Assembly (NCBI GenBank): GCA_017548365.1
Contig: JAFZAC010000040.1
Coordinates: 62,001-126,000, forward strand
From: Muribaculaceae bacterium
Lineage (GTDB): Bacteria > Bacteroidota > Bacteroidia > Bacteroidales > Muribaculaceae
Direction of reading: 5' to 3'
Length of the DNA: 64,000 nucleotides
Under the pieces are notes generated by a model that saw only the letters and a list, made by a program, of their open reading frames with translations, did no database searches and was not told where the DNA came from. Position 1 is the first letter of the stretch; each line of letters begins with the position of its first letter. A program made the translations under genes and the position numbers. This document shows, piece by piece, positions 1 to 64,000 of the stretch.

Positions 1-174
1 GGTGGTCAAAAGTCAGATAATAATAAATTTGTAAAAGGTATGGGAGAAGCGCAAAAAGCTAATAACGATGATGCACATAAGGCTTATGATGGTATAAAAA
101 AGCCAAATACGAATGCACAACAGGAAAAAACAAAAGCAGCGATTGTCAATCGACAAAATTCAAGAGACAATTAA
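1..174 (+). CDS. 3' end of an unidentified gene (partial)
   Basis: An open frame enters from the left edge and stops with TAA at 172-174, giving 57 residues. The peptide is hydrophilic and rich in Lys, Asn, Gln and Asp, with no hydrophobic segment or recognisable motif. It resembles the low-complexity tail of a larger protein. The strong hairpin directly after the stop supports a real gene end. Function cannot be assigned from this fragment. Confidence 0.5.
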   Translation, partial: GGQKSDNNKFVKGMGEAQKANNDDAHKAYDGIKKPNTNAQQEKTKAAIVNRQNSRDN

Positions 175-213
175 ACTATTGCGCCGCACAGGGTTTGTGT
201 GGCGCAATAGTTT
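173..213. terminator. Bidirectional hairpin between convergent genes
   Basis: A 17-bp inverted repeat (173-189 with 197-213, one G-U pair, 7-nt loop) starts inside the stop codon of the left-edge gene and lies 27 nt beyond the hpf stop. A-rich sequence on one arm and T-rich on the other let it serve both strands. Confidence 0.8.
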
Positions 214-239
214 AATGTGTTAATATGTAAAGTTTAAGA

Positions 240-533
240 TTATTTGTCTTTCTTGGTTTTCTCGAGCTGGCGTTTTAGTGCGTCGACCGTGAGGTCTATA
301 GCTTCTTCAAAAGTGTCGGCAACTTTGTTGGCAAAGAGGTCTTCGTTTCTTGGAACGAGCAGCTTGATGCTTGCCTCCTTGTTCATAGCGGTCTCGGGTT
401 TTACTACTTTCAATGTCACCTCGGCATTGGTGATTTCCTCATGATGCTTTACTAGCTTCTCAACTTTTTTGTTGATAAACTGTTCGAGCTTCTCGGTAGC
501 ATCGAAGTGAATGGCTTTTACTTTAATTTCCAT
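240..533 (-). CDS. hpf: Ribosome hibernation promoting factor (short HPF/RaiA type)
   Basis: A 97-residue protein of the HPF/RaiA (YfiA) family, which binds the 30S decoding region and stores ribosomes inactive in stationary phase. It begins MEIKVKAIHFDATEKLEQFI and follows the beta-alpha-beta-beta-beta-alpha pattern, with a basic stretch around residues 23-30 and a Lys-rich C-terminus. Length matches the short HPF class; the C-terminal dimerisation domain of long HPF is absent. It starts with ATG one base after the xerC stop, so the two genes are co-transcribed, an arrangement also known in other Bacteroidales. Confidence 0.92.
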   Translation of the reverse strand: MEIKVKAIHFDATEKLEQFINKKVEKLVKHHEEITNAEVTLKVVKPETAMNKEASIKLLVPRNEDLFANKVADTFEEAIDLTVDALKRQLEKTKKDK

Positions 534-534
534 A

Positions 535-1434
535 TTAGCCTCCTTTTTTAAGTGCCCTGGGATGGGCGAGTTTATAATTATTTTTCAATTCACTAAATGT
601 CACATGTGTATAAATCTGTGTCGTGGCGAGCGACTCGTGCCCCAGCAGCTCCTTCACGCCATTTAGCGAGGCGCCGTCGTTGAGCATCGAGGTGGCAAAG
701 CTATGCCTGAGCACGTGAGGGCTGCGCTTGCTCGTGACACCGGCTTGGGTGAGCGCGTTGACCACAATCCTGTAGACAAGAGTGGGGTAGAGCGCCATGC
801 CGTTAGGTCGCACGAAGAACTCCTTGCTGCACGATGTTGTGGCGTTGCGCAACTCGCGGTACCTCTCTATCCACTCTGCAAGTTCGGTGCCAAACGGAAT
901 TATGCGGTCTTTGTCACGTTTGCCGTGAACTTTGAGTTCGCCTTTCTGGGTGTCGACATTCTTGTCGAGAAGCCCTATAAGTTCGGCACGGCGCATTCCT
1001 GTCTCATACAACATCATCACAATGAGCTTGTTGCGCACCTCTTCAAAGTCATTCTCGTCGATATCGCTGTCGAGCAAGGTATTAATGTTGTTCTCCCTCA
1101 CCAGTTGTGGCAGTCGCTTGGGGATGCGTGCCATTTCGACCGATGAGGCAGGGTTGCTTGTCACTGTGCCAGCTCGCATGAGCCACTTGTAGAGTGAACG
1201 CACGGCTTGCACCTTGCGGCGCAGAGTGCGTGGACCGTCGCCACAACTGCTTTGATGCACGAGCCAAGCCCTAATGTCGCTTGTTGTCACACTTGCAACA
1301 TCAAGCTCTTCCTTGCCTCCGGTGAGAAATTCTTCCCATTGGCACAGGTCGGTGCGGTAGGCCGTTACAGTATGAGGCGAGAGGTTAAGCTCTAAACCTA
1401 TATACTGCAAGAAGTTATCGATAATAACATTCAT
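535..1434 (-). CDS. xerC: Tyrosine recombinase XerC/XerD type
   Basis: A 299-residue site-specific tyrosine recombinase, expected to resolve chromosome dimers at dif. The N-terminal SAM-like DNA-binding domain spans about residues 1-90 and the catalytic domain about 110-290. The full catalytic set is visible: Arg148 (ETGMRRAEL), Lys172 (HGKRDKDR), His240 and Arg243 (SPHVLRHSF), His266 (LLGHESL) and the nucleophile Tyr275 (TTQIYTHV). No integrase-type arm-binding domain or phage neighbours are present, so this is the housekeeping enzyme. It is followed after 1 bp by hpf. A possible -7 element (TAAATTTG, 1512 to 1505 on the minus strand) lies inside the preceding gene's terminator. Whether it is the XerC or XerD partner cannot be settled by eye. 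Confidence 0.9.
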   Translation of the reverse strand: MNVIIDNFLQYIGLELNLSPHTVTAYRTDLCQWEEFLTGGKEELDVASVTTSDIRAWLVHQSSCGDGPRTLRRKVQAVRSLYKWLMRAGTVTSNPASSVEMARIPKRLPQLVRENNINTLLDSDIDENDFEEVRNKLIVMMLYETGMRRAELIGLLDKNVDTQKGELKVHGKRDKDRIIPFGTELAEWIERYRELRNATTSCSKEFFVRPNGMALYPTLVYRIVVNALTQAGVTSKRSPHVLRHSFATSMLNDGASLNGVKELLGHESLATTQIYTHVTFSELKNNYKLAHPRALKKGG

Positions 1435-1487
1435 TACTCAGAGCAATTGATGGCAATTAGTTTTTTCGTCACGCTACTAAATTATAC

Positions 1488-1523
1488 AAAAGTTGCAATA
1501 AAAACAAATTTATTGCAACTTTT
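1488..1523 (-). terminator. Hairpin terminator after the SH3 gene
   Basis: A perfect 15-bp stem (1488-1502 with 1509-1523) with a 6-nt loop lies 50 nt beyond the stop of the 1573-2085 gene. On the minus strand the stem ends in TTTT and is followed by GTATAAT. It separates the small-envelope-protein run from xerC-hpf. Confidence 0.75.
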
Positions 1524-1572
1524 TTGTCTAAAAAGCGATATTTTTTAACTTTTCCCTTGCTTTGTGATTTTT

Positions 1573-2085
1573 TTAGGGACAAGTTGTGAGCGGGTTGAAG
1601 CAAATCTTGTCGCAGTGAATCCAGCCGGTGTACTTGCCGTCGGTAGTAGTGGCTTTCACCCATTCGCCTTGCAAGGCTATGGGTTGAAAACTTAACTCGG
1701 TAGAGCTGGCGATTTTCACTACTTTGCCTTTTGATGACGGTTTTGAGCGCAAGCATCCAGTAGGGTCACCGGCAATGGTGAAGCTGAGAAGAGAGCGATG
1801 AATCCAGTAGCCTGTTTTTGAGCCACTCAGCGTGATTTCCTTCTCTTCGTCGCCATACTGTTCCACAACTTTGTCAATCTTGAACCATTCGCCTTGCGAC
1901 GAGAGCAGTGTCACAACAAAAGCCTCGTTGGTGGGCAACGTTGCCACCACCTTGCCGTTAGGGGCGTTTCGCACATTGGTTACAGGACCATCGTTGTCGA
2001 TGATGTAAACATTCACAAGTTCTCTGGCTCCAGACAGTGTGGGCATTAATAATGCCACTAATGAAATCAATAAAATCTTTTTCAT
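1573..2085 (-). CDS. Secreted protein with two SH3b-like domains
   Basis: A 170-residue protein with a cleavable signal peptide (MKKILLISLVALLMPTLSGA). Two bacterial SH3-like repeats follow: about residues 27-97, with the hallmark TNVRNAPNGKVVATL and a GYWIHRSLL end, and about 105-163, with CLRSKPSSKGKVVKI and GWIHCDKIC. Such domains usually bind cell-wall peptides or glycans in the periplasm. The C-terminal half carries three Cys, possibly disulfide-bonded. It starts 2 bp after the previous gene's stop and shares its transcript. No enzymatic domain is present, so its role is probably as a wall-binding or regulatory module. Confidence 0.7.
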   Translation of the reverse strand: MKKILLISLVALLMPTLSGARELVNVYIIDNDGPVTNVRNAPNGKVVATLPTNEAFVVTLLSSQGEWFKIDKVVEQYGDEEKEITLSGSKTGYWIHRSLLSFTIAGDPTGCLRSKPSSKGKVVKIASSTELSFQPIALQGEWVKATTTDGKYTGWIHCDKICFNPLTTCP

Positions 2086-2087
2086 AA

Positions 2088-2408
2088 TTAAGAAGTTTGA
2101 TTAGGAGTATTCAATTTTTTATCTATTCTTTCTTTCTTCTTGAGTTTGAAAAATGCTTTCACGCGCTTGTAGCCTTCAACACCCAGGATGGCGATGCCAG
2201 TGTATTGGAAAACATGGGCTGCGCCATGCCATATCAGCCACCATATTCCAATGACATAGGGAGACATATTTGCAAAAATCCACCAATCTTTTATCCATGG
2301 GATGATGGGTAGAAATGAAATTATGTGGCATGGCACACACATTGCCAGCACTATCACTCCTGTGCGAAACGAGAGTTTTGAAAGCCAGAGCTTTATTTTT
2401 TCCTTCAA
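2088..2408 (-). CDS. Small membrane protein, start uncertain
   Basis: An open frame between the DUF4919 gene and the SH3 gene encodes a small protein with two hydrophobic segments, separated by a Trp-rich stretch (IPWIKDWWIF, IGIWWLIWHG), and a strongly basic C-terminus (KAFFKLKKKERIDKK). The frame extends to a TTG at 2480, but that would overlap the DUF4919 gene by 56 bp and add a hydrophilic, unlikely N-terminus. I place the start at a TTG (2408) 16 nt after the DUF4919 stop; an ATG further in (MCVPCH) is another option. No family recognised. It stops 2 bp before the SH3 gene start, which supports a real gene in the operon. Confidence 0.5.
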   Translation of the reverse strand: MKEKIKLWLSKLSFRTGVIVLAMCVPCHIISFLPIIPWIKDWWIFANMSPYVIGIWWLIWHGAAHVFQYTGIAILGVEGYKRVKAFFKLKKKERIDKKLNTPNQTS

Positions 2409-2424
2409 CTTGGTTTGTGCGCTA

Positions 2425-3156
2425 TTAGAAATCTTCGGGGAACTTGCGTGCTGTTTCTTGGAGCATCTTGGCAACGTCAAAGTAGAAATCCTTGGTCTTG
2501 CTGTTGTCGTCTTCTCTCACTGCCTTGATGCAGTCGATGCCGCCATCCATCTCTATGTGTTCCTTAGCTACATAACCCAGAAGGTTGATAATGTTGTACT
2601 CATGCTCGGGGAAGATTACAACCCATGGCTCGGCTTCGGTGCCGCGTCCGCTCGACATGATAGCTGCAACGAGTTTGTCAAGGCGGTATTGTCGAACTGC
2701 TGCCCGGGCATATTTCTTCTTCTGCTTCAAGGCATAGATGTAGTTGTTGAGCTGGTCTATGTCGAGCAGGTTGTTGTCGAGAGCCATAACAGCATATTCC
2801 TCGATTTTGTCGCACTCCTCACGTGTGAGGTTCTGGCGGTAATACAGTTCTTCTACTTCATCCTCGCCCTCGAAATTGGTCACGCGGAAGGGGTTGTAGT
2901 CTTCTTGGAAAACAAACCCGTAATACAACTCGCGATAGGCCTCAAAGTTCATGATAGTATCGTTGCTCTTGAACGAGCGCACGAGCTTGGGATAGTAGTA
3001 AATGGAATTTTTATCGAGGGTTTCTTGCTTTATTTTCTCAAAGTCCACATCTCTCACCTCAAAACGGTATTTAGAACGGTCTTGAGCCATCGTTATGAAC
3101 GAGAGCGAAGCAATAACGGTCAATAAGAGAGATATAAAATAGCGTTGAGTTCTCAT
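2425..3156 (-). CDS. DUF4919-type secreted protein
   Basis: A 243-residue protein with an N-terminal signal peptide (about 1-24, ending TMAQ). The mature part matches the Bacteroidota DUF4919 family by eye: an early DFEKIKQET segment, then the conserved YRELYYGFVFQEDYNPF block (about residues 75-90), then a helical region and a C-terminal domain containing GTEAEPWVVIFPEHEYNII. Function is unknown; these proteins are periplasmic or outer-membrane associated. It sits 15 bp after a membrane-protein gene on the same strand and is likely co-transcribed with it. Confidence 0.75.
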   Translation of the reverse strand: MRTQRYFISLLLTVIASLSFITMAQDRSKYRFEVRDVDFEKIKQETLDKNSIYYYPKLVRSFKSNDTIMNFEAYRELYYGFVFQEDYNPFRVTNFEGEDEVEELYYRQNLTREECDKIEEYAVMALDNNLLDIDQLNNYIYALKQKKKYARAAVRQYRLDKLVAAIMSSGRGTEAEPWVVIFPEHEYNIINLLGYVAKEHIEMDGGIDCIKAVREDDNSKTKDFYFDVAKMLQETARKFPEDF

Positions 3157-3171
3157 TATGAATAATTTTAA

Positions 3172-3663
3172 TTAAACATCAAAAATGAAGCCTTCTACTG
3201 CCAGTCCAATCATGGCAACAGCCACGACAACCGGCAGTCCTTTGGCGCAAAGGTACTGAATAAAATTGGATTTTGAAAATAACAGCCATTTGCCGTTTGG
3301 TGTGCGGCTGAAGGCCATTTGTCCCAATATTGTGCCAATAATCGTGCCCAAAAGCATGAATCGCGGGTCGATCATTCCTAGCAGGCATCCCATGAGCGCT
3401 CCGAGTCCTAGATAAAGGTTGCCGGTGTTTTTACCGTCGGGTTCACCTTTGGGAGAGAGATACCTGAGGCCCATCACCATTAGTGTTGCGGCGCCATAGA
3501 AGATGAATACCCACATAGGGTACATGGTGTAGTTGCTCCAGTGCAATAGCCACAAGCCGCAATAGGCGGGCAGAGCCGCCACATACCATGGCTTGAAAAG
3601 CAGCACTAGCGCTAGGACCATCAACACAATGCCGGCGATGAGTAGGATTTTGCTCAATATCAT
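3172..3663 (-). CDS. Uncharacterised multi-pass membrane protein
   Basis: A 163-residue, mostly hydrophobic protein with five or six predicted membrane segments. The middle carries a Gly-rich pair of helices (LGLGALMGCLLGMIDPRFM and LLGTIIGTILGQM), which recalls DUF456-like small membrane proteins, but I cannot confirm the family. It lies 104 bp after pgpH and 15 bp before the DUF4919 gene on the same strand. Start ATG at 3663 gives a typical N-terminal signal anchor. Confidence 0.65.
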   Translation of the reverse strand: MILSKILLIAGIVLMVLALVLLFKPWYVAALPAYCGLWLLHWSNYTMYPMWVFIFYGAATLMVMGLRYLSPKGEPDGKNTGNLYLGLGALMGCLLGMIDPRFMLLGTIIGTILGQMAFSRTPNGKWLLFSKSNFIQYLCAKGLPVVVAVAMIGLAVEGFIFDV

Positions 3664-3767
3664 CTTTTATTTCACCTTTTTTATTTCTTAATAAATAACT
3701 TTTTTTATCTCTTTTTTGCAGCTTCTGGGGCTAAAAATCGTTGCCTGCGGTGCTCAATGTGTGGGTG

Positions 3768-5864
3768 TTAATCTTGCTGTTCTTCTTCGATAAGATTATC
3801 CTCGGTTATCGTGGAGATAATCTCTTCGCCGGCTTTCACATCGTCGGGATATGACACACGGGTGTGGTAGAAGGTGAGCAGGCGCTTGATGAGGCTCGCT
3901 TTCACCTCGCTGATGTCCTTGAAGCTGATGGGTGACTCGTTGAACATGCCTTCGGCAACTTGCGACTCGATGATCTTGTTCACCAAGTTGGTGATGTTTT
4001 CTTCGTTGGGCACCGTGAGGCTTTTGGCTGCAGCCTCGCACGAGTCGGCCATCATCAAGATGGCTGCTTCCTTGGTCTGTGGGTTGGGACCAGGATATGT
4101 GAACGGAGCGGGGTCGACGTTGCCGGTAGCACTCTGCTTGAGCGCCATGTTGTAGAAGTAACGTGTCTTGCCCTTGCCATGATGTTGTGCTATCAGGTCT
4201 TTGACAACCTCGGGAAGTCCGGCTTTCTCGGCACGCTTGATGCCGTCGGTCACATGCGAAATTACGATGCCGGCGCTCTGCTTGGGCTGTAGTACATCAT
4301 GGGGATTCACGCCGCTTTGATTCTCAGTGAAGAACGCAGGATTCTCGATTTTTCCTATGTCGTGATACAACGCACCGGCGCGCACGAGCTGCACATTGGC
4401 GCCCACCTTGCGTGCTGCTTCTCCAGCGAGAGTGGCAACCTGCAATGAGTGTTGGAAGGTGCCAGGACAGTTCTCCGACAGTTCTTGAAGCACAGGATTG
4501 TTGATGTCGCTGAGCTCAACAAGTGTAACTTGTGATGTGAAGCCAAAAATCTTCTCTATAATGAAGATGCCAAAGTAGGCAAACGACAAGACGATGCAAT
4601 TGACGGCAAAGTAGAGTATCACATGCCAGTCAAAGCCTTTGAATGTGCCGTTGTGAACCAGGTATTGAGCGCCATAAGTGATGGTGTAGCACATGAAGAT
4701 GAGAATCGCACACACGATAAGCTGCGAGCGCTGCATGAGGCCCTTGATTGACAAGATTGCTATGATACCTGCCAGGAACTGCATGATAATGAAGTCGGGG
4801 GCATCGGGGGCTACAAGGGAGCTGATCAGCACTACAACCATGTGGGTGAAGAAGCCCAACGGAATGCTGAAAAATACTGTTATCACTATAGGAACGAGGG
4901 CAAACGGGATAAGATACATCAGTCCCGACCGCAAGTGGGCTATCAAATATACAATCAGTACAAACACCATCACAAAGCAGAACAGGAACACCATGTGGCG
5001 AAGGCTGCGGTAGGTGGAGGGATGCAGAATCCTGATGTATAAGTAAAGCACAAACAACAGAAGGAACAGCACAACAAGATTTCCCATAATTGAGAATCGG
5101 CGCCCCTTGGTGTTGATGTTGCGCTCAGCGCTCAAGCGCTCGTAGGTTTGAAGCAATGTGTAGGTTTGAGGAGTCACTATCTCGCCATAGTCAATGATGC
5201 GCTCTCCCGCGAGTTTCATGCCTTGAGGGGCAAGCGACATATTGTAGGAGTCCTCAAGAAGTGATTTAGACTTTATAGAGTCGTACATCAAACTTGGCGA
5301 CAGGTTGTTGTATAACAGACGTATCAGTTCCTTGCCTTGGCTGCCGTTGAGATTGAGAACCGAATCAAGATAGGAATAAGCCTCCATCGTCGACTTCAAT
5401 TCGCTCACGTCAACGTTGTGAGACTCGTTGCCCTGGTCATTGATGATGCGCACCTGCTTGATGTGCTTGTTATTAATCATTGACTTGGTGGGGTTGTCGA
5501 TAATGCCGTCGTCATACAACTGCTGGGTGATTGACATGACTTTGCTTCGGAAGGAGCTCGAAATGCCAGTCATGTTGTTCAGTGAGTCCTGAATGTTGGA
5601 TAATGAGTGTTTTTTAATGTCCTCATTCACCGATAGGATGGGAGAGAAGCTGCTGTCGATGCTGTCTTTTATAGCCTTGGCGCTCACCGAGTCATACTCG
5701 ATGGGAATGTCGAACGGGGCTATAAGCTTGGGATAATTCCACGGACGGCCTTCGTTGTAGACGAGGGAGTCCTCGGTGCCTCCACCAAAGAATATCGACA
5801 GGCTTCCAACCGTTAACATGATCAGGAGCATCACTATTATGGTATTTCTAACCGATTGTTTCAT
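3768..5864 (-). CDS. pgpH: 7TM-HD cyclic-di-AMP phosphodiesterase, PgpH type
   Basis: A 698-residue membrane protein with the 7TMR-HDED / 7TM / HD-domain layout of PgpH, which hydrolyses c-di-AMP to pApA. One N-terminal membrane anchor (about 8-26) is followed by an extracytoplasmic region (about 30-255), a cluster of membrane segments (about 260-440) and a cytoplasmic HD domain. Metal-binding residues are visible: His472 (FQHSLQVA) and His501-Asp502 (LYHDIGKIENP), with further conserved His at AQHHGKGKT. It lies 39 bp downstream of rel on the same strand, so the (p)ppGpp enzyme and the c-di-AMP enzyme are probably made from one mRNA. In Listeria, PgpH is known to be inhibited by ppGpp. Confidence 0.9.
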   Translation of the reverse strand: MKQSVRNTIIVMLLIMLTVGSLSIFFGGGTEDSLVYNEGRPWNYPKLIAPFDIPIEYDSVSAKAIKDSIDSSFSPILSVNEDIKKHSLSNIQDSLNNMTGISSSFRSKVMSITQQLYDDGIIDNPTKSMINNKHIKQVRIINDQGNESHNVDVSELKSTMEAYSYLDSVLNLNGSQGKELIRLLYNNLSPSLMYDSIKSKSLLEDSYNMSLAPQGMKLAGERIIDYGEIVTPQTYTLLQTYERLSAERNINTKGRRFSIMGNLVVLFLLLFVLYLYIRILHPSTYRSLRHMVFLFCFVMVFVLIVYLIAHLRSGLMYLIPFALVPIVITVFFSIPLGFFTHMVVVLISSLVAPDAPDFIIMQFLAGIIAILSIKGLMQRSQLIVCAILIFMCYTITYGAQYLVHNGTFKGFDWHVILYFAVNCIVLSFAYFGIFIIEKIFGFTSQVTLVELSDINNPVLQELSENCPGTFQHSLQVATLAGEAARKVGANVQLVRAGALYHDIGKIENPAFFTENQSGVNPHDVLQPKQSAGIVISHVTDGIKRAEKAGLPEVVKDLIAQHHGKGKTRYFYNMALKQSATGNVDPAPFTYPGPNPQTKEAAILMMADSCEAAAKSLTVPNEENITNLVNKIIESQVAEGMFNESPISFKDISEVKASLIKRLLTFYHTRVSYPDDVKAGEEIISTITEDNLIEEEQQD

Positions 5865-5903
5865 TATTCTGTGATTTATCAGTTATGTGGAAAATGCGCT
5901 TTC

Positions 5904-8171
5904 TTAAGATCGTCTTATTGCTTTGCTCACGCCTTTCACTTTGCCCAGACGCTTGCACATCTTGGTGACGGTGTTCACATCCTCAACAAGAACATCCATC
6001 TCGCATATGAACACTCCAGCGTTGGATGTGATGTTGAGACGACGTATGTTTATCGACAGGTTGGTCGATATCAAGTAGATAATCTCCTGCAAGATGCCCA
6101 TGCGGTCGATGCCTTCAACTCTGATCGACGCAAAGAATGTTTCATTGCCAATTTCCCATTTTGTCTCGAGCAATCGGCTGCCAAATCCTGTTTTGAGCTT
6201 CATAGCTGTGGGACAGTCTATCTTGTGGACAACAACCTTGTTGTCGTTGTCGATATAGCCCAAAACATCATCGCCAGGTAGTGGATGGCAACAATTGGCG
6301 AGCTGGTAATTGCTTTCGCCGTTCTCTGTCCGGAGCACATAAACCTTCTTGCGGTCGATTTTCTTGGCGGCGGGCTTGTTACCCTGCTCTTTGTCGTTCT
6401 TCTCGTTCTTGCTGCCAAATGACATCTTCCACCACTTGCTCAAAAGATTTTGAGATGCTGGCTTGAGAGCCTTGAAAATAAGAGGAGTAAGCTCTATGTC
6501 GCCCTTGCCAACCTTGAAAAAAAGGTCTTCCTTGTTTTGAACTCCCAAACCGCTGATGATGCGCGTGAGGTTCTCGTTGTTGATTTCGGCGTTGTTCTCG
6601 GCCATGAACTCCTTGAAGGTGGCTTCGCCCTTGTCAACAACCTCGCGGCGCATGTGGCGGAAAGCGTTGTTGAGACGCGTCTTACCCTTGGCGGTAACCA
6701 CCCACTTCGACCACTCAAGCTGTGGTCGTTGAGTCTGAGATGTGAGAATCTCTACTTGGTCGCCGCTCGTGAGTCTGTGCGACAACGGTACAAGTCTGTG
6801 GTTTACCTTGCCGGCGATGCAGTGGGTGCCTATCTCGCTGTGGAGAGTGAAAGCCAGGTCAAGCACCGAGGCTCCCATGGGCAGGGATATCATGTCGCCC
6901 TTGGGGGTGAACACGGTAATCTCGCGGGCATAGAGGTTGAGTTTTATCGAGTCGAGGAAGTCAAGTGCGTTGGGCTCAGGATTTTTCAAGATATCTTCTA
7001 TCTCTTGCAGCCATCCCCGCAGTTGACTGTCTTCTTCCATCTCGCCGTTACCTTCTTTATAAACCCAGTGGGCTGTGACGCCGCGCTCGTCGATGTTGTC
7101 CATCTTGCGGCTCCTGATTTGAACTTCTACCCAGTCACCGTCGGGGCCCATCACTGTAACATGCAGAGCACGGTAGCCATTGGGCTTGGCGTGGGCGAGC
7201 CAGTCGCGTATGCGGTCGGGATGTATCTTGTTGTAAATCTTGGTGATTTGGTTGTAAATCGACCAGCACACAACATTCTCATCCTTGTCTTTGGGACATT
7301 CAAACACGATGCGTGCGGCATAGATGTCGTAAATCTCGTTGAGAGGGATGCGCTTGGCCTGCATCATCTTCCATATCGAGTAGCACGATTTGATGCGGGC
7401 TTTGAATTCATATTCCAGCCCCATGGCGTCGAGGCGTTCACGGATTGGCGCCGAGAAGCGGTCAAACAAGTCCTGACGCTTACTCTCGCTAGCGGCAACA
7501 TCGTCAGATATGGATTTGTAGATATCGGGATGCTCATACTTGAAGCTCAAGTCTTCAAGTTCGGTTTTGATGGCAAACAGGCCCAGCCTGTGGGCCAATG
7601 GAGCATAGATGTAAAGCGTCTCGCCGGCTATTTTGTACTGCTTGGCGGCAGGCATTGAGTCCAGGGTGCGCATGTTGTGAAGACGGTCGGCCATCTTAAT
7701 CAATATCACGCGGATATCGTCGCTCATTGTCAATAGAAGCTTCTTGAAATTCTCGGCCTGAGCCGAGGCTTTGTCGCCGAAGATGCCGCCCGAAATCTTA
7801 GTCAGTCCTTCTACGATGTTGGCAATCTTGTCACCAACTTTTTCGCCGGTTTCTCCAACTATCTCATCGCCAAAAATCGACTTGATGTCATCGAGGGTGT
7901 ATTCGGTGTCTTCTACAACGTCATGAAGCAATGCGGCACATATCGAAGTTGACCCAAGTCCTATCTCCTGACTCACAATGGTGGCCACGGCTATGGGGTG
8001 GAGGATATAGGGCTCGCCGGAACGACGCCTGATGCCCTCATGGGCTCGGCGCGCAAACCTGAATGCCTTGTCGATTTTCTCCACTTTCTTGCGGTGCTTG
8101 CTTGAAAGATAGCCGTTTATCAACTTCTCATAGGCTTCATCTATTATTTTATTCTCCTCTTCTGGGCTCAT
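5904..8171 (-). CDS. rel: Bifunctional (p)ppGpp synthetase/hydrolase (Rel/SpoT)
   Basis: A 755-residue long RSH protein. Domains in order: HD hydrolase (about 30-190, with HPIAVA at His58 and HDVVEDT at His83-Asp84), synthetase (about 240-380, with EIYDIYAARIVF, NGYRALHVTV and EVQIRS), TGS (about 412-475, ITVFTPKG), a helical and Cys/His-rich middle (LANCCHPLPGD) and a C-terminal ACT domain (about 675-752). Both the HDxxED hydrolase motif and the synthetase motifs are intact, so it should make and degrade the alarmone. ATG start at 8171; a possible -7 element TAAGTTTG lies at 8209 to 8202. pgpH follows after 39 bp. Confidence 0.95.
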   Translation of the reverse strand: MSPEEENKIIDEAYEKLINGYLSSKHRKKVEKIDKAFRFARRAHEGIRRRSGEPYILHPIAVATIVSQEIGLGSTSICAALLHDVVEDTEYTLDDIKSIFGDEIVGETGEKVGDKIANIVEGLTKISGGIFGDKASAQAENFKKLLLTMSDDIRVILIKMADRLHNMRTLDSMPAAKQYKIAGETLYIYAPLAHRLGLFAIKTELEDLSFKYEHPDIYKSISDDVAASESKRQDLFDRFSAPIRERLDAMGLEYEFKARIKSCYSIWKMMQAKRIPLNEIYDIYAARIVFECPKDKDENVVCWSIYNQITKIYNKIHPDRIRDWLAHAKPNGYRALHVTVMGPDGDWVEVQIRSRKMDNIDERGVTAHWVYKEGNGEMEEDSQLRGWLQEIEDILKNPEPNALDFLDSIKLNLYAREITVFTPKGDMISLPMGASVLDLAFTLHSEIGTHCIAGKVNHRLVPLSHRLTSGDQVEILTSQTQRPQLEWSKWVVTAKGKTRLNNAFRHMRREVVDKGEATFKEFMAENNAEINNENLTRIISGLGVQNKEDLFFKVGKGDIELTPLIFKALKPASQNLLSKWWKMSFGSKNEKNDKEQGNKPAAKKIDRKKVYVLRTENGESNYQLANCCHPLPGDDVLGYIDNDNKVVVHKIDCPTAMKLKTGFGSRLLETKWEIGNETFFASIRVEGIDRMGILQEIIYLISTNLSINIRRLNITSNAGVFICEMDVLVEDVNTVTKMCKRLGKVKGVSKAIRRS

Positions 8172-8326
8172 AATAGTGCTTTTGTCTTTTATTCCAAACT
8201 ACAAACTTACTAATAAATTATGAAAAATCATCATTTTCTGAGAGAGTTTTTATTTTTTTACACATTTTGTGCGCTGTTTTGTGTGTTGTGACGGCACTGG
8301 ATGAAGGTTGCGACGGCTTTCGTTTT

Positions 8327-8357
8327 TTTGGACTTTGAGAGTTTTTTACTACCTTTG
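8327..8357 (+). promoter_or_regulatory. Bacteroidota-type promoter for lgt
   Basis: A TTTG at 8327-8330 and TACCTTTG at 8350-8357 are separated by 19 nt, the classic -33/-7 arrangement of the Bacteroidota primary sigma factor. The -7 element ends 30 nt before the lgt ATG. Confidence 0.8.
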
Positions 8358-8387
8358 TAGCCTATTATTAAACATGACATTTTTGGT

Positions 8388-9266
8388 ATGATTAGTTTTA
8401 TAACTTGGACAGCAAACCCCAACCTCATCTCAAGTCCCATCACGGTGAGATGGTATGGGCTGATGTTTGCCATTGGGTTTCTCGTTGGATATGAGATAGT
8501 ATACCGCATCTTCAAGCATGAGGGCGCGCCCGAGAAGTGGCTCGCGCCGCTGTTTTTCTATGTAGTGATAGCAACTGTGCTTGGCGCTAGGCTGGGACAC
8601 GTGTTCTTCTATGACTGGAGTTACTATTCGCAGCATCCAGCCGACATTTTCAAGGTATGGGAAGGTGGTCTGGCGAGCCATGGCGGCACGCTGGGTATCA
8701 TTATTGCTATTTTCATCTTCAGCTGGCATGTGACCAAGAAGAGCGTGATGTGGACCCTTGACCGCCTGTGTGTGCCCATTGGCTTTGTGGGAGCGCTTAT
8801 TCGCATTGGCAACCTCATGAACCATGAGATTTATGGCGGGCCCACCAGCCAGCCTTGGGGATTCCGTTTCATCGAGAATATAGGCCAGTATATGCAAGGC
8901 GCCGAGCCCGTGTTCACACAGCCCAGCCACCCCACGCAGATTTATGAGGCGCTGTGCTACCTGCTAGTCTTTGCCTTGTGCATGTGGCTCTACTGGCGAC
9001 GCAACGCTCAAGAGCGCCCGGGTTTGATTCTGGGATGGTTCTTCGTTGGCATTTTCGGCACCAGGTTCTTTGTCGAGTTTCTCAAGAACGTCCAGGAGCA
9101 ATGGGAAGTGGGCTTGCGTGAGTCCATCGGTCTTGACCAGGGACAGCTGCTGAGCATCCCGTTTGTGATAGCGGGCATTTGGCTCATCGTGCGCGCCATG
9201 CGACGCCCGCGCCTCGAGCTGGAATATCCCAACGAATTCTCCGACGCTAAAGAAAACAAAAAATAA
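8388..9266 (+). CDS. lgt: Prolipoprotein diacylglyceryl transferase
   Basis: A 292-residue inner-membrane enzyme that moves diacylglycerol from phosphatidylglycerol onto the lipobox Cys of prolipoproteins, the first step of lipoprotein maturation. Seven membrane segments are apparent. The Lgt signature is visible at about residues 141-156 (RIGNLMNHEIYGGPT), with the essential YGLMF segment near the N-terminus and HPTQIYEAL near 185. It has its own promoter and is the first of a plus-strand series. It would process the many lipoproteins of this genome, three of which are encoded in the window. Confidence 0.96.
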   Translation: MISFITWTANPNLISSPITVRWYGLMFAIGFLVGYEIVYRIFKHEGAPEKWLAPLFFYVVIATVLGARLGHVFFYDWSYYSQHPADIFKVWEGGLASHGGTLGIIIAIFIFSWHVTKKSVMWTLDRLCVPIGFVGALIRIGNLMNHEIYGGPTSQPWGFRFIENIGQYMQGAEPVFTQPSHPTQIYEALCYLLVFALCMWLYWRRNAQERPGLILGWFFVGIFGTRFFVEFLKNVQEQWEVGLRESIGLDQGQLLSIPFVIAGIWLIVRAMRRPRLELEYPNEFSDAKENKK

Positions 9267-9365
9267 AAATTGCTACATTGTGAAGACGCTATTCCGGGTG
9301 TTATAAAATGAGCCTGATGTGTGCTTTGTGCAGTCATTTGCATCGTTGTGATTTTTTAAGACCTA

Positions 9366-9400
9366 TTTGTGTCGTGATATGAGTTTTTTCATTATCTTTG
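9366..9400 (+). promoter_or_regulatory. Candidate promoter for the SDR-HAD-ribF operon
   Basis: A TATCTTTG -7 element (9393-9400) lies 27 nt before the ATG of the dehydrogenase. The nearest TTTG (9366-9369) is 23 nt upstream, longer than the usual 19-21, so the -33 part is less certain. Confidence 0.55.
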
Positions 9401-9427
9401 CAACTGTTACTATAAGCAAATAAAACA

Positions 9428-10303
9428 ATGAACAAAGACAATAACACTAAAGAACAGGCAGCTGCGCCAAACGGCAAACCTATTTACATCGTAACAGGCG
9501 CAACTGGTGCCATGGGAAAAGTAATATGCAAGCGCCTGGCTGCACAAGGAAAACCGCTGATTGTCGCTTGCCGTGACCTCGATAAAGGCGAGAAACTTGT
9601 AAAAGAATTGATAAGCCAGACTCTCAATAACGACATTACCGCCTTGCACCTCGATTTGAGCTCTTTTGCCAGAGTCAAGGCTTTTGTGGCAGAGCTCACT
9701 GAGCTCAATCGCCCCTTGGCAGCTCTCATCAACAATTCAGCAGTGTTGCCTCGACGTCGCAAGACCTCGGTTGATGGCTATGAATTTACCATTCAAGTCA
9801 ACTTCCTGAGTACCGTGCTGTTGTCGATGTTGGTACTCCCTCTCTTTCCCGAGAAGGGCGGCCGCATTGTGATGACGACCTCGCTCATGCGCAACCTCAC
9901 TTCGCTGCCTTATGAGTTCCCGGCAGTGAACAACTTTGTTCCCCTCACTACCTATGCTCAGAGCAAGCTGGCCCTCACTCTGTTCTCAATCTACATGTCG
10001 ACAACGCTCCGCACTCGCCATGTGACTGTGAACTGTGCCGATCCAGGCATCATCAACGCGGGTATGCTCACCTTGAGCCACTGGCTCGACATGGTTCGCG
10101 ACCGTGTGGGACAAACTCTTATTCACAACCCCGAGGACGGCGCAATAGCCGTGTTGCGTGCTCTGGAATCGAGCGATACAGGATTCATCTTCAAGGGTTT
10201 GGACCGTCAGATGAAGACCAGCAGCCTGCTCAAGAACCGCGAGGTGTTCATCAAGCTGTGTAACGACACCATGCGCATCATCAAGAAAGAAATGCCTTCC
10301 TGA
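9428..10303 (+). CDS. Short-chain dehydrogenase/reductase
   Basis: A 291-residue Rossmann-fold NAD(P)-dependent oxidoreductase of the classical SDR family. Visible motifs: the cofactor loop TGATGAMG (about residues 23-30) followed by a basic ACRDLDKGE typical of NADP preference, the NNSAV motif (about 101-105), and the active-site YxxxK (YAQSK, about 177-181), then ADPGIINAGM. The overall pattern resembles retinol-dehydrogenase/protochlorophyllide-reductase-like SDRs, but the substrate cannot be told. The next gene starts 9 bp after the stop. Confidence 0.88.
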   Translation: MNKDNNTKEQAAAPNGKPIYIVTGATGAMGKVICKRLAAQGKPLIVACRDLDKGEKLVKELISQTLNNDITALHLDLSSFARVKAFVAELTELNRPLAALINNSAVLPRRRKTSVDGYEFTIQVNFLSTVLLSMLVLPLFPEKGGRIVMTTSLMRNLTSLPYEFPAVNNFVPLTTYAQSKLALTLFSIYMSTTLRTRHVTVNCADPGIINAGMLTLSHWLDMVRDRVGQTLIHNPEDGAIAVLRALESSDTGFIFKGLDRQMKTSSLLKNREVFIKLCNDTMRIIKKEMPS

Positions 10304-10312
10304 TTCTCAAGC

Positions 10313-10951
10313 ATGGCAACCATCAAGGGTATTAAAAATCTGCTCTTCGACCAGGGAGGAGTGATTGTTGACATCGAGCGCGACCGCTGCCTCGATGAGT
10401 TGCGTCGTCTTGGTATGGAAGCTCCCGAGAAATTTGTGGGGCTTTACAAGCAGGACGGCCCTTTTTTTGCCCTTGAGAATGGTGACATAAATCTCGATGA
10501 GTTCCACCAAGCGCTCAGGCCGTTCATGCCTCCAGGTGTGACCGATGAGCAGATGGACTACGCCTTCAGCTCGTTCATTGTTGGTATTCCTCTGCATCGC
10601 CTGCAAGCTCTGCGTGAGTTGCGCAAGCGATACAAGACTTATATTCTGTCTAACACCAATCCTCTCATGTTTGAGGGCGTTATTGCCCGCGCTTTTGCGC
10701 TGGAAGGTCTTGATGTGAATGCTTATTTCGATGGAATCACTGTTTCCTATCTTGCCCACAGCAACAAGCCCGACCGCAAGATTTTTGACTATGCCGTCGA
10801 AACGATGGGCATCAAGCCCAAAGAAACGCTGTTCTTTGACGATGGTCAGGAGAACCTTGATGCTGCGGCTGAATTGGGTTTCAAGACTGCACTGGTGGAG
10901 CCTGGATGCGAATTTATTGATATTATCAACCAACTAGAACAAGCGCAATGA
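10313..10951 (+). CDS. HAD-superfamily phosphatase (YihX-like)
   Basis: A 212-residue haloacid-dehalogenase-type hydrolase. Motif I reads LLFDQGGVIVDIERDRC, with the nucleophile Asp but Gly in the usual second-Asp position, as in the YihX group. Motif II is YILSNTNP, motif III is the Lys of HSNKPDRK, and motif IV is LFFDDGQENLDAA. The helical cap lies between motifs I and II. YihX-type enzymes dephosphorylate sugar phosphates such as glucose-1-phosphate, but the substrate here is not proven. Its stop codon overlaps the ribF start (ATGA). Confidence 0.85.
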   Translation: MATIKGIKNLLFDQGGVIVDIERDRCLDELRRLGMEAPEKFVGLYKQDGPFFALENGDINLDEFHQALRPFMPPGVTDEQMDYAFSSFIVGIPLHRLQALRELRKRYKTYILSNTNPLMFEGVIARAFALEGLDVNAYFDGITVSYLAHSNKPDRKIFDYAVETMGIKPKETLFFDDGQENLDAAAELGFKTALVEPGCEFIDIINQLEQAQ

Positions 10952-11895
10952 AGATACTGGGTGCTGACGACTATATTGGAGCCGACAACGGCAAAGTGAC
11001 GGCGACCATTGGCATGTTTGACGGCATGCACCTTGGCCACATCACCCTCATCAATGCGCTCAAGCAGGAGGCCGAGGAGCGGCAGCAGAGCTGTGCCGTA
11101 GTCACCTTCAGGCAGCATCCACAGCGGGTGGTAAATCCCGGTGGCAGTCCTCAGGCTCTCATGACTCTCGACAAGAAAATCGAGGCAATCGAAGCCACCA
11201 ACCCCGATTATCTCATCTTGCTCGACTTCGACAGCAAATTGTCGCAGTTCTCGGCAATGGATTTCATGCAGTTGCTTCACGACCGGTATCAGGTAACAAC
11301 TCTGGTGATGGGTTACAACCATCGTTTTGGACATGAGCCCAAAAAATCGTTTGCCCACTATGTGGAGCTGGGACGACAGGCTGGTGTCGAGGTGGTGAAA
11401 GCGCCTGAATACCTGGGCGAGTATGCTCCTGTGAGCTCTTCTATTGTCAGGCAGCTTATTGCCGGCGGACGAGTTGAAGACGCAATGAACTGCATGGGAC
11501 ATCCATTTGAGCTTGCAGGACGAGTGATTCACGGTTTCCATAATGGCAGGGGCATAGGTTTTCCCACTGCCAATGTGGGTGACATTCCTCCCGAGATAAT
11601 CATGCCACACCTTGGGGCCTATGCCGTTATGGTCAATGTCGATGGACAGTGGCTCAAGGGTATGGTGAACATTGGCCACAGGCCAACTCTCGATAATGGC
11701 GACAGCATCTCTATCGAGGTCAATATCTTCGATTTTGACGATGATATCTATGGCAAGCCCATCACGCTTCAATTCATCCGCTTCTTGAGGCTTGAGTTCA
11801 AGCTGGGAAGCATTGAGCAGCTGCGTGAGCAACTCACTCGCGACAAACAGCTGTCTCAAAAAATTCTTGACAAATACATTTCAAACCAATCATAA
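10948..11895 (+). CDS. ribF: Bifunctional riboflavin kinase / FAD synthetase
   Basis: A 315-residue enzyme that phosphorylates riboflavin to FMN and adenylates FMN to FAD in the cytoplasm. The N-terminal nucleotidyltransferase domain has the HxGH-type signature GMFDGMHLGH (about residues 22-31) and a VSSSIVRQ segment near 166. The C-terminal flavokinase domain (about 185-310) has the ATP-binding GIGFPTANV motif and the catalytic Glu in SIEVNIFDFD. The ATG overlaps the HAD gene's TGA by 4 bp, indicating translational coupling. The HAD partner might act on flavin phosphates, which is an inference only. Confidence 0.94.
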   Translation: MKILGADDYIGADNGKVTATIGMFDGMHLGHITLINALKQEAEERQQSCAVVTFRQHPQRVVNPGGSPQALMTLDKKIEAIEATNPDYLILLDFDSKLSQFSAMDFMQLLHDRYQVTTLVMGYNHRFGHEPKKSFAHYVELGRQAGVEVVKAPEYLGEYAPVSSSIVRQLIAGGRVEDAMNCMGHPFELAGRVIHGFHNGRGIGFPTANVGDIPPEIIMPHLGAYAVMVNVDGQWLKGMVNIGHRPTLDNGDSISIEVNIFDFDDDIYGKPITLQFIRFLRLEFKLGSIEQLREQLTRDKQLSQKILDKYISNQS

Positions 11896-11906
11896 ATGGA
11901 GTAATT

Positions 11907-12566
11907 ATGGAAGTTATCAATCTTTGTGAGAACAATTCTCTGGTGAGCCAGTTCATGAGCGAAATTCGCGACAAGGAAGTGCAGCAAGACAGGCTGCGTT
12001 TTCGTGCAAATGTGCATCGTCTTGGTCAAATCATGGCCTATGAAATCTCGAAACACCTCAATTACAAGACTGTCGACACTGTGACACCGTTGGCGGTTGC
12101 AAAGACCAATGTTATTGCCGACAACGTGGTGCTGGCAACCATACTGCGTGCTGGATTGCCTCTGCACGAGGGTTTCCTCAACTTCTACGACAAGGCCGAG
12201 AATGGCTTTGTGAGCGCCTACCGCAAGTATGACGCCCACGACCCCAACAAGTTTGACGTGAAAATCGAGTATCTCGCTTGCCCAGCCATCGACGACAAAG
12301 TGTTGTGCATTGTTGACCCCATGCTTGCCACAGGGCTCTCTATGGCGCTTGCCTATAAGGCATTGTTAAGCCGTGGCACACCCAAGCACGTGCACATGGC
12401 GTCAATCATCGCCACCGATCAGGCTATTGACTTTGTGCAAAAGAACATACCCAACGAGAACCTTACCATTTGGGCGTGCGACATCGACCACGAGCTCAAC
12501 GAGCACAGCTACATCGTGCCAGGCCTGGGTGACGCAGGCGACCTCGTCTACGGCGAGAAACTTTGA
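11907..12566 (+). CDS. upp: Uracil phosphoribosyltransferase
   Basis: A 219-residue pyrimidine-salvage enzyme that makes UMP from uracil and PRPP. The PRPP loop reads CIVDPMLATGLSMALA (about residues 133-148), where most family members have GGS instead of GLS. AGLPLHEGFLNF and the C-terminal PGLGDAGDLVYG (uracil-binding) are well conserved. It starts 11 bp after ribF. A repeat-like 15-mer (12576-12590) follows the stop. Confidence 0.93.
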   Translation: MEVINLCENNSLVSQFMSEIRDKEVQQDRLRFRANVHRLGQIMAYEISKHLNYKTVDTVTPLAVAKTNVIADNVVLATILRAGLPLHEGFLNFYDKAENGFVSAYRKYDAHDPNKFDVKIEYLACPAIDDKVLCIVDPMLATGLSMALAYKALLSRGTPKHVHMASIIATDQAIDFVQKNIPNENLTIWACDIDHELNEHSYIVPGLGDAGDLVYGEKL

Positions 12567-12640
12567 TTTAAGTTTTAAGTGAAACCGCTTGCGCGGCTAA
12601 AGGTTTTAATTCTTTTAACTCCTTTATTCAAAGAAAAATA

Positions 12641-13084
12641 ATGAAGACAATAGAATTCAACATAGCAACGCTTGAGCAGCTCGACGATGCTGCCCGCAAG
12701 TTCATGGCCGAGATGGGCGACTACACCGTTTTCGCCTTCTATGGCGAGATGGGAGCAGGAAAGACTACTTTCATCAACGCGCTTTGCCGCCAGCTGGGCG
12801 TGGAGACCGACATCACCACCTCGCCGTCGTTTGCCATCATCAATGAGTATCGCAGCGACACCACTGCCGAGCTTATATACCATTTCGACTGCTATCGCCT
12901 TGAGAACGAAGCCGAGGCTCAAGACATTGGTGCCGAGGACTATTTCGACTGCGGCGCGCTCTGCCTCATTGAGTGGCCCGAGCGCATCGAGGGTTTGCTG
13001 CCCGACGACACCGTGCGTGTCGATATTACCGTTGATGAAAACGACGATAGCCGCATCGTGAAGATGACGCTCCCCAACGATTAA
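12641..13084 (+). CDS. tsaE: tRNA t6A37 biosynthesis ATPase TsaE
   Basis: A 147-residue P-loop protein of the TsaE/YjeE family, the ATPase that supports the TsaB-TsaD complex in making t6A at position 37 of ANN-decoding tRNAs. Visible features are the Walker [10 protein letters not shown] (about residues 35-43), the [11 protein letters not shown] motif (about 62-72), and the acidic Walker-B-like [10 protein letters not shown]. Length is normal for the family. It is 74 bp from upp and 23 bp before birA. Confidence 0.93.
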
Positions 13085-13107
13085 CAATATACACAAAAAA
13101 GACTCTT

Positions 13108-13863
13108 ATGCCCCGTTATATACTATTGCAAGAGGTGCCTTCGACCAATTCTTACCTCAAGAACATGGCACACATGTTTGAGTCGGGTACGGTAATTCAA
13201 GCCTATGTCCAAACTGCAGGTCGGGGGCAGAAGGGCAACAGCTGGGAAGCTGCGCCCGCTAAAAATGCTACCTTCTCGCAACTGATCAAGAAACCGCGCA
13301 TCGACGTCAAGGAGCAGTTCTTCTTGAGCGAGGCGGTCTCGCTGGCGATTGTCGATGCATTGGAACACTACGTTGATGGTCTGAAAATCAAGTGGCCAAA
13401 CGATATCTATTACAAAGACAGCAAATTGTGTGGTATTCTCATCGAACATTCACTGGGAGATGACGGCATCGAACACACCATTGCCGGGGTGGGCGTGAAC
13501 CTTAACCAACGTCTCTTCCTCAGTGGCGCCCCAAATCCTGTGTCGCTAATGAATATCACAGGACAAACCTATGATATCGAGGAGGTGACCTATCGCATTT
13601 GTGAGAATATTGAGCGATATACCAACTTCGACGGCTCGCGAGAGCAGCTCGATTCATTACATGAACGCTATCTTTCAAAACTTTATCGTCACGATGGCAA
13701 AACGCATCCATTCGTCTTGCCCGATGGCAGCAGTTTTGAGGCATCAATCGAGGCGGTGGCACCCGACGGCACCATCACTTTGCGTCACGCCAAGGACGGT
13801 ACTCTCCACGACTACTCCTTCAAGCAAGTGGGATTTGTCATCGACAAAAAGCGGTTTATGTGA
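13108..13863 (+). CDS. birA: Biotin-[acetyl-CoA-carboxylase] ligase
   Basis: A 251-residue monofunctional biotin protein ligase that attaches biotin to carboxylase carrier proteins. It lacks the N-terminal helix-turn-helix of the E. coli repressor, so it should not bind DNA. Motifs include EVPSTNSYL near the N-terminus, the biotinyl-AMP loop QTAGRGQKGNSW (about residues 34-45) and KWPNDIYYKDSKLCGILIE (about 93-111). A C-terminal SH3-like domain covers about 205-250. Last gene of the plus-strand group; a terminator hairpin lies 80 bp on. Confidence 0.95.
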   Translation: MPRYILLQEVPSTNSYLKNMAHMFESGTVIQAYVQTAGRGQKGNSWEAAPAKNATFSQLIKKPRIDVKEQFFLSEAVSLAIVDALEHYVDGLKIKWPNDIYYKDSKLCGILIEHSLGDDGIEHTIAGVGVNLNQRLFLSGAPNPVSLMNITGQTYDIEEVTYRICENIERYTNFDGSREQLDSLHERYLSKLYRHDGKTHPFVLPDGSSFEASIEAVAPDGTITLRHAKDGTLHDYSFKQVGFVIDKKRFM

Positions 13864-13942
13864 TTTTTTTGTTCCGATAGTAGACAGGAATTTTTATTTC
13901 AAGGTGTTATTGATAATTGTTTTAGGTAGACATATTTAGCAA

Positions 13943-13980
13943 AAAGGCCCACCCAATGGTGAGCCTTTAGTTCTTTTTTT
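13943..13980. terminator. Terminator between birA and the LRR-dockerin gene
   Basis: A stem of AAAGGC(C)CACC with GGTG(A)GCCTTT is followed on the plus strand by a T-rich run. The region lies between two convergent genes and can serve both. Confidence 0.8.
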
Positions 13981-13995
13981 TATAGTATTAACAAC

Positions 13996-15867
13996 TTACT
14001 GCCCTCCTAAAATCACGTTGTATATCGCAGTAATATCGGCAGCAGTGACCATGTTGTCTCCATTCACGTCGTACATCTCGTTATAATCATAATCATCGGC
14101 ACTGTTAAGTAAAAAGTTATATATTGCTGACACATCGGCGGCAGTAACGGCTCCATCACCGTCAACGTCTTTCTTCAGTGATTGAGCTCGATTATATTTG
14201 CAACCTTTGTAAACCAACTTTCCATTCTCATAGACTGCAGCGAGACCTGCCATGGGATTAAATCCAGTATAATAATTTCTATAAGGAACAAGCAAGTCGC
14301 CGAAGTTGCAATCTACACCAATGCCCTCGATAGTTTTAAATGAATAGTATTCATTTCCGTTATCTATATAATAACCTTTCCTTGTTGTCCCACCAATTTC
14401 GACTTCGATAGATGAGACACCGTCTGGATTCATGTAATCGGTTGGCAAACATGCTTCTGGTAGATCTTCATACGACCAATCAGGTAAGAACATCTCTTTA
14501 TTGAAGTCATATAATGTTTTAGGAATGCACCACCAATAATTCTCATAATAATAATCTTCATTATACTTATAAGCAGTGACAACCTTGTTTTCTTCTCTTA
14601 CAAAGGTCACTATGTATGGTTGTTTTGCATTCCCCTGCTCGTCATAGTCGGTGCGAATCACATTATGATATAGTAAGCCGTCAATCTCTGTTGTGCCATT
14701 TAATTCAAGGGTATAGAGAGTATGTATCGGATTTTCATCTTCGTCTTGACGGAAGCCAACATATTCCCAAACCACTCCTTTACGAACAAGAGGAACATAG
14801 GTGTTTTCAACAATGTTTGTGAAATCTTTCCATGGGCTTATGGCTTTATAAAGTGAAATAGAGGCTTCAGGAACATAAAGCATACACATTGATTTATCTA
14901 CACCATCAAATATCCTATTGCCACATGACACGTTTTGAGGCATTTGAATATTTGAATAAATTGAACTCAAGCCCGAACAATACATAAAAGCTCTTCCCCC
15001 TATGCGTTGTATATTTTCACCTAAATTGACTGTCTTCAACTTAGAGCAATATAAAAATGCGCAGCTGTCAATCACTGTGACAGATTGAGGCAATACTATT
15101 GATTCAAGCGAACTGCACGACATGAAGCACGAAGTATTGATTTTTTGGATTCCTTCACTCAAATGTACATTATTCAAAGAATAGCAATTTGCAAAGGCTT
15201 CGACACCAAGCCATGTTGATGGCCCTTCAATGGATAAATGCTCAAGGCTATCACAACTGGCAAATGCTTGATAACCAACACTGGTGACTGACGGTGGGAT
15301 TGTCATGGTTTTCAGCCTTTTGTGCTTACTGAATGCATAGTCGGCTATCGACTCGACGGTCGCTGGAACAAAAGAAGAGTTGCTTCCAATGAGCAGTTCA
15401 TTGGTCGAGGTCTTGATAAGAGCATTACAGTTGTCACGCGAATCATAAACCGTGTTATCAGGATCAACCCATATCTCTTCCAGTTCTGGACATTCTCTCA
15501 AATTGTTGGTGCCAATCGTTTTTACTGAACTGGATATTATTACCGAGTGCAGTTTAGGACAATTGAATAATGCGCCATCACCAATCATTGTTACTGTATT
15601 GGGGATTTCTACTGTCTCCAAATTCTGGGCATAACGGAAAGCTTGGTCAGCAATGCGCACAACCTGATAGTTATGGCCATTATATGAAACTACACTGGGA
15701 ATCACAATATTAACTAAGTTCTCATAGTTGTCATAGCCACTAGATTCTTTGACAACATTCACTCCGCCACTCGCAGTCTGGTAACAAATACTATCAACAG
15801 TGAAAGTAACTGCATGGACACTCAATCCAAGCATCATTAAAGCCATGAAAGTGATAATCTTTTTCAT
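13996..15867 (-). CDS. Secreted BspA-like leucine-rich-repeat protein with C-terminal dockerin
   Basis: A 623-residue secreted protein. A signal peptide (about 1-19) is followed by a BspA/LRR_5 block (about 45-335) built from repeats of the IPNTVTMIGDGALFNCPKL type. A middle region (about 340-560) has no clear family. The C-terminus (about 567-623) is a dockerin-like pair of calcium loops, DVDGDGAVTAADVSAIYNFL and DVNGDNMVTAADITAIYN, ending at LGGQ. BspA-like LRRs often bind host or bacterial surface proteins. The neighbouring secreted genes share the dockerin ending, which suggests a common attachment or export route. Confidence 0.85.
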   Translation of the reverse strand: MKKIITFMALMMLGLSVHAVTFTVDSICYQTASGGVNVVKESSGYDNYENLVNIVIPSVVSYNGHNYQVVRIADQAFRYAQNLETVEIPNTVTMIGDGALFNCPKLHSVIISSSVKTIGTNNLRECPELEEIWVDPDNTVYDSRDNCNALIKTSTNELLIGSNSSFVPATVESIADYAFSKHKRLKTMTIPPSVTSVGYQAFASCDSLEHLSIEGPSTWLGVEAFANCYSLNNVHLSEGIQKINTSCFMSCSSLESIVLPQSVTVIDSCAFLYCSKLKTVNLGENIQRIGGRAFMYCSGLSSIYSNIQMPQNVSCGNRIFDGVDKSMCMLYVPEASISLYKAISPWKDFTNIVENTYVPLVRKGVVWEYVGFRQDEDENPIHTLYTLELNGTTEIDGLLYHNVIRTDYDEQGNAKQPYIVTFVREENKVVTAYKYNEDYYYENYWWCIPKTLYDFNKEMFLPDWSYEDLPEACLPTDYMNPDGVSSIEVEIGGTTRKGYYIDNGNEYYSFKTIEGIGVDCNFGDLLVPYRNYYTGFNPMAGLAAVYENGKLVYKGCKYNRAQSLKKDVDGDGAVTAADVSAIYNFLLNSADDYDYNEMYDVNGDNMVTAADITAIYNVILGGQ

Positions 15868-16403
15868 ATCGTTATTGTTTTGAAGTTAATAATCTTGATT
15901 TTGCCGCAAAATAAAACATTAAAATCATCTTTCCAAGAGGAAGGTCTGTACCTTCGCTTTTTATAATACGCTATAATTCAACTAATTGCGGCGTTTAGAA
16001 ATGTGCCTTTTCATTTTTGCCTTGCCATTAAAAGAAAAAGCGTGGAAAAATGTCTTGTTTATTGTTGTAGAGGCATCGCCAAACGCCCAACTCGTAATAA
16101 ACAGTCCATCCCACGCCATGCCATTATATCGACCTTTATGTGGGTAGATAAAGGCAAGCGAAGACGTTCTTTGACTGCATTATCCATCGAGTTTAAAATT
16201 TGGCGATTTCCTACAACAGGATAAAGCAAAAACGCTTACAACTATGTCTTCAAGCAAGAGAACGCCTCTGCGAGTTTGCTTGAATTGTCGCAAAATTACA
16301 CATTATTTTAATTATATACAAGAAATTGATAATTAATTATTAAAAAACATCTTTTTTGTCGCTTTTGTTTAATTCTGCTGCACAGTTATGAATTAAAATA
16401 ATA

Positions 16404-16434
16404 TTGTTTCTCACATCATCAAGCACTACCTTTG
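16404..16434 (+). promoter_or_regulatory. Orphan promoter in the gene-poor region
   Basis: TTG at 16404-16406 and TACCTTTG at 16427-16434 with a 20-nt spacer match the Bacteroidota consensus well. No full-length gene follows; the first ATG is at 16470. Confidence 0.65.
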
Positions 16435-16469
16435 CGCGCATACACGTGAACATTAAATTATATACAACC

Positions 16470-16598
16470 ATGAAAAACAAAAAAAAGAAAACGGCGATTG
16501 TCATCGTTAGCCAAGGCAGTGCCTTCGGCTCAAAAAAATTTTTTTTTCAAATTTGTCCCACTCCCGATCACGATCCCCGATCACGATCCCCGAATTAA
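16470..16598 (+). other. Possible 42-codon leader ORF with embedded hairpin and T-tract
   Basis: Downstream of the orphan promoter, an ATG at 16470 opens a short frame beginning MKNKKKKTAIVIVSQGSAFG. Its codons run through an imperfect hairpin (GCCAAGGC agt GCCTTCGGC, about 16510-16529), then a T-tract, then the 13-bp tandem repeats, ending at TAA 16596-16598. The hairpin plus T-tract would end most transcripts inside the frame. It may be an attenuator-like or small-RNA unit rather than a protein gene. Confidence 0.3.
16563..16593. repeat. 13-bp tandem repeat, 2.4 copies
   Basis: The unit CCCGATCACGATC occurs at 16563-16575 and 16576-16588 exactly, with CCCGA starting a third copy. It is GC-rich in an AT-rich spacer. 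Confidence 0.9.
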
Positions 16599-16887
16599 AA
16601 TGTCCTCTTTCGTTTTTACAACCCGCTGGCAGGTCGCAGCGCTTTGCGAAATTTCAGTTACAAATCGAAACAAGAGAAATGCTGCTAACGCACTATCATT
16701 TTTTAATAAAGCAAATGTAATTTCATTAATAATTATAATTAAAATTCCTCATTATGACAACAAATTATCAATTTATAAAAATGTTTTTTTGTGAAAGTGT
16801 CCCATTTTCAAGTTTTGTTCCATCACGCTACTTTCAATCTGCAACCACTCAAAAAGTATTTTTTTTCAAAAAATGTCCCACTCGCAA

Positions 16888-16944
16888 GAGAGTAATCTCA
16901 AAAAGCTGCACCTCTCGGTGTCAGAAAGCCGCGCATAGCGCGGC
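16888..16944. repeat. Cluster of three short perfect hairpins
   Basis: GAGA-gtaa-TCTC (16888-16899), CACC-tctc-GGTG (16909-16920) and GCCGCGC-ata-GCGCGGC (16928-16944) follow each other directly, 50-110 nt before the hppA 3' hairpin. Confidence 0.7.
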
Positions 16945-16993
16945 GTTGAAAAATCATTCCGGCGAAAGCGGTTTCACTTAGCAAATATACAGC

Positions 16994-17025
16994 AATCCCT
17001 GCCGTGGGGTTGCCAGGCAGGGATT
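16994..17025. terminator. Hairpin after hppA
   Basis: A perfect 10-bp stem, AATCCCTGCC (16994-17003) with GGCAGGGATT (17016-17025), starts 28 nt beyond the hppA stop. No U-tract follows on the minus strand, so it may protect the 3' end or terminate by another mechanism. Confidence 0.6.
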
Positions 17026-17053
17026 GACATAATATAATAATGTATGTTGTTTG

Positions 17054-19450
17054 TTAGAACGATTTCATTCGGTAGAATGAGCGGAATACGAAGTAGAGCG
17101 CCACGAGCACGAAAGCGATGCCGAAGTATGGCGCCATGTCGCGGAAGTTCTCGCTGATGGCAATCTCCATCGCCAGCACACCAAACAGGGTGGTGAACTT
17201 GATGATGGGGTTCAGAGCTACCGAGCTGGTGTCCTTGAATGGGTCACCAACGGTGTCGCCCACAACGCTAGCGTCGTGAAGCTCGGTTCCCTTAGCCTTG
17301 AGATCCACCTCTACCACTTTCTTGGCGTTGTCCCAAGCACCACCGGCGTTAGCCATGAACACAGCCTGGAAGAGACCGAATACAGCGATAGAAATCAGGT
17401 AGCTGACGAAGAGGCATACAGCATTCTCTCCACCGATGCTGCCTGGTGATGAGAGGCATGCGAAGCCAAGCGCGAAGCAGAAGATAGCGATGAAGATGTT
17501 GATCATGCCCTTCTGAGCGTACTCGGTACAAATCTTCACTACCTCTTGGCTCTTATTGATGTCGGCCTTCTTGGGAGCGTTGGCGTCGAGCTTGATATTG
17601 TTCTTGATGAACTCCACGGCACGGTTGGCACCAGTGGTAACAGCTTGCATCGACGAACCAGTGAACCAGAATACTACACAACCACCAAGGATGAATCCAA
17701 GGATTGAATATGGATTAAGCAGATTGAGGATGCTGGCTGGCTCAATGCCCAAAGTGTGCTGAATCATCAGGATGAGCGAGAATATCATGGTAGTGGCACC
17801 TGCCACAGCTGTACCAATGAGCACGGGTTTAGCTGTAGCCTTGAAGGTGTTGCCGGCACCATCGTTGGCTTCAAGATAGTATTTAGCTTTCTCGAAGTCG
17901 GGGGTAAAGCCGAACTCACCCTCGATGTCGGTTTTGGCCTTCTCGATGTCGTCCTCGATGAGCGAGAGCTCATAAACGCTCTGAGCGTTGTCGGTCACGG
18001 GGCCGTAGCTGTCAACTGCGATAGTCACAGGACCCATACCCAGCATACCGAATGCCACAAGACCGAATGCGAAGATTGAGAAGTAGGCACCCAACAAACC
18101 TTCCATATTAAACTCTGAAGAGGCAAGGTAGGCGATGAGCATCAGCACGAAGAATACGATGCCGGTCCAGAAACTACCGAAATTACCCGAAACAAGTCCT
18201 GAGAGGATGTTGAGCGAAGCACCGCCCTGACGCGAAGTCTCTACAACCTCTTTAACATGGGTTGAGGTGGGCGAAGTGAACAATTTGGTAATCTCGGGGA
18301 TAAGGGCTGCGCCCAGAGTTCCGCATGAGATGATGGTTGCAAGACCAATCCACCAGTTGTTGCCAAGGTCCTTGAGCAGGAAGTAGCTGGCAAGGAAGGT
18401 GGCGATAATAGAGAAGATAGAAGTAATCCACACTAGGCTGGTGAGGGGTTTCTCAAAGTCGAGGTCATCGGCCTTGCTGTATTTTGCCTTTGACAAAGCG
18501 CCATTAATATAATAGGAGAGTACCGATGTCACAACACCTAAGATACGCATCACGAAAATCCATACCAGCAGTTGGATTTGATAACTGGGTTCTACAGCCA
18601 GGAGGATAAATGATACAAGTGCTACACCAGTCACACCGTAGGTCTCGAAGCCGTCGGCAGTCGGGCCAATGGAGTCACCAGCATTGTCACCAGTACAGTC
18701 GGCAATCACGCCAGGGTTGCGGGGGTCATCCTCGCCAATCTTGAATACCACTTTCATCAGGTCGCTGCCGATGTCGGCAATCTTGGTAAAGATACCACCA
18801 GCGATACGCAGTGCACTGGCACCAAGCGATTCACCGATTGCGAAACCAATGAAGCAACTACCAGCAAGGTCCTCAGGCATAAACATGAGAATCACAAGCA
18901 TGAGCAGTAGCTCTACACAGATAAGCACAACGCCGATGCTCATACCAGCCGACAATGGGATGTTGAGCAGGTCGAGGGGGCGGCGCTTGAGCGATGCAAA
19001 TGCCATACGGCTGTTGGCGAGCGTGTTCATTCTCACGCCAAACCAAGCCACGGCATAAGATCCAAGAATACCGATAATTGTCCATCCAAGGATTAGAAGC
19101 ACTGAACCTATCTGCATGCCTGACAGCACACCGAAATAGAGTGCTATGGCAGCGCCAATGAATAGGAACAGGATGCCCAGGAATTTGCCTTGCTGCTTGA
19201 GATAGGTGGAACACGTTTTGAAAATAACGTTGCCAATCTCGAGCATCGACTCGTGAGCTTTGAGTTTGCGCACTTTGCTGAATTGCCACAGGCCAAACAG
19301 CATACCAAGAATCACAATCAAAAATCCCCAGTAGAGTACGCTAGTGTTAGAATCTTGCGCAAAGCCCTCGGGCATTTTAAGGTCGGCCTCGCTAGCCATG
19401 AGCGAAACCGGAAGCATTAACATTGCTAATGCAGAAAGTAATTTTTTCAT
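17054..19450 (-). CDS. hppA: Membrane-bound (Na+/H+-pumping) pyrophosphatase
   Basis: A 798-residue integral membrane pyrophosphatase that couples PPi hydrolysis to cation export. About 16 membrane segments are apparent. The PPi-binding signatures are visible: GEDDPRNPGVIADCTGDNAG in the first half, and GGAWDNAKKVVE plus DTVGDPFKDTSSVALNPII in the second. A hydrophilic insert (about residues 490-545) precedes GNTFKATAK. That stretch is where the K+-requirement residues lie; it reads Lys in the first key position and Ala in the second, a mixed pattern. Which ion is pumped cannot be told from sequence by eye. The first 20 residues look like a signal peptide. A hairpin lies 28 nt past the stop. 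Confidence 0.94.
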   Translation of the reverse strand: MKKLLSALAMLMLPVSLMASEADLKMPEGFAQDSNTSVLYWGFLIVILGMLFGLWQFSKVRKLKAHESMLEIGNVIFKTCSTYLKQQGKFLGILFLFIGAAIALYFGVLSGMQIGSVLLILGWTIIGILGSYAVAWFGVRMNTLANSRMAFASLKRRPLDLLNIPLSAGMSIGVVLICVELLLMLVILMFMPEDLAGSCFIGFAIGESLGASALRIAGGIFTKIADIGSDLMKVVFKIGEDDPRNPGVIADCTGDNAGDSIGPTADGFETYGVTGVALVSFILLAVEPSYQIQLLVWIFVMRILGVVTSVLSYYINGALSKAKYSKADDLDFEKPLTSLVWITSIFSIIATFLASYFLLKDLGNNWWIGLATIISCGTLGAALIPEITKLFTSPTSTHVKEVVETSRQGGASLNILSGLVSGNFGSFWTGIVFFVLMLIAYLASSEFNMEGLLGAYFSIFAFGLVAFGMLGMGPVTIAVDSYGPVTDNAQSVYELSLIEDDIEKAKTDIEGEFGFTPDFEKAKYYLEANDGAGNTFKATAKPVLIGTAVAGATTMIFSLILMIQHTLGIEPASILNLLNPYSILGFILGGCVVFWFTGSSMQAVTTGANRAVEFIKNNIKLDANAPKKADINKSQEVVKICTEYAQKGMINIFIAIFCFALGFACLSSPGSIGGENAVCLFVSYLISIAVFGLFQAVFMANAGGAWDNAKKVVEVDLKAKGTELHDASVVGDTVGDPFKDTSSVALNPIIKFTTLFGVLAMEIAISENFRDMAPYFGIAFVLVALYFVFRSFYRMKSF

Positions 19451-19654
19451 ATACTTATAATAGATTTAAAATGAAATGTCTATGTTATAGATAATTAGTG
19501 CGTCATCTCATGGTTGGCCTATGATTTGAGCGTGTAAAATTACAAAAAAATAGCCTAAGTAACAAAAATTAGCATCAATTTTCAACCTTATTAATTAAAA
19601 ATGCACTTGACGCACAAAATGGCGAGCCACATGCTCTCAATGACTCTTATACAC

Positions 19655-19688
19655 GGCACGCCATCCCTAAATGTGGGGACGGCGTGTC
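19655..19688. terminator. Hairpin after the GHL10-dockerin gene
   Basis: GGCACGCC A TCCC (19655-19667) pairs with GGGA C GGCGTGTC (19676-19688), with one A-C mismatch and one G-U pair. A smaller hairpin, TTCAGGC/GCCTGAA (19701-19722), lies between it and the stop at 19734. Neither has a U-tract. The rest of the 19451-19733 spacer is AT-rich and empty. Confidence 0.55.
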
Positions 19689-19733
19689 GTATTGTTGAAT
19701 TTCAGGCGTTTTAGAGCCTGAACATCATGCTTT

Positions 19734-22334
19734 TCAGTTGCCAAGCAGGATGTTGTAGATTATAGTGATGTCTACTGATGTGATAATGCCGTCTCCGTCT
19801 TGATCACCATTGACAATAGCACTGGAGTCGCCGTTGAGCAGATAATTGTAGAGTGCTGTTACATCTACGCTTGATACTATACCGTCGCCATTCACATCAC
19901 CCACAGTGAACTGTGGCGCCGTGCCGCTATTGTAGACAAAGGCGATGGGCGTGCTATAGTCGGTGTTGGCTGCTCCGCTCGGGGTGTTATAGCTGGCACG
20001 GGCGCGGGCATAGTAGGTGTGTCCGTCTTCCATAAGCTTGTTGTTCACCTTGATGGATCCGGCAGGCAGTGTGGTGTGGTAGGCAAAGTCGCGCACCGTT
20101 TCCACAAACCTAGTGCGTCCCCAAGTCGTGGCGCTGTTCGAAATCTCGATAGTATAGCTCACGGCAGCCTCCTGACGGTCGACAGTGACATACTGGTCGC
20201 TGTAGAGTGTGCCATTGGCTGTGGGGATGGCAAAGGTGGGTGGTGTGGCTTCGAGATAGGCGGTCTTGAAGGTCACGGTGCTTGTCTCGCGGTAGTTGCC
20301 GTTGTCAATCATGTGAACACGCATGTAATAATAGGTGCCTGGAACAAGGGTATACTTGGGAATGTCGAGCTCGCCAGTCGATGATGTGCCGCTGAACACT
20401 ATGTGTTCGAACGAGTCGTCGCTGGCAATCTCCAATGTCGCTTCGGCATCAGAGCCGCCAGTGAGCCACTGGGCGGTGAACGACGGATGAACTTCGTCCT
20501 GGCCGTTCTCGGGATAGATAATGGTGAACACCTGAGGAGTGCACCAACGCGTCTCGCTCACACCATCCTGATAGCCTTCGGCACAGGACCTCACGCGCCA
20601 ATAATAGTTGCGTGGCAGGAATTCACCAAAGGCGCTCGAAGAGATGCTTGTCTCGGTGGTTGTTTGGCGTTTCACATCGGTGAAGTCTTCGTTGGTTGCC
20701 AGCTCAATCATGTAGCCTTGAGCGTTGGGCACTGCCTCCCAGCTCATAGTGAATGGATCGGGTACGAGGCTGCCGTTATCGGGCGACAGGAGAACTGGGG
20801 CATCAAGCTGCTGGTCGGCAGGCGGGATGAGGAATGTGGGCTCAAACTCGTTGTCCATGCGGTCAACGGGACACACGGCATAGTAGTATCCAAAGCGAGC
20901 GTTCTCGGGAATAGTGAAACTGGTGCTGTAGCATACGTCGAGCAACGATTCTGCATCCTTGGCAAACTGTTCAGGGGCTACGCTGTTAGGCACTGCGTAG
21001 ATGGAGTATTTGTAATTGTCAAAGCCGTTCCACGTGAGCACATGGTCCTGGCTGGTGAGGTTGGTGACAACACCGGGGTCAACTCCAGGTTTCCACGGCA
21101 TAGCAGGTGGAAGGGCAGGGCGAGTGAATGTCTTGCGCTTGAGATAGGTGGCAAGTTCCTCGCGGTTGCCGGTGCGGTACAGGTATTTGCAGCTGTAGAA
21201 GATGGCGCCAGGCGCTCCGTCGAAGCTATGGTCGCGGTTGAGCTGAACCTCGTTGGCATACTCCTCGTGGTCGAGCTCGGTGCTGGTACTGCCTAATCCA
21301 GATATTGAGTTGGAGACGAAGAGCTGACGGTCGAAGTATTCGCACACCAGGTTCCACCACGGAACGATTTTACTGTAGTCGGCAGTGGCGCCAATTTTCC
21401 AGTACACTTGTGGCGAGATGTAGTCGATGGTCTTCTCGTTAAGCCAAGCCAGCGGGTCGCTGTAGATAGTGTTGTATTGCCAGTCGCTACCTGCTGGGCA
21501 ACGGGGAAGTCCGTAGTTGGGTGCTGAGGTTCCTGCCACGCCGGCTGGCGAAATACCGAATCGTATGTCGGGACGTGTCGCCTGTATCATGTTGTATACC
21601 TCACGCACCATGCGATTTACATTGGCACGGCGCCAGTCGCCAAAGGTCATGTCGGTGTTGCTGTCGAGCCATTCCTGGTAGTCGCCGGCGCTGCTGTCGC
21701 TTGAGATGCCGTCGGGGTAGAAGTAATCGTCATAGAGAATGCCGTCAACATCATATTTGGTGATAATCTCTTGGCACACGTTAACAATGCGCTCAACAGT
21801 CTCGTCACGGGCAGGGTCGAGGACTACATAACTGCCAGCACTAAGCAACAGTCCCGATTGGCGCAGTTCCATGTCTTGTGGTGTGCCAGCTGCATCCCAT
21901 TGCTCGATTCCATTGCTGCTGTAGCGATAGGGGTTAATCCATGCGTGGCACTCCATACCGCGCTGGTGGCACGCCTCGACGGCGTAGGCCAGTGGATCCC
22001 AGGTGGGTACTTGTCCGCGCGTACCGGTAAGGTAGCTTGACCAGGGCTCGTAGCTCGATTCATACATTGCGTCGCACATCGAGCGCACCTGGAAGTTGAT
22101 TGCGTTGAAATTGTTGTTCTTAAGCGAGTCAAGCATACGGTTGAGCTGGGCTTTCTGCTTCAGCTCGGCGTTAGTGCCATAGGCTTGTGTCTCGGGCCAG
22201 TCAAGGCACCACACAGTTGCCACCCATGCCGAACGGAACTCACGTTTGGGCACGGTGTAGGTAGTAGCTTGCATTACCATGCCACACAATAGCATTATCG
22301 CCAGCATGGCAGTTAAGCGTGTAAATCTTGTCAT
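19734..22334 (-). CDS. Secreted GHL10-family glycoside hydrolase-like protein with dockerin
   Basis: An 866-residue secreted protein. After a signal peptide (about 1-23) comes a glycosyl-hydrolase-like GHL10 domain (about 30-410), recognisable by FRSAWVATVWCLDWP at the start, NAINFQVRSMCDAMY, CHAWINPYRYSS and a YDVDGILYDDYFYP segment. Relatives of this family, with a TIM-barrel fold, are linked to cell-wall or glycan degradation. One or more fibronectin-III-like domains follow (about 425-800). The C-terminus (about 812-866) is a dockerin-like pair, DVNGDGIVSSVDVTALYNYL and DQDGDGIITSVDITIIYN, ending LLGN. The dockerin DNA is nearly the same as in the amylase gene at 40250. Confidence 0.87.
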   Translation of the reverse strand: MTRFTRLTAMLAIMLLCGMVMQATTYTVPKREFRSAWVATVWCLDWPETQAYGTNAELKQKAQLNRMLDSLKNNNFNAINFQVRSMCDAMYESSYEPWSSYLTGTRGQVPTWDPLAYAVEACHQRGMECHAWINPYRYSSNGIEQWDAAGTPQDMELRQSGLLLSAGSYVVLDPARDETVERIVNVCQEIITKYDVDGILYDDYFYPDGISSDSSAGDYQEWLDSNTDMTFGDWRRANVNRMVREVYNMIQATRPDIRFGISPAGVAGTSAPNYGLPRCPAGSDWQYNTIYSDPLAWLNEKTIDYISPQVYWKIGATADYSKIVPWWNLVCEYFDRQLFVSNSISGLGSTSTELDHEEYANEVQLNRDHSFDGAPGAIFYSCKYLYRTGNREELATYLKRKTFTRPALPPAMPWKPGVDPGVVTNLTSQDHVLTWNGFDNYKYSIYAVPNSVAPEQFAKDAESLLDVCYSTSFTIPENARFGYYYAVCPVDRMDNEFEPTFLIPPADQQLDAPVLLSPDNGSLVPDPFTMSWEAVPNAQGYMIELATNEDFTDVKRQTTTETSISSSAFGEFLPRNYYWRVRSCAEGYQDGVSETRWCTPQVFTIIYPENGQDEVHPSFTAQWLTGGSDAEATLEIASDDSFEHIVFSGTSSTGELDIPKYTLVPGTYYYMRVHMIDNGNYRETSTVTFKTAYLEATPPTFAIPTANGTLYSDQYVTVDRQEAAVSYTIEISNSATTWGRTRFVETVRDFAYHTTLPAGSIKVNNKLMEDGHTYYARARASYNTPSGAANTDYSTPIAFVYNSGTAPQFTVGDVNGDGIVSSVDVTALYNYLLNGDSSAIVNGDQDGDGIITSVDITIIYNILLGN

Positions 22335-22422
22335 AGTATTATAAATTTTTTTTGTTGTTTAGCAATAAGATGCATTTCGCCTGAATAAAGCGTGTGTCTT
22401 TATTTGGTATATGGTGTTTAGA

Positions 22423-23673
22423 CTACTCCCAAACAAGCTCTTCGCCGCATTTGCCGCAAACCTTCTGGTACAGCTTGATAGGTGCACCGCAAGATGGGCA
22501 ATCAATGGTTTCGTCATCTGTGTCTTGCTCTTTGTTATTGTCCTCCCATTCGAGTATCTCACCACAGTGATTGCACACTTCCTGGAAAGCTTTGATGGGG
22601 GAGCCACAAGCAGGACATGGGTAAGAGGTGTGGTCGTCATCAACTTGAATCGCCATATTTACCTTCTCAATGCTGTTTTTTTCTTGTGACGATTCGGCTA
22701 CAATCTTTTCGGCTTGCTGAAGTGTTATTTTTGAGTTGAATGCGTTGCTCAGAATCTTTTGCATGTCGTGTTCGGCCATAGTCTGCAACAACTTACTTGC
22801 CTTGTTATAGCTTTCGGCTATACATTGGTTGAAGTAGGGCAAGAAACCTTTCTTGTCAAATAGAAGTTTTGCACAAGTGGCATACCACAAGTTGGCCATC
22901 ATTTCGTTTTGTGGCTCTTTAAGCTTAATGCCCTCATCTACAATCTTTATAATCTTTTGCTTGTTGGGGTTGTTGCCTATTATTTTCTGCAATTGAGTTT
23001 TCGTCAGTTGGGGCAGAAGCACTTGGGCTGCAACTTTGACATGGGCTTTGGCTTTTTTCACAGCTTCTTCCCTTGCTTTTCGTTTGGCCTCTTCGCGTGC
23101 TTTACGTTCTGCTTCCTCCCGAGCTTTGCGCTCCGCTTCCTCCCGAGCTTTACGTTCAGCTTCCTCTCGGGCTTTACGTTCAGCTTCTTCCCGGGCTTTA
23201 CGCTCCGCTTCCTCCCGTGCTTTGCGTTCCGCTTCCTCCCGTGCTTTGCGTTCCGCTTCCTCCCGTGCTTTGCGTTCTGCTTCTTCTCTTGCTTTGCGCT
23301 CCGCTTCTTCTCGTGCTTTACGCTCTGCTTCTTCCCGTGCTTTGCGTTCCGCTTCCTCTCGAGCTTTACGTTCTGCTTCTTCTCGCGCTTTTCGCTCTGC
23401 TTCCTCTTTAGCTTTTCGTTCCGCCTCTTCTTTTGCCTTACGTTCGGCCTCTTCGGCGGCACGAATCATTTCTTCAATTTGCTCTGGAGTGAGTTCTTCC
23501 TCAAAGTCATCGTCAAATGGCTTGTTGAACATATAGTCCAACCCTGCGTCATTGTCAAGACTTTCCTCATTCATATCGTTGTTGTCTTGTTCCGATTTAA
23601 GAAGTTTGCTGCCGCAATTAGGGCAGTATCTGAGATTGTCGCTCACTTCGTAATTGCAATTGGTACACTTCAT
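22423..23673 (-). CDS. Zinc-ribbon protein with long charged single-helix repeat
   Basis: A 416-residue protein with no signal peptide. It opens with a zinc ribbon (CTNCNYEVSDNLRYCPNCG), then an acidic linker (about 28-70), then about 17 copies of an 8-residue unit EEAERKAR (about residues 72-205). The alternating i, i+4 charges fit a stable single alpha-helix. A globular stretch (about 210-345) has no known family. Two zinc ribbons end the protein (CPACGSPIKAFQEVCNHCG and CPSCGAPIKLYQKVCGKCG). The helix could act as a rigid spacer between zinc-ribbon heads. A good promoter lies upstream. Function unknown. Confidence 0.8.
   Translation of the reverse strand: MKCTNCNYEVSDNLRYCPNCGSKLLKSEQDNNDMNEESLDNDAGLDYMFNKPFDDDFEEELTPEQIEEMIRAAEEAERKAKEEAERKAKEEAERKAREEAERKAREEAERKAREEAERKAREEAERKAREEAERKAREEAERKAREEAERKAREEAERKAREEAERKAREEAERKAREEAERKAREEAERKAREEAKRKAREEAVKKAKAHVKVAAQVLLPQLTKTQLQKIIGNNPNKQKIIKIVDEGIKLKEPQNEMMANLWYATCAKLLFDKKGFLPYFNQCIAESYNKASKLLQTMAEHDMQKILSNAFNSKITLQQAEKIVAESSQEKNSIEKVNMAIQVDDDHTSYPCPACGSPIKAFQEVCNHCGEILEWEDNNKEQDTDDETIDCPSCGAPIKLYQKVCGKCGEELVWE
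23055..23460 (-). repeat. 24-bp tandem repeats encoding the charged helix
   Basis: About 17 near-identical 24-bp units, each encoding EEAERKAR or a close variant, with mostly synonymous third-position differences. The array keeps reading frames open on both strands, producing spurious ORFs. Copy number is likely to vary between strains. Confidence 0.9.
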
Positions 23674-23732
23674 GATGGTTTGTATTTATTGAGAAACTAT
23701 TTTCTAAATTTGATGTTGTTTTTTCAATCTTA

Positions 23733-23764
23733 CAAATGTACGCACAAAATCTTGGAAATACAAA
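23733..23764 (-). promoter_or_regulatory. Promoter for the zinc-ribbon gene
   Basis: On the minus strand, TTTG (23764-23761) and TACATTTG (23740-23733) are separated by 20 nt. The -7 element is 59 nt before the ATG at 23673. Confidence 0.75.
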
Positions 23765-23837
23765 TAAAAAGGATGTTTACTAAGTTTTTTTCAAAAAAAC
23801 ACTTTTGCTTGTCCAAATTGGGTGTACTATAACAATG

Positions 23838-23870
23838 AATAAGGGCAAGACTTGATGCCTTACCCTTATT
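23838..23870. terminator. Hairpin after the chitobiase-like dockerin gene
   Basis: AATAAGGG (23838-23845) pairs with CCCTTATT (23863-23870); it lies 35 nt beyond the stop at 23906. No long U-tract follows. Confidence 0.55.
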
Positions 23871-23905
23871 GTCTTTTGGTTAGTCTAATTATTTGGAATA
23901 ATTAA

Positions 23906-25861
23906 TCATTTATTACCAAGAAGTAGGTTGTAGATGAAGGTAACATCACCGGCTGTGATTACACCATCGCCATCCTGATCGCCATTTACCATACCTTCGT
24001 TAGTGCCGTTGAGCAGGTAGTTGTAGAGTATGGTAACATCGCCAGCGGTAACAAATCCGTCGCCGTCAACGTCGCCAGGAACAACTACTGTGCCACCAAC
24101 CTTCTCGATGAGGTTAGGATAGAACTGGAGTTGCTCGGTTTCTCCGCTCTTGTAGTAAGCGAGGAAGCCTTCTACGTTGTAAGTAGCATCGTAGTCGAAG
24201 TCGTCACCAATAGTAACACCACTGAAGTTGAGGCGCATGATCATGTCGCCAGTCTCATCGGTGAGAGTGAAGTTGCGGCCATTGCTGCCAGCAATGCTGT
24301 CGATTGAGCAGTTCTCAATGCGCAGATAGTGGTGAATCATGCTCTGGTCGATCTCCTCGATAGGAATAAGCTCAGGCAATACAGGAGTGCCAGGAGTTGC
24401 CTCGCCAAATGTAGAAGCTACAGGAATCATCTCGGTCAAGCCGTTGTGAACAGTCCAGTTACCAGCGATGTCATTGAGAACGTCACCATTGTTGTAGGTG
24501 TTGCTCAGTGAGCCGTAAACGAGCATGAAATCATCATTTGTGTCCTTGATGTAAAGTTGTTTGCCACTGTGGTATACAGCAGTAACGGGAGTGGTGAAAG
24601 TGGCGTTCTTGCCAGTCTCAAGAGCGAGAAGCTCAGCGATGCTAGCAACGGTAGTTGGGTTGGTGTCTACGAACTCGATTGGGTACATCTGGATGTTGCC
24701 CTGATAGCTTGTTACGATACCATAGATGTCGTAAGTAGCATCCAGGTCAGGCAGAGTGAGGTTGAACTGGTTGTAACCGGCAACTGAGTCGGTGCTGTTG
24801 TCAACACGGAAGCCCAGATACTTGCCACTGTGGTAAGCAATTGTTGCGCCCTTGAGAACAACATACTGCCACATTGCAGACTGGCCAAAGTTAGCAACGG
24901 TAACCTCGTCGGCCTCAACAGCCTGAGTCTCGGTAGCATCCTGGAAACCAAAGAATGGGAACTTCATCTCAGGACCATTGTTGTAAGTAGTCTTCACACC
25001 ACCGAAGCCAGCGGGGATTACGTCGCCCTGGCTGTACTTGCCACTAAGGTCGCTGCCATAGATGCAGAGGAAGCCAGTCGCATCCTTAACGTAGGTGTTC
25101 ATGCCGTTTGCATAGGTTACAACAACTGGGTTGCTAATAGCTGCATTAGAGTTGTCGGTGAGGGCTGCGAAGGCTGCGATGTTAGCAACGGTAGGAGCAG
25201 TCTCGATAGTGTAGGTAGCAGTTGCTATAGCACTAGTGTTACCGTCCTTTTCTGCAATAGCCTTAACAGTAGTTGTTTGGCTAATGGTGATAGGAGCACT
25301 GTATACTGCGCTGCTGGTTGTTGGGTCGGTGCCGTCGAGAGTGTAATAAACAGTAGAACCTTCCTGACCATGGATGCTAACATCAGTGGGACCATAATAA
25401 GTGCCCTCGGCAGGGTTGAAGTAAGGAGTTGCGATGCTGCCATCGTCTAGGGTGATGACCATCTTCTTGCAACGATACTGAGCATTCATTGTGAAAAGGA
25501 TTTCAGAAGCACTTCCTGTCCATTCTTGTCCTGACATTGCGCCCACATTTGGACCGAAGCATGCATCGGCAGTGTAAGAGCCATCAGGAGTGAAGACAAT
25601 CTTTGTGATGCTGCTACCTGCCGAAATCTTAACAGTAGTGTTCTTGTAGAAGCGAATGTGGTTGGCTGTCAAACCCTGAGAAGGAGCAGTGCTAGAACTA
25701 GCTTTGGCATAATAGATGGTGATGCCTTGAGAGGTTGTTTGGTAATCATCCCCATTTGCAGTCCAAGTGAGGTCAACATTGTTCATGTTAAGAACAATCT
25801 CACTTGCCCATGCTCCAACAGAGAGCAGAGCCATCATTACGAGAGATAAAACTTTCTTCAT
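23906..25861 (-). CDS. Secreted protein with chitobiase-C-like domain, two OB-like repeats and dockerin
   Basis: A 651-residue secreted protein. A signal peptide (about 1-19) is followed by a beta-rich domain (about 20-140), a chitobiase/hexosaminidase C-terminal-type Ig-like domain (about 145-220, with GSTVYYTLDGTDPTTSS), and two related repeats (about 222-400 and 402-590) sharing the pattern xVASIAExxAL...PVTxVYxxGxxxYIKD. These repeats look like secreted OB-fold modules of Bacteroidota. The dockerin-like end (about 597-651) has DVDGDGFVTAGDVTILYNYL and DQDGDGVITAGDVTFIYNLL, then LGNK. No catalytic residues were recognised, so it may be a binding or scaffold protein. A -7 element TATCTTTG lies at 25939 to 25932. 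Confidence 0.82.
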   Translation of the reverse strand: MKKVLSLVMMALLSVGAWASEIVLNMNNVDLTWTANGDDYQTTSQGITIYYAKASSSTAPSQGLTANHIRFYKNTTVKISAGSSITKIVFTPDGSYTADACFGPNVGAMSGQEWTGSASEILFTMNAQYRCKKMVITLDDGSIATPYFNPAEGTYYGPTDVSIHGQEGSTVYYTLDGTDPTTSSAVYSAPITISQTTTVKAIAEKDGNTSAIATATYTIETAPTVANIAAFAALTDNSNAAISNPVVVTYANGMNTYVKDATGFLCIYGSDLSGKYSQGDVIPAGFGGVKTTYNNGPEMKFPFFGFQDATETQAVEADEVTVANFGQSAMWQYVVLKGATIAYHSGKYLGFRVDNSTDSVAGYNQFNLTLPDLDATYDIYGIVTSYQGNIQMYPIEFVDTNPTTVASIAELLALETGKNATFTTPVTAVYHSGKQLYIKDTNDDFMLVYGSLSNTYNNGDVLNDIAGNWTVHNGLTEMIPVASTFGEATPGTPVLPELIPIEEIDQSMIHHYLRIENCSIDSIAGSNGRNFTLTDETGDMIMRLNFSGVTIGDDFDYDATYNVEGFLAYYKSGETEQLQFYPNLIEKVGGTVVVPGDVDGDGFVTAGDVTILYNYLLNGTNEGMVNGDQDGDGVITAGDVTFIYNLLLGNK

Positions 25862-25931
25862 AAAGTGTTAAAAGTTAAAAAGTTAATAAATATAGTTATA
25901 CCGATTTGTTCATGTTGGTTTATAATCACGA

Positions 25932-25939
25932 CAAAGATA
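25932..25939 (-). promoter_or_regulatory. -7 element for the 23906-25861 gene
   Basis: TATCTTTG on the minus strand, 70 nt before the ATG. No clear TTG lies 19-21 nt upstream. Confidence 0.5.
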
Positions 25940-26003
25940 ATCATTATTTTTAAATAATGAAATAGAAAAAGGAAAATAATTAAAGAAAAAAATCGACTGA
26001 AGG

Positions 26004-26633
26004 TTAATCTTGATTTTTTGAATATCGCCACCCCACCCACAGGTTACGGGAGAAGATAAGAATTGAGATGCTCTGACCGAGCATTAGGATAGGGTCGTGG
26101 CGGATAATGCCGTAAATAAGTGTGAGTGAGGCGCCAATCACGCTTATGAGCCAGAATACAGGTGGCAAACACGACTCATGACGTTTGACAGAGTAGACCA
26201 CCTGATAGGCATAGCGTGAGAGGAAGATGACTTGTGCACATGTGCCGTAAATCATGAGCCACAGCGGTATGTCGGGGTTGTGGATGAAACGGTCTACAAG
26301 GTGTGGAGCATTCATGGCTGTTGCAAACAATGCTATCACAGGAATGCAGTAAAATACTATTCTTATAAGGCGTGGAATGCGGCGCCAGGCGCCCTTGTAA
26401 TCGAGATTAAGCACATAGACATAGAAAGAGAGAATCTGACCAACAAGAATCACAATGTCCTCACGCAACCAGCCATACCACAACATGAAGCAGCACCCCG
26501 CCAGACTGAATGCCCAATAGCCAGTAGGCGACACTACACGCTTGAGGCGCTCAGTCATAATCCACTGCACCAGCTGCCTTGCGCCGTAGCACAGTTGCGA
26601 GATGAGTCCTATGAAAAATGTGAAAGTGAACAT
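26004..26633 (-). CDS. Membrane protein with two LAB_N (lipid-A-disaccharide synthase N-terminal) domains
   Basis: A 209-residue membrane protein. The first LAB_N-like unit (about 5-80) has GARQLVQWIMTERLKRVVSP then YWAFSLAGCCFMLWYGWLRE; the second (about 128-205) repeats the pattern with SRYAYQVVYSVKRHESCLPP, FWLISVIGASLTLIYGIIR and SILIFSRNLW. The tandem copies suggest a six-or-more-helix protein built by duplication, like PQ-loop families. The glycosyltransferase part of LpxB is absent, so it is not the enzyme itself. ATG start at 26633; a TACTTTTG -7 candidate lies at 26710-26703. It is divergent from the ABC transporter operon. Confidence 0.78.
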   Translation of the reverse strand: MFTFTFFIGLISQLCYGARQLVQWIMTERLKRVVSPTGYWAFSLAGCCFMLWYGWLREDIVILVGQILSFYVYVLNLDYKGAWRRIPRLIRIVFYCIPVIALFATAMNAPHLVDRFIHNPDIPLWLMIYGTCAQVIFLSRYAYQVVYSVKRHESCLPPVFWLISVIGASLTLIYGIIRHDPILMLGQSISILIFSRNLWVGWRYSKNQD

Positions 26634-26753
26634 TTGCTGGATGTGGTGTTTTTTCCCTGTTTTTTTGTAATTTTTTTGAGAGTAGTGCGTCTAATGGTTG
26701 TGCAAAAGTACTAAAAAAACAATTGTCACTGTGTTTTTTTGTGTATTTTTAAT

Positions 26754-26761
26754 TACCTTTG
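26754..26761 (+). promoter_or_regulatory. -7 element for the ABC exporter operon
   Basis: TACCTTTG ends 25 nt before the ATG at 26787. A good -33 TTG is not seen at the usual spacing. The element lies inside the upstream extension of the reading frame (26739) and so helps fix the start at 26787. Confidence 0.6.
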
Positions 26762-26786
26762 TAGCAATTATAATATATTTATTGAA

Positions 26787-27683
26787 ATGAATTTTATTGA
26801 CGTTAACAGTGTGGTGAAGCAGTATGACGGTCACTTGGCGCTCGATCATGTGGACCTGCATGTGCCGCAAGGGTGCATCTACGGTCTGTTGGGCCCTAAC
26901 GGTGCCGGCAAGACATCACTCATACGCATCATCAACCGCATCACACGAGCCGACAGTGGCACAGTGATGATTAACGGCAGGCCGTTGGATGACAAAGACA
27001 TCACAAACATTGGCTACCTGCCCGAGGAACGAGGTCTTTATAAGAAAATAAAGGTGTCGGATGAAATAGTGTATCTCGCACGCCTAAAGGGCATGCCTAA
27101 GCAGCTTGCTGTAGCCGAGATGGAGAAGTGGCTCGAACGCTTCGACCTCACCGAGTGGCGCAACCGCAAGGTAGAGGAGTTGTCTAAAGGCATGCAGCAA
27201 AAGGTGCAGTTCATCACTACGGTAATCCACCGTCCACAGCTGCTCATCTTTGACGAGCCGTTCTCTGGCTTCGATCCGGTGAATGCCGAACAGCTCAAGC
27301 GCGAGATTATGCAGTTACGCAATGAAGGAGCGACCATCCTGTTCTCGACTCACAATATGGCGAGCGTGGAGGAAATATGTGAAGAAATCACCCTCATCAA
27401 TCACTCTCGTGTTGTACTTGAGGGAAAGGTCGCCGACATCAAGCAAAGTCACAAGAAGAACCTCTTTGTGGTGAATGTTGAAGGCGACAAGCAGGTTGAA
27501 CCTTGCGAGAATCTCTTTGATGTGGTTCCAAGTGATGAGCATCAGGGCACTCTCATCAAGCTCAATCAGGGAGCTACTCTTCACGATGCAATCACTTACC
27601 TGAACGATCATTACACACTCACAGGCATTACCGAGCAACTGCCAAGCATGAACGAAATCTTCATCGAGACAGTTCAGCAATAA
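26787..27683 (+). CDS. ABC transporter ATP-binding protein (NatA-like)
   Basis: A 298-residue ABC ATPase. Walker A GPNGAGKTS, the signature LSKGMQQKVQF (LSGGQ-like), Walker B LLIFDEPFSGFDP and the switch His in FSTHNM are all present. A C-terminal DUF4162-like domain covers about residues 225-295. The frame extends 16 codons upstream, but the promoter lies there, so I take the ATG at 26787. It is paired with the permease 72 bp downstream. The NatA/NatB group exports sodium or other small substrates; the true substrate is unknown. Confidence 0.92.
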   Translation: MNFIDVNSVVKQYDGHLALDHVDLHVPQGCIYGLLGPNGAGKTSLIRIINRITRADSGTVMINGRPLDDKDITNIGYLPEERGLYKKIKVSDEIVYLARLKGMPKQLAVAEMEKWLERFDLTEWRNRKVEELSKGMQQKVQFITTVIHRPQLLIFDEPFSGFDPVNAEQLKREIMQLRNEGATILFSTHNMASVEEICEEITLINHSRVVLEGKVADIKQSHKKNLFVVNVEGDKQVEPCENLFDVVPSDEHQGTLIKLNQGATLHDAITYLNDHYTLTGITEQLPSMNEIFIETVQQ

Positions 27684-27755
27684 GTTTTAAGTCTCAAGTG
27701 ATAAGTTCAAGGATGATTTTTTATTCCCTTAATTTCTTTATTACCTTTCAGAAAA

Positions 27756-29081
27756 ATGAATAAATTAAAACTGATTATACAGCATGAGTATATGACGCTG
27801 GTGGGCAAGAAGTCGTTCATCATTATGACATTGCTCATTCCATTCCTAATACTCATTGTTGGGTGCATTCCAGTGCTTTTAGCCTATATAAACAGCAGTG
27901 CCGACACTAGTGTTACACGCATTGCTGTCATTGACGAGAGCGGCAAATTTGGATCTGCGTTTAAGGATTCACCAAATTACCGCTTTGTAATAATGCAAGG
28001 CGACAAGAAGGTGAATGCTCACGATTTTTACAAGAATGCTGGCGAGAGCATTGATGCCGTGATGGTAATTCCTGCCAATGTGCTTGATAACCAGCAAGCT
28101 ACAATTTATAGTGAGAACACTATCGATCAAGCTACCATTAGTCTGTTGACCAACTGCCTGAGCGACACACTTGCTCGTGCCAAGATTGTTTCGTTCAACG
28201 ACCCAGACCTGGAGTCGAAAATAGAACAGTCGCAGGTGGATGCTCAAATCAAGAGCATCAAGTGGGATGAGAAAGGCGAAGAGCAGGAGCAAAGCGCTCA
28301 GATAGCTTCCATACTGGGAATGCTGCTTTCGTTCTTTATCTATACTTTTGTCCTCTCATATGGCACAATGATTATGAATAGCGTGGTAGAAGAAAAGACC
28401 AATCGCATTGTCGAAGTGATAGTAAGCAGCTGCAAACCCATGGAGTTGATGATGGGAAAAATCATTGGTGTGGGACTCGTGGGATTGACGCAGTTTGCCA
28501 TTTGGGCGGTATTGCTGGGCATTGGCTATCTTGTGCTCGGATTAGTGGCTGGAGGAGCGATGATGGCAACCAATCCTGAAGCCATTACTGCAGGTATGAA
28601 TATGCCTGGAGCCGCCGATATGACTAGCAGTGCATTGAGTGACGTGATGACTGCATTGGCGGGCATAAACTGGCTTACACTGCTGGGCAACTTCGTGATT
28701 TACTTCATTGGCGGCTACCTACTTTATGCATCGCTTTTTGCTGGTTTCGGCTCGGCGGTCGACCAAGCGAGCGATAGTTCGCAGTTCACCATGCCCATCA
28801 TTATAATCATGATTATTGCTCTCTATGCTGGCATCGCCTGTATGGAAAACCCAAGTGGTCCTATGGCGGTGTGGTGCTCAATTATTCCGTTCACTTCGCC
28901 TATAGTGATGATGATAAGGTTGCCCTTTGATGTACCCTGGTGGCAGTTGCTGTTGAGCATAGTGTTGCTATATGCTACAGCCTTGGGATGCATCTGGATT
29001 TCGTCGCGCATCTATCGTACCGGCATCCTCCTCTATGGCAAGAAGCGTTCCTTCAAGGAGGTTATCAAGTGGGTTAAATAA
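27756..29081 (+). CDS. ABC-2 type transporter permease (NatB-like)
   Basis: A 441-residue permease with the ABC2_membrane_3 plan: one N-terminal membrane helix (about 22-45), a large extracytoplasmic domain (about 46-185), then six C-terminal helices (about 190-430). The coupling region after the second helix reads VEEKTNRIVEVIVSSCKPME, the typical motif of this family. It forms an exporter with the preceding ATPase. The pair ends at a strong bidirectional terminator. Confidence 0.9.
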   Translation: MNKLKLIIQHEYMTLVGKKSFIIMTLLIPFLILIVGCIPVLLAYINSSADTSVTRIAVIDESGKFGSAFKDSPNYRFVIMQGDKKVNAHDFYKNAGESIDAVMVIPANVLDNQQATIYSENTIDQATISLLTNCLSDTLARAKIVSFNDPDLESKIEQSQVDAQIKSIKWDEKGEEQEQSAQIASILGMLLSFFIYTFVLSYGTMIMNSVVEEKTNRIVEVIVSSCKPMELMMGKIIGVGLVGLTQFAIWAVLLGIGYLVLGLVAGGAMMATNPEAITAGMNMPGAADMTSSALSDVMTALAGINWLTLLGNFVIYFIGGYLLYASLFAGFGSAVDQASDSSQFTMPIIIIMIIALYAGIACMENPSGPMAVWCSIIPFTSPIVMMIRLPFDVPWWQLLLSIVLLYATALGCIWISSRIYRTGILLYGKKRSFKEVIKWVK

Positions 29082-29118
29082 TCGTAACGATTCGAGTATT
29101 AAAGATTATACATGATAT

Positions 29119-29160
29119 AAAAAGTGCCAGAGTCAATGTTCTCGACTCTGGCACTTTTTT
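29119..29160. terminator. Strong bidirectional terminator (ABC permease / rpsU)
   Basis: A 16-bp stem (29119-29134 with 29144-29159), with an A-tract before and a T-tract after, lies between convergent genes, 37 nt past the permease stop and 63 nt past the rpsU stop. Confidence 0.95.
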
Positions 29161-29222
29161 AGAAATATCTAATTAAGAGAAATTCTTTCGTGTTAATCGT
29201 TTATAAGCAATTTGGCTTGCTA

Positions 29223-29417
29223 TTAGAGCTCCTCGTTAGTGTGGAGGTGCTGAACGTAAACAGCCTTCATCATCTTCTTGCGGTTGGTTACGCTGGGCTT
29301 CTCAAATTGCTGACGTTGGCGCAACTGCTTGATGATGCCAGTGCGCTCTGATTTTCTCTTAAATTTCTTTAAGGCGCGTTCGATGTTCTCGCCTTCTTTT
29401 ACTGGAACGATAATCAT
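29223..29417 (-). CDS. rpsU: 30S ribosomal protein S21
   Basis: A 64-residue basic protein beginning MIIVPVKEGENIERALKKFK, diagnostic of bS21, which sits near the 16S 3' end and affects initiation. No Shine-Dalgarno is visible before the ATG. It stands alone here, away from the xerC-hpf pair it accompanies in some relatives. Its best promoter is about 290 nt upstream (29740-29710), giving a long leader (see 29418-29703). Confidence 0.96.
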   Translation of the reverse strand: MIIVPVKEGENIERALKKFKRKSERTGIIKQLRQRQQFEKPSVTNRKKMMKAVYVQHLHTNEEL

Positions 29418-29703
29418 AATAGTTTTGTATTTTTAGATTGTTATTAAATTGTTTTTCTGTTTCTTGGTGACATCCCGCAAAGCATCAGTGCCAGGGGATG
29501 CCGTGGCTGTAGACGATAATTGCCCACATACCGATTTTTTTAAAAAAAAGTAGATTTTTCCGCTTTATGACCATCAACATGGCGCAATCTCGTGTCGATT
29601 ACGCTGTCAATGCTAGGCAGTGCGGAGCTGCCATGCTTATAGGGTTATATGTCTATATATCAGTTGTTTCTGGTGGTTATATACAACCTCCTTTCAATTT
29701 TAT
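29418..29703 (-). ncRNA. Long, probably structured 5' leader of rpsU
   Basis: The region between the rpsU ATG and the inferred transcription start has no reading frame of note. It has several GC-richer blocks (about 29470-29525 and 29575-29645) able to form stems in an otherwise AT-rich spacer. Leaders of this kind on ribosomal-protein genes often bind the product for autoregulation. This is an inference from position and length; no named motif was matched. Confidence 0.4.
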
Positions 29704-29709
29704 TGCCTG

Positions 29710-29740
29710 CAAAGGTACTAAAATTTTTTAAATGACCAAA
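29710..29740 (-). promoter_or_regulatory. Promoter for rpsU
   Basis: TTTG (29740-29737) and TACCTTTG (29717-29710) with a 19-nt spacer, minus strand. This is a full consensus match. Confidence 0.75.
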
Positions 29741-29837
29741 ATTTTGGGATGTAACTGCACGAAAAATTGATTAAAATACTACCGATTTTGATTTAATGTA
29801 GGAATGTCAAGTCAATTGTAGTAACACATCCACCGCA

Positions 29838-31265
29838 CTAGTCTTTATTTTTCGCATGGTTGCGGCGCTGAGAGTTGTAGTTGACGGCTTCGTTGTCGGC
29901 ACTGCTTTGGTTGCCCATGCGTCGGCGGGGGCTAGAAGGACGGCTTGCAGCGGGCGTAGCTTGAGTGCTTGCTGTCTCTTTTTTGCGCTGATTGTTGATG
30001 CGCTCTTGTCTAGTCTTTTCAAGGTCGTCTTTGCGCTGCTGGTCACGTTCTGCCTGTTGGGCTTTGTCGTTCTGGGCCAAGTTCTCTTTCTCTTGTTTCA
30101 TTCTTTCCTGAGCTTGGGCGTGTGAGTGCTGTTTGGCCTTCTCTTCCAAACGTCTTTTTTCTTCTTCTTTGCGCCTCTTTTCCTCTTCTTTGCGCTTCTT
30201 TTCTTGTTCTTGCTTCTTCTTAGCTTCTTCTTTCTTTTGTTTCTCTGCTTCTTTTTTGCGCTTTTCTTCCTCTTTCTTGCGCTTTTCTTCCTCTTTCTTG
30301 CGTTTTTCTTCTTCTTTCTTGCGCTGTTCTTCCTCTTTCTTGCGCTGTTCTTCTACTTGTTTCTGACGCTTGCGTGCACTCTCTTCACCACGTTTCTGAG
30401 CATCGGTCTTCTCGGTGCGGCTGCCATTAGAAGCATTGTTCTTGGCTGGTGGAGGTGGAACTGCGGCAGGCTCTTTCTTCTCTTTGGGCTTAGGGCGAGG
30501 AACATCGCCGCGGTTGCGACGTGGTTTTGGCGCCTGATGTCCCTTGGGTTTATAAGAAATGTCTTTAACACCGCAACCCTTGTTGAAACGGCTCAAATCT
30601 ACGAGAGCGTCAATGCCCTCGATGCGGCCACGATCGCTGAACTGCCACAATATCCATTTAGCGCCATAGCTCAGCTGTGGCTCGTTCTTGGAGTAACGGG
30701 CAATAAACAAAGGGTAGGATTTGAACGAAGCTCCCAGATAATTGTTGAAGTAATTACTGCTGGCATAAATCATGGGCTTGCAGCCATAGTAGTCCTCAAG
30801 CAGTTGGACAAACTTCATTACGCTGTCTTGCAGCTGCTTTATCGACCAACCATCTCGTTTCTCCACATCGAGCAGTGGAACGAGGTCTTGCTCCTCGGGT
30901 TTTACCACGCTGATGAAATTCTCAAATTGCTTTTGGATAGTGGCAGTGGTTGTCATGAAGTGGTAACTTCCCACTTTGATGCCACGCTTGCGCGCGTGTT
31001 CTATATTGGTGCGGTAGCGATGCTGCTTGTGTGAGGCGCCCTCGGTGGCTTTGATGTAAACATATTTTATGTTGCCATCTTTGACTGTGGCGTCCCAGTT
31101 TATGTCTTTTTGATAATTAGAGATGTCGATACCATCATATACTAACGAGGAATTGTTTTGGTAATTCTTGTCGCCCACTAGTTTAACCTCCTGGTCCTCA
31201 ACATTGACGGCCTGGCAAACTAATGTAAACAGCAAAAATAAAATACCAATTACATATACTCGCAT
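29838..31265 (-). CDS. GH25 lysozyme-like muramidase with charged coiled-coil tail
   Basis: A 475-residue secreted protein. A signal peptide (about 1-19) is followed by a GH25 domain (about 44-240): YDGIDISNYQKDINW at the start, YIKATEGAS, VGSYHFMTT, the catalytic DVEKRDGW, and WILWQFSDRGRIEGI at the end. GH25 enzymes cut the MurNAc-GlcNAc bond of peptidoglycan. A Pro-rich linker (about 248-290) leads into a very long Lys/Glu/Arg helix (about 295-420, KKEEEKRKK-type units) and a low-complexity end. The tail may anchor the enzyme or bridge the periplasm. Promoter at 31322-31291. Confidence 0.88.
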   Translation of the reverse strand: MRVYVIGILFLLFTLVCQAVNVEDQEVKLVGDKNYQNNSSLVYDGIDISNYQKDINWDATVKDGNIKYVYIKATEGASHKQHRYRTNIEHARKRGIKVGSYHFMTTTATIQKQFENFISVVKPEEQDLVPLLDVEKRDGWSIKQLQDSVMKFVQLLEDYYGCKPMIYASSNYFNNYLGASFKSYPLFIARYSKNEPQLSYGAKWILWQFSDRGRIEGIDALVDLSRFNKGCGVKDISYKPKGHQAPKPRRNRGDVPRPKPKEKKEPAAVPPPPAKNNASNGSRTEKTDAQKRGEESARKRQKQVEEQRKKEEEQRKKEEEKRKKEEEKRKKEEEKRKKEAEKQKKEEAKKKQEQEKKRKEEEKRRKEEEKRRLEEKAKQHSHAQAQERMKQEKENLAQNDKAQQAERDQQRKDDLEKTRQERINNQRKKETASTQATPAASRPSSPRRRMGNQSSADNEAVNYNSQRRNHAKNKD

Positions 31266-31290
31266 AAAGAATTTGGTTTAGATTCAGGTG

Positions 31291-31322
31291 CAAATATAGT
31301 AAAATATGGCGTAATTAACCAA
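31291..31322 (-). promoter_or_regulatory. Promoter for the GH25 gene
   Basis: TTG (31322-31320) and TATATTTG (31298-31291), 21-nt spacer, minus strand, 26 nt before the ATG. Confidence 0.65.
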
Positions 31323-31475
31323 CTTTTGCACCTGAGTTTAACATGTTTTTTGGGGGATTTCTAAAAAAACGTTAACAAAACAGTGCGTTTTGGTGAATTA
31401 ACACCCTTAGAATAAACCTTGAGACGAGAGCAGAGTCATATCAATATGCGTTTTATAATTAATTAATGGTTATTA

Positions 31476-31508
31476 TTGCGCACATAACATGTTTTTTTAG
31501 TAATTTTG
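31476..31508 (+). promoter_or_regulatory. Promoter for the DUF1573 gene
   Basis: TTG (31476-31478) and TAATTTTG (31501-31508) with a 22-nt spacer. It lies inside the longest version of the reading frame (ATG 31466), supporting the later start at 31544. Confidence 0.6.
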
Positions 31509-31543
31509 CCACTAATAATAGCAATATACATAAATTTTTCATC

Positions 31544-31930
31544 ATGATGAAACGATTCATACTAATGGCTTTGGCTGTGATTTTGTGCCAAGTGGGAACA
31601 TGGGCACAGCCTAAAGCTACCTTTAAAGAGACTGTCTATGACTTTGGCACCATTAAGGAAGCGAAAGGTCCTGTGAAACACACATTTATAATCACCAACA
31701 CTGGCGATAAACCTCTTATTGTCGTTGATGCTGTTGCTTCGTGCGGATGCACAAAACCCTCTTATACAGCTAAGCCAATCAAGCCAGGTAAGACTGGTAA
31801 AGTGGAAGTTACATTCAGCCCTGCTGGACGTAATGGCACTTTCCGTAAGACTATCAAGGTCAAGACCAACGGAGTGGAAAAGATTTCTACTCTCACTATC
31901 ACAGGAGTGATTATTCCAAAAGGCAAGTAG
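31544..31930 (+). CDS. DUF1573 single-domain secreted protein
   Basis: A 128-residue protein with a signal peptide (MMKRFILMALAVILCQVG) and one DUF1573 Ig-like domain: ETVYDFGTIKEAKG, then the hallmark VVDAVASCGCTKPSY, then KPGKTGKVEVTFSPAGRNG. The family is common in Bacteroidota and related to ASH/MSP-type beta-sandwich modules; its exact role is unknown. ATGs at 31544 and 31547 are both possible. A longer frame from 31466 is rejected because the promoter lies in it. The next gene is a larger DUF1573 protein 10 bp on. Confidence 0.85.
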   Translation: MMKRFILMALAVILCQVGTWAQPKATFKETVYDFGTIKEAKGPVKHTFIITNTGDKPLIVVDAVASCGCTKPSYTAKPIKPGKTGKVEVTFSPAGRNGTFRKTIKVKTNGVEKISTLTITGVIIPKGK

Positions 31931-31940
31931 CAGCGACTGA

Positions 31941-33038
31941 ATGGTAAGTCGCTGGCACATAGCAGCCCTCATGTGTGTCACTTGGCTATTGCCATGTCTC
32001 ACACAAGCTCAAAGTGTCGCTACATGGCAAGAGACGATTCACGATTTTGGCACTTTTCATGAAAACCAAGGCAAGCAGTCTTGTGCCTTTGTTGTAAACA
32101 ACACTGGCGACTCGTCGCTGGTGATTGTGAGGGTGCAATCCACTTGTGGATGCACTGTGGCAAGCCATCCCACAATGCCCATTGCTCCTGGTGATAAAGA
32201 CAGCATAAGTGTCACATTCTCACCCACTGGCAGGCCTGGACCTTTTGAAAAGGATGTGTGGGTTTATACAAATTCCTCGCCCAACAGAACACGGCTCACC
32301 GTCAAGGGACTCGTAATAGGATCTCCCGAGTCGGTGAGACGCTATTTTCCTGTTTCGGCTGGTGAAAAATTGCAATTTACAAGCCTTGCGATGGCTGCTG
32401 GCGAGGTAAAGAAGGGTTTGATGCGCAACAGCACCATTACTGCCTATAACTCGGGCTCCGATTCTCTTGTAATCACTTTTGACAACAACACGAGCCACAT
32501 CACCACTAAAGCTATCCCCGACACAGTGCCACCAGGTGGAATTAGTACTATGTCGTTCTTTTTTAACTCTATGCTTACACCGGTGTGGGGCATCAACGAC
32601 GACAAGGTGACGATACTCGCCACCCCTCTGCATGACGGCATGCCGCCAATTAGCGTTCAAGCCAACCTGGTTGCTAATGTGGTAGAAGATTTTTCCGATT
32701 ACAACGATGAGGACTTGGCTCATGCGCCAGCATGCAGCCTCTCGACCGACAAGTTACTCATTGAAAGTCTCACAATTGGCAAAATCTCCCAGGGCAAGAT
32801 TACTATTACCAACACCGGCAAAAGCAACCTCGTGGTGCGGCGTGTGATGTCGCTCGACAAGGCGGTGAAGATCAAATGCGACAAAACACGTCTCAAGTCT
32901 GGCGAGAAAGCTACAGTCACTGTCATGGTCAATCCCTCGGCTGTAGAAGGGGCGGTGCTCAACTCTCAGTTTACTGTCATCACCAACGACCCTCTCAACC
33001 CACGCATAAACGTGAGAGTGGTGGGCGAGAAAAAATAA
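31941..33038 (+). CDS. Multi-domain DUF1573 secreted protein
   Basis: A 365-residue protein with a signal peptide (about 1-23). An N-terminal DUF1573 domain (about 28-125) has TIHDFGTFHENQG and VRVQSTCGCTVASHP. Two further Ig-like units follow; the last (about 255-362) again has ITNTGKSNLVVRRV and NPSAVEGAVLNSQFTV but lacks the CGC motif. It lies 10 bp after the single-domain DUF1573 gene, which looks like a duplication. meaB follows after 51 bp and may share the transcript. Confidence 0.82.
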   Translation: MVSRWHIAALMCVTWLLPCLTQAQSVATWQETIHDFGTFHENQGKQSCAFVVNNTGDSSLVIVRVQSTCGCTVASHPTMPIAPGDKDSISVTFSPTGRPGPFEKDVWVYTNSSPNRTRLTVKGLVIGSPESVRRYFPVSAGEKLQFTSLAMAAGEVKKGLMRNSTITAYNSGSDSLVITFDNNTSHITTKAIPDTVPPGGISTMSFFFNSMLTPVWGINDDKVTILATPLHDGMPPISVQANLVANVVEDFSDYNDEDLAHAPACSLSTDKLLIESLTIGKISQGKITITNTGKSNLVVRRVMSLDKAVKIKCDKTRLKSGEKATVTVMVNPSAVEGAVLNSQFTVITNDPLNPRINVRVVGEKK

Positions 33039-33089
33039 CAAGCTTTATTCATGTCTTCTCCAAAGATTTAGAAAAAACAATATAACAAT

Positions 33090-34298
33090 ATGCCAAACAG
33101 CAAGATAACACAGCACACTATAAATGAGGACGACAAGCGGTTCTTCACTCAGCAAGAGCACGAAGAAATAGCTAAGCACCATAATGTAGAAACGCCCGAC
33201 ATTGACCATCCCGAAAATGATGAGCAATACACAGGGCTGCAAGTGAATGCTGGCATCGAGCAGATGCCTATCGTCAATCCATATATGAAACGTCGCAAAC
33301 GCCGCCCCCAACTCACTGTTAATGACTATGTGGAGGGAATTCTCAAAGGTAGCACTACAGTACTGGGACAGGCTGTGACGTTGGTAGAGAGTCTGAACCC
33401 CGACCATCAATCTGTCGCCCAAGAGGTAATTGAGAAATGTTTGCCTCATACAGGGAGGTCGCGACGCATAGGCATCACTGGTGTGCCAGGTGCAGGCAAG
33501 AGTACTTCGATCGATGTGTTCGGACTGCATGTGTTGAAAGATGAGAACGCCAAACTCGCTGTACTTGCCATCGATCCGAGCAGTGAGCGAAGCAACGGCT
33601 CAATATTGGGCGACAAAACCCGTATGGAGAAGCTTTCGGTTCATCCTCGTGCTTTTATTCGCCCTTCCCCTTCTGCTGGGTCGCTTGGTGGTGTAGCACG
33701 CAAGACTCGTGAGACCATCGTTCTTTGTGAGGCTGCAGGCTACAATAATATCTTTGTTGAGACAGTTGGCGTTGGACAGAGTGAGACTGCCGTCCACTCT
33801 ATGGTCGATTTCTTTCTACTCATCCAGCTGGCAGGCACTGGCGATGAGCTGCAAGGCATCAAGCGAGGCATTATGGAGATGGCCGACGGCATCGTCATAA
33901 ACAAGGCCGACGGCGACAATATTGAGCGCGCCAATCTTGCGGCGGCGCAGTTCCGCAATGCGTTGCACCTGTTCCCACTGCCGCCAAGTAAGTGGACTCC
34001 CGAGGTGCTCACATACTCAGGCTATTACGAGCTTGGTATCTCCGAGGTTTGGGACATGATTGACCGCTACTTCGACCATGTGAACAAAAATGGATATTTC
34101 ATGCGCAAGCGCAGCCAGCAAGAGAAGTACTGGATGTATGAGACCATCAACGAGCAGCTTAAGGCACGTTTCTACAACGATCCCGAGGTGGAACGACTTC
34201 TCAAGCTCAAGCAAGACATGGTGCTTCACAACCAGCAGTCCTCATTCGTAGCCGCTACCGATATCTTGAACTTTTACTATGACAAATTAACGAAGTAG
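33090..34298 (+). CDS. meaB: Methylmalonyl-CoA mutase-associated GTPase MeaB
   Basis: A 402-residue G3E-family GTPase that chaperones B12 loading and protects methylmalonyl-CoA mutase. Walker A GVPGAGKST (residues 131-139), AIDPSSERSNGSILGDKTRM, the switch region ETVGVGQSE and the base-recognition NKADGDN are visible. The N-terminal 60 residues are an acidic, poorly conserved extension. No mutase gene is in the window, but a PduO-type cobalamin adenosyltransferase lies at 52058, consistent with B12-dependent succinate-propionate metabolism. Confidence 0.93.
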   Translation: MPNSKITQHTINEDDKRFFTQQEHEEIAKHHNVETPDIDHPENDEQYTGLQVNAGIEQMPIVNPYMKRRKRRPQLTVNDYVEGILKGSTTVLGQAVTLVESLNPDHQSVAQEVIEKCLPHTGRSRRIGITGVPGAGKSTSIDVFGLHVLKDENAKLAVLAIDPSSERSNGSILGDKTRMEKLSVHPRAFIRPSPSAGSLGGVARKTRETIVLCEAAGYNNIFVETVGVGQSETAVHSMVDFFLLIQLAGTGDELQGIKRGIMEMADGIVINKADGDNIERANLAAAQFRNALHLFPLPPSKWTPEVLTYSGYYELGISEVWDMIDRYFDHVNKNGYFMRKRSQQEKYWMYETINEQLKARFYNDPEVERLLKLKQDMVLHNQQSSFVAATDILNFYYDKLTK

Positions 34299-34344
34299 TA
34301 GATAAAGTCTTTATTTTCTTTGATTCATTTAATTCCTTTATATT

Positions 34345-34851
34345 ATGAAAAAGACCATTTTCCTTTCTCTTGTAGCTATTGTGGCTTTGCTGTCTTCTTG
34401 TGCCGTCAACTTGGGCGGTGTGACAGCCAATTATAACCGCATGAATAACTACTATGTAAACAATTATTTACCAAGCGGTACCCACAAACTTGTAATACAC
34501 AATCAGCAAGACTTTGAAGACGTGTTTGGAAATGCGTCAGTGATGGGACGCAATGGGCAACCTACTAGAATAGACTTCAGCAGGCAGTTTGTGGTGGCAG
34601 TGATTTTGCCTGAGACGAATCGTCAAACGACTATCGAGACGGCACTGGTGCGTCGCTTGGGCGATAGGCTTTATTTCTCCTATATCATCGAGGAGGGGCA
34701 CGCTACTAGCTACACCATGAGACCTTACACAGCCATTGTAGTCGACCGCATGGAGCCAAGCGACGTGGTGTTCCAGCGTGTCACACGCCAAGACCTGGAA
34801 AACGCCGGAATCCAATACACCGGTCCCAGTCCAGCACGCCCACCATTGTAG
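34345..34851 (+). CDS. Putative lipoprotein of unknown function
   Basis: A 168-residue protein with a lipobox at Cys19 (ALLSSC), so probably lipid-anchored. The mature part has a segment HKLVIHNQQDFEDVFGNA and a beta-rich middle; a related pattern occurs in small Bacteroidota lipoproteins with a protease-inhibitor-like fold, which I cannot confirm. It begins 46 bp after meaB, behind a TTTAATTCC repeat unit (34328-34336). Confidence 0.7.
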   Translation: MKKTIFLSLVAIVALLSSCAVNLGGVTANYNRMNNYYVNNYLPSGTHKLVIHNQQDFEDVFGNASVMGRNGQPTRIDFSRQFVVAVILPETNRQTTIETALVRRLGDRLYFSYIIEEGHATSYTMRPYTAIVVDRMEPSDVVFQRVTRQDLENAGIQYTGPSPARPPL

Positions 34852-34928
34852 AGAGATTTTAGTGTCTAAAAATATTCAATTGATTCAAAGTTACCCCTGC
34901 TTTTATCTCTAATGGGTAATTAGGTTTT

Positions 34929-35984
34929 TTAAGGCAGGTTAAACTCCAGTGTAACTTTGTCTTTAGCAACGTCAAGTGTTACGAGGCATCCTTCTATAAG
35001 AGGATAGTTCCAACTCTCATCATGTCCGGTAGGGAAGTCGTAGCATATGGGGATGTTATAAGGCTCGGCATACTCGGCAATGAACTCAAATACCGACTTG
35101 TAGTCACGAGAGGGGGGGCAGCCGTCGAAGCGGCCTACTACTAGCGCTTTTATCTTATCCATAGCGCCGCGCAGTATCAGATGCTGGAACATGCGGTCAA
35201 TGCGTGAATAGGGCTCTTCCACTTCCTCGATAAAGAGGATGATGTCGCGTCCGTCGATGAACGAGCGGTCAAGGAAGTCGAAGGGTGTATCGGCAATGTC
35301 ACCATACACACACATATTGCCCCCAATCAGGATGCCGCTCGCCTTGCCAGGCTTGTTATACTCATTTCCAGGCACCTCATACTTAGGCAGTTTGCCCATA
35401 AGCATGTCGCGCAGGTACAGACTTGGCTGGTCGGTGCCGCCAGTCGCGGCAAGACGTCCGCACATATTGCCATGGATAGCCATGTTTCCTGCTCTCACCT
35501 CGGCGCTCAGGTAGCCGGTGATGTCGCTGTAGCCCACAATCCACTTAGGATATTTCTTGAGACTGTCGAGTGGTAGCAGGTTGAGCACGTTGGCCGAGCC
35601 ATAACCGCCACGGGAGCACATTATCGCTTTGATTGATGGATCGCGCAAGGCCCACATGATATCAGAACATCTCTGTTCGGGAGTTCCGGCATAGGTGTGG
35701 TAATTGGAGCGCGCATATTTGCCTTCCACGGTCTGGAATCCCCATCCTTGAAGTACTGCAGCGCCCTTATCTATAATCGTAAGGTCGGTAGGAACGCTCG
35801 ATGGCGAAAGAATGGCAATCTTGTCACCTTTTTTCAGAAATTGGGGAGCTTTGGGTGTCTCACACTTGCCGCAGCACTTTCCTTGGTGTTGCTGATGCTC
35901 TCTTGTGTTGTGGTGTTGCCTGTGCTGGGCCATGCCCATTGTTGCTACACTCAGTATAACTGTCAGTAAAAAGAATTTTTTCAT
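34929..35984 (-). CDS. LD-carboxypeptidase, peptidase family S66, with His/Cys-rich N-terminus
   Basis: A 351-residue secreted serine peptidase. The signal peptide (1-19) is followed by an unusual His/Gln/Cys-rich segment (residues 21-41, with HRQHHN, EHQQHQ and CCGKC). The S66 domain starts at about 50 (KKGDKIAILSPSS). The catalytic triad is visible: Ser153 (VGYSDITG), Glu at about 253-254 (FIEEVEEPYSRIDRM) and His321 (PTGHDESW), with the conserved CSRGGYGSANVL at 123-134. It should trim the L,D-bond of muropeptide tetrapeptides in recycling, here from the periplasmic side. A TAACTTTG -7 element lies at 36016-36009. Confidence 0.9.
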   Translation of the reverse strand: MKKFFLLTVILSVATMGMAQHRQHHNTREHQQHQGKCCGKCETPKAPQFLKKGDKIAILSPSSVPTDLTIIDKGAAVLQGWGFQTVEGKYARSNYHTYAGTPEQRCSDIMWALRDPSIKAIMCSRGGYGSANVLNLLPLDSLKKYPKWIVGYSDITGYLSAEVRAGNMAIHGNMCGRLAATGGTDQPSLYLRDMLMGKLPKYEVPGNEYNKPGKASGILIGGNMCVYGDIADTPFDFLDRSFIDGRDIILFIEEVEEPYSRIDRMFQHLILRGAMDKIKALVVGRFDGCPPSRDYKSVFEFIAEYAEPYNIPICYDFPTGHDESWNYPLIEGCLVTLDVAKDKVTLEFNLP

Positions 35985-36007
35985 TTAATTGCGTGTTTAA
36001 ATACTCT

Positions 36008-36029
36008 GCAAAGTTAACTAATATTTTGA
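36008..36029 (-). promoter_or_regulatory. -7 region of the S66 gene, shared with the next gene
   Basis: Contains TAACTTTG (36016-36009) on the minus strand. The 22-bp block is identical, except for one base, to 38010-38031 in front of the beta-helix gene. Confidence 0.6.
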
Positions 36030-36052
36030 AAAATAGTTGTGTTTAATTAGAA

Positions 36053-37984
36053 TTATCTCACGGTGTTATTGTTGAGCAGCTTTGCGCTCTTGCTGTTTGG
36101 CGACACCAGTTTGGCTCCCGATGACTTTCGTGTAAAAGTGTTTCCACTCACCTTGAAGTTCTTGCTGTTGAGCGATGCTTTGCTATCTGTTCCACTGAAT
36201 GCTTCGCCGCCTGTTATCTCAATGTTGTTGCCTTGTATCTCCACAAGCTTTGGAGTTGCCTTGAAGTCAACAACTTTCTCACTCTTAATTGTGTTGTTCT
36301 TGAGCTTGAGGGTACCATTGCTGTTGTTCTCATATACACATTTTGTGCTAGCAATGTTACAACCAATTGCTTCTAAGCTGTTCACTCCTTTAGCAACTGC
36401 ATTTGATGGCAATGCAAGAGTGCAGTTTTTCATCTCGACATTGTTGAGGGTGTTGAAATAAGTTACAATAGTGCCGTTGCCAGTGACAGTTAGTCCATTG
36501 GCTTTCAAGTTCATTTCCTTCCCACCGACGTGTGGAGCAAACATTGAGCTCACTTGAGTGCCACTTGCAAGGTTGATGGTGACGTTGTTAAGTTCAAACA
36601 TAGGAGCGAAGCTTGTGGCACCAAAAATGGCAAACAACTCGGTCATCGACCACTTGTCTGTGCTGAGTGGGTGGAGCTTGTTGTTAATGTTGATAGTGAC
36701 ATTTTCTAGGACCATTTTTGATGTGCGACTGCGTATGGAGCCGAACTGGCGATCCTTTTTAATGTCGAAGGTGGTGTTACGCACGGTGAACACATCCCCC
36801 CTGGCTCCCTCACTCACGTTGAGGATAGACTGTGAACCCTCAAGGAGCAGATAGTCGTCGTTGATGCCAAAGTAACATCCGTCAATCACGTTGTTGTAGG
36901 TCATTGACAGGTATTCTCCGTAACCCTCTTGCTTAGGCCCTGTGGCGCATCGAGTGAAGCGGCTGTTAGACACGGTGATGTTGTTGCTGCAGGTGGAGAT
37001 GTCAACTCCTTGTAGACAGTACTCTGCAACCATATTGTCGACTTGACAGTTGCTCGCGTGGAAACCTATGGGCTGGTAGATGATGTGGCTAGCAGTGCAG
37101 TCAAGGCATTTCACGTTGCGCACAATGCGCTTAGTGCTTGTTGTGCCCACCACCAGTCCGTTTTGACGCATCTCGAAGTGGCAACGTTGCACGGTGATGT
37201 TCTCACAGCGCTTGTTGTCGGCATCAATGTCAATCCACAGGGCATCGTCGGTTAATCCCATCGAAACTATCCTGTCGGTGCCCAGCTTGAAGGCATTATT
37301 GCTATTATATTTCACCCCATTGAAGGTGAGTTCGTTCTTTGTGTAGATTGGGGGGAAATCATGCACACCTTGGAATCCCACCCATCTCATGTCGTGGACA
37401 TTCACATTGTTGCAGCTCCTGAGTTTAATGCCCATTATCATGGTGCCTCCGCTGAGTTCTAAGTTGGAGGCATCGGTGATTTCTATTTTCTTCACATTCT
37501 CACCGCTATAAAAGCTGCCGTTGAAGGTCATCTTCACTCCCGAGCTGCCGCTTAGAAACTTGGCGAGCTGCTGCCATGCACGAGAGTTGTCGGTGCCCTG
37601 ATTGAGCGTGGTGCTGATGCGTTTGCCCTTCAAGGTGTAGCTATAGGGTTTGCTGGTCATGTTGGGCACGAGTCCCAGATTGGTGGCCTGCAGGCTGGAG
37701 TTGACGATAGTTGCCTTACTGAAGTCGCAGTTCTCGAAAGCCACATCGCTGCCATTGGGCACAATCTTGATGTTGCGGCCAGTGATGGTTGCATTGGTAA
37801 TCTTGCCGCCCTTCTTGAAAACCAGCGTGCTGCCGTCTTTTACAGCCACCGTTCCACCTTTAATGGTCTTGCTGATGGTGTAAGTGCCATTAGCTTGCTG
37901 CAATGCGTTGGCATTTTGCGCCGCGCAGCTCGTCATTGCCATGGCCCCTACAAGTATCAGTGTAATATTTATAATGCGTCTCAT
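36053..37984 (-). CDS. Beta-helix lipoprotein
   Basis: A 643-residue protein with a lipobox at Cys20 (AMAMTSC), so it is likely anchored to the outer membrane. The rest is a long right-handed parallel beta-helix of pectate-lyase-like type: many short Asn-rich turns such as NCDFSKATIVNSSLQATNL, NNVNVHDMRWVGFQG and NITVSNSRFTRCATG. A signature of catalytic Asp residues for a known polysaccharide lyase or GH28 family is not clear, so it could bind or cut a polysaccharide. A TACCTTTG -7 element lies at 38018-38011. Confidence 0.78.
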   Translation of the reverse strand: MRRIINITLILVGAMAMTSCAAQNANALQQANGTYTISKTIKGGTVAVKDGSTLVFKKGGKITNATITGRNIKIVPNGSDVAFENCDFSKATIVNSSLQATNLGLVPNMTSKPYSYTLKGKRISTTLNQGTDNSRAWQQLAKFLSGSSGVKMTFNGSFYSGENVKKIEITDASNLELSGGTMIMGIKLRSCNNVNVHDMRWVGFQGVHDFPPIYTKNELTFNGVKYNSNNAFKLGTDRIVSMGLTDDALWIDIDADNKRCENITVQRCHFEMRQNGLVVGTTSTKRIVRNVKCLDCTASHIIYQPIGFHASNCQVDNMVAEYCLQGVDISTCSNNITVSNSRFTRCATGPKQEGYGEYLSMTYNNVIDGCYFGINDDYLLLEGSQSILNVSEGARGDVFTVRNTTFDIKKDRQFGSIRSRTSKMVLENVTININNKLHPLSTDKWSMTELFAIFGATSFAPMFELNNVTINLASGTQVSSMFAPHVGGKEMNLKANGLTVTGNGTIVTYFNTLNNVEMKNCTLALPSNAVAKGVNSLEAIGCNIASTKCVYENNSNGTLKLKNNTIKSEKVVDFKATPKLVEIQGNNIEITGGEAFSGTDSKASLNSKNFKVSGNTFTRKSSGAKLVSPNSKSAKLLNNNTVR

Positions 37985-38009
37985 GATTTGTGATTTTGTA
38001 GTTTATAAT

Positions 38010-38031
38010 GCAAAGGTAACTAATATTTTGA
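38010..38031 (-). promoter_or_regulatory. -7 region of the beta-helix gene
   Basis: Contains TACCTTTG (38018-38011), minus strand, 27 nt before the ATG. It shares 21 of 22 bases with 36008-36029. Confidence 0.6.
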
Positions 38032-38091
38032 TAAGAATGCACTTAGTTGGTTTAATTTTACTGGTGATTATGGCGATTAGGTATAATCAAT

Positions 38092-38122
38092 AAACCGCTG
38101 ACGTTTTTTGCGCCAGCGGTTT
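38092..38122. terminator. Hairpin after the LRR-dockerin-FGE gene
   Basis: AAACCGCTG (38092-38100) pairs with CAGCGGTTT (38114-38122), with a loop holding a T6 run. It lies 71 nt beyond the stop at 38193 and carries no following U-tract on the minus strand. Confidence 0.6.
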
Positions 38123-38192
38123 GAATGTATTAGGGTTTCTTGATTAATGTCTAGGTGGGATTGATTATATCCTAAACTTGACTGTTAAGCAA

Positions 38193-40046
38193 CTATAGTG
38201 CAAGACGCAGGCCTCTATATTTGGAGCAATTGTTGGGATAGTGGGCATTGCGAGTGACAACTAACAAATAGTCAAAGAGCTGGTAAGTACTACTATCGAC
38301 GTTGGGGTAGGAGAGTATGTCTCCACCACGTTGTACACGCTCACTGCCAGTCCATGGTCCTTCAGGATTATAAAATGGGGAGGGCAAATTATGGTGATAT
38401 GGACCCTTCCAATCGGAACACCATTCATACACATTACCAGTCATGTCATAAAGACCTAATTCGTTGGCTGCCAATTGACCTACTGCATGAGTGATGCCGC
38501 CACTATTGTTTCTATACCACGCAACATCATCAAGGTTATTACCGCCGGAATAAATGTAGCCATGGTCATAGTTGCCTCCGCGCGCTGCGAATTCCCATTG
38601 AGCCTCGGTGGGTAAGCGGAAATTTTGTCCTGTTAACGAGTTTAACTGGCTGATGAATTCCTGGCAGTCATTCCAGCTTACATTCTCCACTGGTCTTTGT
38701 AGGTCAGTGCCGTATTCATCTCCATTAAAACCACTTGGGTTGCTTCCCATCACAGCCAGCCACAGTTCCTGGGTGACCTCAGTCTGTCCTATGCTGTAAG
38801 TTGAAAGCTTTACGCTCCAAGGCTCATCATCTGGATTTTGATAGTAATAATATGGTCCCTCGGGTACAGATATTTCTCCCATATTGAACGTGCCTCCCTC
38901 GACTGTCACCATATTGAAAGATACTCCATTTACAGTATAGGTTACTTCTTGTTCGATAGTTGGTGTGTCACCATTCAGAAGATTGTTATATAGCACGGTC
39001 ACATCGCCACTGGTTACTGCTCCGTCGCCGTCAACGTCACTGCTCATTAAGCTTTCCACATCACCATCGAGCAAGAAGTTGTACAGAGCTGTCACGTCGC
39101 TGGCTGTTATGCTTCCGTCATAGTTCACGTCATGATTGTTGATGCTCCCAATATTGACGAAGTTCTTCCATCCGGGAGCGTTCATGTAGCTCTGTAAAGC
39201 GTTTTGGGGTACCAGCAGTTGTGTGTTCTGGTATATACCGCTTGAAAAGGCGTCTTCGGGCAGGGCATATGGTTCAGGACAATAGACTACTATTTTGTCT
39301 ATTGAGGTGTTTTCTCCAAATGCGTTGCTGGCGATGGAGCACGGATAAGCCCCAAGCACTAACCTGTTGATCTCTGTTGGGCCCCCGAAGGTGTTGGATG
39401 CTATGCTCATGTTCTCTCCCCATAAGCACAGGACACCTAACATTTCAAGGTCAAACATGTCGGGATTCAACTCAAAGTTGTTGTTCATGAAAGTGATGAT
39501 GTCCAGTCCAAAGCCTTGGAAGACGTTCTTTCCTATGCTTCTCACGTTCTCAAAGATGTTGTAATGTCCCCCGCCGGAGCAAGCGAGCAGGCACGAGTCG
39601 GCCATCTCTTCAAGAGAATGTGGCAAGTTGACTTGAGTATAAGGATGCAGGTAGAATGTCCACAGTGACTGCTTTCCCAGTCGGCGTATGGTCTCTGGAA
39701 GCACAATCTTGGGCCAGAAATCTTCATAACGTTGAGGGTTAGAGAAGTGTCCGAGCCCTTTAAGTGCTTTATCGGCAATCTCGGTAACGGTGTATTCCTC
39801 TCCATCGATGGTAACAACTGAAGGGATAATGATTGGTTCGTTAGGTGGAATCTGATAGCCCCAGTTGTAGTTTTCCAAATCTACTCCCAAAGCCTCATAG
39901 TACCCTGTGAGTGCTGCTTCATGTTTATCCACGTTGGTAACCTCAAATTTCAGGTAGTCAATGAGGTTGTAGGGGTAAGAAGCTTTCAACAGAAATGGCA
40001 TTGCGAAAACCAATAAAGATAAAACAACTAATCTGTAAGCTTTCAT
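38193..40046 (-). CDS. Secreted fusion: LRR_5 repeats, internal dockerin, C-terminal FGE/SUMF1-like domain
   Basis: A 617-residue secreted protein with an unusual order. Signal peptide (about 1-23); BspA-like LRR_5 region (about 70-300); a dockerin-like pair in the middle (about 300-357: DVNYDGSITASDVTALYNFL and DVDGDGAVTSGDVTVLYNNL); then a formylglycine-generating-enzyme-like (SUMF1) domain to the end (about 370-617), with VEGGTFNMGE, QTEVTQELWLAVMG, PVENVSWNDCQEF, RLPTEAQWEFAARGG and LYDMTGNVYEWCSDW. The Cys pair of true FGEs is not evident, so a binding role (as in many SUMF1-like proteins) is more likely. Promoter at 40116-40087. Confidence 0.85.
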   Translation of the reverse strand: MKAYRLVVLSLLVFAMPFLLKASYPYNLIDYLKFEVTNVDKHEAALTGYYEALGVDLENYNWGYQIPPNEPIIIPSVVTIDGEEYTVTEIADKALKGLGHFSNPQRYEDFWPKIVLPETIRRLGKQSLWTFYLHPYTQVNLPHSLEEMADSCLLACSGGGHYNIFENVRSIGKNVFQGFGLDIITFMNNNFELNPDMFDLEMLGVLCLWGENMSIASNTFGGPTEINRLVLGAYPCSIASNAFGENTSIDKIVVYCPEPYALPEDAFSSGIYQNTQLLVPQNALQSYMNAPGWKNFVNIGSINNHDVNYDGSITASDVTALYNFLLDGDVESLMSSDVDGDGAVTSGDVTVLYNNLLNGDTPTIEQEVTYTVNGVSFNMVTVEGGTFNMGEISVPEGPYYYYQNPDDEPWSVKLSTYSIGQTEVTQELWLAVMGSNPSGFNGDEYGTDLQRPVENVSWNDCQEFISQLNSLTGQNFRLPTEAQWEFAARGGNYDHGYIYSGGNNLDDVAWYRNNSGGITHAVGQLAANELGLYDMTGNVYEWCSDWKGPYHHNLPSPFYNPEGPWTGSERVQRGGDILSYPNVDSSTYQLFDYLLVVTRNAHYPNNCSKYRGLRLAL

Positions 40047-40086
40047 AATAATAGGTTCTAATAAGTCTTTATATAATAATTATTTG

Positions 40087-40116
40087 CAAATATATGCTTT
40101 TTTGTAAGGATTTCAA
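40087..40116 (-). promoter_or_regulatory. Promoter for the LRR-dockerin-FGE gene
   Basis: TTG (40116-40114) and TATATTTG (40094-40087), 19-nt spacer, minus strand, 41 nt before the ATG. Confidence 0.75.
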
Positions 40117-40188
40117 TTGTTTTCCCTACTTTTAGTGCAAATTAACATTTGTGGTTGTTAAGATATACCATTGACTTTTCCTAATATA

Positions 40189-40220
40189 AACCGGGTCACG
40201 GCTGCTGCCATGACCCGGTT
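40189..40220. terminator. Hairpin after the amylase gene
   Basis: A perfect 10-bp stem AACCGGGTCA (40189-40198) with TGACCCGGTT (40211-40220), 29 nt beyond the stop at 40250. On the minus strand a short TTTATATT follows. Confidence 0.7.
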
Positions 40221-40249
40221 GTGATTATGCATTATGAATCATACATTAT

Positions 40250-43186
40250 TTAATTTCCTAGCAGAATGTTGTAGATTATAGTGATGTCTACCGAGGTGAT
40301 AATGCCGTCTCCGTCTTGATCACCATTGACAATAGCACTAGTGTCGCCGTTGAGCAGATAATTATAGAGTGCTGTTACATCAACGCTTGACACAATTCCG
40401 TCGCCATTAACATCGCCTGGAATTGCGGAAACAGCTTCAAGAACTCCCAGCAGGCCGCTCTCAGTGTAGTAGCCGCCATTAACAAAGATAAAGTCGCTTG
40501 TCTGGGGCCATCCATAGTTGCTGAAAATGATTCCTGTGGGCTCGTCTTGGCGGCTAGTAGTCCAACGGTAAATGTTCTTTCCGCTAGGTGCTACACCAAT
40601 TACGTCGATAAGAGCGGTTCCTGGCCAAGCGCCGCCAGTGAAGTTCGCGCCGCCAGTATTCCAGACCCAGGTATAAGGCTCATAGTAATTATTTGCCTCA
40701 AAGTAGACGAACTGCGAACCGTCAATCCAAGTAGCGCACGAAGGAATGTCGACATCGGTGAGGTCGACATGCTGTGGTGTGACGTCGGTTGCGGTAGAAA
40801 TGCCATTGTACTCAAAGTAGCTGTCGCTCGTCAGGCCTGTGATGTCGCCAGTTTGGTGGCCGTCGCCGTCGTTGAAGATAATATTGATGGGCTTCACATC
40901 ATAGGTGTAGGTCCACCACTTCTCTCCGTCGATGGTTGTGCTGCTTGTCATCTGGGTTCCGGGCCAATCGCCGTTGTGTTGTGTGCCGCCATCCTCCCAA
41001 GAGTAGAGATAGGGTGCTGTGGTGGCCTTGCAGTAGATGGTGATGTTGTTGCTGGTGTTGCCACCGCCCGAGCCTGTTGCTTCAACTACGGTGTAGTTAC
41101 GAGTTACGATGTTTTTCACCTGGTCGTTTATGAGTAAGCCAGCTTTTACGGTAACATCTTGTCCTACAGTGGTGAACGAGAGCTCTTTCTTGCCTGTAGC
41201 TTGTGGGCTTGATGCTGTGGGTGTGCTGCCGTCGGTGGTATACACAATCTTGGCATCGTCATAGCTCGCATTTAGATAAACCTTCTTGTTGGCAGGCAAG
41301 TTGCCATTGGGCTTGTCGATGCACACAAATGGGTTGTAGAGCTCGGCAAGGTAGATGTTGCTCAGGTCTCGAGCTACATGGTTGCTGAAGGTGTAGAACA
41401 CGTCGCCGGCAACGCTTGTCACGTCTTGTGTCTTGCTTTCATCACCGCTGCCATCGTTGAGTAAGAAATTAATTTTGTAATCGGGGTTGGGTTTAGCGAA
41501 AGTCTTGTAGAGGAATTCCACGCCGCCAATAGTGCGTTTTTGAGTCAACTCATTACCGGGCCAATCGCCATTGAGAGGTGTGCCTCCGTCATCCCAAGCA
41601 TATAGATAGGCGGTGTCGGCCTTGACATAGATAGTGATGCTATTAGGATCGGCATCGCCAATGATGTAGTTGCGGGTAACAATGCCGCTTACTTCGCCGT
41701 CCATGAGCACGCCAACCTTAAGTACAGTGCTTTCGGTGAAGGTAAGAGTGGTGGAACCAGTAATTTGCTGGCTCGAGAGAGTCGGGTTGGTGCCATCGGT
41801 AGTGTAAACCAATGTAGTGCTTGCCATCGAAGGCTTGATGTTCACAGTAACCGAGTTGGCATATACGCCGTTGGGCTTGTCAATAACAGGAAATCCAATA
41901 ATTTTTCCAGTCTTTTCACTATTAACCCAGTCAATGCCCTCGGTTATGTAGAAGGCATAGTTTGTGCCGTTTTGCACTAACTGCCAACCTGAGCCAGGGG
42001 TGCTTGAGGCAGCCGAGCCCAAACGAACCATCGCCTGTCCTTTAGAGCCAGTAGTGGTGAAGATTATTCCACCATTCACTTGGCTGCTGGTGCAGCTGCT
42101 CTCGTTGGTTATGCCACAAGAACGGCGGCCTTTGATCATGTTGGTGATAGCTTCTTTATATTGCTCGTAGTGTAAGCTGAAGATGCAGGGAGTGCCAGGC
42201 ATAGCGAGGATGAAGGCGTTAGCCGCCTCAATATTGCCGCCACAATGGTTGTGGTCTTCGTTGGTGTCGTGGTTATCAACAAAGGTCACGGCATAGCGCT
42301 TGTAGTTGTCGTCGGCGATAAGGCCTGCCATGTCGAGACTGCTCCAGTTGCCACCGCCAAAGGCGTCATTGATGGCAAACTTCAGAGCAAAGTCAAATGT
42401 TCCACTCTGGATAACGCCATTAACTGCTGTGCCATTAATCCACTGTTTCAGCAAGTCGGTGTTGCCGTCAAAGTACTCACCCACCGAGAAAATGGGATTT
42501 GTTGCTGAATTATACTTACCAGTGTACTGTGGTGCATAGCCCTTGGTCATGTCAAGGCGGAAGCCCACATAGCCCAGCTCATTGAGCAGGAAGTTCTGGT
42601 AAGTGATACAGTTCTGTTGAACTAGAGGATTTGTGTGGTCGAGGTCGCGAGCACCGTCAAAACCTTCGCCTGTGTCGTAATTGCCTCCACCTGGCTGGTC
42701 GTCGTTGCACACGATACCTGTGAAGTTGACGTTGTCCCACGTTACTGAGTAGTCTCCAGAAGTTTCGTCAAGGAATTCCATGTATACAGTGTCTCCTGGA
42801 GCAATCACATGGGCCTTGGCATCCTTGTGATTGAGGATTAGGTCCTCGATGATTCCGGTTCCCATCGCTCCATAGGTCTGAATCATGTTTGTAAGCTTGC
42901 TCTGTGAGCCAAAGATGGTGGTGTGTCTCAACCAGCAGTATGGCATATAGCCCATGGTTTCGGCCTTGTTGCCGCCACGAGTCATAGCCGAGTTGGGAAC
43001 CCAGATAAGGTCGTAGATGGCTCCCAGCTCCTCGCTACGCGCAGTGAGGTTTTCCCACTTTGTGTAGTCATAGCTGTCCCAGTAGAAACCTTGTAGCATG
43101 ATGCCGCCATAATTTGCTGGCCAGCCTTGTGCCATTGCACTGATAGCAATGAGTGCTGATGCTAAAGTTAGATAGAATTTTTTCAT
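40250..43186 (-). CDS. Secreted GH13 alpha-amylase with three starch-binding modules and dockerin
   Basis: A 978-residue secreted amylase. Signal peptide (1-20); GH13 catalytic domain (about 25-430) with nucleophile Asp212 (GFRLDMTKG), acid/base Glu237 (FSVGEYFDG) and Asp307 (FVDNHDTN). Next, a chitobiase-C-like Ig domain (about 436-508), a starch-binding module of CBM26 type (about 514-612, TAYLYAWDDGGTPLNGDWPG), a second Ig domain (about 618-703), two more CBM26-like modules (about 713-800 and 815-915), and a C-terminal dockerin-like pair (about 923-978) ending LLGN. It should cut alpha-1,4-glucans outside the cell. A palindromic operator at 43299-43310 lies 55 nt upstream of its TAAATTTG -7 element. 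Confidence 0.93.
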   Translation of the reverse strand: MKKFYLTLASALIAISAMAQGWPANYGGIMLQGFYWDSYDYTKWENLTARSEELGAIYDLIWVPNSAMTRGGNKAETMGYMPYCWLRHTTIFGSQSKLTNMIQTYGAMGTGIIEDLILNHKDAKAHVIAPGDTVYMEFLDETSGDYSVTWDNVNFTGIVCNDDQPGGGNYDTGEGFDGARDLDHTNPLVQQNCITYQNFLLNELGYVGFRLDMTKGYAPQYTGKYNSATNPIFSVGEYFDGNTDLLKQWINGTAVNGVIQSGTFDFALKFAINDAFGGGNWSSLDMAGLIADDNYKRYAVTFVDNHDTNEDHNHCGGNIEAANAFILAMPGTPCIFSLHYEQYKEAITNMIKGRRSCGITNESSCTSSQVNGGIIFTTTGSKGQAMVRLGSAASSTPGSGWQLVQNGTNYAFYITEGIDWVNSEKTGKIIGFPVIDKPNGVYANSVTVNIKPSMASTTLVYTTDGTNPTLSSQQITGSTTLTFTESTVLKVGVLMDGEVSGIVTRNYIIGDADPNSITIYVKADTAYLYAWDDGGTPLNGDWPGNELTQKRTIGGVEFLYKTFAKPNPDYKINFLLNDGSGDESKTQDVTSVAGDVFYTFSNHVARDLSNIYLAELYNPFVCIDKPNGNLPANKKVYLNASYDDAKIVYTTDGSTPTASSPQATGKKELSFTTVGQDVTVKAGLLINDQVKNIVTRNYTVVEATGSGGGNTSNNITIYCKATTAPYLYSWEDGGTQHNGDWPGTQMTSSTTIDGEKWWTYTYDVKPINIIFNDGDGHQTGDITGLTSDSYFEYNGISTATDVTPQHVDLTDVDIPSCATWIDGSQFVYFEANNYYEPYTWVWNTGGANFTGGAWPGTALIDVIGVAPSGKNIYRWTTSRQDEPTGIIFSNYGWPQTSDFIFVNGGYYTESGLLGVLEAVSAIPGDVNGDGIVSSVDVTALYNYLLNGDTSAIVNGDQDGDGIITSVDITIIYNILLGN

Positions 43187-43235
43187 TGATGTTATAGTTT
43201 AGTGGTGATTTTTTGGCTAGTGCATAATTAGCAAG

Positions 43236-43310
43236 CAAATTTAATAAAAAAATATCGTTCTGATGTGACAAATTATTAGATAATTTTGCAAAAAAGGTGC
43301 AAACGTTTGC
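43236..43310 (-). promoter_or_regulatory. Amylase control region: -7 element plus palindromic operator
   Basis: TAAATTTG (43243-43236, minus strand) lies 49 nt before the ATG, with no good -33 TTG at 19-21 nt. The perfect palindrome GCAAACGTTTGC sits at 43299-43310, leaving 55 nt between it and the -7 element. The same layout recurs at 52665-52739 and 58485-58560. Confidence 0.7.
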
Positions 43311-43384
43311 GTTTTTTTGTGTTTTGTAGAACATCCCTAATCTTTTAATTGTTTGTAAAACTGAATACTTTTTAGAAAAACAAC

Positions 43385-43415
43385 TTGCAAGACTGAAAAA
43401 TATATGATAATTTTG
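43385..43415 (+). promoter_or_regulatory. Promoter for the retropepsin-Sel1 gene
   Basis: TTG (43385-43387) and TAATTTTG (43408-43415) with a 20-nt spacer, 16 nt before the first ATG. Confidence 0.7.
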
Positions 43416-43431
43416 TACTTTAAATATAAAA

Positions 43432-44289
43432 ATGGTAGTCATGACCTTTTATCAACTACATAGAAAAACTCTGACGATTATCATGTGTGTGATGGCGATT
43501 TTTATATCGTCATCGGCAAGTTGCTTTGCAAGCGATTATGTGGTGAAGATGAAGCGCAAGAGCGGAGTCTATACAATACCTTGTGAGGTAAATGGTGTGA
43601 AAAGAGATTTTATTTTCGATACTGGAGCAGCCAATACCAGTCTTTCCCAAGAGTTTGTAAACGAACTTCTGCAGAAGAAGAGGTTGCTGCAGTCCGACTT
43701 TACAGGCGTGATTCAAACTCGCAATGCCAGTGGTGTGGTTGACAATAATACAACAATTAATATCAGGCAGCTCAAGGTGGGTAATAGGCTCATTTATAAC
43801 GTAAGAGCCATTATTGCTGTATCGCAAAAGGCGCCATTGCTGCTTGGAATGAATGCCATTGAATTGCTGGGAGAGTGGACAATGAGTAAAGACAGGCTTA
43901 TTCTTCATAACAACACCGAAATTCAACCTATTGAAACCACACCACAGGATATCAATGATGATTACAGCTACAATGTCGATGTAGAAAGGGAAACCGAGAG
44001 TCGATCGGGAAATGCTGGAGAGGTCAGGGGAAATGTTTCACATCCTAAGATAAGGCTCAATGCCTATAACGGCGATGCCGAGGCTCAGTATATGATGGGA
44101 ATAATGTATTTGAATGGTGAAGGGGTGCCGGCCGACCCCAAGATGGCTGTCCACTGGTTCCGCCTATCGGCAGCTCAAGGATACAAGATAGCTCAGCTTC
44201 AACTGGCCGAATGCTATTCTTTGGGAGTAGGAGTGGAAGTTGATGAGCGCAGGGCTGACTACTGGCGCAAGAAGGCCGAGGAGGAATGA
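43432..44289 (+). CDS. Secreted retropepsin-like aspartic protease with Sel1 repeats
   Basis: A 285-residue protein with an N-terminal signal (about 10-34). A retropepsin-like domain (about 38-160) has the catalytic FDTGAANTSLS (Asp at about 63) and a closing LLLGMNAIELLG flap-end motif, as in the clan AA single-domain proteases that work as dimers. A linker is followed by two Sel1-like repeats (about 205-285: NGDAEAQYMMGIMYLNGEG and GYKIAQLQLAECYSLGVGV). Sel1 repeats normally mediate protein binding, so this is a protease with a built-in partner-binding part. The start could be ATG 43432 or 43441; the first leaves only a very short leader. Confidence 0.82.
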   Translation: MVVMTFYQLHRKTLTIIMCVMAIFISSSASCFASDYVVKMKRKSGVYTIPCEVNGVKRDFIFDTGAANTSLSQEFVNELLQKKRLLQSDFTGVIQTRNASGVVDNNTTINIRQLKVGNRLIYNVRAIIAVSQKAPLLLGMNAIELLGEWTMSKDRLILHNNTEIQPIETTPQDINDDYSYNVDVERETESRSGNAGEVRGNVSHPKIRLNAYNGDAEAQYMMGIMYLNGEGVPADPKMAVHWFRLSAAQGYKIAQLQLAECYSLGVGVEVDERRADYWRKKAEEE

Positions 44290-44320
44290 TTTAACCTACA
44301 TAACCACACAAACAACGAGA

Positions 44321-44349
44321 CCGAGGAATTTACCACAAATTCAACTCGG
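44321..44349. terminator. Hairpin after the retropepsin gene
   Basis: CCGAG-GAATTT-accac-AAATTC-aa-CTCGG stem-loop, without a U-tract. Confidence 0.5.
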
Positions 44350-44604
44350 CCCCAATACTATTGCAAATAAAAAGAGTAAATGAAGTTATTCTAAATCAAA
44401 TCAATATGCCTAATAGAAATACATTTTTTTAGTCAAAAACAATTAATCAATCAATTAAACCATCATTAAACCATTTTTTGTGCAAACTATTCTTTTAGAA
44501 AAGCTATGGATTTCCTTCATTTTGCCCTCTAAACACCATAGGTTTCAGAATACTGCATGAACGGGCAGAATTTTAACGTTTTTTTATTAATCGTCAATTG
44601 TTGA

Positions 44605-44635
44605 TTTAATTCCTTTACTTCCTTTAACTCCTTTT
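44605..44635 (+). repeat. 9-bp tandem TTTAAYTCC units
   Basis: TTTAATTCC, TTTACTTCC and TTTAACTCC follow each other exactly at 44605-44631, then TTTT. The same unit occurs upstream of other genes (12604-12627, 34328-34340, 63739-63769). Confidence 0.8.
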
Positions 44636-44654
44636 CGCCATTCCCTCATTAGGT

Positions 44655-46040
44655 TTAATAGTCTATTGAGATACCCAGCTGCAAGTTGAAGTTGAGGGGA
44701 TGCTCGTTGCGAATGGTGTTCAGTGGCATTGTGGTGATATAGTGTGAAAGCTTGGGCGCAACGTAGATGCCTACGTGCTTCGTGAAGTTGTACTGCAGGC
44801 CTGCTGTAGCATGAACCGACCATTGCAGTCGCTTGATAGTAACACTCTCGTCGTTGAACTTGGCCGAAACCACGCGCTCCATTAATCCTTCGGCACCAAC
44901 AAATGTGCTAAGGCCGCGATATCGCCAGAAGTTCCACTTAACACCAAACGGAAGTCCCACAAGCATGATTTTCTGCTTGAATTCGGGGGCTCCATTGTCG
45001 GGGGTCACATCACTTGTCATCGAGGTGAAGTTGAAACCAAGATTGCCATAGAGGTTGCCTACGATGCGCTTGTTGAATGTCAAGCCAGCAGTAAGAGGCA
45101 TGTGGTGATGATAGTTGTAGTTCACGGGTGGAGCTATAGTGTTGTTTATGCCAGGGGCAGCTGGTGCCATCATCATGCCTGGGTTGTTGCTTCCCGAGGC
45201 AGGAGCAAGCATTGGTTGTGATGAGCTGTTGATGGTAGCATCGTGATCGCTCGAAATGAGGCCGTTGCCATAGGCTGCCATCAAAAGAGTAGGTTCCTTT
45301 TTCTTATTTCGGTGGAGTGACATCTTTTCGCGAGCTAAGCGGCGGGCGTTGGCATCATAGGCTAGATGCTGGTGATAGGTGCTGTCGCTGTAACTCTTCC
45401 ATGGGTCCATGGCTTCCTGGTTCATGGCGTTGTCATATTCGGCATACAGTTCCTCGAGTGCCTGCATCGTCTCGAGGTCATAGAAATATTCGTCAGGGTC
45501 AAATTCTGCCATCTCTTCCTCAAAGCTGTTGTCGAAGTATTCCTCTTCAGCTATTCTGTTTCGGTCTTTATTGACATTATTGTTATTCTTCGACACCGAT
45601 GAAGTGGAATGAGATGAAGCATGAGTTGAGGTCGACTTTGTCTGTGATGATGAGGTTGTCTTGTTTTGAGCTAGAGTGGCTTGAACCTGGGGGGATATCT
45701 GAGTGCTGTCGATACCGGTACTGTCTCCATTGTTGGCGGGAGCGCCTTGCTTGGGAAGAGTCGGTTTGGACGACTTTGCAATTATGTTGGGTTGGGTATT
45801 GTTATCGTCGTCTTTAATAATGAAGAATCCTGTAGTAGCTACTATGGCAACGGCGGCAGCAGCGGCAACGACTTTCCACAAGCGTGGAGTGAATATTCCT
45901 CGCTTGGGGGCGGCTGGCGTTTTCTTGGGCATCGACTTGGCGATAGCTTCCCAAGCATCGGCGGGCACTTCCCGGGTGGCTTGATCGGCTTTTTGCTTTA
46001 TGGCGTCAATCCAATTGTTGTTGTCTATATTGTTGCTCAT
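44655..46040 (-). CDS. Anti-sigma-factor-like protein with C-terminal outer-membrane beta-barrel domain
   Basis: A 461-residue protein. The N-terminus (about 1-45) resembles cytoplasmic anti-sigma regions (EVPADAWEAIAKSM). One membrane helix (about 54-76) is followed by a long Ser/Thr/Asn-rich periplasmic linker (about 77-250). The C-terminal 190 residues match the outer-membrane beta-barrel pattern (aromatic, glycine-rich alternate strands, ending QLGISIDY). Such fused proteins occur in Bacteroidota downstream of ECF sigma genes. Here the start overlaps the sigma stop by 4 bp (ATGA). The C-terminal domain may sense envelope state. Confidence 0.8.
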   Translation of the reverse strand: MSNNIDNNNWIDAIKQKADQATREVPADAWEAIAKSMPKKTPAAPKRGIFTPRLWKVVAAAAAVAIVATTGFFIIKDDDNNTQPNIIAKSSKPTLPKQGAPANNGDSTGIDSTQISPQVQATLAQNKTTSSSQTKSTSTHASSHSTSSVSKNNNNVNKDRNRIAEEEYFDNSFEEEMAEFDPDEYFYDLETMQALEELYAEYDNAMNQEAMDPWKSYSDSTYHQHLAYDANARRLAREKMSLHRNKKKEPTLLMAAYGNGLISSDHDATINSSSQPMLAPASGSNNPGMMMAPAAPGINNTIAPPVNYNYHHHMPLTAGLTFNKRIVGNLYGNLGFNFTSMTSDVTPDNGAPEFKQKIMLVGLPFGVKWNFWRYRGLSTFVGAEGLMERVVSAKFNDESVTIKRLQWSVHATAGLQYNFTKHVGIYVAPKLSHYITTMPLNTIRNEHPLNFNLQLGISIDY

Positions 46041-46612
46041 AGCGTTGTAGTCTTGTCTTTTTCTTCGATGAATCTCTTGATTTTGCGGGCTAGCAGAACT
46101 TTTGCTCTGGCAAGTTGCGACGATGAGGACTTTTCACTGATGCCCAATTGCTCGGCTATCTGTTGGTGTGAATATCCGTCTAGGCAGTAAAGGTTGAACA
46201 CCGTTCGGTAGCCATCGGGCAGTTCGGCAATCATTTCCAGGATGGTGCTGGCGTCAAGGTTGTTGACCTCGCTCGATGGGGCTTCGTCATCGTCGGGAGG
46301 GTCGCCAAGCATCTCTACGGGGACCGATGTAGCTTTTAGGCGTTTCTTGCTGCGAAGGTGGTTCAAAGAAGTGTTCACAGCTATGCGCACAAGCCAGGCC
46401 TTGAGAGAACCATCGCCGTGCCACGCAAAACTGTCAATCGAGTCATAGGCTTTGATATATGTGTCTTGGAGCACATCTTTTGCATCATCGTCATCGCCCA
46501 CATAGCGGTATATAAGTGCCATCAAGTGAGCCGAGTATCTATCAAATAGTTCGCGCTGAGCATTTGGATTGCCCCGCTTGCAGCCTAGACTGATCTCGAG
46601 TTCGTTCATCAT
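46037..46612 (-). CDS. ECF-type RNA polymerase sigma factor
   Basis: An ECF sigma factor of about 191 residues. Region 2 has LFDRYSAHLMALIYRYVGD and AKDVLQDTYIKAYDSIDSF; region 4 has ELPDGYRTVFNLYCLDGYSHQQIAEQLGISEKS, the helix-turn-helix that reads -35 DNA. The frame opens at a GTG (46633), but a TATTTTTG -7 element (46649-46642) leaves almost no leader there, so ATG 46612 (or 46609) is preferred. The last 4 bp overlap the anti-sigma gene. Confidence 0.9.
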   Translation of the reverse strand: MMNELEISLGCKRGNPNAQRELFDRYSAHLMALIYRYVGDDDDAKDVLQDTYIKAYDSIDSFAWHGDGSLKAWLVRIAVNTSLNHLRSKKRLKATSVPVEMLGDPPDDDEAPSSEVNNLDASTILEMIAELPDGYRTVFNLYCLDGYSHQQIAEQLGISEKSSSSQLARAKVLLARKIKRFIEEKDKTTTL

Positions 46613-46727
46613 GACTTTGCACATTATTAACACCGAAGGTGCAAAAATACTGCATCATTTTATGAAAAAAAATTTTTTTTTACAAAAAATGGCAGTAAGC
46701 GATATTTTGATATTAGCACAAAAAGAA

Positions 46728-46758
46728 AAGCTGCTCTCCACCTTGTGGAAAACAGCTT
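46728..46758 (-). terminator. Terminator after the small Ala-rich lipoprotein
   Basis: AAGCTG...CAGCTT with an inner TCCAC/GTGGA stem; on the minus strand it is followed by TTCTTTTTG. Confidence 0.8.
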
Positions 46759-46788
46759 CAAAATTTTTTAGCTTGTTGCTAGAGAGAA

Positions 46789-47085
46789 TTATTTCTTCTC
46801 CTCTTCTGCCTTAGGTGCGGCAGCTTCCTTAGCAGCGTCCTTTACCTCTTCAACTTTCTCTTTTGCGTCCTTAGCAACTTCCTCAGCCTTCTTGGTAGCA
46901 TCCTCAACCTTAGCAGCGGCGCTATCAACAACCTGCTTTGCAGAGTCAACAACATTCTCTACTTGCTCTTTCAAAGAGTCCATAGCGGTAGAGTCAGAAG
47001 TGCTTGCGCTGGTGTTACCAGTGTTGGTGCAAGAGAACATAGATACGCTAGCAATAACAGCAACTAATAAAACTAACTTTTTCAT
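46789..47085 (-). CDS. Small Ala/Glu/Lys-rich lipoprotein
   Basis: A 98-residue protein with a lipobox at Cys19 (VSMFSC). The mature part is one long amphipathic helix of DAAKxVEE/KAEEVAKDAKEK-like repeats, similar to LEA-type or apolipoprotein-like sequences. It could coat the outer-membrane inner leaflet or form a coiled coil. It has its own promoter (47185-47156) and terminator, so it is a single-gene unit and probably highly expressed. No known family assigned. Confidence 0.75.
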   Translation of the reverse strand: MKKLVLLVAVIASVSMFSCTNTGNTSASTSDSTAMDSLKEQVENVVDSAKQVVDSAAAKVEDATKKAEEVAKDAKEKVEEVKDAAKEAAAPKAEEEKK

Positions 47086-47484
47086 TTCTAAAATTTTTTT
47101 TAATAATAAAACAATAAATAATTTTCGTGTTTTGCGTTTTGTCGTAAAAACGGTGCAAATTTATATCAAAAAATTAATATGCAAATGTTTTTCAATTTTT
47201 TTTTTTGAACATTTTTTTTGGAAAAAACCAAATTTAATAAAATTTCACAAAGTTACAAATTGTTATATACTTGAACATCAAGCAAAAGAATAAGGAAATT
47301 TTGCTTTAATATCAAAAGTGTTAAATTATCTTTAGAAATATTTTTTTTTGATTTTACCGTAAAAAATGCATTTTTTGACTGTTTTTAAATGCTTTGAGAA
47401 ACAGGCAAACAAGTATACATTTATATATATGTGAAATGATGGCTCGATTTAGTGTTTTTTATTATTCCAAGACCACTAAACTGC
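47086..47484. other. AT-rich intergenic region
   Basis: About 400 bp with long homopolymer runs (A and T tracts) and no gene. It contains the promoter for the small lipoprotein gene on the minus strand; no other feature stands out. Confidence 0.7.
47156..47185 (-). promoter_or_regulatory. Promoter for the small lipoprotein
   Basis: TTTG (47185-47182) and TAAATTTG (47163-47156), 18-nt spacer, minus strand. Confidence 0.65.
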
Positions 47485-49143
47485 TTATCGATACAAGAAT
47501 CGCTTTATGCTTCTCTTAGGAGTTTTTTCAAACTCATTGACCATAATCTCGATTTGCGACACGCGCTCATAGGGGGCAACGAGTTTGTTAAGCTCGGTTT
47601 TTACAGTTTCCATATGGGCTGGGAGCTGGTCGCGGGTTACGCCGTCGCGGTCCATAGCGTCATAGTCGGGATAGACAAGGGCTATGAGTTTGCGGTCGCG
47701 GTCCACAACAAGGCTCTCGCTAACATAGAGCATATTGTTTAGTTTTGCCTCAATCTCCTCAGGATAGATGTTTTGTCCGCTGGCACCCAAAAGCATGGTC
47801 TTGAGGCGGCCGCGTATAAAGATGGTGCCGTCGGCGGTCAGCGTTCCCATGTCGCCAGTGTGCAGCCAGCCATCTTCATGAAGTACCTTGTCGGTGGCCT
47901 CGGTGTTGTGGAAGTAGCCGCTCATCACGTTCTCGCCCTTGATGCATATCTCGCCAGGGATATTCTCGGGATCGTCACTCAGGATTTTACACTCCATAAT
48001 GCCAGGAAGAATGCGGCCGGCGCTGTGAAGCACAAACTCGCGCCATGGGGTGTGGCTCACCAATGGGGCGCACTCGGTCATGCCATAGCCCACGGTGAAC
48101 GGGAATTTTATCTTGTAGAGAAATTCCTCGACCTCGGCGTTGAACGGAGCGCCGCCCACAATAACCTCTTCGAAGTTGCCGCCGAAGGCCTCTATGAGGC
48201 GTTTGCGTATCTGTTCATATATTTTACGGTCCAGATAAGGTACGGCGAGTGCCCAGCGCAGCTTGGTTTTGCTGATCATGGGAACTATCATCTTGCTGTA
48301 TATCTTCTCGAGAACAAGAGGCACGCAAATCACCAGATGCGGTTTGATTTCCTGCATAGCTTTGACAATCACCTTGGGGGCTGGTATTCGGCCTAATAAA
48401 GTGATGTGAGAGCCCACAGCGAGAGGGCAAAGCATGTCGAAGGCGCAGCCATAGGCATGAGCAAGCGGAAGGAACGATACGCAACGTGTGCCACGGCGGT
48501 GCAATTGGGAATTGATGCCATAGACGATGTTGCCGGCCATATTGTTGCCAGTGAGCATCACGCCCTTGCTGAATCCTGTTGTGCCGCTGGTGTAGTTGAT
48601 GACCATGAGTTTTTCATTGCTACGCTCAGCATAGTTGATGCCCGATGCAGTGAAACCGCCTGGATAGGTCTGCTCCATCAGTTCGTTGATGCCTTCAAGT
48701 ATCTCATCAACGTGCTCGTCCTCGTTCTGGGCAAGGAGCTTGTCGTTGTCGAGAGAGATGGCGGCGCGCACATAGCGCATGTTGTCGAAGTCAAACGACT
48801 CCCATATGCTGTTGCTGGCAAAGAGTAGCTCGGCCTCGCTATGGTTGATGATGTGCTGGGCATCGCGGGGATTGAACTCCTGCAAGATGGGCACTATCAC
48901 AGCTCCATAGGTTATTGTGCCCATGAACACTATTACCCAGTTGGGTGTGTTTTTTCCAATCAGAGCCACGCGGTCGCCTGGCTTGATGCCACACTTTTTA
49001 TATATAAGGTGTAGACGTGCTATGCGTTCGGCAAAGGCGCCGTAAGTCAGTGTCTGCTTGGTGTTGTAGTCGCTTAAGGCGGGCAGTTCCCAGTTGTTGC
49101 GGAAGCTCTCCTCAAAAATCTTGATGGTGTTTTCTTTCATCAT
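47485..49143 (-). CDS. Long-chain acyl-CoA synthetase-like AMP-forming ligase
   Basis: A 552-residue adenylate-forming enzyme. The phosphate loop reads VINYTSGTTGFSKGVML (about residues 184-200), the later GYGMTECAPLVSHTP motif and the hinge DGWLHTGDMGTL and FIRGRLKTMLLGASGQNIYPEEIE are intact, and a C-terminal catalytic Lys lies near the end (KTPKRSIKRF). It should activate fatty acids to acyl-CoA or acyl-AMP. The acid chain length is not known. It is divergent from glgB, with face-to-face promoters. Confidence 0.88.
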   Translation of the reverse strand: MMKENTIKIFEESFRNNWELPALSDYNTKQTLTYGAFAERIARLHLIYKKCGIKPGDRVALIGKNTPNWVIVFMGTITYGAVIVPILQEFNPRDAQHIINHSEAELLFASNSIWESFDFDNMRYVRAAISLDNDKLLAQNEDEHVDEILEGINELMEQTYPGGFTASGINYAERSNEKLMVINYTSGTTGFSKGVMLTGNNMAGNIVYGINSQLHRRGTRCVSFLPLAHAYGCAFDMLCPLAVGSHITLLGRIPAPKVIVKAMQEIKPHLVICVPLVLEKIYSKMIVPMISKTKLRWALAVPYLDRKIYEQIRKRLIEAFGGNFEEVIVGGAPFNAEVEEFLYKIKFPFTVGYGMTECAPLVSHTPWREFVLHSAGRILPGIMECKILSDDPENIPGEICIKGENVMSGYFHNTEATDKVLHEDGWLHTGDMGTLTADGTIFIRGRLKTMLLGASGQNIYPEEIEAKLNNMLYVSESLVVDRDRKLIALVYPDYDAMDRDGVTRDQLPAHMETVKTELNKLVAPYERVSQIEIMVNEFEKTPKRSIKRFLYR

Positions 49144-49178
49144 AACGCAATGATGTTTTGCAATAGTTTTTCAGACCA

Positions 49179-49209
49179 CAAAATTAATCAAAAAAACTAA
49201 ATCTGCAAA
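49179..49209 (-). promoter_or_regulatory. Promoter for the acyl-CoA synthetase
   Basis: TTTG (49209-49206) and TAATTTTG (49186-49179), 19-nt spacer, minus strand. Confidence 0.75.
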
Positions 49210-49214
49210 ATTCG

Positions 49215-49245
49215 TTGCAACTCTCTTTAATATTTACTATTTTTG
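49215..49245 (+). promoter_or_regulatory. Promoter for glgB
   Basis: TTG (49215-49217) and TATTTTTG (49238-49245), 20-nt spacer. The -33 is only 5 nt from that of the divergent synthetase promoter. A second -7-like TATCTTTG lies at 49318-49325. Confidence 0.7.
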
Positions 49246-49375
49246 CAATGAAATCGGTTTACTGCCGTGTTTGGGAGTTTTTTGCTTAACAGCAAGCACT
49301 GTCTTCGGTAATGAATTTATCTTTGTGGCAGCTCTTTATTTTTGTCGACTTTACACATTTAATATATATAATATT

Positions 49376-51454
49376 ATGAAGAAGAAAACACTACCACTCA
49401 TCAAGGATGACCCATGGCTTGAGCCCTTTGAGGAGGCAATCGTGGGAAGGCACAATGATTTCCTTAACAAGGAAAAAGAACTCACAGGCGAGGATGGAAC
49501 CCTCGTTGACTTTGCCAACGCCTATAACTATTATGGTCTGCATCACACCGCCAAAGGGTGGGTGCTGCGTGAGTGGGCGCCTAATGCCATCGAAATTTTC
49601 CTGGTGGGAGATTTCAACAATTGGACCGAGTGCGCACCCTACAAGATGCAGCGGCTCTCTGATGGCAACTGGGAAATCAAACTTCCCGAGCGTGGCATGA
49701 AGCATGGTGACCTCTTCAAGCTCTCTATTCACTGGGATGGAGGCCAGGGCGAGCGCATTCCAGCCTATGCCACACGTGTGGTGCAAGACGACAATACCAA
49801 GATTTTCTCGGCGCAGGTATGGAACCCTGAGGAGCAATACGAGTTTAAGGTAAAGAAGTTCAAGCCCAATGTTAAGCCATTGCTCATTTATGAGTGTCAC
49901 ATTGGTATGGCGCAGAACCGTGAGGGCGTGGGAACCTACGAGGAGTTCCGAACCAACATTCTTCCGCGCATTGCCGACGACGGCTATAACGCTATTCAGA
50001 TTATGGCAATCCAGGAGCATCCTTACTATGGTTCGTTTGGTTATCACGTTTCGAGTTTCTATGCCGCTTCGAGCCGTTTTGGTACTCCCGAGGAACTCAA
50101 GCATCTTATTGACGATGCTCACAGTCGTGGCATAGCGGTAATCATGGATATCGTTCACTCTCACGCCGTGAAGAATGAGGTTGAAGGCTTGGGGCGCTTC
50201 GACGGCAGCTATGACCTCTATTTCTATGGAGACGGCAAGCGTGAGCATCCAGCATGGGACTCGTTGTGTTTTGACTATGGCAAGAATGCGGTGCTCAACT
50301 TCCTGTTGAGCAACTGCAAGTTCTGGCTCGAGGAGTATAGGTTTGACGGATTCCGCTTCGATGGCGTGACTTCTATGTTATATTATAACCATGGTCTCGG
50401 TCAGGCGTTTGGTGGCTATGAAGACTATTATAACGGCAATCAGGATACCAACGCCATTACCTATCTCACTCTTGCCAACAAGCTCATCCATGAAGTGAAT
50501 CCTCATGCAATCACCATTGCTGAGGAGATGAGCGGTATGCCAGGTCTTGCACGCAAGGTGAAGGACGGTGGCATTGGCTTCGATTATCGTATGGCGATGG
50601 GCATCCCCGATTACTGGATCAAGACCATCAAGGAGCAGCAGGACGAGCATTGGAAGCCAACATCTATATTTTGGGAACTCACTAATCGTCGTGCCGATGA
50701 GAAGACTATTTCCTATGCCGAAAGCCATGACCAGGCACTGGTGGGCGACAAGACCATCATTTTCCGACTCATTGACAAGGAGATGTACTGGCACATGATG
50801 ACTGGCGACGACAACGGCGTGGTGAGCCGTGGTGTGGCACTGCACAAACTCATCAGGCTTGTGACTGCATCAACAATTAACGGTGGCTATCTCAACTTCA
50901 TGGGTAACGAGTGGGGGCATCCTGAGTGGATTGACTTCCCGCGTGACGGCAACGGATGGAGCTATAAATATGCTCGCCGCCAGTGGGACCTAGTCGACCG
51001 CGAGGATCTCAAATACCAGTTTCTCAACAATTGGGACAACGATGTGATGCACCTTATTGGAGGCACTCACAACTTCCAGGCGCTGCCCATTCGCAAACTA
51101 TGGGACAAGGACGATGACCAGATTCTCGCCTACATGCGTGGCGACCTTGTTTTCGTTTTCAACTTCAACCCTGTTAAGTCGTTCACCGACTACGGCTTCT
51201 TGGCGCCTGCTGGAGAGTACCATGGTGTGATGAACAGCGACAATGGACGCTATGGCGGCTATGGCAACGTTGACGAGGGTGTTAAGCATCTAACTCAGCC
51301 CGACCCGCTCTATGACAGCGCTGGTCTTGGTTGGCTCAAACTATACATCCCCGCACGTTCTGCACTCATCTTGCGTCTGCAACCAACAAAGTCGAAACCT
51401 GCAGCAAAAAAGGCTCCTGTAAAGAAAGCCCCGGCAAAGAAAAAGACGAAATAA
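49376..51454 (+). CDS. glgB: 1,4-alpha-glucan branching enzyme, eukaryote-like GH13_8 type
   Basis: A 692-residue glycogen branching enzyme. A CBM48 domain (about 45-155, EWAPNAIEIFLVGDFNNW) precedes the GH13 barrel, with nucleophile Asp329 (FRFDGVTSML), Glu383 (IAEEMSGMP) and the transition-state Asp in SYAESHDQAL. GFRFDGVTSMLYYNHG is typical of subfamily 8. It makes alpha-1,6 branches in cytoplasmic glycogen. A longer frame (49271) exists but its first 35 codons hold a second -7 element. The last about 24 residues are a Lys/Ala/Pro tail (KPAAKKAPVKKAPAKKKTK), rare for GlgB and histone-H1-like. LOG follows after 7 bp. Confidence 0.93.
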   Translation: MKKKTLPLIKDDPWLEPFEEAIVGRHNDFLNKEKELTGEDGTLVDFANAYNYYGLHHTAKGWVLREWAPNAIEIFLVGDFNNWTECAPYKMQRLSDGNWEIKLPERGMKHGDLFKLSIHWDGGQGERIPAYATRVVQDDNTKIFSAQVWNPEEQYEFKVKKFKPNVKPLLIYECHIGMAQNREGVGTYEEFRTNILPRIADDGYNAIQIMAIQEHPYYGSFGYHVSSFYAASSRFGTPEELKHLIDDAHSRGIAVIMDIVHSHAVKNEVEGLGRFDGSYDLYFYGDGKREHPAWDSLCFDYGKNAVLNFLLSNCKFWLEEYRFDGFRFDGVTSMLYYNHGLGQAFGGYEDYYNGNQDTNAITYLTLANKLIHEVNPHAITIAEEMSGMPGLARKVKDGGIGFDYRMAMGIPDYWIKTIKEQQDEHWKPTSIFWELTNRRADEKTISYAESHDQALVGDKTIIFRLIDKEMYWHMMTGDDNGVVSRGVALHKLIRLVTASTINGGYLNFMGNEWGHPEWIDFPRDGNGWSYKYARRQWDLVDREDLKYQFLNNWDNDVMHLIGGTHNFQALPIRKLWDKDDDQILAYMRGDLVFVFNFNPVKSFTDYGFLAPAGEYHGVMNSDNGRYGGYGNVDEGVKHLTQPDPLYDSAGLGWLKLYIPARSALILRLQPTKSKPAAKKAPVKKAPAKKKTK

Positions 51455-51461
51455 AGCCATA

Positions 51462-52010
51462 ATGAAAATAGTTGTCTATTGTTCGGCAAATAATAAGTTG
51501 CCGCAAGAAGTTCTTGATATTGCTGTCGCTTTGGGACGGTGGATAGGGGAGAACGGCCACACGCTCGTCTATGGTGGTGTGAACGCTGGACTTATGCATG
51601 TCTCAGCCATGGCGGCGCATGAAACAGGGTGTGAGAGCATCGTGGGTATAGTGCCAGAGTTTTTCAAACATCGTGCTGACCCATTGTGCACTGAGTTGGT
51701 GCTTGCCCGTGACCTCAACCACCGCAAGGCAATGCTAGTTGAGCGTGGCGATGTCTTTGTGGTACTGCCTGGTGGATTGGGCACCATCGATGAATGGGTG
51801 TCGACGCTCTCCACGTTGGTGGTGGAGGACAGCGACCGCCCTATTATCGTGGTTAACCATGATAACATGTATTCGTCACTGGCGCAGCAACTTGACAACA
51901 CCGCCCAGTCGCAATTTTCACGCTCTCCGCGCATTGCCAGTTCAATCCTGGTAAACAATGCACAAGAATTAATAAATAAATTGAACCAAGTGGATATAGG
52001 TTGTAGTTAA
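51462..52010 (+). CDS. LOG-family nucleotide phosphoribohydrolase (TIGR00730)
   Basis: A 182-residue Rossmann-fold protein of the LOG (lysine decarboxylase-like) family. The GGVNAGLMHVSA segment, the NHRKAMLVERGD motif and the PGGLGTIDEW motif (PGGxGTxxE) are all seen. Family members cleave cytokinin- or AMP-type nucleoside 5'-monophosphates to base plus ribose-5-phosphate. It lies 7 bp after glgB, so it shares the transcript; a metabolic tie to glycogen is unknown. Confidence 0.88.
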   Translation: MKIVVYCSANNKLPQEVLDIAVALGRWIGENGHTLVYGGVNAGLMHVSAMAAHETGCESIVGIVPEFFKHRADPLCTELVLARDLNHRKAMLVERGDVFVVLPGGLGTIDEWVSTLSTLVVEDSDRPIIVVNHDNMYSSLAQQLDNTAQSQFSRSPRIASSILVNNAQELINKLNQVDIGCS

Positions 52011-52057
52011 TTTAATCTCACTACAGGCTTCTATAAACTATAAACATTAAACGTAAT

Positions 52058-52615
52058 ATGAAATCTAAAGTATATACCCTCACAGGAGATAAAGGAACGA
52101 CATCTTTGGTTGGTGGTCAACGAGTTGCTAAAGACGATATCCGTGTCGAAGCCTACGGCACAATCGATGAACTGAACGCCAATCTAGGCTTGCTGGCTCA
52201 CAACACCAAGCTCGACCATGAAATGCACGAAATAATCTTCAAGGTGCAGAACAAGCTATTTAACATAGGGGCATATCTCGCAACAGAACAAAAGAGTATA
52301 GACGATCCAGTTTACGGACTCACTGCCGATGACATCGCCCTGATTGAGCGCAAAATCGACGAGATGGACGAAGAACTGCCTCCCATGAGAGGTTTCATAC
52401 TGCCAGGAGGTTCTCGGCTTTCGGCATTGTGTGACATTTGCCGCACCGTGACACGCCGCGCCGAGCGCCGGATCATCACTCTTGCTTCACAGCAGCCTGT
52501 CAATCCCCTTGTTCTTAGGTTTGTAAACCGCTTGAGCGATTTCTTCTTCATCTTCGCCCGTTACAACAACGTCACCAACCAGGTAGAAGAAATTCTTTGG
52601 GATAAGAATGCCTGA
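52058..52615 (+). CDS. PduO-type cob(I)alamin adenosyltransferase
   Basis: A 185-residue ATP:corrinoid adenosyltransferase. It starts TLTGDKGTTSLVGGQRVAKD, has the VEAYGTIDELNANLG segment, and PGGSRLSALCDICRTVTRRAERR, with the trimer-interface Arg residues. It makes adenosylcobalamin, needed by methylmalonyl-CoA mutase, whose chaperone MeaB is encoded at 33090. Terminator hairpin 11 nt downstream. Confidence 0.92.
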   Translation: MKSKVYTLTGDKGTTSLVGGQRVAKDDIRVEAYGTIDELNANLGLLAHNTKLDHEMHEIIFKVQNKLFNIGAYLATEQKSIDDPVYGLTADDIALIERKIDEMDEELPPMRGFILPGGSRLSALCDICRTVTRRAERRIITLASQQPVNPLVLRFVNRLSDFFFIFARYNNVTNQVEEILWDKNA

Positions 52616-52625
52616 AAGATTATTG

Positions 52626-52655
52626 GGTAGTCCGTTTAGGGCTACCTTATTTTTC
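52626..52655 (+). terminator. Terminator after the adenosyltransferase
   Basis: GGTAGTCC (52626-52633) pairs with GGGCTACC (52639-52646, one G-T pair) and is followed by TTATTTTT. Confidence 0.8.
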
Positions 52656-52664
52656 CATCCCTAT

Positions 52665-52739
52665 GCAATCGTTTGCGTAATTTTTTGTTGAAAAGATTAC
52701 GCAATCTGTTTTTTACACATTATTATATATATAAATTTG
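52665..52739 (+). promoter_or_regulatory. Control region of the giant starch-binding gene: operator plus -7 element
   Basis: GCAATCGTTTGC (52665-52676, one mismatch from a perfect palindrome) lies 55 nt before TAAATTTG (52732-52739). No good -33 is present at 19-21 nt. A second dyad, TTGCGTAA (52673-52680) with TTACGCAA (52697-52704), overlaps the operator. The leader to the ATG at 52806 is about 60 nt. Confidence 0.7.
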
Positions 52740-52805
52740 CGTGCTTTTTGCATAAAAGTGTCTATCTAATTGACTAATAACATTTAACAAAATATTTAAA
52801 GAAAA

Positions 52806-55800
52806 ATGAAAAACTATCTTAAACAGTGGGCATGGAGGGCGCTCCTAACTCTTATATGCCTCTTAACAACCTCATCTGCTTGGGCGAGTTTTAATATCTA
52901 TGTCAACTCGACATCAGGCGACAACTACATTTATATGTGGAATGGCGGTTCTACCAATGGTTGGCCAGGAAATAAGTTAAATACTTATTCTACAACCACT
53001 ATCAATAATAAGAGTTGGTATGTGATTCCAATTTCGGCAAATTCCACAATGTATATCCTGAATAATGGAAGTAGCTCACAAACAGGCAATCTGTCGGCCT
53101 CGAGCGATATTTATGTGGAATACTCTGGTGGTACTTCAATCAATGATGTCACTAATGAGATAACCAATACTCCAGATACTTGGACTGTGGCTGGTGAACC
53201 TGCAGCATTGTTTGGAACTACTTGGGATCCTTCAAACACTGCTAACGATATGACCACTACTGATGATGTTAATTACACTTGGTCGAAAGAGAACGTTGAG
53301 TTGTCGGCTAGAACAGTGAAGTTCAAAGTGTGCAAGAATCACGGATGGGATACTGCTTATCCTTCAAGCGACTATGAGCTTTCTATTGAAAGCAACGGCA
53401 CTTACAATGTAACTATTACCTTTAACAGCAGCACTCATGCTGTTAATGCCACAGCGACCGCCGTGCAGACTACCCCCGACATTTATTACGTTCGTGGCAG
53501 TCTAGAGGCATTCTTCGGCAGCAACCCTTGGGGAAATAACGACAACGTTATGACTACAAGTGACGACACCAACTACACTTGGACTTCGGGACAAGCCACA
53601 CTTGCGGCTAATGAAGCTGTAGAGTTTAAGGTTGTTAAGAACGGTAGCGAGTGGATTGGCGACAGTAACGGTAACAACATCACCTGCACTGCTATTCAAG
53701 CCGGTGTTTATACTCTCACTGTCAACTATACAGTGCATGGAGTACCAACAGGCACTCTAAATCTTATAGCTGCGACTCCCGATGCACCAACATTCTCGCT
53801 TGCTGCTGGCACTTACAACAGCAACCAGAGCGTGACCCTAGCGTGCTCTACCAGTGGTGCAACTATATATTATACCACCGATGGCAACGAGCCAACTACT
53901 AGCAGCACTGTTTATAGTGGCGCGATAGCTCTTAATGGCGAGGGCACTACCACCATCAAGGCGATAGCCGTTAAGGATGGACTTTCAAGTGCAGTAGCTG
54001 AGGCTACCTACATTATCGCCTATGACCGCTACTATGTGGTTGGTGAGCCTAACGACGTGTTCCCAAGTGGATGGACCATTGGCGATGCTCAGTTGATGAC
54101 TGCTAATGGCACAACTTGGACTTGGATAAAAACACCACTCTCTCTTGCTGAAAATACTACTATCGCATTCAAAGTTAAGAAGAAAAGCGGCAACGACGAG
54201 ACTTGGATTCCAAGCGGTGCCAACATCACCGTTAGCCCACAATACGGAGCAGGCGATTATGCTCTCACTATCACCTATGTTGAGGGTGAGAACGAGCCTA
54301 CTGCCACTCTCACTCCGCTCTTTGCCACCGTTCCAGTGTTCTCGCCAGCTGCTGGCACCTATGACTGCAATCAGAACGTGACAATCACTGCAGGCAATGG
54401 CACTATTTACTACACCACCGACGGCAGCGACCCAGCCACTAGCTCAACTCGCATAGAGTACACTGCTCCCATTCCTCTGCACCATGAGGATACTTTCACA
54501 TTCAAAGCAGTGGCAGTTGACGGTCAGAGCACAAGTGCTGTAGCTACAGCCGAGTACACCATCAAGTACTTGAATATCTACCTCTTTGGCTCGGTAGGCA
54601 AACAGCACACTTGGCTTTATTCTTACACTAACCCCGAGCTCACCACCAGCGACGGTATTAACTATTATGGTGTTTACGACATCTTGAACATGCCAAGCTA
54701 TACCGAACGTCAAGGAGCAGGTCTGTTCCTGCTTACTACAGGCTTCGGTACTAACTGGGAGACTACACAGCAGTATATGATTGGTGCTACAGGTGGTGGC
54801 AACTTCTGGATTGACGGCAGCCACAATTACCTGGGTGAGTGGGTTGACGCAGCACCTGTGGGACAGAGTGATAAGGGTTGGACAATCATCCCCGATGGTG
54901 GTCACGGTACCTATGAGTTCTTCTATAACCACAGTGAGAACAAGTTTAAACTTGCCGCCTTCGATGGTCCCACCATCTACGTTTATGACTACACCCGTCC
55001 ATACATTTACGTCAAGGACAATAACGACGTGGAGTTCAATGGCGAGATGCCAGGTAATCCCATCCAGATTCTTGACGAGAGTGTTGGCGGTCACAGCGGT
55101 TTGAGCGATGCTGGCGACGGCTCTGATTTGGGCACAGGCACATTGGGTTGGTATAAGTTTGCCGTTCCTTCTCACGACACACCCATCACCTTCCAGTTCT
55201 TCCACAATAACGACAAGACAGTAGTTCCCAGCGGAATGCTCACAGCAACGGGTGATGTCTACTACTATTGGGATGGCGAGAAATACGTTCAACTCGCCTC
55301 AAGAGCCGATGCTGCCAATCTGCGTCGCATCGTGGCTCACGTGCGCGTACAAGGCACCGAGGTTCCAACCTGTGACGGCGTAGCCATGAACGGCCCGAGT
55401 TCATTCTACGGACAGATGTACTACTGGATGGCAGTCACAAAATACAACGAAGATGAGCGTATGGTCATCTCCGACGGCACTCACCACTATGACAATACCA
55501 TCTCAAGCGACATTTACTTGGAGTGGACTGACGCACAGGGCGAAAATTTTGACTTGCTGAGTCCGCAGACCCTCAACAACCGCCTTGCCAACAAGACTGG
55601 TCGCGGCACTATCATCCATATGCAGAAGAACCGCAACACACCTCCTACTAAGGATGACTATGTGCTCGGTGTAGATACTAAAGTACAAAGTGGTACAGAG
55701 TGGACTAACACCACAAATCTGGGCACCACCTGGTGGGGGACCTCGCTCGAAAGTCCTTGGAAAGGCACTGAGGCATGGACCGATGGCATCCTCTCCAACT

Positions 55801-57473
55801 ATAACAACTCACGTTACCTTTACATGGAGAATGGCCTCAATCGTGGCGCCGATGTTTATATTGTCACAGCCGAAGACGGCACCGAGTGGTATACTTGGTA
55901 CTGCGACCGCAGTACTGCAACCATTAGGTTTGGCTATGGCGAGCCTCTTAACGGCTATCCCACTTATACTAACAACAAAGACGAGTATAAGTTCTTTGCT
56001 CACTACGAGTCCGAAGAGCTGCACCAGAATGCTGGTGAGCTATGGTATGTATGGACTCCTGATTTTGACGCCACTCTTGACGGCAACGGTCAGAGCAGGG
56101 ATAATGGTGAGATGCTTGATGTGACCCGTATGTATGAGAGTAGCGCCAAGCAGAAGGCTCTGTGTTCTACCTTCCGCGATGGCAACTATGTTTACTACAC
56201 CGATATCAAGGGATGGGGCGATGACAATGTTTATTGCTATATTTGGAGCGTACCTGGCATAGACTGGCCCGGCGTGCAAATGGTAAAGGTGGGATATGAC
56301 GACGAGGGACATCCTGTTTACCTAGCCGACCTCTCCAACTATGACGTGAGCAACGCCGAGGGCATCCTCTTCAACAACGGTGTCACCGACTCGCATGCCA
56401 CCAACAAACGTCAAACCGGTAACCTAACATGGGAGAATCACGGTTGCTACGACTATTTGGGTCTCATCTATCGCATTGGAGGCAACATTGATGTTATCGA
56501 GAACGAGCCTGACGGCGAGAACTCATCTCTCACCTTGCGTGGTGTATGGTACAGCCGTGTGAAGGGCACTCTTCTTGCCAAGGGCGACAACGATTACAAT
56601 AACAAGAGCGTGAATAGCCGCGGATACATCGACTTTGCAAGAATTGTCACCGACGATGGCGCGCTCCAGACTTGGGATTATGACCAAAGCAACTGGGTAG
56701 AGATTGAACCCAGTGAGAGCGTTAGTGCCGATGACTTGAAGGGACTTCTTGAAATGGATTTCACCCTCTATGGCACTAAGCTCAGCAGTGTGAATCCACG
56801 ATTCAAAGCAATTTCTATCAGCAATATCTCGAATGGTGGAGAATACACTCCCAACCATTTCACTCCCGCCCACTTCAACGGCACTTGCTTCCAGCAGCGC
56901 CGTGGAGACAACGAGTGGTACTTCTTTGTGGAGCCCAAACCCAACGAACTTGCTGAGATTGACTGGACAATCTATAACAATGGTGCATTTTATGCTTATT
57001 CACAATCAGGGTTTGATGGAACCATCAATGTTGACTGGAGTTATCATGATCCAGGCTATAGCGACGCTAACATGACCGTTGATATTGATCCTTCGTTGCT
57101 TGAGGATTGTGGAGTGAATCCCGGTACGCTTATTGATTTGAATGGCTATAGTGGCTGGCTTGCCATAATCAAGCTGGCCGAGGAAACTCCTTCTACAAAG
57201 GTTGATAATGGTACACAGTTTGAGGCCAATGATGTGGCTCCAAGCACCAGTAGAACAGCAAAATACACAGTTTACCCTATTCTGCTTAACGATGACTTCG
57301 TGACCGCCATCCAGACCATCAACAGCGATAAGCCATCGATTCGCACTTTGAAGTCTACTCGTTACTATAACCTTATGGGCGTTGAGTCTAGCACTCCATT
57401 CCAGGGAGTGAACATTATCGTCAAGGAATACACTGACGGCTCACGCGAGTCAAGCAAGGTGATTATGCGATAA
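52806..57473 (+). CDS. Giant secreted multi-domain starch-binding protein
   Basis: A 1555-residue secreted protein without an obvious catalytic domain. Signal peptide (about 1-27). Domains: a CBM26-like module (about 29-115, DNYIYMWNGGSTNGWPGN), three SusE/SusF-like beta-sandwich repeats (about 120-225, 225-322, 400-500; each with a xVxGxxxxxFGxxW start and TWT turn), two chitobiase-C-like Ig domains (about 326-400 and 503-585), then several more carbohydrate-binding-like modules with Trp-rich turns (about 590-1480). The end YYNLMGVESSTPFQGVNIIV resembles the C-terminal sorting-type motif of secreted Bacteroidales proteins. It likely holds starch at the cell surface for the amylase and pullulanase. 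Its operator matches that of the amylase. Confidence 0.85.
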   Translation: MKNYLKQWAWRALLTLICLLTTSSAWASFNIYVNSTSGDNYIYMWNGGSTNGWPGNKLNTYSTTTINNKSWYVIPISANSTMYILNNGSSSQTGNLSASSDIYVEYSGGTSINDVTNEITNTPDTWTVAGEPAALFGTTWDPSNTANDMTTTDDVNYTWSKENVELSARTVKFKVCKNHGWDTAYPSSDYELSIESNGTYNVTITFNSSTHAVNATATAVQTTPDIYYVRGSLEAFFGSNPWGNNDNVMTTSDDTNYTWTSGQATLAANEAVEFKVVKNGSEWIGDSNGNNITCTAIQAGVYTLTVNYTVHGVPTGTLNLIAATPDAPTFSLAAGTYNSNQSVTLACSTSGATIYYTTDGNEPTTSSTVYSGAIALNGEGTTTIKAIAVKDGLSSAVAEATYIIAYDRYYVVGEPNDVFPSGWTIGDAQLMTANGTTWTWIKTPLSLAENTTIAFKVKKKSGNDETWIPSGANITVSPQYGAGDYALTITYVEGENEPTATLTPLFATVPVFSPAAGTYDCNQNVTITAGNGTIYYTTDGSDPATSSTRIEYTAPIPLHHEDTFTFKAVAVDGQSTSAVATAEYTIKYLNIYLFGSVGKQHTWLYSYTNPELTTSDGINYYGVYDILNMPSYTERQGAGLFLLTTGFGTNWETTQQYMIGATGGGNFWIDGSHNYLGEWVDAAPVGQSDKGWTIIPDGGHGTYEFFYNHSENKFKLAAFDGPTIYVYDYTRPYIYVKDNNDVEFNGEMPGNPIQILDESVGGHSGLSDAGDGSDLGTGTLGWYKFAVPSHDTPITFQFFHNNDKTVVPSGMLTATGDVYYYWDGEKYVQLASRADAANLRRIVAHVRVQGTEVPTCDGVAMNGPSSFYGQMYYWMAVTKYNEDERMVISDGTHHYDNTISSDIYLEWTDAQGENFDLLSPQTLNNRLANKTGRGTIIHMQKNRNTPPTKDDYVLGVDTKVQSGTEWTNTTNLGTTWWGTSLESPWKGTEAWTDGILSNYNNSRYLYMENGLNRGADVYIVTAEDGTEWYTWYCDRSTATIRFGYGEPLNGYPTYTNNKDEYKFFAHYESEELHQNAGELWYVWTPDFDATLDGNGQSRDNGEMLDVTRMYESSAKQKALCSTFRDGNYVYYTDIKGWGDDNVYCYIWSVPGIDWPGVQMVKVGYDDEGHPVYLADLSNYDVSNAEGILFNNGVTDSHATNKRQTGNLTWENHGCYDYLGLIYRIGGNIDVIENEPDGENSSLTLRGVWYSRVKGTLLAKGDNDYNNKSVNSRGYIDFARIVTDDGALQTWDYDQSNWVEIEPSESVSADDLKGLLEMDFTLYGTKLSSVNPRFKAISISNISNGGEYTPNHFTPAHFNGTCFQQRRGDNEWYFFVEPKPNELAEIDWTIYNNGAFYAYSQSGFDGTINVDWSYHDPGYSDANMTVDIDPSLLEDCGVNPGTLIDLNGYSGWLAIIKLAEETPSTKVDNGTQFEANDVAPSTSRTAKYTVYPILLNDDFVTAIQTINSDKPSIRTLKSTRYYNLMGVESSTPFQGVNIIVKEYTDGSRESSKVIMR

Positions 57474-57496
57474 GTTTATCATAGCATAGACAAATT

Positions 57497-57535
57497 ACAA
57501 TGAGGGAGTGTCAGTTTCTGACACTCCCTCATTGT
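57497..57535. terminator. 18-bp perfect hairpin between convergent genes
   Basis: ACAATGAGGGAGTGTCAG (57497-57514) pairs perfectly with 57518-57535, leaving a 3-nt loop. It sits 23 nt past the starch-binding gene stop and 15 nt before the PIG-L stop, serving both strands. Confidence 0.92.
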
Positions 57536-57550
57536 ATTCCTTTATCTACT

Positions 57551-58309
57551 TTAAATTGAAGCCAGCGAGTCGCTATGCAGGGCAAATGCCTCGGCAGCGC
57601 CACAGCGACTCTCTATGCCACGGAATTTCTCCATTGTGGTATGCCAGCCATCATAGAGTTCTTTCATACCCTGGCTCACATGGCAGTCGCATGCCTCGCG
57701 TTTGCGTTGCTGTACAGCCTCAATATTCACCCAGTGAGTGGGATGAAACATTTGCGTCTGTTCGCCGGTCATCACTTCAAAGTAGTAGAGTTTGAACCTT
57801 CGGTCGAGGCGGCGCCATGCGTCGAGAACCAGTGTGCCGCACACGGCATGGTCGCGGTGAGCGTCGATGGGCCAGTGCGTAAGCACCACGTCGGGGTTCT
57901 CACGGTCAATGAGTTCACGCATTTCTTTATATCGCTCAAGGTTTACCTCGGTGTTACCATCAATCTGGCTCATAAAGATGTGACGAGCGCCTGTAATCTC
58001 ACATGCATTTTTACTCTCTACCACACGTATGGCGGCAGCCTCTTCGTGGCTTTTTCCGGCAATGCCAGCCTCTCCACGAGTTAGATATGCGCACACCACT
58101 TCGTGACCGGCATCGGCAAGCAGGCACATTGTGCCGCCACATCCAGTCTCGGGATCGTCGGGATGAGCTCCAATCACCAGCACCTTGCGGTGCCGTTTTG
58201 TGTTGTCACTAGTTGCAGCGTTTTCTCCACTAGCTGCCACAGGGATTCCCAGAATAGTTGCGCCCATTGTCGCCGCGCCCACAGTCTTTATCATCTCTCG
58301 TCGATTCAT
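57551..58309 (-). CDS. PIG-L family deacetylase with Tat-like signal
   Basis: A 252-residue protein of the LmbE/PIG-L family of Zn-dependent N-acetylglucosamine deacetylases. The metal-binding motif reads VIGAHPDDPETGCGG (about residues 46-60), with the second His in HWPIDAHRDHAVCG (about 143-156). The N-terminus has a twin-arginine pattern (NRREMIKTVGAATMGATILG), so it may be exported folded. The amino-sugar substrate is unknown. A possible -7 TATTTTTG lies at 58358-58351. Confidence 0.88.
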   Translation of the reverse strand: MNRREMIKTVGAATMGATILGIPVAASGENAATSDNTKRHRKVLVIGAHPDDPETGCGGTMCLLADAGHEVVCAYLTRGEAGIAGKSHEEAAAIRVVESKNACEITGARHIFMSQIDGNTEVNLERYKEMRELIDRENPDVVLTHWPIDAHRDHAVCGTLVLDAWRRLDRRFKLYYFEVMTGEQTQMFHPTHWVNIEAVQQRKREACDCHVSQGMKELYDGWHTTMEKFRGIESRCGAAEAFALHSDSLASI

Positions 58310-58484
58310 AATTGTTTTTGTTAAGTAGTTGAATAGTAGAGTAGTTTTTGCAAAAATAATGAAAAATAATCAAATCTTGAAAAAATGGTAATCATTTCTA
58401 TCTTTTTAATAGTAGCTTCTAGCCATTATTAGTAGTTCCTAGTAATTCCTAGTAGCACCTATGCACGCCAAATTCCCTCTCTTT

Positions 58485-58560
58485 GCAAACGATTTCATAG
58501 ATTTTTGCACCTTATTATAATAAATAAGTTATTTATTATGTTTAATTATTAGTAATTTTA
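58485..58560 (+). promoter_or_regulatory. Control region of malQ: operator-like site plus -7-like element
   Basis: GCAAACGATTTC (58485-58496) resembles the amylase and starch-binding operators, with a less perfect right half. TAATTTTA (58553-58560) follows after 56 nt, close to the 55 nt of the other two sites. The stretch 58411-58460 holds repeated CCTAG/TCTAG units. The remainder of the 58310-58594 spacer is AT-rich and empty. Confidence 0.55.
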
Positions 58561-58594
58561 CTCACTGGAAAAATAATAGAAAAAATATAGAACT

Positions 58595-61276
58595 ATGAAA
58601 CTAATTTTCAATCTTGATTATCAAACAATCTTTGGCGAGGAAGTGGTGCTGCACATCAACGACAGCAAGCTTGACTTCCTTGATGCAACCCACAAGATGA
58701 CCACCACCGATGGGCATCGATGGACTTGCGAGGTTAGTTATCCTGGAGTAAGTGGACGACACATCGACTACTACTACAGTGTGAACCGTGGAGAAGAGGA
58801 GATTCGCCACGAGTGGCAGACGGTGCCTCACCGACTTGTGTTCTCCTGTGCCAAGGCTAAACGTTACGTGATTTATGACCACTGGCTTGATCTTCCCGAG
58901 GACAGCTACCTCTACAGCAGCGCATTCACCGACTGCCTTGCCGTGCGTCCCGAGCGCAAGCTCGCAAGCACAGGCTTTGGCAAGACTGCCATCATCAATG
59001 TGCGTGCTCCGCAGCTTGCAAGCAACCAGCGATTGGTGCTCTGTGGCGAAGGACCTGCCTTGGGCGACTGGAGCGCAAAGCGCGGTTTGGAGATGACCGA
59101 GGTAACCCACAACCAGTGGGCTATCAAGCTCAACACTTCTAAGCTTGCAAGCAACCGCATTGTCTTCAAGTTTGTCGCTCTCGACGACAAGGACGGCATC
59201 TGCTGGGAGGAATGCGACAACCGCAGTATCGAGCTGCCTGTACTCTCAACAGGTGAGGTGGTAAGCTACGAGTTGCCACAGGCCACCTTCCCTCTTCCTG
59301 CATGGCGCATCGCAGGTACCGTAATCCCCATATTCTCGCTTCGCAGTGAGCAGAGCTGTGGTGTGGGCGACTTCGGTGATCTTAAGAAGATGATTGACTG
59401 GATGGAGAAGACTGGTCAGCGTGCTTTACAGGTGTTGCCCATTAATGACACTACCATTACCAAGACATGGACCGACAGCTACCCCTACAACAGCATCTCG
59501 ATCTATGCTCTGCATCCCATGTATGTCGATATCAAGCAGCTTCCAGCCCTCAAGGATGTGGAGAAGATGAAGAACTACCTTGCTCAGGGCAAGGAACTCA
59601 ATAAACTGCCGCAAATCGACTATGAGCGCGTTAACGAGCTTAAGCTTGGCTATCTTCGCGACGTGTGGACTCAGGACGGAGAAAAGATTGTCAAAGGTAA
59701 CGACTACAAGAAGTTCTATACCGACAACAAACGTTGGCTTGTGCCTTATGCTGCTTTCTGCGTACTGCGTGACAAGTTCGGCACCGCCAACTTCAAGGAG
59801 TGGCCCAACCACCGCCAGTTCACAACCTCGCTCAAGAAGAGTGTTGAGGACATCACCACAACTATGGGCAAAGAGGCTGCTTTCTGGATGTTCGTCCAGT
59901 TTGAGCTAAGTCAGCAGATGAAAGCTGCTCACGAGTATGCTCGTAGCAAACACGTGATTCTTAAGGGCGATATTCCCATCGGTATCAGTCCCAATGGCTG
60001 TGACGCTTGGGTTGAACCCAATTACTTCAATATGAACGGCCAGGCTGGCGCTCCACCCGATGCCTTCAGTGCCGACGGGCAGAACTGGGGCTTCCCCACC
60101 TATAATTGGGACGAGATGCTTGCCGACGGATGCAAGTGGTGGGTACAACGCTTCCAGAACATGAGCGAATATTTCGACGCTTACCGCATTGACCACGTAC
60201 TCGGCTTCTTCCGCATTTGGGAGATTCCTATCAGCTCGGTTCAGGGACTGCTCGGACAGTTCTCGCCAGCTCTTGGTATGACACGTGAGGAGGTTGAGGG
60301 CTACGGTCTGCGCTGGCAGGAGGAATTCTTCACTCAGCCATTCATCGCCGACTGGATTATCGACCGTGTCTTTGGTCCTCACGCTCAGCGTGTGCGCGAC
60401 ACATTCTTGCAGCACTCTCATGACGACATCTGGATGATGCGTCCAGAGTTTGATACTCAACGCAAGATTGAGGCAGCCTTTGCCGGCAAGACCACCGACG
60501 ACGACAAGTGGGTGCGCGATGGTCTCTACTCGCTCATCAACAATGTGCTCTTCGTTCGCGATCGCAAGGATCCTAACAAGTTCCATCCACGCATCACTGC
60601 ACAGTTGGCACTAATCTACGAAGCATTGTGGGATAATGACAAGGATGCCTTCAACCGCATTTACAACGACTACTACTATCGCCGTAACAACCGCTTCTGG
60701 TATCACGAGGCAATGAAGAAGTTGCCACGTTTGGTGCAAGCAACTCGTATGCTCGTGTGTGCCGAAGATCTCGGTATGGTGCCCGATTGTGTACCCTGGG
60801 TAATGAACGAACTCAAGATTTTGAGTCTCGAGATTCAGTCGATGCCTAAGGATAATACCCTTAAATTCGGACATCTCCAAAGCAACCCCTATCGTTCGGT
60901 TAGTACAATTAGCACCCACGATATGAGCACTCTGCGTCAGTGGTGGGATGAAGACTGGGCGCTCTCGCAGGAATACTACAATGAGGTGATGTGGAAGTCG
61001 GGGCCTGCTCCTCATCCGCTGCCCGGATGGCTCGCTCGTGACATAGTGGCTCAGCACCTATACAGCCCCTCGATGCTATGCTTGCTCAGTCTTCAAGACT
61101 GGCTATCAATTGACGAGGAGCTTCGCTTGCCCGATGCCAATGCCGAGCGCATCAATGTGCCTGCCAACCCACGCCACTATTGGCGTTACCGCATGCACAT
61201 GACAATCGAGCAGCTCATGGAGAGCAGCGAGTTTAACGCTAAGGTTAAGCAACTCATAGCTCAAAGCTATCGATAA
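58595..61276 (+). CDS. malQ: 4-alpha-glucanotransferase (GH77) with two N-terminal CBM20-type modules
   Basis: An 893-residue cytoplasmic-type disproportionating enzyme with the DPE2-like plan: two starch-binding modules (about 1-110 and 125-225) and a GH77 barrel (about 245-870). The nucleophile Asp533 (AYRIDHVLGFF), Glu724 (VCAEDLGMVP) and Asp776 (STHDMSTL) are visible. The enzyme transfers malto-oligosaccharyl units and releases glucose. No signal peptide is seen. It is followed 101 bp downstream by the GH97 gene, with a CTAG-rich hairpin between them. Confidence 0.94.
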   Translation: MKLIFNLDYQTIFGEEVVLHINDSKLDFLDATHKMTTTDGHRWTCEVSYPGVSGRHIDYYYSVNRGEEEIRHEWQTVPHRLVFSCAKAKRYVIYDHWLDLPEDSYLYSSAFTDCLAVRPERKLASTGFGKTAIINVRAPQLASNQRLVLCGEGPALGDWSAKRGLEMTEVTHNQWAIKLNTSKLASNRIVFKFVALDDKDGICWEECDNRSIELPVLSTGEVVSYELPQATFPLPAWRIAGTVIPIFSLRSEQSCGVGDFGDLKKMIDWMEKTGQRALQVLPINDTTITKTWTDSYPYNSISIYALHPMYVDIKQLPALKDVEKMKNYLAQGKELNKLPQIDYERVNELKLGYLRDVWTQDGEKIVKGNDYKKFYTDNKRWLVPYAAFCVLRDKFGTANFKEWPNHRQFTTSLKKSVEDITTTMGKEAAFWMFVQFELSQQMKAAHEYARSKHVILKGDIPIGISPNGCDAWVEPNYFNMNGQAGAPPDAFSADGQNWGFPTYNWDEMLADGCKWWVQRFQNMSEYFDAYRIDHVLGFFRIWEIPISSVQGLLGQFSPALGMTREEVEGYGLRWQEEFFTQPFIADWIIDRVFGPHAQRVRDTFLQHSHDDIWMMRPEFDTQRKIEAAFAGKTTDDDKWVRDGLYSLINNVLFVRDRKDPNKFHPRITAQLALIYEALWDNDKDAFNRIYNDYYYRRNNRFWYHEAMKKLPRLVQATRMLVCAEDLGMVPDCVPWVMNELKILSLEIQSMPKDNTLKFGHLQSNPYRSVSTISTHDMSTLRQWWDEDWALSQEYYNEVMWKSGPAPHPLPGWLARDIVAQHLYSPSMLCLLSLQDWLSIDEELRLPDANAERINVPANPRHYWRYRMHMTIEQLMESSEFNAKVKQLIAQSYR

Positions 61277-61283
61277 TAACGAT

Positions 61284-61334
61284 GAGGTTCTAGGAATTCT
61301 AGGTAATCAAGAGTTTCTAGAACCTCTAGTTTTT
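61284..61334 (+). terminator. CTAG-rich hairpin with T-tract between malQ and the GH97 gene
   Basis: GAGGTTCTAG (61284-61293) pairs exactly with CTAGAACCTC (61317-61326), followed by TAGTTTTTCT. Four CTAG units lie in the stem and loop and one more follows the stem. It could be an attenuator giving reduced readthrough into susB, or a full terminator. Confidence 0.6.
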
Positions 61335-61377
61335 CTATAGCTAAATCTATTAACGTAATAACTAACACCTGCGAAAC

Positions 61378-63714
61378 ATGAAACTTAATAGAAGACTTGC
61401 GTTGTTGCTTATTATAATGGGAGTAGCCCTCACTGCTCTGGCAACACCGAAATTTATAGACCGCAAGCCCGAAGGTACCCAAAATGGGGAGGTTACCCTC
61501 CTCTCGCCCAACGGAAACGTGAAGGTTACCTTTATGCTAATTGACGGAGTGCCTTACTATGAGATGTACTATAAGGACAAACAAGTGTTGAAACCAAGTC
61601 TACTAGGTTTTGAGCTTGCTAAAGATAAGCATGCCAGTGCCAGTATGGAAGAGACCGACTTGCTCGATAACTTCTACATGAAGCCTATTGTACTTAACAA
61701 GAATGCAAAACCAATAGAGGAGACTTGGAACCCAGTGTGGGGACAGTATAAAACTATAACCAACCGATACTTTGAGATGAGTATTCCTCTCATTCAGCAC
61801 TTTGATGACTCTAACGAGCAATTAGAGTACTGGAAGAAATATGAAAAGCGCATGCCATTAAAGCAAGACCGCAAGATTTATATCGTGTTCCGTGCATATG
61901 ATGATGGTGTGGCGTTTCGTTATGAGTTTCCTGAAACAAAAGAATCGGCACTCAATTACTTCATCATCAAGAAGGAACGCACACAGTTCGCCCTCACTGG
62001 CGACCACATGGCATGGTGGCAAGCTGGAGACTACGACACTCAGGAATATCCCATGCAAGTGTCGCGATTGAGTCAAGTGCGCAATCGCATCACAGCCTGC
62101 GCTCGATGGGACGATCCCAAAGGAGTAGGAATCCGCCGCACCGACTACACCGAGGACCGCCAACGTGATGCCGTGGTGTGGGATAACGCTTCGCAGACTG
62201 TATTCTCGCCAACAGGTATCCAGACGTCGCTGCAGATGAAAACTGACGACGGACTCTATATCAACATCCACGAGGCTGCACTCGTCAACTACTCTTGCAT
62301 GCATCTCGAGCTTAATGACGAAAATATGGTGCTTGAGAGCCATCTCACACCCGATGCAGTAGGCAATATGTGTTACATGCAGGCTCCATGCAAAACTCCG
62401 TGGCGCACAATCATGGTGAGCGACGATGCCCGCGATATGCTTGCCTCGAACCTCATCCTCAACCTGAATGAGCCTTGCAAGATAGAAGACACTAGTTGGA
62501 TTCACCCCACTAAGTATTGTGGCGTGTGGTGGGAGATGATTGTGGGACGTGGCAACTGGCATTATACCGATGAATTTGCTAGCGTGCAACTGGGATCTAC
62601 CGACTGGAATAAGGCCTTGCCCAACGGCCGTCACCGCGCAAATAACGACACCGTGATGCGCTATATTGACTTTGCCGCCAAGAACCACCTCGACCAAGTA
62701 CTGGTAGAGGGCTGGAATGTGGGTTGGGAAGACTGGGCCTGTATGTGGAAAGAGGATGTGTTTGACTTCGTCACTCCTTATCCCGATTTCGACATCGACA
62801 AGCTCAATTCCTATGCCCACAGCAAGGGCGTCAAGCTGATGATGCACCATGAGACTAGTTCCAGTGCCGACAACTATGAGCGTCATCTAAATGAGGCCTA
62901 TGCGCTCATGAACCGCTACGGCTATGACGCGGTTAAAACAGGCTACGTGGGCGACATCATCCCGCGAGGAGAGCATCACTATGGCCAGTATATGGTAAAT
63001 CACTACAATTGGGTGCTGCGTGAGGCTGCCAAACGCCACATCATGATTAATGCTCATGAGGCAGTGCGACCTACTGGCTTATGTCGCACTTGGCCCAACC
63101 TCGTTGGAAACGAGAGTGCTCGAGGCACCGAGTATGAGGCATTTCACGGAACTAATCCTAACCACACGGTAATATTGCCGTTTACACGATTCCAGGGAGG
63201 TCCAATGGACTATACTCCTGGCGTTCTCGAGACACGCCTTGCTAATTGGAGCGAGAACCAGCACCAGGTGCACAGCACTGTGGTGGGGCAGTTGGCCCTC
63301 TATGTGGTGATGTGCAGCCCATTGCAGATGGCTGCCGACCTGCCGCAGAACTATGAGAAGTTTGACGATGCCTTCCAGTTCATCCGCGACGTGGCACTTG
63401 ACTGGGACGACAGTCGCTACATCGATGCCGAGCCTGGCGAGTATATAACCGTTGCACGCAAAGCTAAAGGCACCGATAATTGGTTTGTTGGAGGCAAATG
63501 CAACGAAAATGGTCACAAAGTGGACCTTAAGCTCGACTTCCTCGACAAAGGTCGTAAGTATGAGTGCATTATTTATGCCGATGCAAGTGATGCCAACTAC
63601 GAGACAAATCCCGCTGCCTACACTATCACAAAGAAGACAGTGAAGCAAGGCGACGTCTTGAAGCTTACCGAAGCTCCTGGCGGCGGTGTCGCAATATCTA
63701 TTAAACCCATCTAA
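61378..63714 (+). CDS. susB: GH97 alpha-glucosidase, SusB-like
   Basis: A 778-residue secreted enzyme. The signal peptide (about 1-22) leads to an N-terminal beta-domain (about 35-300), the TIM barrel (about 330-640) and a C-terminal domain. Glu492 (MMHHETSSS), Glu561 (NAHEAVRP) and Glu585 (ARGTEYEAF) have the same spacing (69 and 24 residues) as the catalytic Glu439, Glu508 and Glu532 of B. thetaiotaomicron SusB; Glu579 fits the calcium ligand. The retaining-type Asp is absent, so an inverting alpha-glucosidase is expected. It hydrolyses malto-oligosaccharides in the periplasm. The start at ATG 61378 is well placed. The next gene starts 59 bp later. Confidence 0.95.
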   Translation: MKLNRRLALLLIIMGVALTALATPKFIDRKPEGTQNGEVTLLSPNGNVKVTFMLIDGVPYYEMYYKDKQVLKPSLLGFELAKDKHASASMEETDLLDNFYMKPIVLNKNAKPIEETWNPVWGQYKTITNRYFEMSIPLIQHFDDSNEQLEYWKKYEKRMPLKQDRKIYIVFRAYDDGVAFRYEFPETKESALNYFIIKKERTQFALTGDHMAWWQAGDYDTQEYPMQVSRLSQVRNRITACARWDDPKGVGIRRTDYTEDRQRDAVVWDNASQTVFSPTGIQTSLQMKTDDGLYINIHEAALVNYSCMHLELNDENMVLESHLTPDAVGNMCYMQAPCKTPWRTIMVSDDARDMLASNLILNLNEPCKIEDTSWIHPTKYCGVWWEMIVGRGNWHYTDEFASVQLGSTDWNKALPNGRHRANNDTVMRYIDFAAKNHLDQVLVEGWNVGWEDWACMWKEDVFDFVTPYPDFDIDKLNSYAHSKGVKLMMHHETSSSADNYERHLNEAYALMNRYGYDAVKTGYVGDIIPRGEHHYGQYMVNHYNWVLREAAKRHIMINAHEAVRPTGLCRTWPNLVGNESARGTEYEAFHGTNPNHTVILPFTRFQGGPMDYTPGVLETRLANWSENQHQVHSTVVGQLALYVVMCSPLQMAADLPQNYEKFDDAFQFIRDVALDWDDSRYIDAEPGEYITVARKAKGTDNWFVGGKCNENGHKVDLKLDFLDKGRKYECIIYADASDANYETNPAAYTITKKTVKQGDVLKLTEAPGGGVAISIKPI

Positions 63715-63733
63715 AAGTGAGTATTGAGTTTTT

Positions 63734-63769
63734 ATTCATTTAACTCCTTTCATTCATTTAACTCCTTTA
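63734..63769 (+). repeat. Two tandem 18-bp repeats before the pullulanase gene
   Basis: ATTCATTTAACTCCTTT followed by C or A occurs twice (63734-63751 and 63752-63769), ending 4 nt before the ATG. It contains the TTTAAYTCC unit seen elsewhere. Confidence 0.85.
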
Positions 63770-63773
63770 GAAA

Positions 63774-64000
63774 ATGAAAAAATTACTATTAACAGCAATA
63801 ATCGCATTGACTATGGCAACAGCCGGAGCTCACGACTATAATTTCAACGAGATGACCTACACTCCCAAGGCCACCACGTTCTTCCTTAACACCAACGACG
63901 ACGCTCAGGCGGTTACCGTGCGAATCTACGATGCCGGCAAAGACGGCAATATGCTCAAGCAAATCGACCTCAAACGTGTCAAGGGAAGCAAGAACGAGTG
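63774..64000 (+). CDS. Start of a type I pullulanase-like gene (partial)
   Basis: The frame from ATG 63774 runs off the right edge with 75 codons. It has a signal peptide (MKKLLLTAIIALTMATAGA) followed by NEMTYTPKATTFFLNTNDDA and VTVRIYDAGKDGNML, the opening of the CBM48 domain of type I pullulanases (usual form YTPxxTTFxLWAPxA). The product should cut alpha-1,6 links in pullulan or branched starch. The catalytic domain lies outside the window. It completes the malQ-susB-pullulanase set. Confidence 0.7.
   Translation, partial: MKKLLLTAIIALTMATAGAHDYNFNEMTYTPKATTFFLNTNDDAQAVTVRIYDAGKDGNMLKQIDLKRVKGSKNE

Follow-up and report, generated by a model that had tools for sequence, protein, structure and literature searches.

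The 64,000-nt stretch of DNA analyzed here (the window) contains a 1186-bp spacer, at positions 15868-17053, that holds no normal gene, in agreement with the earlier note. It is bordered by the start of a BspA-like gene and the end of hppA, which encodes an H+-pyrophosphatase; Table 1. As judged from its domains, the product of the BspA-like gene is a secreted, BspA-type LRR protein with a C-terminal dockerin. A tRNA/tmRNA search found none. When the spacer was used as a blastn query against its own genome, 58 significant matches were obtained, the self-match included, and these split the spacer into four separately dispersed modules (A to D).

Table 1. Positions of the genes, repeats, and predicted RNA features in and around the spacer.
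Feature	Positions	Strand	Remarks
BspA-like gene	13996-15867	minus	Start borders spacer; Pfam LRR_5 4.7e-59, Dockerin_1 2e-8
Possible second promoter box TTATTTTG	15907-15914	minus	One mismatch to TAnnTTTG; close to BspA start
Module A	16026-16342	minus	Own-genome matches to spacer
Predicted RNA element, ~265 nt	16034-16298	minus	Upstream of BspA-like gene; own Bacteroidales promoter box
Predicted RNA core	16034-16239	minus	R1 full-length match 205.9 bits; covariation; fold z -5.5
Predicted 3' terminator strand and U-tract TTTTTCCACGCTTTTTC	16034-16054	minus	T5:T3 stem covaries, z 4.7
5' variable stem-loop P1	16249-16284	minus	Hairpin TTCAAGCAA...TTGCTTGAA
-7 promoter box TAATTTTG of RNA/BspA leader	16291-16298	minus	Exact TAnnTTTG
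Module B	16399-16600	plus	Own-genome matches to spacer
Divergent module-B promoter	16404-16434	plus	TTG...TACCTTTG; recurs in the genome's further module-B repeats
Module B body	16470-16550	plus	Short ORF start ATG AAA AAC..., hairpin AGCCAAGGCAGTGCCTTCGGCT at 16509-16530, T-tract
T-tract+TGTCCCA unit 1	16539-16560	plus	Pattern search
13-bp GATC-type tandem repeat	16563-16593	plus	Related units in 54-bp-period array, G000:C41
Module C	16635-16808	plus	Own-genome matches to spacer
T-tract+TGTCCCA unit 2	16784-16804	plus	Inside module C
Module D	16858-16969	plus	Own-genome matches to spacer; tight hairpin series 16880-16972
T-tract+TGTCCCA unit 3	16859-16880	plus	Pattern search
Predicted hppA terminator hairpin	16989-17030	minus	-23.5 kcal/mol, z -4.5; 3' of hppA stop
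hppA	17054-19450	minus	End borders spacer

The features of the spacer listed in the earlier note were recovered. The promoter, with TTG at 16404 and TACCTTTG at 16427-16434, is a good Bacteroidales -33/-7 promoter, the three T-tract+TGTCCCA units are present, and the 13-bp tandem repeat occurs in 2.4 copies with a 100% match. The hairpin series folds better than shuffled sequences (z -3.0), and the hairpin at 16994-17025 does so strongly (z -4.5). The latter follows the hppA stop codon, and five congeners retain it at this place; the compensated changes that it shows among them identify it as an ordinary, conserved hppA terminator.

The plus-strand modules B to D are dispersed repeats specific to the lineage, and minisatellites and small palindromes are attached to them. 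The 28-nt core of module B was found in seven copies in its own genome (G000), one in the congener G010, and none in 39 other genomes, and the reading frame of the module is not constant among the copies compared. Copies of module C were found at C6 of the same genome (87%) and within the C32 copy (82%), and module D is a REP-like dispersed repeat with 88% copies at C20, C15, and C30 and, at weaker similarity, further copies at C2, C5, C11, and in congeners. Across the 3.0-Mb genome, about 56 distinct T-tract...GTCCCA sites were located, and the reversed control gave none. The stricter TGTCCCA form gave, with overlapping matches counted, 57 matches in its own genome, 171 in G010, and 0-7 in 59 further members of the genus; the units are dispersed repeats that have multiplied in this species and in one of the 60 congeners compared. 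Like REP/BIME and minisatellite repeats, modules B to D consist of short palindromes and T-tract units scattered through intergenic DNA, but their construction on a T-tract...TGTCCCA boundary, and an amplification confined to this species and G010, set them apart. The good promoter, hairpin, and T-tract, and the retention of the 28-nt core in seven copies, could indicate that plus-strand 16399-16970 forms a functional RNA gene in its own right; this is quite unlikely, given its restriction to two of 41 genomes, the copy-to-copy variation of the reading frame, and its composition of dispersed repeats and minisatellites. The "decayed insertion" suggested in the earlier note comes closer to the nature of plus-strand 16404-16970 than its "structured non-coding RNA" does. 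About nine T-tract+GTCCCA units with a 54-bp period were also seen at G000:C41:41357-41869 (L020:3358-3870), directly before a gene with a secreted-protein-like start, where the array is a possible variable-number leader.

A stronger feature, missed by the earlier note, lies on the opposite strand within module A. Copies of module A in the genome and in congeners showed compensated changes visible by eye, and RNAalifold analysis of 21 copies gave 35 base pairs, 20 of them with two-sided changes. A covariance model built from these 21 copies (R1) found five further copies in the same genome. The strands of the core follow one another in the order K5-X-P5-C5-N5-Y-inner hairpin-T5-Z-N3-C3-P3-W-T3/K3, and the halves of the variable 5' stem-loop P1 also covary (z 15.8, 68 copies). 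In an alignment of 89 copies, 96.3% of the helix cells pair, 29 of the 35 pairs show two-sided changes, and 439 cells are two-sided, compared to 104 after shuffling and 59-101 in slid registers; the alignment had been adjusted to the structure of the model and is therefore biased in its favour, and helices outside the model are covered by the swap test described below. The two-sided changes speak for base pairing in the RNA and against a coding function, and no conserved short ORF was noticed in the leader. Modules A and B are adjacent and divergent at three other sites of the genome (L018:3640-4328, L012:169-712, and L017:3394-3685), in one of which module A is truncated; the same side-by-side arrangement as in the window suggests duplication of the combined block.

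Full-length R1 matches were found in 72 of 101 genomes of the genus, 152 of 198 of the family (27 of its 30 genera), 95 of 295 of the order, and 12 of 296 in a phylum-wide sample, the own genome being one of the 12, and there are often several copies per genome; these numbers are lower bounds, the wide scans having scored few candidates per genome. Carriers include Duncaniella muris, Butyricimonas, Odoribacter, Coprobacter, Barnesiella, and Xylanibacter. Outside the Bacteroidales, weak full-length matches (64-73 bits) occur in L280 and L281, which belong to another order of the same class; in L280 the outer helices are kept and the inner hairpin is shortened. Tandem or closely spaced copies on one strand were observed at G569:C8:72500-73057, G070:C93:25644-28290, and G167:C12:74788-77588. 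At the gathering score, Rfam 15 gave no family in the window, and in 20 loci that contain copies none overlapped the RNA; its lax E-value mode gave only matches to MIR2599 and FopS that were chance-level or off-target. A literature search found no published description, and an unnamed earlier prediction may be present among the 3161 human-microbiome candidates of PMC8040213. The best reading is that the family is an uncatalogued class of cis-regulatory RNA of the Bacteroidales, without a match in Rfam 15.

The copies are positioned as are the leaders of attenuators and riboswitches. In 81 of 86 cases the ORF that comes next downstream shares the strand of the RNA, usually at 45-75 nt from the core, and the upstream ORF shows no strand bias (51 same, 37 opposite). 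A TAnnTTTG box was found within 130 nt upstream of the RNA in 78 of 88 copies (9% in shuffled sequences), most often 54-61 nt before the core, and within the first 70 nt after the RNA in three of 88. BspA-type LRR proteins are encoded by 17 of 78 downstream genes; the others are diverse and include genes for lipoproteins, outer membrane proteins, CotH, LytTR, UbiA, and an EF-G-like protein. On account of this diversity, a single common function of the regulated genes was dropped as an explanation. The diversity also points to no obvious ligand, which counts against the switch model set out below. The RNA is kept with similar genes across species (for example L048/L076, L064/L067, and L069/L073). 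An anti-phage cargo was likewise dropped; three kinds of PADLOC model were matched, each by one protein of the 78.

Competing folds were assessed with a swap test, in which the complementarity of two strands within a copy was compared to that of strands swapped between copies, with shared ancestry partly corrected (88 copies). The helices of the rod covary strongly (P, z 36; N, 33; C, 13), and covariation is also seen in helices that compete with one another (X:Y, 6.6; Y:Z, 7.5; Z:W, 6.3; K5:K3, 7.4; T5:T3, 4.7), compared to 0 to 2.2 for control pairings. In this test X:W gives a weak signal (3.1), and I5:T5, an inner pairing, gives none (-0.3). T3 also covaries with V (z 10.7), a loop in a small hairpin just before the start codon. 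In 67 of 88 copies X:Y and Y:Z have 5 or more nucleotides of Y in common, and in 77 of 88 Y:Z and Z:W have 4 or more of Z in common, so that the members of each pair are predicted to exclude each other; for Y:Z and Z:W, both of which covary, this is the relation expected of an antiterminator and a terminator. The 10 nt that follow the CACGC of the covarying T5:T3 stem contain a mean of 7.4 T, compared to 3.0 in the background (85 copies); at least 6 T are present in 82 of 85, and some copies have weaker U-tracts. The rod is the minimum free energy fold in 88 of 88 copies, and the terminator state is less stable by a median of about 12 kcal/mol in nested folding without pseudoknots; termination would thus need kinetics, a pseudoknot, or a ligand. 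These findings support, but do not prove, an attenuator with read-through as its default.

The element in the window is probably a member of a family of cis-regulatory leader RNAs that act as transcription-attenuation switches on diverse, mostly accessory or surface genes. Transcription would begin at the TAnnTTTG promoter, about 55-60 nt upstream of the core, and the variable 5' stem-loop would be made first. The core could then adopt the extended rod (K5:K3, X:W, P, C, N, and Y:Z), allowing read-through. Alternatively, X:Y would form together with a terminator stem, in which T5-Z pairs with W-T3 ahead of the U-tract, and transcription would stop prematurely; only one state could exist at a time. 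In the read-through mRNA, loop V would pair with terminator strand T3. A signal, either a metabolite or a protein, would choose the state, and thus set the expression of the downstream gene, and would probably be read through the conserved C-helix and its flanking loops, the candidate site. The model is founded on the family, its covarying helices and their exclusion of one another by sequence, the U-tract, and the positions of promoter and gene; that the RNA is transcribed and terminated in vivo, that a signal acts on it, and in which sense control runs are inferred. A more ambitious reading, offered tentatively, is that the family is an uncatalogued riboswitch class of the Bacteroidales, in which a global signal (for example a second messenger, or an envelope or nutrient signal) would co-ordinate many unrelated accessory and surface genes by a rod-to-cruciform strand exchange and back-pairing of the mRNA. 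The "structured non-coding RNA" and "attenuator relic" of the earlier note thus find a counterpart in kind on the minus strand, outside the features to which it had pointed, and "relic" does not suit an element conserved across the order.

In the window copy, the BspA gene is on the same strand and starts 167 nt past the RNA core. Because of this gap and the near-match to a second promoter within it, the gene may be partly uncoupled from the RNA, and thus only partly controlled by it. At the position that corresponds to this box, the copies in G001 carry TAATTTTG. In G064, G001, G114, and G080, the UPRT-TsaE-biotin ligase genes adjoin hppA, and both the BspA gene and the RNA are missing; only about 100 bp separate ligase and hppA in G114, and other genes occupy the site in G064. 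R1 had no match in 12 such stretches. Since the BspA gene and spacer are missing from the same site in these relatives, the block would have been either gained here or lost there, and the RNA element and the gene may have arrived together.

Several other explanations of the element were considered. The rod, as the most stable fold in all copies, might be a protein-binding site or an RNase III-type processing or stability site in a cis-acting leader that has no terminator switch, with translation controlled through V, a view with which the covariation of T3 with V in its hairpin before the start codon is consistent. Such a leader is unlikely, since the U-tract is kept directly after the CACGC stem, and X:Y and Z:W covary even though they would be useless in a static rod. 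A stand-alone family of small RNAs, lying before genes by chance, would also possess its own promoter and terminator, and would suit the few copies, possibly including that of the window, with a second promoter-like box before the gene. The 81:5 strand bias, the usual spacing to the start codon, the absence of a promoter box from the gap in most copies, and the covariation of T3 with V, beyond the terminator, make it very unlikely.

An origin as a DNA feature of mobile cassettes that carry accessory genes, such as an attC-like folded recombination site or a MITE, deserves the least credence. It is suggested by the imperfect palindrome of the rod, the diversity of the accessory genes downstream, and the absence of the BspA and RNA block from the four related genomes. 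However, the upstream genes lack the one-strand arrangement of neighbours in a head-to-tail integron attC array, and core copies within the genome are only 61-80% identical, which argues against recent transposition there and against an active MITE. The geometry relative to promoter and start codon is strict, and V pairs outside the palindrome. No copy was found by blastn in phages or plasmids, and the exact pattern occurs in just three viral contigs of 2.9 million; a phage or plasmid origin was rejected.

The preferred reading, a leader that acts by transcription attenuation, places the element beside known attenuation leaders and riboswitches, which likewise are 5' leaders with mutually exclusive helices, an intrinsic terminator stem, and a U-tract. 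It differs in having no known aptamer or leader peptide, in its predicted four-strand exchange on a rod of about 190 nt, in the pairing of an mRNA loop beyond the terminator back to the terminator, and in its occurrence, often several times in one genome, before a very diverse set of genes. Rfam lists other RNAs of Bacteroidetes, namely Bacteroidales-1 (RF01693), 6S-Flavo (RF01685), and FopS (RF04319), the last also described as a multi-copy family; none matches the element significantly, and the chance-level FopS match lies outside the core. With integron attC sites, MITEs, and REPs it shares an imperfect palindrome, dispersed copies, and accessory genes, but it is distinguished by compensatory changes of the RNA type, a fixed promoter and start-codon geometry, and low identity within a genome. 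In most genomes of the family, and in about one third of those sampled in the order, as many as about ten genes per genome seem to stand under a single shared RNA element. Should this element prove to be a switch, its genes would make up a regulon of surface and accessory functions in bacteria that are abundant in the gut, and a new signal that they sense might come to light. The element is present in cultivated strains such as Duncaniella muris DSM 103720, Butyricimonas synergistica, and Coprobacter secundus, and is therefore directly testable.

Other features of the window were also observed. Dockerin type I domains are present at the ends of two nearby secreted proteins, the BspA-like protein and GHL10 (19734-22334), and long, likely coding tandem repeats occur at 23063-23454 (24/72-bp units) and 30157-30353 (21/63-bp units). 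TAnnTTTG boxes are enriched over the whole window (71, compared to 42 expected), a number reached in none of 100 shuffles, which fits the Bacteroidales promoter.
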